Assembly: GCA_943355045.1 (NCBI GenBank)
Contig: CALRDY010000002.1
Span: forward strand, 1 to 18,127
DNA from: Candidatus Nomurabacteria bacterium
Lineage (GTDB): Bacteria; Patescibacteriota; Minisyncoccia; Phycocordibacterales; Phycocordibacteraceae
Length of the DNA stretch: 18,127 nucleotides
Direction of reading: 5' to 3'
Shown: piece by piece, positions 1 to 18,127 of the stretch
Layout: each line of letters opens with the position of its first letter
Position numbering within the stretch: the stretch's first letter is position 1
The notes under the pieces: model-generated
Database searches by the model: none
Told to the model about the DNA's origin: nothing
What the model saw: only the letters and a program-made list of their open reading frames with translations
Translations under genes and position numbers: made by a program

Positions 1-1155
1 CTCGCCGGGCTCGAACGCCAGAAGATCGAAGACGAGCTCACGGAAGTGCAGGCGCTCATCAAGCGTTTGAAAGAGATTCTTTCTTCGCCGAAGAAGATTC
101 TCGCGGTCGTGAAGTCGGAACTCATGGAACTCGCAGAGAAATACGGCGACGACCGCCGCACCCGGGTGGTGCGTGGTGGCGTGCAGAACATCTCCGTCGA
201 AGACCTCGTGCCGGATGAGGAATCGATGCTGCTCCTCACACAAGGCGGGTATGTGAAGCGGACGAATCCGAGCGAGTACAAAGTGCAGAAGCGCGGCGGC
301 GTCGGCGTCGTCGATATCGCGACGAAGGAGGAAGACATCGTAACGCACTTCCTCGTCGCTTCGGCGCACAGCGACCTGCTCTTCTTCACGGATTTCGGCA
401 AAGCATATCAGCTCAAGATGTATGAGATTCCGGAAGGCCGTCGCGCCACCAAAGGCAAGAGCATCATGAATTTCCTCCCGCTCTCGGGCGAGGAGTCGGT
501 CACGAGCGTGCTCGCTATCCCCAAGGGCGCCGCGCTCGATGCGACGTCTGTCGTCTTCGTGACCGAGGAAGGCGTCGTGAAGCGCGTTGCGGCGCGTTCT
601 TTCGCCGACGTCCGCCGTTCCGGCATCATCGCTATCAATCTGAAGAAGGGCGACAAGCTCGTTTCCGCGCATCACGCTGCCGAGGGCGACACGGTGTCCA
701 TTGTGACGGCAAAGGGCCAGAGCATCCGCTTCGAGGCCGAAGAGGTGCGCGAGATGGGCCGCACGGCTGGCGGCGTCCGCGGCATGAGCGTGCGAAAAGG
801 CGACCGCGTCGTCTCGGCCGAAGTCATTTCCGTACTCGAATCAAAAGACGCTTCGCTGCTCGTCATCATGAGCAAGGGCTACGGCAAACGCACGAAGATT
901 TCCGAATACAAAGTCCAGGGCCGCGGCGGCTCCGGCATCAAGACTGCAGAGGTCACGCCGAAGACCGGCGAGATCATCGGCGCGCGTATCGTCTCCGGCA
1001 ATCTCGAAGACGAAGAGCTCGTCGTCGTCTCCAAAAAGGGACAAGTAATACGTACGTCGGTTCTTTCGATTTCGCTCCTCTCCCGCGCGACCCAGGGCGT
1101 CCGCATCATGAAAATGCGTGAGGGCGACTCCATTGCCTCGATGGTCGCCCTGTAA
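1..1155 (+). CDS. gyrA: DNA gyrase subunit A, C-terminal part (5' truncated by window)
   Basis: The reading frame is open from base 1, so the gene begins upstream of the window. GyrA, with GyrB, forms the ATP-dependent type IIA topoisomerase that introduces negative supercoils. The first codons read LAGLERQKIEDEL, the end of the coiled coil that follows the breakage-reunion domain. The remainder is the beta-pinwheel C-terminal domain, with repeated blades of the type 'GYVKRT...YKVQKRGG'. QKRGGVG at bases 286-306 is in the GyrA-box position (usual form QRRGGKG, with V for K here), and a second blade shows QGRGGSG. A GyrA box favours GyrA over ParC. The catalytic tyrosine lies outside the window. 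The stop is TAA, and the next gene starts 6 nt later, so the two may be co-transcribed. The family call is near certain. Confidence 0.96.
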   Translation, partial: LAGLERQKIEDELTEVQALIKRLKEILSSPKKILAVVKSELMELAEKYGDDRRTRVVRGGVQNISVEDLVPDEESMLLLTQGGYVKRTNPSEYKVQKRGGVGVVDIATKEEDIVTHFLVASAHSDLLFFTDFGKAYQLKMYEIPEGRRATKGKSIMNFLPLSGEESVTSVLAIPKGAALDATSVVFVTEEGVVKRVAARSFADVRRSGIIAINLKKGDKLVSAHHAAEGDTVSIVTAKGQSIRFEAEEVREMGRTAGGVRGMSVRKGDRVVSAEVISVLESKDASLLVIMSKGYGKRTKISEYKVQGRGGSGIKTAEVTPKTGEIIGARIVSGNLEDEELVVVSKKGQVIRTSVLSISLLSRATQGVRIMKMREGDSIASMVAL

Positions 1156-1161
1156 CAGAAT

Positions 1162-1566
1162 ATGAAGAAAGTAGTGATTGCAGGTAGTGCGTCACTTCAG
1201 GACCGAGTCGCGTATTGGGAACAGTTTTGGAAATCTCGCGGGTATACGGTAACTGCATCCCCGCAAGAGATTTCTCAAGAGAAATTTCTAGAGGAATATC
1301 CTGCGGTACACGCTGGATTTTATGCAGCGCTCAATGACGCAGATATTGTGTTCGTCATGAATGAGGACAAGAGCGGCATATCTGGATATCTCGGAGCGGA
1401 GACATTTGCCGAATTAGCGTATGTTGTCGCAAATGGACTGCTCGGTAAGCAGCAGACGCAAGTGTTGCTTCTGAAAATGCCCGAAAGCCGCGTTCAATCG
1501 TATGAGGAAATAGAACTTTGGCTTCGGCTTGGTTGGGTTCAGCTTCTTGATACTGTCAAAATATGA
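1162..1566 (+). CDS. Small Rossmann-like protein, nucleoside 2-deoxyribosyltransferase-like
   Basis: This is a 134-residue protein. It opens with a beta strand and glycine turn (KKVVIAGSAS) and later has DADIVFVMNED followed by GYLGAETFAELAYVVANG. The pattern 'AD-hydrophobic strand, then G-x-x-G-x-E-x-x-x-E-hydrophobic-A' is what I associate with the nucleoside 2-deoxyribosyltransferase superfamily, where the glutamate is the catalytic nucleophile; the glutamate of GAETFAE would be the candidate. Such enzymes exchange the base on deoxynucleosides in salvage. The protein is near the short end for the family and the substrate cannot be inferred. It starts 6 nt after gyrA with no good Shine-Dalgarno site, so it may depend on read-through from gyrA. 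Base composition is clearly less GC-rich than gyrA. A general nucleotide-binding protein is an alternative. Confidence 0.75.
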   Translation: MKKVVIAGSASLQDRVAYWEQFWKSRGYTVTASPQEISQEKFLEEYPAVHAGFYAALNDADIVFVMNEDKSGISGYLGAETFAELAYVVANGLLGKQQTQVLLLKMPESRVQSYEEIELWLRLGWVQLLDTVKI

Positions 1567-1602
1567 AAATGATTGTCGTCATGGCGACGATAAGAGATTC
1601 CA

Positions 1603-1645
1603 GAATCTCACTATCCACATCCGGTCGGAAAAGATAGTGAGATTC
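1603..1645. repeat. Hairpin repeat, copy 1 (5' flank of the PaaX/Cas2-like gene)
   Basis: A perfect 13-bp inverted repeat, GAATCTCACTATC at 1603-1615 and GATAGTGAGATTC at 1633-1645, encloses a 17-nt loop ending in CGGTCGGAAAA. A near copy lies at 2260-2299, so the two copies bracket the gene at 1673-2254. No T-run follows on the plus strand. It could be a weak terminator, an operator for the regulator-like protein, or the boundary of a mobile cassette. Confidence 0.8.
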
Positions 1646-1672
1646 GGATTCGTACGGGAGTACCATGGAGAT

Positions 1673-2254
1673 ATGGGGAAACTGGAAGAGGTGTCTCGGA
1701 AAAGAAAGAAGAAGCAGGATATCCAGCATGCCGTGCTGGCAACGGTCGCCGTGACAGGAGTCATCGCTTTTGCGGCGATTGTCGGGAATGCTGTCCAACT
1801 TCTCAACTATCTGCCCAATGAAAGATATAACCTGAAATACAGGATGAAGTCGGTTGCCGGCCGGCTCATCGCAAAAGGATATGCGAACTGGATGGAAAGG
1901 GATGGAAAGAAATTCTTGCGAATAACGTCGAAGGGGCGCAAGGCTCTCGCTCTTGAGCAGGCGAAGGCTTCTTTGAGCAATCAGAAAAAGAAATGGGATG
2001 GTCGCTGGCGGATGGTCGCTTTTGATATTCCAGAACGGCGGCGAGGAGTGCGATTCCGGTTGCGTGCAGTTATGCGTGAGATCGGCTTCGTGCGTCTTCA
2101 AGACAGTGTCTGGGTGTATCCCTACGATTGCGAAGACTTCATCGCTTTGCTCAAGGCAGAACTGAAGATAGGAAAGGATGTCCTCTACGCGATTGCCGAT
2201 ACGATAGAACATGACAAAAATCTTCGTCGGCATTTCAATCTTCCTGAAGGATGA
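1673..2254 (+). CDS. PaaX-like / Cas2-like domain protein with N-terminal hydrophobic helix
   Basis: From the ATG at 1673 the product has 193 residues. Residues 1-16 are very basic and residues 19-45 are hydrophobic (a membrane helix or buried helix). Residues 55-95 look like a winged helix (RLIAKGYANWMERDGKKFLRITSKGRKAL). Residues 108-190 form a ferredoxin-like Cas2/PaaX C-terminal domain: WDGRWRMVAFDIPERRR, then GFVRLQDSVWVYPYDCED. The Asp of FDIPE is at the position of the Cas2 metal-binding Asp. I know this architecture from Parcubacteria genomes, where it is variously labelled PaaX family or Cas2. There is no cas1 and no CRISPR array here, so a stand-alone regulator or nuclease-fold protein is more likely than CRISPR adaptation. 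A longer frame is open back to 1529, but it would overlap the upstream gene and run through the hairpin; GGAG lies just before 1673. Matching hairpins flank the gene. Confidence 0.82.
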   Translation: MGKLEEVSRKRKKKQDIQHAVLATVAVTGVIAFAAIVGNAVQLLNYLPNERYNLKYRMKSVAGRLIAKGYANWMERDGKKFLRITSKGRKALALEQAKASLSNQKKKWDGRWRMVAFDIPERRRGVRFRLRAVMREIGFVRLQDSVWVYPYDCEDFIALLKAELKIGKDVLYAIADTIEHDKNLRRHFNLPEG

Positions 2255-2259
2255 TTCAA

Positions 2260-2299
2260 AATCTCACTATCTTGGACGGTCGGAAAAGATAGTGAGATT
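2260..2299. repeat. Hairpin repeat, copy 2 (3' flank; possible bidirectional terminator)
   Basis: A 12-bp perfect inverted repeat has arms AATCTCACTATC (2260-2271) and GATAGTGAGATT (2288-2299) around a 16-nt loop. The arms and the loop segment CGGTCGGAAAA are identical to the copy at 1603-1645; only 5-6 loop bases differ. It sits between two convergent genes and overlaps the TAA stop of the acetyltransferase. Read on the minus strand the second arm is followed by TTTTG, so it may terminate that gene. Confidence 0.8.
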
Positions 2300-2776
2300 A
2301 GTGTGAGGTTGAATTTTGTTCAGGATGATTGAGCGTCATCACGACGCGGGGTTCCCCGTCGCCGTAGTAGTTTTCGATACGTTCGCCGAGCGAGAAGCCA
2401 AGCGATTCGTATAGTTTTATTGCTCGCATATTATCGGGGTGCGTTACAAGATCAATAATCGGGACATTTTTCAGTTCCTCGAGCATTTTTATCATTGCAG
2501 CCCTTCCGATATCTCGACCTTGGGCGTCGGGGTGGACGACGAGCCCACTGATGTAGGTATGATCTGGAGCCTTCATCTCATACATCGTACTTCCGACTGC
2601 GCGACCGTTTTCATATATTAGATACACGACACTTTTTCAATTTCAGCGAGCGCTTCATTCCGATCTGTCATTGCCGAGTAGATAGGGGTACCATCAACAC
2701 TCCGTTCGAGTTCGAGGAATGTATCAATATCTTTTGCGGTGGCTCGTGCGAGCGTAACTGAAGGAAGTTTCTTCAT
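2298..2776 (-). pseudogene. GNAT N-acetyltransferase with a single-base frameshift
   Basis: Two overlapping minus-strand frames together make one GNAT acetyltransferase. The first, from the ATG at 2776, reads MKKLPSVTLARATAKDIDTF...EIEKV and then goes out of frame to stop at 2618. The second continues VYLIYENGRAVGSTMYEM, then YISGLVVHPDAQGRDIGRAAM (acetyl-CoA-binding motif A, Q/R-x-x-G-x-G/A type) and NMRAIKLYESLGF (motif B). One extra A in the 5-A run (T-run at plus-strand 2633-2637) would rejoin the frames exactly as EIEKSVVYLIYEN, giving a normal length of about 159 residues. So this is a one-base deletion in a homopolymer: a sequencing or assembly error, a real recent mutation, or slippage. 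A GTG at 2627 could in principle restart the second half. The substrate is unknown. Confidence 0.85.
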
Positions 2777-2805
2777 TTTTTCAGTGTACCACTGGATGTT
2801 GATTG

Positions 2806-2826
2806 CGCGGCCCGCAGCGGGCCGCG
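2806..2826. repeat. GC-rich near-perfect palindrome
   Basis: CGCGGCCCGC (2806-2815) and GCGGGCCGCG (2817-2826) are perfect 10-bp arms around a single A. The palindrome stands 30 bp upstream of the acetyltransferase start, in AT-richer surroundings. There is no T-run on either side, so an ordinary terminator is unlikely; an operator or 5' leader hairpin is possible. Confidence 0.6.
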
Positions 2827-2898
2827 GGTGGCGATTTGAGGGCATTCCATTTATAGTTCTCGGAGAAGTTCTTATTTTTTGTTTGAAAGGAGGAGGGG

Positions 2899-3099
2899 AT
2901 GAGGAGATGGAAAAGTCATCGGGATGAGAGAATTTTCGAAGCTCTGATATTTTTGGGAGGGAAAGCATCGGCTCGGCAGATTGCAGACATAACAAGAATG
3001 AATGTACACAGTCTTCCACGAACGCTCTTTAGTGTCCCCAATGTAAGGTATCTGGGTGGCGAGGCTGAAAATAGCCAGTGGGGGATAATTGGGGGCTAA
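2899..3099 (+). CDS. Tiny winged-helix-like protein, function unknown
   Basis: This is a 66-residue protein preceded by a strong Shine-Dalgarno site, AAAGGAGG, 5 nt before the ATG. That is rare in this window and supports the start. Residues 8-55 read ERIFEALIFLGGKASARQIADITRMN, then a second helix and VRYLGGEAENSQWGI. This matches a small winged helix-turn-helix: an effector helix, a helix with Ala-Arg-Gln-Ile, a recognition helix and a beta wing. I do not recognise a specific family. It may be a small DNA-binding protein, divergent from the acetyltransferase. The base composition fits the less GC-rich patch from 1162 onwards. Confidence 0.65.
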   Translation: MRRWKSHRDERIFEALIFLGGKASARQIADITRMNVHSLPRTLFSVPNVRYLGGEAENSQWGIIGG

Positions 3100-3107
3100 T
3101 GTAAGAC

Positions 3108-3139
3108 AGCCGGATCATTCTATACAGGATGGTCCGGCT
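3108..3139 (+). terminator. Probable intrinsic terminator after the small winged-helix gene
   Basis: AGCCGGATCAT (3108-3118) pairs with ATGGTCCGGCT (3129-3139), an 11-bp stem with one G-T wobble and a 10-nt loop. The tail TGTTGATT is a weak T-tract. It lies 9 nt after the stop codon of the upstream gene, which is the expected place. Confidence 0.5.
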
Positions 3140-3249
3140 TGTTGATTGTCCAGCTCCACTTTCCACTCCAGTTCCTCGTTACACTTCCAATTATCACAGG
3201 TATTCAAAATGCACGAAGAAAGTGGGGCTGGGCATGGTATTTTATAGGC

Positions 3250-3786
3250 ATGAGCGTTTCATTCAGCGTCCCGCACGAGAACGTGTTGCAGTTGGGCTTG
3301 CGCGAAGGCATGAAAGTCGGCGACTTCGGCGCGGGCACCGGCCACTATTCACGTGCGGCGGCAGCCATCGTGGGGCACAGCGGCAGGGTCTACGCGATCG
3401 ACGTGCAGGAGGAAATCCTCAAGCATCTCAAGCTCAATACACACGCGCACCATCAGAGCACTATCGAAACGATCTGGGGCGATATCGAAAAGCCGGGCGG
3501 CTCGCACTTGCGCGACCAGTCGCTCGACGCGATAATTCTCGCCAACACGCTTTTTCAGATCGAGAACCGCTTCGGGCTCCTCGGAGAGATGAAGCGCGTG
3601 CTCAAGCCGGGCGGCAAGCTTTTGGTAGTCGATTGGGCGGGCAGCTACGGTGGCATGGGTCCGGTACCGGAGAAAGTCGTTACCGAGCACGAAGCAGAAG
3701 CTTTTTTCATCAACGGCGGCTTTCACAAAGTGAAGTCGTTCCGCGCTGGGCCGCATCACTACGGGCTCGTCTTTACCTCGCCATGA
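3250..3786 (+). CDS. Class I SAM-dependent methyltransferase
   Basis: From the ATG at 3250 the protein has 178 residues, a compact class I methyltransferase. Motif I is VGDFGAGTGHYSR (residues 23-35), and AIDVQEEIL supplies the acidic residue that binds the SAM ribose. IILANTLFQI and VLKPGGKLLVVDW are the usual motif IV and post-motif regions. The opening SVPHENVLQLGLREGMKVGDFGAG resembles the L-isoaspartyl or UbiE-like 'x-G-x-x-V-D-x-G-x-G-x-G' group, but the substrate cannot be told. The frame is open further upstream to 3139, but those residues do not look like part of a methyltransferase and overlap the hairpin at 3108-3139. The stop TGA directly abuts the inverted-repeat promoter module of the next gene. 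Bases 3140-3249 hold no other gene that I can support. Confidence 0.85.
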   Translation: MSVSFSVPHENVLQLGLREGMKVGDFGAGTGHYSRAAAAIVGHSGRVYAIDVQEEILKHLKLNTHAHHQSTIETIWGDIEKPGGSHLRDQSLDAIILANTLFQIENRFGLLGEMKRVLKPGGKLLVVDWAGSYGGMGPVPEKVVTEHEAEAFFINGGFHKVKSFRAGPHHYGLVFTSP

Positions 3787-3905
3787 ATCCCGTTAGAAAT
3801 CGCGGACGCGTCTGGGCAGGCTGCGGTATACTAGAAGCTATTATAAGAACTAATCGAATAGGGGACGGTATGCGTGCTGCGTCCGCGCCCTATTTCTAAC
3901 GGGAT
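3787..3905. repeat. Inverted-repeat promoter module, copy A
   Basis: Arms ATCCCGTTAGAAAT (3787-3800) and ATTTCTAACGGGAT (3892-3905) are a perfect 14-bp inverted repeat enclosing 91 bp. The pairing extends inward: CGCGGACGC (3801-3809) matches GCGTCCGCG (3879-3887) after a 4-nt bulge, giving 23 bp in total. The left arm begins right after the methyltransferase stop, and the right arm contains the AT of the next start codon. The same arms recur at 14162-14241. Confidence 0.9.
3803..3832 (+). promoter_or_regulatory. Promoter of the solute-binding protein / pilin-like cluster
   Basis: The -10 box is TATACT at 3827-3832. The -35-like CGGACG at 3803-3808 has an 18-bp spacer and lies inside the inverted-repeat arm. 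The equivalent promoter in copy B has the same geometry (CGGACA, 18 bp, TATAAT). Transcription would start near 3839, leaving a leader of about 65 nt that lacks the left arm. Confidence 0.55.
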
Positions 3906-5211
3906 GAAATTATCTCTCTTCCAGACCATCCTTCTCGGCGTATTTTCCCTCGGCGCGCTCGTCGGTCTTTTCGTTTTCGCGACGTACACGAGCACCGGCG
4001 GTTCAAATGCGATCGGCGTCGTCGTCATCTGGGGCACGCTGCCGTCGAAGGATATGGAAGGCGTCCTCGCCGCCGCTGAGCTTGCCGATACGACCCTCAA
4101 GGACCTCACGTACGTGCAGAAAGACGCGGCGACCCTGTCGGCGAGCATCGCCACCGCGATAGCGACCGGTGCCGCGCCCGACCTCGTCCTCGCCTCACAG
4201 GAAGAATTGCGCGTGCTCTCAAGGTTCATCGAGCCGATACCGCTCTCGACGCTTCCCGCGAGCGACTTTGCAAATGCATTCGTCAGAGCAGGGGGGCTCT
4301 TTGCGGCGCCGGGCGGCGCCGGCTATTACGGCATACCGTTTCTCATCGATCCGCTCGTGCTCTTTTCAAATCGTTCCATCCTCTCGAGTAGCGGCATCGC
4401 GAGGCCGCCGGCGACTTGGGAGGCGCTCGTCGGCCTCGTGCCAAATATCGCAATCCTGACTCCGACGCGGCAGATCACGCGCGGCCTCGTCGCGCTCGGC
4501 ACGTACGACAATGTCCGGAACGCGCGCGGGATACTCTCCGCACTCTTCCTTCAGCAAGGCATCCCGATCTCCTCTTATGCGAGCAACGGCAATCTCGCTG
4601 CCAATCTCGGAGATGGTGCTTCGAGTGGCGAAGCGCACGGATCGTCGGTCGTCGGCTTCTATACCCAGTTCGCCGATCCTTCAAAAGTCTCCTATACGTG
4701 GAATACGTCACTGCCGGATTCCGAGCAGATGTTCCTCTCCGGCGATCTCGCACTCTACTTCGGCTACGCTTCCCGCGCGCGCTTCCTCAAAGCGGCAAAT
4801 CCGAATCTCGACTTCATCGTGACGCCCTTGCCGCAGAGCGCGACGGCGCGGACGAAGCGCGCATACGGCCTCATGTATGCATTCATGATTCCACGCGGAG
4901 CGACGAACGGGGCGGGCGGATATCAGGCTGCCGTGCTCTTGTCCGGCTCGGCCGTACAAGCCGCCGCAGCTCATGCGACCGGTCTCGCTCCGGTAAGCGT
5001 GAGCGAGCTGGTAAACGTTCCCACCACCGATCCGATTGCCGCAGTCGCATACGCCGAAGCGCTCTACACCGAGGGATGGCTGTCCCCAGCGCCCATGGAG
5101 GTCGATCGCGTCTTCTCGGGTATGATTGGGGATGTGATAAGCGGCCGCTCAACGCTCGAAACTGCGCTCGGTAATGCCGCGCGTTCTCTGAGCTCGCTGC
5201 TGCAACAATAA
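3904..5211 (+). CDS. Membrane-anchored extracellular solute-binding protein (family 1-like)
   Basis: This is a 435-residue protein. Residues 5-27 (LFQTILLGVFSLGALVGLFVFAT) form an uncleaved anchor or signal helix; no lipobox cysteine is seen. The body resembles ABC-transporter family 1 (sugar-type) binding proteins: VVIWGTL near the N-terminus, a DLVLASQEEL strand, YYGIPFLIDPLVLFSNRSIL (the hinge and ligand region 'GIP...p-l-y-N'), 'W-E-A-L', 'MFLSGDLALYFGYASRA' (the usual 'F-x-x-G-x-A-x-x') and YGLMYAFMIPRGATN. No permease or ATPase gene is adjacent. Instead the stop is 1 nt from the start of a pilin-like gene, which suggests a surface or envelope role linked to that cluster. The start codon overlaps the right arm of the inverted-repeat module and has no Shine-Dalgarno site. 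An upstream ATG at 3874 is rejected because it lies inside the repeat. Confidence 0.82.
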   Translation: MKLSLFQTILLGVFSLGALVGLFVFATYTSTGGSNAIGVVVIWGTLPSKDMEGVLAAAELADTTLKDLTYVQKDAATLSASIATAIATGAAPDLVLASQEELRVLSRFIEPIPLSTLPASDFANAFVRAGGLFAAPGGAGYYGIPFLIDPLVLFSNRSILSSSGIARPPATWEALVGLVPNIAILTPTRQITRGLVALGTYDNVRNARGILSALFLQQGIPISSYASNGNLAANLGDGASSGEAHGSSVVGFYTQFADPSKVSYTWNTSLPDSEQMFLSGDLALYFGYASRARFLKAANPNLDFIVTPLPQSATARTKRAYGLMYAFMIPRGATNGAGGYQAAVLLSGSAVQAAAAHATGLAPVSVSELVNVPTTDPIAAVAYAEALYTEGWLSPAPMEVDRVFSGMIGDVISGRSTLETALGNAARSLSSLLQQ

Positions 5212-5212
5212 T

Positions 5213-5677
5213 ATGCGTTTTTTTTCTACCTCACTCGTTGCTGTTGCATTTGTCATAAGTGCTGCGGGTATTGCGCATGCTCAACTCGAAAATCCTCCTC
5301 CAGGGAGCACTCCGGGCGGATTTGCCTTGCCGGGGCCTGGTGGCAATACGGGCTTTACTTTGCCGATGCCGGGAGGAAATACCGGCTCTAATGGTTCCAA
5401 CGAAAAACTCATCAATCCGCTCAAGGGGGGGGGCAATCTTCAGTCATTTCTTCTCAATATACTGGATTTCATCATAAATATCGGCTCCATCATCGTCATC
5501 CTGATGCTGGTATTTGTCGGTTTCAAATTCGTTACCGCACAGGGCGAGCCGGGCAAGATCAGCGAGGCGCGCGACATGCTCCTCTGGACCGTCATCGGCG
5601 CGCTTGTCCTGCTCGGATCGAAAGCGATAGCCATGGGCATCCAGGCGACCGTGCAGGCGCTCTCATCCGGCGGCTGA
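5213..5677 (+). CDS. VirB2/TrbC-like pilin-type membrane protein (array member 1)
   Basis: This is a 154-residue protein. Residues 1-23 are a signal peptide ending AHA, with cleavage likely before QLENPP. Residues 25-70 are a Pro/Gly/Asn-rich extracellular linker (PGPGGNTG, MPGGNTGSNG). Two membrane helices follow, LLNILDFIINIGSIIVILMLVFVGFKFV and LLWTVIGALVLLGSKAIAMGIQATV, separated by a short charged loop (TAQGEPGKISEARDM). Signal peptide plus two helices around a short cytoplasmic loop is the layout of VirB2/TrbC pilins of type IV secretion and conjugation systems. It begins 1 nt after the solute-binding protein and is followed 1 nt later by member 2, so translation is probably coupled. 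It is the most pilin-like and the most divergent of the six. Confidence 0.8.
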   Translation: MRFFSTSLVAVAFVISAAGIAHAQLENPPPGSTPGGFALPGPGGNTGFTLPMPGGNTGSNGSNEKLINPLKGGGNLQSFLLNILDFIINIGSIIVILMLVFVGFKFVTAQGEPGKISEARDMLLWTVIGALVLLGSKAIAMGIQATVQALSSGG

Positions 5678-5678
5678 T

Positions 5679-5960
5679 ATGAACCTCTCTGGCGGCACCA
5701 GTCTCAAGAATTTTATCGGCAGCGGATCCGATGGACTCATCGGCGCTATCAATACTATCGTCATACCGGTCATCACGGCTCTTGCCTTTGGCGTTTTCAT
5801 ATGGGGCGTCGTGAGTTATTTTTTCCTTCATGGAGAAGACGAGGGGAAGCGCGCGGAAGGACGTCAGTTCATCTTCTGGGGCATTCTCGGCATGGTTGTT
5901 CTCTTCTCGGTCTGGGGATTCGTGAACCTGCTGTTGTCCACGCTCGGCATCGCGCCTTAA
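5679..5960 (+). CDS. Small two-helix membrane protein (array member 2)
   Basis: This is a 93-residue protein with no cleavable signal peptide. Helix 1 is INTIVIPVITALAFGVFIWGVVSYFFL, followed by the loop HGEDEGKRAEGRQF, then helix 2 IFWGILGMVVLFSVWGFVNLLL. The loop and helix 2 match member 6 (GDEGKREDGKQAILWGLIGM) and more loosely members 3-5, so these are paralogues. The layout is like VirB2/TrbC without the signal peptide. Spacing of 1 nt from member 1 implies coupled translation. The function is not known; an integral inner-membrane part of a pilus-like or secretion-like assembly is a guess from the company it keeps. Confidence 0.8.
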   Translation: MNLSGGTSLKNFIGSGSDGLIGAINTIVIPVITALAFGVFIWGVVSYFFLHGEDEGKRAEGRQFIFWGILGMVVLFSVWGFVNLLLSTLGIAP

Positions 5961-5987
5961 TGAAGTAATGTGTCATACTTACCGCAT

Positions 5988-6509
5988 ATGAAATCAACCG
6001 TTCGCACTGCCGCACTGCTCGTGATGCTTCTCGTGCCCGTGCTCGCATTCGCACAATCAACGCAAACGCAGGTGCAGATGGTGTCTCCTCCCAATATGCC
6101 GTATACGGGTTCCTACGATTTCAAAGGTATCCAGCAGTTTTCTGGCGGCAACTTCATGATGCCAGGTATGATGGGTATGGGACTGCCCGGGCTCGGCGGC
6201 GGAACGGTTGGGTTTGGAGTAGTCAGTATTGCTAGTACCATCATCTATCTCATCAATAGCGTGCTGGTGCCGCTGCTCTTCGCAGTTTCTTTCATCGTGT
6301 TCCTGTACGGCGTCGCCAAAGCCTACATCTTGTCTCCGGGCGATGAGGAAGCGGTCAAGAGCGGCCACAAGATACTCCTCTGGGGCCTCATCGGCTTTGC
6401 AGTCATGGTGTCGGTCTGGGGTCTCGTAAATGTCGTCGTGGCCACTTTTGGTCTCGCTTCATCATCCGGGTCGGCCTATCCGACAGCGTTCGGGTCATTC
6501 TCAAGATAG
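5988..6509 (+). CDS. Signal-peptide two-helix membrane protein (array member 3)
   Basis: From the ATG at 5988 the protein has 173 residues. A signal peptide runs to about residue 23 (VPVLAFAQS), followed by a low-complexity Met/Gly/Pro stretch (GGNFMMPGMMGMGLPGLGGG). Helix 1 is IYLINSVLVPLLFAVSFIVFLYGV, the loop is ILSPGDEEAVKSGHK, and helix 2 is ILLWGLIGFAVMVSVWGLVNVV. Helix 2 is almost the same as in member 5. An upstream in-frame ATG at 5970 would put charged residues before the signal peptide and is less likely. TGTCATACT, 8 nt before the ATG, looks like an extended -10, so the mRNA may be nearly leaderless. Member 4 follows 11 nt after the stop. Confidence 0.8.
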   Translation: MKSTVRTAALLVMLLVPVLAFAQSTQTQVQMVSPPNMPYTGSYDFKGIQQFSGGNFMMPGMMGMGLPGLGGGTVGFGVVSIASTIIYLINSVLVPLLFAVSFIVFLYGVAKAYILSPGDEEAVKSGHKILLWGLIGFAVMVSVWGLVNVVVATFGLASSSGSAYPTAFGSFSR

Positions 6510-6520
6510 TTTGAAACCAT

Positions 6521-6811
6521 ATGAAATTAGACGCTCTCCAAGTGTATTCCAACAGCATCATCAACATCATTTATTTTCTCCTTGTCCCGGCGGTAATCGC
6601 CATGGCGTTCATTACGTTTCTCTGGGGTGTCTATACGTATTTTATTCTCGGCGCGGACAATGAAACCGCGCGCGAGACAGGGAAGCAATTCATCCTCTGG
6701 GGCATCATTGGTTTCGCAGTCATCATCTCTTTCTGGGGGCTCGTGTATATGGCCAGTATGACGCTCGGTCTTTTCCCGGGGAGTGCTCCGTTACAATCGC
6801 CGAGGATCTAG
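6521..6811 (+). CDS. Small two-helix membrane protein (array member 4)
   Basis: This is a 96-residue protein without a signal peptide. Helix 1 is IIYFLLVPAVIAMAFITFLWGVYTYFIL, the loop is GADNETARETGKQF, helix 2 is ILWGIIGFAVIISFWGLVYMASM, and a short tail follows. It shares the loop pattern (G-acidic-x-x-G-K) and the helix-2 signature LWGxIGFxVxxSxWGLV with members 3 and 5. It lies 11 nt after member 3 and is probably in the same transcript. No Shine-Dalgarno site is visible. Function unknown; VirB2/TrbC-like in topology. Confidence 0.8.
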   Translation: MKLDALQVYSNSIINIIYFLLVPAVIAMAFITFLWGVYTYFILGADNETARETGKQFILWGIIGFAVIISFWGLVYMASMTLGLFPGSAPLQSPRI

Positions 6812-6861
6812 CCCTGTCCTGGAGGGTCAATATTCTATCCACACGAAGCGAGCAGACACGA

Positions 6862-6889
6862 TTGACTCTACTCATACGGACGTTACAAT
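6862..6889 (+). promoter_or_regulatory. Promoter of array members 5 and 6
   Basis: TTGACT (6862-6867), a 16-bp spacer and TACAAT (6884-6889) differ from the sigma-70 consensus at one base in each box. The predicted start, near 6896, leaves a leader of about 20 nt before the ATG at 6916. It sits in the only sizeable gap (104 bp) of the array, so members 5-6 can be expressed separately. Confidence 0.7.
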
Positions 6890-6915
6890 TACCACGTTAT
6901 CCATTTACCTATATT

Positions 6916-7284
6916 ATGAAAAAAGCCCTCGCCCTCACTTCAGGAATCCTCGCCGCGTTCGCCGTACCGCTCGTCTCTTCCGCCGCCATCAGCAATCTCT
7001 CGGATGTCGGTTCGTTCGTCATCAATACCATCAACAATGTCTTCGTCCCGGTCCTCTTCGCGGTAGCATTTATCGTCTTCGTCTGGGGCGCATTCGATAC
7101 GTTCATCTTGGGAGCGAATTCCGAGGATGTGAAGGAAAAAGGGAAAAACCTCATGCTCTGGGGTCTTATCGGCTTCTTCGTGATGGTCTCCGTGTGGGGC
7201 TTGGTAAACATCCTTACGGGTACGGTCAGCTTCGGTACTTCGACGCAGTCGGCTCTTCCAGCAGCGAAAACGGTCGGTCAATAG
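6916..7284 (+). CDS. Signal-peptide two-helix membrane protein (array member 5)
   Basis: From the ATG at 6916 the protein has 122 residues. Residues 1-23 are a signal peptide (MKKALALTSGILAAFAVPLV, ending SSAA). Helix 1 is INTINNVFVPVLFAVAFIVFVWGA, the loop is ILGANSEDVKEKGKN, and helix 2 is LMLWGLIGFFVMVSVWGLVNIL. It is the closest relative of member 3 but lacks the Met/Gly-rich linker. The strong promoter at 6862-6889 supports the start at 6916 rather than the upstream in-frame ATG at 6862, which lies in the -35 box. Member 6 follows 4 nt after the stop. Confidence 0.82.
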   Translation: MKKALALTSGILAAFAVPLVSSAAISNLSDVGSFVINTINNVFVPVLFAVAFIVFVWGAFDTFILGANSEDVKEKGKNLMLWGLIGFFVMVSVWGLVNILTGTVSFGTSTQSALPAAKTVGQ

Positions 7285-7288
7285 ATAG

Positions 7289-7567
7289 ATGAACGTACTC
7301 AATAAGTTCCTCGGGAGCGTCGTCGTGGAGATCATCAATCCGATCATCCTGCTCCTCTCCGCCGGCGCATTCGTCGTATTCCTCTGGGGCGTGTTCGAGT
7401 TTGTCGCGCATGCAGGGGACGAGGGAAAGCGCGAGGATGGGAAGCAGGCCATCCTCTGGGGTCTTATCGGGATGGCAATCATCTTCGGCGCCTACGGCAT
7501 AATCAATCTCGCGCTCGGCACCTTCGGCCTCGACAAGCTGGTTCCGGGGAAGTTCAGCGGATCATAG
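7289..7567 (+). CDS. Small two-helix membrane protein (array member 6)
   Basis: This is a 92-residue protein without a signal peptide. Helix 1 is INPIILLLSAGAFVVFLWGVFEFV, the loop is AHAGDEGKREDGKQ, helix 2 is AILWGLIGMAIIFGAYGIINLAL, and a short polar tail follows. It is most like member 2, with the same GDEGKR/EDEGKR loop. It is the last gene of the array and is followed 16 nt later by a strong terminator. The array thus alternates signal-peptide and signal-less members (1/2, 3/4, 5/6), which suggests duplication of a gene pair. Confidence 0.82.
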   Translation: MNVLNKFLGSVVVEIINPIILLLSAGAFVVFLWGVFEFVAHAGDEGKREDGKQAILWGLIGMAIIFGAYGIINLALGTFGLDKLVPGKFSGS

Positions 7568-7583
7568 AGGGTCATACAAAGAG

Positions 7584-7619
7584 AAAGGCCGCACCGGGAT
7601 TGAACCGGTGCGGCCTTTT
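7584..7619. terminator. Strong bidirectional intrinsic terminator
   Basis: AAAGGCCGCACCGG (7584-7597) and CCGGTGCGGCCTTT (7606-7619) form a perfect 14-bp stem around a short loop starting GATTGAA, followed by more T/C. The A-rich 5' side makes it work on the minus strand too. It separates the convergent membrane-protein array and SPFH operon. Confidence 0.9.
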
Positions 7620-7637
7620 CGCTAAAGAACAAAGAAC

Positions 7638-8099
7638 TTACAGTGGAGCGTAGGCGTAATGAATGATGTTTTTTCCTTTCGCCTGATTTGTGATATACAC
7701 CCATGGCATGTTGCCTTTAGGGCAAGGAGCTTCCCCTGCACCATAGGATATCTCGCTTCCATTATGATACACACAGTGGATGCGGAACTCGGCCGATCCA
7801 ATGAATTTGATGGTCTTGTCGACATCAATCGGGAAGAGCTCCGATTTCCCGCGTTCCACCAAGGTAAATCTTGGCCATGATTCCTCTGGGTCGCTTATGA
7901 GAGGAATTCCAGATGTTTGATCTGATTGATCGTTCTTTGGTCGGTGGGTCAGCATATAGTCTGACACCTCCTTTGTTGAGACGATTAATACGACGACGCT
8001 AATCAGAGCGAGAATTGAGTTCCGAGCCGTCTTTCGAAATTTTATTGACTTCTCGGTACCCTCAGCCTCAGCGCTGTTTTTCGCCTCAGATAGATTCAT
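7638..8099 (-). CDS. Single-pass membrane protein partnered with the SPFH protein
   Basis: This is a 153-residue protein. Residues 1-26 are polar and charged (cytoplasmic), residues 28-44 form one membrane helix (SILALISVVVLIVST), and about 105 residues lie outside, with two cysteines (RIHCVYHN and APCPKGN) that could form a disulfide. I do not recognise the family. Its ATG overlaps the SPFH stop (ATGA), and AAGGAGG stands a few nt upstream, so the pair is a tightly coupled operon and the products probably act together in the membrane. Codon use is more AT-rich than in neighbouring housekeeping genes. Confidence 0.75.
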   Translation of the reverse strand: MNLSEAKNSAEAEGTEKSIKFRKTARNSILALISVVVLIVSTKEVSDYMLTHRPKNDQSDQTSGIPLISDPEESWPRFTLVERGKSELFPIDVDKTIKFIGSAEFRIHCVYHNGSEISYGAGEAPCPKGNMPWVYITNQAKGKNIIHYAYAPL

Positions 8100-9139
8100 C
8101 GTCTTCCTCCTTGTGTGGGACGTGATGCTCTATTTTTTTGTCCAGAAGAGCTTACTTTTTTCTCATTCAGGAATTTTTCGGCCAGTTTGACCGCTAGAAT
8201 TGGGATATCACCTTCGACGACTGTGATATCCATCTTAGTGTCGTTACCCGATACTGTCAGTGCCCTGTTGAGCATTTTATTGTATGCATCTGTCGAGATT
8301 TCTCCTGATGCAATCTTCGTTTTCAGTATTGCCGGTTCATACCCATAGAGTCGAGCCACCACCTCATGAAGCACTTCAGCCTCATCGATGGCGTCTCTGG
8401 TCTTTTGAACCGCACTAGGGAATGCGATGCTGTCGATGACAACGCTTACGGTAATGAAACCGTACTTGCTGCCGAAACTTATCGGGTCCTCGCCACCCTC
8501 TTTTCTACTCATGAATTCCAAGGAAAGTTTTTCATTGAGTTCAGTAATTTGCTTCCGTACCTCACCTGCATCCATTTGGGCACACTGGCTCGTGAGGAAA
8601 CTATCGATAAAAGCAGTAATGCCGCTTTCTATCGTTGATGCGTCAACACCGATAGCCCGTTCAATCAGAGCAAGGTCAATAGCATATTCGAACTTTCCAC
8701 CGACAATTACTTTCGCGCTTTGCGTTGAAATGCCTACACTGAAAGGGCGTGTAATCACTTTCAGTGAATAATTACCATTTTTGTTACGTTCTTCCCACCA
8801 GTACGATAGGTGAAGTCCTGGACCGTACGGAATCATCGTTCCTTTGAACATGTTCTGAGTGACATACCCAGTCCATTCTGGATTGTAGATGAGCATACGA
8901 TCGGGGATTATCCATCGCGCGAGTGTGCCACCACCGCAGAATCCTAATAGGTACCCGATAGTCTCGTGTCCAATCAACAACCCCCAATAACCTGCTAATG
9001 CTGTTGGTGCCCCAATGATGAATCCTGTAGAAATAAGGAACCACATTAAGCGGAAGAAACGATTCCTGGTCTTAATCTGTCCGTCGTGGGGCGGTCGCAG
9101 ATCAATACGGTAGCCGGTATGTTTTGCATCCTGAGCCAT
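8096..9139 (-). CDS. SPFH/Band-7 (prohibitin/stomatin-like) membrane protein
   Basis: This is a 347-residue protein. Residues 27-50 and 52-75 are two membrane helices (LMWFLISTGFIIGAPTALAGYW and IGYLLGFCGGGTLARWII). Residues about 85-260 fit an SPFH/Band-7 domain: a 'GYVTQNMFKGTMIPYGPGLH' opening, VKVI-type strands, 'FEYAIDLALIERAIGV', a helix with 'FIDSFL', then 'YGFITVSVVIDSIAFPSAVQKTRDAIDEAE', the conserved end of the domain. The C-terminus is helical and then basic and polar. SPFH proteins assemble into ring-like membrane microdomains and often regulate membrane proteases. AAAGGAG lies 8 nt before the ATG, and a good promoter stands upstream. The long polar C-terminus and the downstream membrane partner distinguish it from simple HflK/HflC pairs. 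The family call is good; the role is open. Confidence 0.8.
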   Translation of the reverse strand: MAQDAKHTGYRIDLRPPHDGQIKTRNRFFRLMWFLISTGFIIGAPTALAGYWGLLIGHETIGYLLGFCGGGTLARWIIPDRMLIYNPEWTGYVTQNMFKGTMIPYGPGLHLSYWWEERNKNGNYSLKVITRPFSVGISTQSAKVIVGGKFEYAIDLALIERAIGVDASTIESGITAFIDSFLTSQCAQMDAGEVRKQITELNEKLSLEFMSRKEGGEDPISFGSKYGFITVSVVIDSIAFPSAVQKTRDAIDEAEVLHEVVARLYGYEPAILKTKIASGEISTDAYNKMLNRALTVSGNDTKMDITVVEGDIPILAVKLAEKFLNEKKVSSSGQKNRASRPTQGGRR

Positions 9140-9195
9140 TTCAGCACTCCTTTGTGAGGTTGTTTAGATAACAGAGAACTTGTTTTCTGGTGGAA

Positions 9196-9223
9196 ATAAT
9201 ACAGAAAACTATGAGAAAGTCAA
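9196..9223 (-). promoter_or_regulatory. Promoter of the SPFH operon
   Basis: On the minus strand TTGACT (9223-9218), a 16-bp spacer and TATTAT (9201-9196) form a near-consensus sigma-70 promoter. It begins just downstream of the tRNA-Lys 3' end and gives a leader of about 50 nt containing AAAGGAG. Confidence 0.65.
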
Positions 9224-9224
9224 G

Positions 9225-9297
9225 TGCGCCTACCTGGATTCGAACCAGGGACCGTCTCCTTAAGAGGGAGCTGCTCTACCAACTGAGCTATAGGCGC
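9225..9297 (-). tRNA. tRNA-Lys(CTT)
   Basis: A complete 73-nt cloverleaf on the minus strand: acceptor GCGCCTA/TAGGCGC, D-arm GCTC/GAGC, anticodon loop CTCTTAA (anticodon CTT), T-arm CCTGG-TTCGAAT-CCAGG, discriminator A. The first anticodon-stem pair (27-43) is G-A. CCA is not encoded. A likely minus-strand extended -10 (TGCTATATT, near 9386-9394) precedes it, and two hairpins lie in the presumed leader. Confidence 0.95.
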
Positions 9298-9307
9298 AAA
9301 GTGAGGA

Positions 9308-9485
9308 AACAAGAATGCGTCTTCGGATTCTTGTTCTCCGAACGAGCGCCTGCGTTAATCCGAGAAGATACAGGCGCGTAAAGGAAAATATAGCAGACTA
9401 TAGTATGCTTTGAAAGCGCTGGGGTAAGCGAAGCTTTCCTCAGCTCGTTCGGGCGGTAAGGAATACTGCGGACAGTCTTCCTTAC
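9308..9485. repeat. Hairpin-dense region between divergent tRNA-Lys and tRNA-Leu
   Basis: Four inverted repeats lie in this gene-free stretch: AACAAGAAT/ATTCTTGTT (9308-9316, 9327-9335); GCGCCTG/CAGGCGC (9346-9352, 9371-9377); GCTGGGG/CCTCAGC (9418-9424, 9438-9444, one wobble, with an inner AGC-GAA-GCT); and GTAAGGAA/TTCCTTAC (9456-9463, 9478-9485) with an inner ACTG-CGGA-CAGT. The third begins with CGCTGGGGT, the same 9 bases as the 5' end of tRNA-Leu(TAG) and its preceding C at 9496-9504. Back-to-back promoter-like A/T boxes lie at 9386-9406. Confidence 0.6.
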
Positions 9486-9496
9486 TCCCTCACTTC

Positions 9497-9579
9497 GCTG
9501 GGGTGGCGAAATTGGTAGACGCATCAGCCTTAGGAGCTGACGGGGCAACCCATTGGAGGTTCGAGTCCTCTCCCCAGCA
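9497..9579 (+). tRNA. tRNA-Leu(TAG)
   Basis: An 83-nt class II tRNA: acceptor GCTGGGG/CCCCAGC, anticodon stem TCAGC/GCTGA with loop CTTAGGA (anticodon TAG), long variable arm GGGCAACCC, T-arm GGAGG-TTCGAGT-CCTCT, discriminator A. CCA is not encoded (CAG follows position 73). The 3' end is the target of the adjacent 160-bp element. Confidence 0.96.
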
Positions 9580-9580
9580 C

Positions 9581-9740
9581 AGACATGAGCATAGCGAGTG
9601 CGGTGCTGGGAGCGTGACGCCTGCGCGTCACGCGTGAGAGGACTCGAAGGCCTTTGCGTTATTTTCGAGCCAAGCCGCTTGGCAAGAAAATCGCAAAGGT
9701 GTACTGCGCCGGTACGGCGTGAGATTCCTCTCCCCAGCAC
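9581..9740 (+). mobile_element. tRNA-3'-end palindromic element, copy 1 (tRNA-Leu), 160 bp
   Basis: After a 22-nt spacer comes an inverted copy of tRNA-Leu nucleotides 74-54: GTGCTGGG (9603-9610) and GAGAGGACTCGAA (9636-9648). It is split by a 25-nt insert (9611-9635) holding the hairpin GCGTGACGC-CTGC-GCGTCACGC. Then comes a long hairpin (9651-9699: CCTTTGCG, ATTTTC, GCCAAG / CTTGGC, GAAAAT, CGCAAAGG), a small CGCCG-GTA-CGGCG hairpin, and finally TCCTCTCCCCAGCAC (9726-9740), an exact 15-nt direct copy of tRNA nucleotides 60-74 (9566-9580). There is no ORF of note. The design is repeated at tRNA-Cys. The mobile nature is inference; a structured RNA or terminator-like unit is the alternative. 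Confidence 0.7.
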
Positions 9741-9747
9741 CGATTAG

Positions 9748-10578
9748 TTAGCGAAGAACCGCCTTTTCAACCCGCAGCGCTTTCCCGAACAGCCTGCTTC
9801 CCAAATACTTGAAAGTATCAATCTGGCCGGTCGAATAAAAGCGGATGCTCGATTGTCTGCCGAGCGTTCTTTCGAGGTCACTGTGTTTTTTCAAATATTT
9901 TTCTAATTTCTTCGGCACCACCTTTGCTTCGGATATGATCTTGATGTCCGATCCGATGATGTTGCGGATGCTTTTTTCCAAAATTCCGTAATGCGTGCAG
10001 CCGAGGATGAGGGTGTCTATATTCCTGCGGAGTAAGGGATGCAGATATTTTTTTAGCACCGCGCGCGTCTCTTGAGTGTCCTGCTTTCCCGCCTCCACAA
10101 GCGGGACCAGAAGCGGGCACGCTTTCTGAAATACATGCACGCTCGGATCGAGTTTTGTCAGTTCCCGGACGAATGCGTTTGATGCAACGGTAGCGGTCGT
10201 AGCGATAACGCCTATTCTCCCGCTGTCGGTTCCCCGTATGGCTTCTTCCGCCGCGGGAATGAGTACGCCGAGTATTTTTTTCTTCGTACCGTGTTTCTTC
10301 GCATATTCCTGCTGAATCTTGCGGAGTGCTTCGCTCGAGGCGGTGTTGCAGGCAGTAATCACGATTCCGCATTCATGCTGAAAAAGAAATCGCACCGCCT
10401 GTCTTGTGAACGCATGTATCATTTCCTGCGACCGATGCCCGTACGGAGCGCGGGCGGTGTCGCCGAGATACACATAGTTGTACTGCGGGAGTTTCTTCAC
10501 GATAGAGCGCGCTATATCAAGCCCGCCAAATCCGGAATCGAAAATCCCTATGTTCAAGCGTCTCTTTTTCTTTACCAT
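9748..10578 (-). CDS. murI: Glutamate racemase
   Basis: This is a 276-residue protein, normal for the family. It interconverts L- and D-glutamate to supply D-Glu for peptidoglycan in the cytoplasm. Diagnostic motifs are GIFDSGFGGLD (residues 11-21), YLGDTARAPYG (37-47), ITACNTAS (74-81, catalytic Cys77) and LGCTHY (192-197, catalytic Cys194). It is cofactor-independent, with two catalytic cysteines. The ATG at 10578 is only 4 nt after the encoded CCA of tRNA-Leu(TAA), so the mRNA must be made as a tRNA-mRNA precursor or start inside the tRNA. No Shine-Dalgarno site can fit. A TTG at codon 8 is a weaker alternative start. A murein precursor gene fits a CPR cell that keeps a wall. Confidence 0.96.
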   Translation of the reverse strand: MVKKKRRLNIGIFDSGFGGLDIARSIVKKLPQYNYVYLGDTARAPYGHRSQEMIHAFTRQAVRFLFQHECGIVITACNTASSEALRKIQQEYAKKHGTKKKILGVLIPAAEEAIRGTDSGRIGVIATTATVASNAFVRELTKLDPSVHVFQKACPLLVPLVEAGKQDTQETRAVLKKYLHPLLRRNIDTLILGCTHYGILEKSIRNIIGSDIKIISEAKVVPKKLEKYLKKHSDLERTLGRQSSIRFYSTGQIDTFKYLGSRLFGKALRVEKAVLR

Positions 10579-10582
10579 GTGC

Positions 10583-10675
10583 TGGTGCCGAGGGTGGGAA
10601 TCGAACCCACACGAAGGTTTTTAGGCCGTCTCAGGATTTTAAGTCCTGTGCGTCTACCAATTCCGCCACCTCGGC
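10583..10675 (-). tRNA. tRNA-Leu(TAA), with encoded CCA
   Basis: A class II tRNA on the minus strand: acceptor GCCGAGG/CCTCGGC, anticodon stem CAGGA/TCCTG with loop CTTAAAA (anticodon TAA), long variable arm, T-arm GTGGG-TTCGATT-CCCAC, discriminator A. CCA is encoded at 10585-10583, unlike the other three tRNAs here. murI starts 4 nt later. Confidence 0.96.
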
Positions 10676-10689
10676 AAATTTCTATGCTT

Positions 10690-10718
10690 ACTCTAGCAGT
10701 CTATCAAGGAATTGATAA
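10690..10718 (-). promoter_or_regulatory. Promoter of tRNA-Leu(TAA)-murI
   Basis: On the minus strand TTATCA (10718-10713), 17 bp, then TAGAGT (10695-10690) with an upstream TG (extended -10, TGCTAGAGT). The predicted start, near 10683, gives a 5' leader of about 7 nt on the tRNA. The same TGCTAGA- pattern is seen at the cysteine desulfurase promoter. Confidence 0.5.
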
Positions 10719-10745
10719 TCGTATTTCTGTTACCTTTTATTTATT

Positions 10746-10909
10746 GAGGCCCGGGCGGGATTGGTCACGGATAATTCTCTCGCCGTCGCTCAAGAATTTC
10801 CTCGACCCCGCCTCACGGCTCGGCCTGCTAGCCGAGCATCGCTCCGGCTTTCAATTCCCGATGGATTGCGCGCAGGCGCAATCCGCCCGGGCCTCTTTCG
10901 AGGACTCCA
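10746..10909 (-). mobile_element. tRNA-3'-end palindromic element, copy 2 (tRNA-Cys), 164 bp
   Basis: Read on the minus strand from the tRNA-Cys 3' end: a 14-nt spacer (10909-10896); an inverted copy of tRNA nucleotides 74-54, GAGGCCCGGGC (10895-10885) and GGGAATTGAA (10859-10850, one mismatch), split by a 25-nt insert (10884-10860) with the hairpin GGATTGCGC-CTGC-GCGCAATCC; an 89-nt structured spacer containing GCTCGGC/GCCGAGC; and TCCCGCCCGGGCCTC (10760-10746), an exact 15-nt direct copy of tRNA nucleotides 60-74 (10924-10910). Layout, insert length, hairpin arm length and CTGC loop equal those of the tRNA-Leu element, but the sequence differs. There is no supportable ORF. Confidence 0.7.
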
Positions 10910-10910
10910 G

Positions 10911-10982
10911 AGGCCCGGGCGGGAATCGAACCCGCGCATCGCGCTTTTGCAGAGCGCTGTGTTACCGCTTCACCACCGGGCC
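10911..10982 (-). tRNA. tRNA-Cys(GCA)
   Basis: A 72-nt cloverleaf on the minus strand: acceptor GGCCCGG/CCGGGCC, D-arm GTG/CAC, anticodon stem GCGCT/AGCGC with loop CTGCAAA (anticodon GCA), T-arm GCGGG-TTCGATT-CCCGC, discriminator T as is typical for tRNA-Cys. CCA is not encoded. The 164-bp element abuts its 3' end. Confidence 0.96.
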
Positions 10983-10992
10983 CAGACACCAA

Positions 10993-11105
10993 GTTTTGCA
11001 TCGTGTTTCTAGCGAAGCCGTATCTCGGTTCTGTACGTGTGAGTGTAACAAATAAAATCTATTTTTGGGGACTCCATGAAATAAACACGCTTCGCAATGC
11101 AAAAC
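10993..11105. repeat. Imperfect long inverted repeat upstream of tRNA-Cys
   Basis: GTTTTGCAT (10993-11001) pairs with ATGCAAAAC (11097-11105), and GCGAAGC (11012-11018) with GCTTCGC (11089-11095), around a loop of about 70 nt. On the minus strand TGTTACACT (about 11050-11042) resembles an extended -10 for tRNA-Cys. The gap 10983-11137 shows no gene. Confidence 0.5.
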
Positions 11106-11137
11106 CTAGTGTATGGGCGGGCCGTTTCTTGATGATA

Positions 11138-11470
11138 CTAACTTTTTGCAGGTTCCGCTAACGGTTCGCCGTTATCAAGCAGGAAATCGACGCGCGGGAG
11201 GCGCATGCGCGCATGCGTCTTTAAGTGATCAGAAAACGCTTCGCGCTGGCGTTCGAGGAAAGCCATCGCTGCGCGCGCTTTCTCGACAGGGAAGACGCTT
11301 ACGAAAACGAGGATGCGGTCGCCGTGCGCGACGCTCCGCGCTTGGATGACGGTAATGAGGGATTCTCGCCCGGCTTCGCGCGCGATGAACTGCGCAGCTT
11401 CGCGCGCGACGATCTCAGTCGCGCGATTCGACTGCTTGCGGGGGGTGCGTATGCGGGCGTCAGGGTTCAT
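11138..11470 (-). CDS. rbfA: Ribosome-binding factor A
   Basis: This is a 110-residue protein, normal for RbfA, a KH-like factor that binds the 30S subunit and helps 16S rRNA 5'-end maturation. Supporting features are the opening RTPRKQSNRATEIVAREAAQFIAREAG, LITVIQARSVAHGDRILVFVSVFPVEKA (beta-strand with the 'd-l..a.v.vs' pattern), and the terminal RLPRVDFLLDNGEPL, close to the usual 'P-x-l-x-F-x-x-D' ending. Its ATG overlaps the infB TGA (ATGA), the classical infB-rbfA arrangement with coupled translation. No terminator is obvious downstream. Confidence 0.9.
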   Translation of the reverse strand: MNPDARIRTPRKQSNRATEIVAREAAQFIAREAGRESLITVIQARSVAHGDRILVFVSVFPVEKARAAMAFLERQREAFSDHLKTHARMRLPRVDFLLDNGEPLAEPAKS

Positions 11471-12936
11471 AGCTCAGTAACGACGAAAGCGATAAGCTCG
11501 TCGCCGTAGACGGCATTTTCGCGTGCTTCGACCTCGGTGCCGAAGTCGCCCTCGGTCTTGATCTCTTTGACGTCCGCTCGCGCCTGCTGGAGATTGCCGA
11601 TGCTGCCGCGCGCAATCTCGACGTCTTTTCGCATAATCTTCACGCGGTCACCGACCGTCAGGATGCCTTTGATGTGACGTGCGCCGAGGACCTGTTTCTT
11701 TGCGCCTGAAGAAAACGTTTTCAAGACGAGTGCTCGACCGAGCTCTTTCTCGGAGGAGACGACCGGAACGCATGCGCCGAGCAGTTCTTTGACCTTTGCC
11801 GACAGCTCATAGATGATCGAGAACGAGAGTATCGAAATGTTCTCGCGCTGTGCGAGGTCGCTCGCGATCGCGTCGGTCGAGACGTTGAAAGCGATGATGG
11901 TCCCGCCTGCGCCGCGCGCGGTCTTCACGTCGGTCTCCGAGATGCTACCGACACCCGACGAGACGATGCGAATCGAGGCACGCTCATGGGTAATCTTCTT
12001 TAGTTCATGCACGATAGCGTCGACCGAGCCGGCGACGTCCGCTTTGATGATGAGCGGCAGCTCGGTAATGCCTGCAACCGCCGCCGCGCGCTCGGGCATC
12101 GGTGCGCTTGTTTTTGCGTTTTCTTTTGCAAGAGCCTCTGCTTCCTTCTTGCTCTTCACGACGCTGAACAGGGAGCCGGCGGACGGCAGCTTGGAGAATC
12201 CGGAAATGCGCACCGGCTCTGAGGGTCCCGCGCTTGGGGCGCGCTTGCCGAGGAAATTCTCGATGAAGCGGATCGGTGCGAACGCATCGCCTGCAACGAC
12301 GAAGCCGTCGAGCGTGAGCGTGCCGTCTTTTATGATGAGAGTCGCCGAGGCGCCGCGCTTCGCGTCTTGTGTCGCTTCGAGGATGAAGCCCGTCGCGCTT
12401 GCCTCTGGGTCGGCGGTAATGTCGGCGAGATCTGCCGAGAGGAGGACGAGGTCGAGGATTTCCGGGACGCCTTCGCCGGTTTTCGACGAGACGAGCGCGA
12501 ATGCGATGTCGCCGCCCATACCTTCTATGTAGATACCGTGCTCGGTAAGCGAGTTCTTCGCGTGTCCGACGTCGGCATTGTTCTTGTCGATCTTCGTGAT
12601 CGCGACGATGTAGGGGATACCCGCTTCAGTGATGGCGGCGAGCGCGTCGAGCGTTTGCGGCATCACGCCTTCGTCTGCGGCGACGACGAGAATGGCGATG
12701 TCGGCTGCAGCTGCGCCGCGCGTGCGGAGCGCTTTGAACGCTTCGTGCCCGGGCGTATCGAGGAAAGTGATCGGACGCTCATTGTGGAGCGCGATATACG
12801 CAGCGACGTGCTGCGTGATGCCGCCCGCTTCGCCCGCGACGACAGTCGCCTTCCGGATGTAATCCAGAAGCGAAGACTTGCCGTGATCTATGTGGCCCAT
12901 CACCGCGATGACGGGCGGCCGTTGTGTCCGCGCCAT
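11467..12936 (-). CDS. infB: Translation initiation factor IF-2 (short form without N-terminal domain)
   Basis: This is a 489-residue protein. IF-2 is the GTPase that delivers fMet-tRNA to the 30S P site and promotes subunit joining. G1 is GHIDHGKSS (residues 14-22), G2 [11 protein letters not shown]3 DTPGHE, G4 TKID and G5 SSKTGEG. Domain II follows, with '[22 protein letters not shown]', then domain III from about residue 295 ([16 protein letters not shown]) and the C-terminal fMet-tRNA-binding barrel with '[21 protein letters not shown]'. The sequence begins directly at the G domain, so the long N-terminal region found in E. coli (about 890 residues in total) is absent, as in reduced genomes. 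A possible minus-strand promoter (TTGCAA 12974-12969, 17 bp, TGAAAT 12951-12946) would give an almost leaderless mRNA. Confidence 0.96.
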
Positions 12937-12959
12937 AATGGCCCCATTTCATCACAAAA

Positions 12960-12987
12960 ATGACTCGATTGCAATATCTGCTAGAAT
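12960..12987 (+). promoter_or_regulatory. Extended -10 promoter of cysteine desulfurase (leaderless)
   Basis: TAGAAT (12982-12987), preceded by TGC, makes an extended -10. ATGACT (12960-12965) with a 16-bp spacer matches 4 of 6 bases of the -35 consensus. The predicted start coincides with the ATG at 12994, so the mRNA would be leaderless. The TTGCAA within it is palindromic and may also serve the divergent infB promoter. Confidence 0.5.
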
Positions 12988-12993
12988 CAACGC

Positions 12994-14145
12994 ATGTTTT
13001 GGAAACGGAGGACCTACCTTGACTATGCCGCAGGAGTGCGCGGTAATCCGTCGTCTCCGCACAAAGAGGGGCGGCTCGCGAAGCAGATGCTTGAAGATGC
13101 GCGAACGGCGATCGCGCGGCTGACGGAGGTGCAGCCGGACGACATCATTTTCACGAGCGGCGCGACGGAGAGTAATGCACTCGCCATTCTCGGGCATGTG
13201 CGAGCGCTGCGCTTGCTTGCCGGCCCTGACGTGCCGGGCAGAAATAATATGCACGTCTTGTATCTTCCAAGCGCACACGCTTCGATCGTCGAGAATATGA
13301 AATTGCTGGCGGCAGAAGGCATCATCATCGAAGCGCTTCCGATAAAAAACTATCGTGTCGATACTGAGGCGCTTGCGACAATGCTTCGCAAGGAGACCGT
13401 GCTCGTCTCGATGGATGCTGTGTGCGGCGAGACGGGAGTGGTGTGGAATACGCGCGAGGTCGCAGAAACGCTCCGAAAGGCGCGCGGCGACGGAGTCGCC
13501 GCGCGCATCATGCTACATGTCGATGCGAGCCAGGCACCCTTGACCGAGAAGATTTCGCGCGCGCACTTCGGCGCAGATATGCTGACCTTCGATGCGTCGA
13601 AGGTCAGTGCGGCGCGCGGTATAGGCGCCCTCATCGCGCATCGCACGATCCCGCTCGTGCCGCTGTACGCGGGCGGCGGACAGGAACGCGGACTACGCTC
13701 CGGAAGCGAAGCGCCGGAGCTCGCACAGAGTTTCGCGGCCGCGCTCGCCGCCGCCGTGCTTGGCCGCGAATCTTTTCGCGTCTCCGCAGAAAAGAACAGA
13801 GCGCTTCTTAAGGCGGCTCTTACGGCTATTTTGAACATACATATACAGGAGGGTCGCGCCGCGCAGGCGCCGCATATCCTCAATCTTTCGCTTCCCGGCC
13901 GCGATACGGACTATATCGTCGCACTCCTTGATGAAGCCGGTTTCGCCATTTCCTCGCGGAGTGCCTGCGAGACGGATTCCGAAGAAGGTTCTCGAGCGGT
14001 TCTCGCGCTTACGGGAGACCCCGAACGTGCTCGCGCGACGCTCCGAGTCTCGTGGAATCGGGATATTCGCCCGCGCGAACTGGCTCGTTTTGCAAAGGCG
14101 TTTATACAGGCAGTCGCGTTTATTGACAACAGCAATCAAGGGTAG
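12994..14145 (+). CDS. Cysteine desulfurase (NifS/IscS family), divergent
   Basis: This is a 383-residue PLP enzyme that mobilises cysteine sulfur as a persulfide for Fe-S clusters or tRNA thiolation. Visible features are YLDYAAG near the N-terminus, FTSGATESNALAILG (53-67), His95 in SAHAS that stacks on PLP, VDASQAP (176-182, the PLP-pyridine Asp), Lys203 in DASKVSAARGIGALI as the Schiff-base lysine, and Cys325 in SSRSACETDSEEG as the persulfide cysteine. Two motifs deviate. The usual S-x-H-K is DASK, and the usual N-N-E-x-G reads CGETG, so PLP contacts may differ. The start at 12994 gives a normal N-terminus and agrees with a leaderless promoter. No iscU partner is adjacent. The family is certain; IscS versus NifS versus a thiolation role is not. 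Confidence 0.9.
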   Translation: MFWKRRTYLDYAAGVRGNPSSPHKEGRLAKQMLEDARTAIARLTEVQPDDIIFTSGATESNALAILGHVRALRLLAGPDVPGRNNMHVLYLPSAHASIVENMKLLAAEGIIIEALPIKNYRVDTEALATMLRKETVLVSMDAVCGETGVVWNTREVAETLRKARGDGVAARIMLHVDASQAPLTEKISRAHFGADMLTFDASKVSAARGIGALIAHRTIPLVPLYAGGGQERGLRSGSEAPELAQSFAAALAAAVLGRESFRVSAEKNRALLKAALTAILNIHIQEGRAAQAPHILNLSLPGRDTDYIVALLDEAGFAISSRSACETDSEEGSRAVLALTGDPERARATLRVSWNRDIRPRELARFAKAFIQAVAFIDNSNQG

Positions 14146-14161
14146 CATTATGGTGGTATGA

Positions 14162-14241
14162 ATCCCGTTAGAAATCACGGACATGTCGGTCGAAACCGTG
14201 ATATAATGGAATCAATTACTAGAGCTAATTTCTAACGGGAT
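14162..14241. repeat. Inverted-repeat promoter module, copy B
   Basis: Arms ATCCCGTTAGAAAT (14162-14175) and ATTTCTAACGGGAT (14228-14241) are identical to those of copy A (3787-3905) and enclose 52 bp. The left flank ATGA and right flank GAA are shared too. A smaller inverted repeat, ATCACGG/CCGTGAT (14174-14180, 14196-14202), competes with the left arm. The right arm holds the AT of the ATG at 14240. Confidence 0.9.
14178..14207 (+). promoter_or_regulatory. Promoter of the trypsin-like protein gene
   Basis: TATAAT (14202-14207) is a perfect -10, and CGGACA (14178-14183) is -35-like with an 18-bp spacer, the same geometry as in copy A. Transcription near 14214 gives a leader of about 26 nt that contains only the right arm of the inverted repeat. 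Confidence 0.65.
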
Positions 14242-15010
14242 GAACATTGAGGAACTCTCGAAATCTCAACTCATCCTCCTCACGATTCTTGTGAACTTCG
14301 TGACCTCCGTCGCAACTGGTATCTTGACGGTCTCGCTGCTCGACAAGGCGCCGCCGTTTGTCACGCAGACGGTCAATCGCGTCGTCGAACACACCATCGA
14401 GACGGTAATCGCCGCCGCGCCAGCTGCCGCCATCCAATCTTCCGCGCCTTCGAATCAGGAGCTCGTGACGACCGCGATCGGAGCGAATGCGTCGCGCGCA
14501 GTCGCTATCTATGCGGCCGAGACTGGCACCTCGACGCCAGCAATCGCCGTCGGCACCTATATCCCGAAGGCGCGCGCCGTCGCGACCGCCGCGCTTGATG
14601 CATTGCCGAAGGAAACGCTCATCGAGTTCACGAACGGCGCATATATCTTCGCGTCGCTTTCGCACGAGGGTAAGGGCCTAGCCGTCTATGGCTTCGCCGA
14701 CAGTGCAGTATTGCCGAAGATGGCCTCGCCGACTCTGATTGTCGCGAATGATCTGAAGCTCGGCGCGACCGTGCTTGCGCTCGGCTCCGACGGCTTCGCG
14801 TCCACTGGTATCGTCGCGCGTGTGACCGCCAAGGGCGTGTACACCACGCTGCCAGACATCGGCACCGGGAGCGCCGTCGTCGATCTCTCGGGGAATCTTG
14901 TCGGCATCAGTGGCGGAGAGATGGCGGGGCTTCTTATATCTGCGGAAAAGATAACTGCGCTTTTGACCTCGACATCGACGACTGCAACCTCGACTGTCGT
15001 GGCGAAGTAA
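14240..15010 (+). CDS. Membrane-anchored degenerate trypsin-like (HtrA-type) protein
   Basis: This is a 256-residue protein. Residues 8-32 (SQLILLTILVNFVTSVATGILTVSL) are a membrane anchor, and residues 36-75 are an Ala/Pro-rich, partly helical linker after PPFVTQTVNRVVEHTIETV. Residues about 80-245 resemble the beta-barrels of S1C serine proteases: 'VAIYAAETGTSTPAIAVGTYI', 'GKGLAVYGFADSAVLPKM', 'LKLGATVLALGSDGF', then 'IGTGSAVVDLSGNLVGIS'. That last stretch sits where active enzymes have G-N-S-G-G-P and 'L-v-n-x-x-G-x-v-I-G-I'. The catalytic Ser context is lost, and I see no convincing His/Asp pair, so it is probably a proteolytically dead scaffold or chaperone-like envelope protein. It ends with a Thr/Ser-rich tail. 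clpB follows 12 nt later. Confidence 0.7.
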   Translation: MNIEELSKSQLILLTILVNFVTSVATGILTVSLLDKAPPFVTQTVNRVVEHTIETVIAAAPAAAIQSSAPSNQELVTTAIGANASRAVAIYAAETGTSTPAIAVGTYIPKARAVATAALDALPKETLIEFTNGAYIFASLSHEGKGLAVYGFADSAVLPKMASPTLIVANDLKLGATVLALGSDGFASTGIVARVTAKGVYTTLPDIGTGSAVVDLSGNLVGISGGEMAGLLISAEKITALLTSTSTTATSTVVAK

Positions 15011-15022
15011 TATCCTTCTACT

Positions 15023-17707
15023 ATGCCTCCTTTTAACAATTTCACTACGAAAGCTAAAGAAGCGGTCCGTCGCGCGCACGAGCTCGCGATAGAGCGCGGG
15101 CAGAACCATGTCTCGCCGCTCCACTTGCTCGCTGCGCTCGTGCTGCAGGAAGAGTCGCTCGTCTACTCGATGCTCGACCGTATGGAAGTCGATACGAACT
15201 TGCTTGCAGACACCGTGCTCGAGCACCTTGAGACGCCGGAAAACGCGTCGGTGCTCTCGCCCTCATACCAGATTTATCTCACGCCGGATCTCGCCCAGGC
15301 GCTCGAATCGTCAGGAAAGATAGCGGCGCGGCTGAACGACACCTTCGTCGGGACCGAGCACCTGTTCCTTTCGGTCATCGAGCATCCGGGTCCGGCGGCC
15401 GATCTCTTCACGCGTTTTGCGATTACGCAGAACGCCGCGCTCGCGGTGCTCAAAGAGCTCAAGAATTCGAAGGACGGTCAGGTCGTCGAGCCGAAGCGTT
15501 TCCGCGCGCTTGCCAAGTACGCGCGCAATCTCACGAAGATGGCCGCTGAGAACAAGCTCGATCCGGTCATCGGCCGCGATCAGGAGATCAATCGCGTCAT
15601 CCAGATCCTCGCGCGCCGCACGAAGAACAACCCGGTCCTTATCGGCGAAGCGGGCGTCGGCAAGACGGCGATCGCCGAAGGGCTCGCCGCGCGCATGGCA
15701 AGCAATGACGTCCCTGAGTCGCTCAAAGGCAAAGAGCTCCTTTCGCTCGATCTCGGGCTCATGATCGCTGGCACCAAGTACCGTGGCGAGTTCGAGGAGC
15801 GCATGAAGAACGTGATGAAAGAAGTAGAGCGCGCGGAAGGGAAGGTCATCCTCTTCGTCGACGAGCTTCATACGCTCGTGGGCGCCGGCGGCGCGGAGGG
15901 CTCGCTCGATGCGTCGAACATGCTGAAGCCCGCGCTCAGCCGCGGCGAGATCCGCGTCATCGGCGCGACCACACTGAAGGAATATCAGAAATACATCGAG
16001 AAGGACGCCGCGCTCACGCGCCGTTTCCAGTCGGTTTTCGTAAGTGAGCCGTCGATTGAAGATGGCATCGCGATCCTGCGCGGGCTCCGCGATAAGTACG
16101 AGCTTTTCCATGGTGTGCGCATTACCGACGGCGCCATCGTCGCCGCGGTCGAGCTCTCCGCGCGCTACATTACCGATCGTTTCCTGCCGGACAAAGCTAT
16201 CGACCTCATCGACGAGGCGGCCTCGGGTCTGCGCATCGCGCTTGAGAACAAGCCGCCGCTCCTTGAAGAGACCGATCGCAAGATCCGCCGCCTCGAGATT
16301 GAGCGACAAGCGCTCCAGAAAGATTTGGAAGGCGAGCATGCGAAAGAGATCAAGGAGCGCATCAAGGTCATCGATGCGGAAGTCGCCGACTTGAAAGAGA
16401 AGACGAGCGAGCTTGAACTTAAGTGGAAGAATGAGAAAGAAATTTTGACCGGCATCCGCGCCGCGAAGACCGAGCTCGAAGCGCTCAAGGTGCAGGCGGA
16501 CAATGCCGAAGCCGCCGCCGACCTCGGCACGGTCGCGGAAATCCGCTACGGCAAGATTCCGCACATCCAGAAAGATTTAGAAACGAAGCTGAAGCGCCTG
16601 AAGGCTCTGCAGAAGTCGCGCCGCGTTTTGAATGAAGAGGTGGCTGAGCAGGACATCGCCGGCGTCGTCTCGCGCTGGACCGGCATCCCGGTTTCGCGCA
16701 TGCTCGAAGAAGAAGCAGCGAAGCTCTCCCGCATGGAAGAGACGCTCAAGAGTGGCATCATCGGTCAGGACAATGCGGTAAAGAAAGTCACGGACGCGGT
16801 AAAGCGTTCGCGCGTGGGCATCTCTGACCCGAACCGCCCTATCGGCTCCTTCCTTTTCCTCGGGCCGACCGGCGTCGGTAAGACCGAGCTGTCGAAGAAG
16901 CTCGCGGAGTTCATGTTCAATGATACGGATTCTCTGGTCCGAGTAGATATGAGCGAATTCATGGAGAAACACTCGGTCGCAAAGCTTATCGGCGCGCCGC
17001 CAGGCTATGTCGGCTACGAAGAGTCGGGTTCGCTGACCGAGCGCATCCGGCATCGTCCGTACGCGGTGGTGCTTTTCGACGAGATCGAGAAAGCGCACCC
17101 AGAGGTGTTCAACATTTTGCTCCAGGTGCTCGACTCGGGGCACCTGACCGACGGCAAAGGACGCAAGGTCAATTTCAAGAATACGATCATCGTGCTGACC
17201 TCGAATATCGGCGGGGAATTCATCGACCGTCTCGCGCATATCGGCTTCGGCGTCGCGGGCGCGACCGATGCGAGCCGGTATGAAGAGACGAAGGAGCGCG
17301 TCATGGGCGCGCTCAAAGAGCACTTCCGTCCCGAGTTCTTGAACCGACTCGATGACATCATCATCTTCGACGTACTCGCGAAGGAGGCGCTCGCCAAGAT
17401 CGTCGACACGCAGGTCGAGGAAGTGATGAAGCGGCTCGCGCAGAAGCGCATCGCGCTTTCCTTCATGCCCGAGGTGCGGCAGTGGCTCGCGGAGAAGGGC
17501 TACAATCCGCAGTATGGCGCCCGCCCGCTGCGCCGCACGATCCAGGACAAGATACTGACCCCGCTCGCGTCGCTCATGGTCGATCAGGGGGTCATGGAGG
17601 GCGGCACCGTGATCGTGTCCATCAGGAATGGCGAGCCGCACTTCGAGGTAAAGAAGAAGCGCGCGCCGCAGACGGCGCGCGCAACCGCCACGTCCGCTGT
17701 TGCTTAA
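15023..17707 (+). CDS. clpB: ClpB-type AAA+ unfoldase/disaggregase with an IGF loop
   Basis: This is an 894-residue HSP100 protein. The Clp N-domain is residues 3-145. NBD1 has Walker A GEAGVGKT (208-215), Walker B VILFVDE (275-281) and the pore loop KYRG (252-255). A long coiled-coil middle domain spans about 410-540, and NBD2 has Walker A GPTGVGKT (614-621), pore loop GYVGYEE (661-667) and Walker B VVLFDE (682-687). The roughly 130-residue middle domain and '[10 protein letters not shown]...[21 protein letters not shown]' are ClpB-like, pointing to protein disaggregation with DnaK. However, residues 738-757 add [20 protein letters not shown], placed where ClpA/ClpC carry the IGF/VGF ClpP-docking loop and where E. 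coli ClpB has no such loop. ClpP partnership is therefore possible. The C-terminus is a basic and Ala-rich tail. The start at 15023 is 12 nt after the upstream gene; no Shine-Dalgarno site is evident. Confidence 0.93.
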
Positions 17708-17727
17708 AGCTTCGCCGCGAGACAGTA

Positions 17728-17750
17728 TCCGGAAGGTTTAACCTTCCGGA
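17728..17750. terminator. Perfect palindrome downstream of clpB (possible terminator)
   Basis: TCCGGAAGGTT (17728-17738) and AACCTTCCGGA (17740-17750) form an 11-bp palindrome around one T, starting 20 nt after the clpB stop. No T-tract follows, so termination may be weak or the site may stabilise the mRNA 3' end. Confidence 0.5.
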
Positions 17751-17783
17751 CTAGCATCATCTTGCGTTGGAGAAGACTATCTC

Positions 17784-17812
17784 TTGCGGCATAACGATGA
17801 ATCTGTTACATT
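17784..17812 (+). promoter_or_regulatory. Promoter of rpmG (leaderless)
   Basis: TTGCGG (17784-17789), 17 bp, then TACATT (17807-17812), preceded by TG as an extended -10 (TGTTACATT). The ATG at 17819 is 6 nt after the -10, so transcription should start at or next to the start codon. Confidence 0.55.
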
Positions 17813-17818
17813 TTCCGT

Positions 17819-17974
17819 ATGTCACAAGACCGCCTGCTTAGGCTCAAATCCACGAAGTCCAACCACGTCATCTGGACTCGTAAGAATAGAAAGACCACCG
17901 AGCGCAAGATCGAGCTCCAAAAGTTCGATCCGACGCTACGCAAGCGCGTTACGTTCAAGGAAGCGAAGCGTTAG
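17819..17974 (+). CDS. rpmG: 50S ribosomal protein bL33 (zinc-free form)
   Basis: This is a 51-residue, very basic protein. The second half, RKIELQKFDPTLRKRVTFKEAKR, matches the bL33 ending (E. coli [22 protein letters not shown] type), and WTRKNRKTTE matches the 'Y-x-T-x-K-N-K-R' strand. The paired cysteines of zinc-binding bL33 are absent, so this is the C-minus form. bL33 lies near the tRNA exit site of the large subunit. The ATG at 17819 fits family length and the adjacent -10 box. A perfect terminator follows directly, so it is monocistronic. Confidence 0.93.
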   Translation: MSQDRLLRLKSTKSNHVIWTRKNRKTTERKIELQKFDPTLRKRVTFKEAKR

Positions 17975-17977
17975 TTA

Positions 17978-18013
17978 AAACGAAAACCGTCCCTCAAGGG
18001 ACGGTTTTCGTTT
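17978..18013 (+). terminator. Intrinsic terminator of rpmG
   Basis: AAACGAAAACCGTCCC (17978-17993) and GGGACGGTTTTCGTTT (17998-18013) form a perfect 16-bp stem with the loop TCAA, starting 4 nt after the stop codon. The stem's own T-rich 3' side provides the uridine stretch. The remaining 114 bases of the window show nothing I can support. Confidence 0.88.
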
Positions 18014-18127
18014 GGGCGGGCTCACTAGGGCCGTCGATTACGACGTATCTCCATCGCTCGCAAAATCTGCTCACAAGGTCTCCGATTCCTGGACGCACGC
18101 GCCCCGCGCGAGCTTGGGCCCGCAAAA

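Follow-up and report, generated by a model that had tools for sequence, protein, structure and literature searches.

What are the short units that follow two tRNA genes of this locus, and how did each come to carry an inverted and a direct copy of the tRNA it stands behind? The window, i.e. the whole stretch of 18 127 nucleotides analysed here, was taken from a 452-kb draft genome. Its tRNA genes were located with ARAGORN (tRNA-Lys, tRNA-Leu(TAG), tRNA-Leu(TAA) and tRNA-Cys). The first-pass annotation had described two units of 160 and 164 bp with a matching plan and split inverted copies, and this description was confirmed by a repeat search and by inspection of the sequence (Table 1). Direct copies were paired at 9563-9583/9723-9743 behind tRNA-Leu (spacing 160, 90% over 21 nt) and at 10746-10760/10910-10924 behind tRNA-Cys (spacing 164, 15/15). 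Inverted arms were paired at 9560-9572/9636-9648 (Leu) and 10883-10896/10909-10922 (Cys). When the stretches were folded with the tRNA included and compared with shuffles, z values of -7.3 (Leu) and -6.1 (Cys) were obtained. The architecture is common to both units and the cores are of different types, class A in the Leu unit and class B in the Cys unit. The first 3 nt of the latter core are also the end of the inverted copy. Elsewhere in the window, about six small, similar-looking membrane proteins are encoded in tandem (5213-7567); two tested proteins of this run matched Pfam T4SS_pilin above the cut-off. A protein with a PaaX_M Cas2-like domain is encoded at 1529-2254.

Table 1. Features of the units behind tRNA-Leu(TAG) and tRNA-Cys(GCA), in window coordinates.
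Feature	Position	Strand	Basis
tRNA-Leu(TAG), intact host gene	9497..9580	+	ARAGORN
Putative T-loop break point of tRNA-Leu(TAG)	between 9562 and 9563	+	direct repeat begins 9563
tRNA-Leu acceptor end, inverted copy (first half of split copy)	9603..9610	+	sequence, fold
Leu-unit side hairpin P1a, 9-bp stem, loop CTGC at 9621-9624	9612..9633	+	sequence; family feature
tRNA-Leu T-arm, inverted copy (second half of split copy)	9636..9648	+	13/13
Class A core of Leu unit: hairpin CCTTTGCG..CGCAAAGG, GTAC, second hairpin	9649..9724	+	sequence; class A relatives
tRNA-Leu 3' end, direct copy (tRNA nt 60 onward)	9726..9740	+	repeat search
tRNA-Cys(GCA), intact host gene	10910..10982	-	ARAGORN
tRNA-Cys acceptor end, inverted copy	10883..10896	-	14/14
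Cys-unit side hairpin P1a, 9-bp stem, loop CTGC	10863..10884	-	sequence; family feature
tRNA-Cys T-arm, inverted copy, one T-loop mismatch	10850..10860	-	sequence, fold
Class B core of Cys unit, hairpins P2 + P3	10763..10852	-	model R1, 104.9 bits
tRNA-Cys 3' end, direct copy	10746..10760	-	15/15

The tRNA 3' flanks of the draft genome were scanned for an inverted exact run of at least 11 nt together with a direct exact run of at least 13 nt, within 200 nt 3' of the tRNA. Both copies were carried by five of the 33 tRNAs (Leu(TAG), Cys, Gly, Arg and Pro), the Gly, Arg and Pro units lying on contigs other than that of the window. Two controls were run. Among 1056 mismatched tail/flank pairs, the inverted copy was found in 7, the direct copy in 3 and both in 1; among 6600 shuffled flanks, these numbers were 1, 0 and 0. 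The Cys, Gly and Pro units belong to class B and the Leu and Arg units to class A. A search of tRNA 3' flanks, which the first-pass annotation had proposed, thus returned further units in this genome and in related ones. The pattern GCCTGCGC was discarded as a search tool in the same genome, where it gave 40 matches against 47 for the reversed control. Two tRNAs of genome G000 (C8:7474-7545, locus L024, and C18:5978-6048, locus L022) have a partial inverted copy of the T-arm and no direct copy was found behind them; these are perhaps decayed units.

The class B core was followed through the order. With the core region of the Gly unit (109 nt) as query, 41 of the order's 98 genomes gave matches, the window's own among them, and a same-strand tRNA lay upstream in 28 of the 30 loci fetched (exceptions: L040 and L060). 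A covariance model (R1), which had also been suggested at the outset, was built from 28 aligned class B cores. The consensus consists of two hairpins, P2 and P3, and strong compensatory change was found, with double changes in 25 of the 28 predicted pairs; tandem G-A mismatches in the P2/P3 consensus are our own reading. R1 matched 70 of the 98 genomes, own included (36/58 in the same genus and 34/40 from the order's other families); the highest copy number was 38, in G083. In a phylum-level sample of 286 genomes, R1 matched 36. In an alignment of 76 distinct rows of later matches, fitted to R1 and including at least 8 training loci fetched again among its 83 rows, 96.3% of the cells were paired, against 32-46% for slid and 67% for shuffled controls, and two-sided changes were found in 27 of 28 pairs. 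An exact core pattern was present in 37 contigs of the GTDB collection; a tRNA within 150 nt upstream was on the same strand in 25/37 and on the opposite strand in none. The contig titles include Kaiserbacteria, Nomurabacteria, Yanofskybacteria, Uhrbacteria, Falkowbacteria and Adlerbacteria. One contig titled as an Elusimicrobia MAG, its bin assignment taken as given, carries a complete unit behind tRNA-Arg.

Class A, seen in the Leu and Arg units, is made of the hairpins CCTTGCG..CGCAAGG and TCC-TGTAA-GGA, joined by GTAC. With a 103-nt Arg query, matches were obtained in 43 of the 98 genomes, short partial matches counted, and a tRNA within 150 nt upstream was on the same strand in 19 of 30 fetched loci and on the opposite strand in 0. 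The motif CGTGA, noted before both direct copies of the window, corresponds in the Cys family to GTGACC, the conserved end of the core, but did not prove general in the Leu family, in which many other cores finish ..GCGTAATCGCGG or similar. Against Rfam 15, tRNA was the only family to reach the gathering score in the window and in 7 loci with cores; when the units were searched at a permissive threshold, again only tRNA reached that score and the other matches were weak. No exact match to one core pattern was found among IMG/VR viral contigs, so there is no sign of phage carriage at exact-pattern stringency.

The position of the cores relative to tRNAs was strongly biased. Within 137 distinct class B cores (from 170 hits, repeats dropped; the sample favours high-scoring matches), 100 lay at most 100 nt 3' of a same-strand tRNA and 2 after an opposite-strand one. 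A tRNA at most 100 nt downstream of the core was on the same strand in 15 cases and on the opposite strand in 4; some tRNAs, judged by eye, were missed by ARAGORN. Counted per tRNA, a same-strand core was present within 200 nt 3' in 23/41 (G083), 8/45 (G038) and 11/42 (G018). Opposite-strand cores 3' of a tRNA numbered 0, 0 and 3 in these genomes, and same-strand cores 5' of a tRNA 7, 2 and 3. Copies at the ends of protein genes were located at T-arm-like stretches, in the EF-P gene (L159 and L208) and in the topoisomerase I gene (L060), the topA junction being GGCAC/GAAAAC (a slash marks the junction here and below). Behind the tmRNA of L227 (G272), a unit was seen whose arms match each other and not the tmRNA.

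The same-strand bias, the strong covariation of the core and the good preservation of the inverted copy would suit an immobile structured RNA that acts in cis at the 3' ends of tRNAs, in processing, in regulation or as a decoy, with arms that co-evolve with the tRNA. The tRNA-Gly unit also speaks for this: between G000 and G005, a change of the T-loop from TTC to TCC is mirrored in the inverted copy. We regard such a cis-acting RNA as unlikely. No unit lies behind 28 of the 33 tRNAs of the draft genome, class B is absent from 22 of 58 genomes of the same genus, and terminator-like hairpins (judged by eye) often stand between the tRNA and the core, i.e. before the latter. The copies at protein-gene ends argue in the same direction, as do the filled and empty sites, the near-identical cores with different arms and the nested copies described below.

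Filled and empty sites were compared in syntenic loci around murI within the genus. When tRNA-Leu(TAG) of the window was aligned with that of G033, a 164-bp insertion was found; the Leu direct copy runs on into the flank seen at this empty site, the sequence after it being the flank directly 3' of the tRNA in G033. At tRNA-Lys it was G033 that carried an insertion relative to the window, of 90 bp and at GGCGC/AC, with a downstream flank matching over about 35 nt. Over seven syntenic loci, the Leu(TAG) site was filled in the window genome only. The tRNA-Cys site was filled in four loci (window genome, G017, G039, G004) and empty in three (G033, G044, G056); these calls were made from the syntenic loci, and the pairwise Cys alignment did not resolve the flank. 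Empty sites in relatives, which the first-pass annotation had named as something to look for, were therefore seen as presence/absence at tRNA-Leu(TAG) and tRNA-Lys. Loss through recombination between the direct repeats could be another source of empty sites.

Near-identical cores at different sites were observed in G083. The core behind tRNA-Gly is 92% identical to the tRNA-Glu core and to one tRNA-Leu core, and 94% identical to a copy without a tRNA before it. The direct copies of these Gly, Glu and Leu units fit their own tRNA over 18, 17 and 18 nt; the inverted arms fit it over 6, 7 and 10 nt only. Another pair of tRNA-Leu units has cores that are 98% alike and inverted arms that differ, each arm matching its own tRNA (over 16 and 17 nt); a third unit (L099), with a core 99% alike, carries the arm of the first. 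Near-identical cores thus stand behind different tRNAs with copies that fit the adjoining gene, over 6-10 nt for some inverted arms. The mobility of the units is well supported, and the proposed tRNA-targeting family is supported beyond the window by units in related genomes, the covariance model and presence/absence at syntenic tRNAs.

Some loci of this family have a more complex make-up. Five G083 copies (L108, L109, L111, L112 and L115) consist of a hairpin CTCAATTGC-loop-GCAATTGAG and a core with no tRNA directly before them; by reading, two of the five are nested in other copies, between P2 and P3. Two cores lie within 200 nt behind tRNA-Arg in L215, in tandem, and three pattern matches lie within 430 nt in L287; tandem units are expected from recombination between direct copies. 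In two genomes (loci L150 and L060), the apical loop of P3 holds a third small structured insert (CTAAATTT..AAATTGGAAG..GTGGTGC) at C/GA; it may belong to a further element family that follows the same target rule.

For the analysis of arms, 180 distinct cores were kept from 253 hits after repeats, locus ends and N stretches had been dropped. A direct repeat score of at least 12 was reached by 60/180, against 1/180 with exchanged partners; no clear direct copy was seen for the other 120. Inverted copies scored at least 10 in 109/180 (10 with exchanged partners) and at least 12 in 56 (0 exchanged). Direct repeats were 12-63 nt long, and 20 nt or longer in 20/60. In 4/60 the matching place was more than 150 nt off, perhaps in a neighbouring unit. 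Both copies were present in 46 cores, and in 34 of these the inverted copy had its start exactly 3 nt ahead of the direct one. This offset corresponds to tRNA nt 54 for the inverted and 57 for the direct copy, with the junction TTC/RA. Insertion at a T-loop leaves the tRNA with a complete end, supplied by the insert, and with a direct copy on the far side of the insert. The unit's inverted copy of the target extends 3 nt beyond the junction. The inverted arms of the 180 cores were of T-loop type (110), of acceptor-end type (22) or other (21), and fewer than 9 of 12 nt were matched in 27. Acceptor-end junctions read NGC/AC or CCC/GC. The junctions thus have the general form NNC/R and lie either in the T-loop or in the acceptor end, just ahead of the discriminator base. 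Odd T-loops were copied in the inverted arm in L047 (TCC), L049 and L148 (both GTC), and not in L061 (TCC).

A restored tRNA 3' end with a direct repeat would also be left by a tyrosine-recombinase element that attaches at tRNA 3' ends, and the units could be relics or miniatures of such elements. They are, however, too short for an integrase gene at 160 and 164 bp; their direct repeats spread over the whole range given above, and the junction falls at two places within tRNAs. To our knowledge, no att design contains a target-matching inverted copy or three hairpins. We judge this origin highly improbable.

The side hairpin that splits the inverted copy was counted in a regex-defined set of 114 T-loop-type units. 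A 9+4+9 hairpin was present at one fixed place in 53/114, against 15/342 shifted control windows. The loop CTGC, given in the first-pass annotation as shared by both window units, is a feature of the family (36/53 side hairpins) but is not universal. The stems vary: 458 of 468 positions were paired in these units, which had been chosen for pairing, against 270 on average with exchanged arms. Positions that differ from the tRNA were fewer in the inverted copy (170/1836), a set chosen by match, than in the direct copy (378/1377), and the better preservation of the former could reflect selection for pairing. Transitions in the inverted copy kept a wobble pair in 33 cases and lost one in 24. The inverted copy may have a pairing function; the wobble numbers show no clear pairing selection, which speaks against a cis-acting RNA.

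With a probability of roughly 70%, we consider each unit to be a non-autonomous mobile element, some 90-180 bp long, whose arms are rewritten from its target. Between the two explanations first offered for the window, an element moved in trans is accordingly favoured; an RNA that would imitate the tRNA end or pair with it is the less probable of the two. Several observations weigh against the favoured reading: the screen for a mobilising enzyme described below gave no clear candidate, many cores show no clear direct copy (120/180) or a poor inverted match (27/180), the inverted arms of the G083 Gly, Glu and Leu units fit over short lengths, the inverted copy is better preserved than the direct one, and the arms of L099, L227 and L061 behave irregularly. 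We infer the mobilising enzyme, the RNA or DNA nature of the element and the copying step as follows. The target would be entered at NNC/R, in the T-loop (TTC/RA) or in the acceptor end. There an enzyme provided in trans would make a cut with a 3-nt 3' overhang. The right-hand end would be capped by the core, in the form of RNA or of single-stranded DNA. The left 3' end would be extended by copying of the target, fold back and copy the target again in reverse, and repair would fix both copies. Through this fold-back copying and repair, every insertion would give the unit new arms made from its target.

Candidate genes for the mobilising enzyme were counted in 98 genomes, with Y1 transposases and reverse transcriptases (RVT_1) tried, and no clear mover emerged. 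The Y1 count was associated with copy number only weakly (rho 0.27, p 0.008, 98 genomes, relatedness uncontrolled), and Y1 was not retained as the mover. A Y1 hit was lacking in 20 of 70 element-bearing genomes and in 3 of 14 genomes with at least 10 copies; G083 has one hit and the window's genome three. RVT_1 was present in 41 of the 98 genomes, once in the window's own. Its count did not follow copy number (rho -0.04) and it was absent from 9 of the 14 high-copy genomes, and reverse transcriptase was likewise set aside. A self-splicing intron had been considered because the 5' half of the tRNA can also pair with the direct copy. This reading, which was compared with the commonly known core motifs of group I and group II introns, was given up: several loci show a decayed direct copy next to a first tRNA copy that is still whole.

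The small hairpin form of the units, with the weakly positive Y1 association, would suit REP/REPIN-type elements moved by REP-associated (Y1) transposases. No fixed tag was found inside 28 class B cores, in which GTAG (9/28) and CGTC (3/28) are scattered. The consensus, when inspected, shows P2 and P3 as two different hairpins and not as one palindrome in inverted order, and target copying is not described in the available parts of PMC3733652 and PMC3116915. We hold a REP/REPIN nature to be improbable.

If non-autonomous elements of the kind proposed here are at work, the family would represent a mobile element whose target complementarity arises anew at each site. It would show how a very small genome can bear elements behind more than half of its tRNAs (23/41 in G083) with the tRNAs kept. 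It would also provide a marker family and a covariance model for a poorly known phylum. In the open-access literature, with subscription papers and preprints mostly outside the search, no title or abstract describing the family was found.

Several known systems share part of this picture. Integrative elements with a tyrosine recombinase target the tRNA 3' end, restore the tRNA and leave a direct repeat. The units are like them in these three features, the repeat being clear in 60/180, and differ by their size of 90-180 bp without room for an integrase, their inverted arm and their strong strand preference. Retrons have a hairpin RNA enclosed by complementary arms, but the copy number of the units does not follow that of reverse transcriptases: no RVT_1 hit was obtained in G083, with its 38 copies. 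The double-hairpin elements of fungal mitochondria are short, multi-hairpin, patchy and intergenic. No other element known to us has an inverted copy of its host tRNA's end. Short hairpin repeats of sponge mitochondria are patchy and intergenic, and in one sponge many lie beside tRNA genes (PMC2800124). They resemble the units in being short and multi-hairpin; they belong to another lineage, and locus-matched copies are not described in the available part of that source. REPs are extragenic hairpins in many copies that carry a GTAG or CGTC tag, and movement by a Y1 transposase has been proposed for them (PMC3733652, PMC3116915). REPs and REPINs with RAYT transposases are similarly tiny, non-autonomous, extragenic and numerous, but copies matching the adjoining gene are not among the features given in the available parts of these two papers. 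Of every class compared, whether REPINs, integrase elements, retrons or Rfam families, the units lack at least one tested hallmark. The way of life of the units resembles that of known miniature mobile elements, and what sets the family apart is the match between its inverted arm and its site. It is possible, and we put it forward tentatively, that it forms a new class of selfish elements, which would take the near-universal tRNA T-loop as address, rewrite their arms by fold-back copying and so turn every copy into a guide for its own site, and which have spread through much of the Patescibacteria and, judged from one contig, into Elusimicrobiota.
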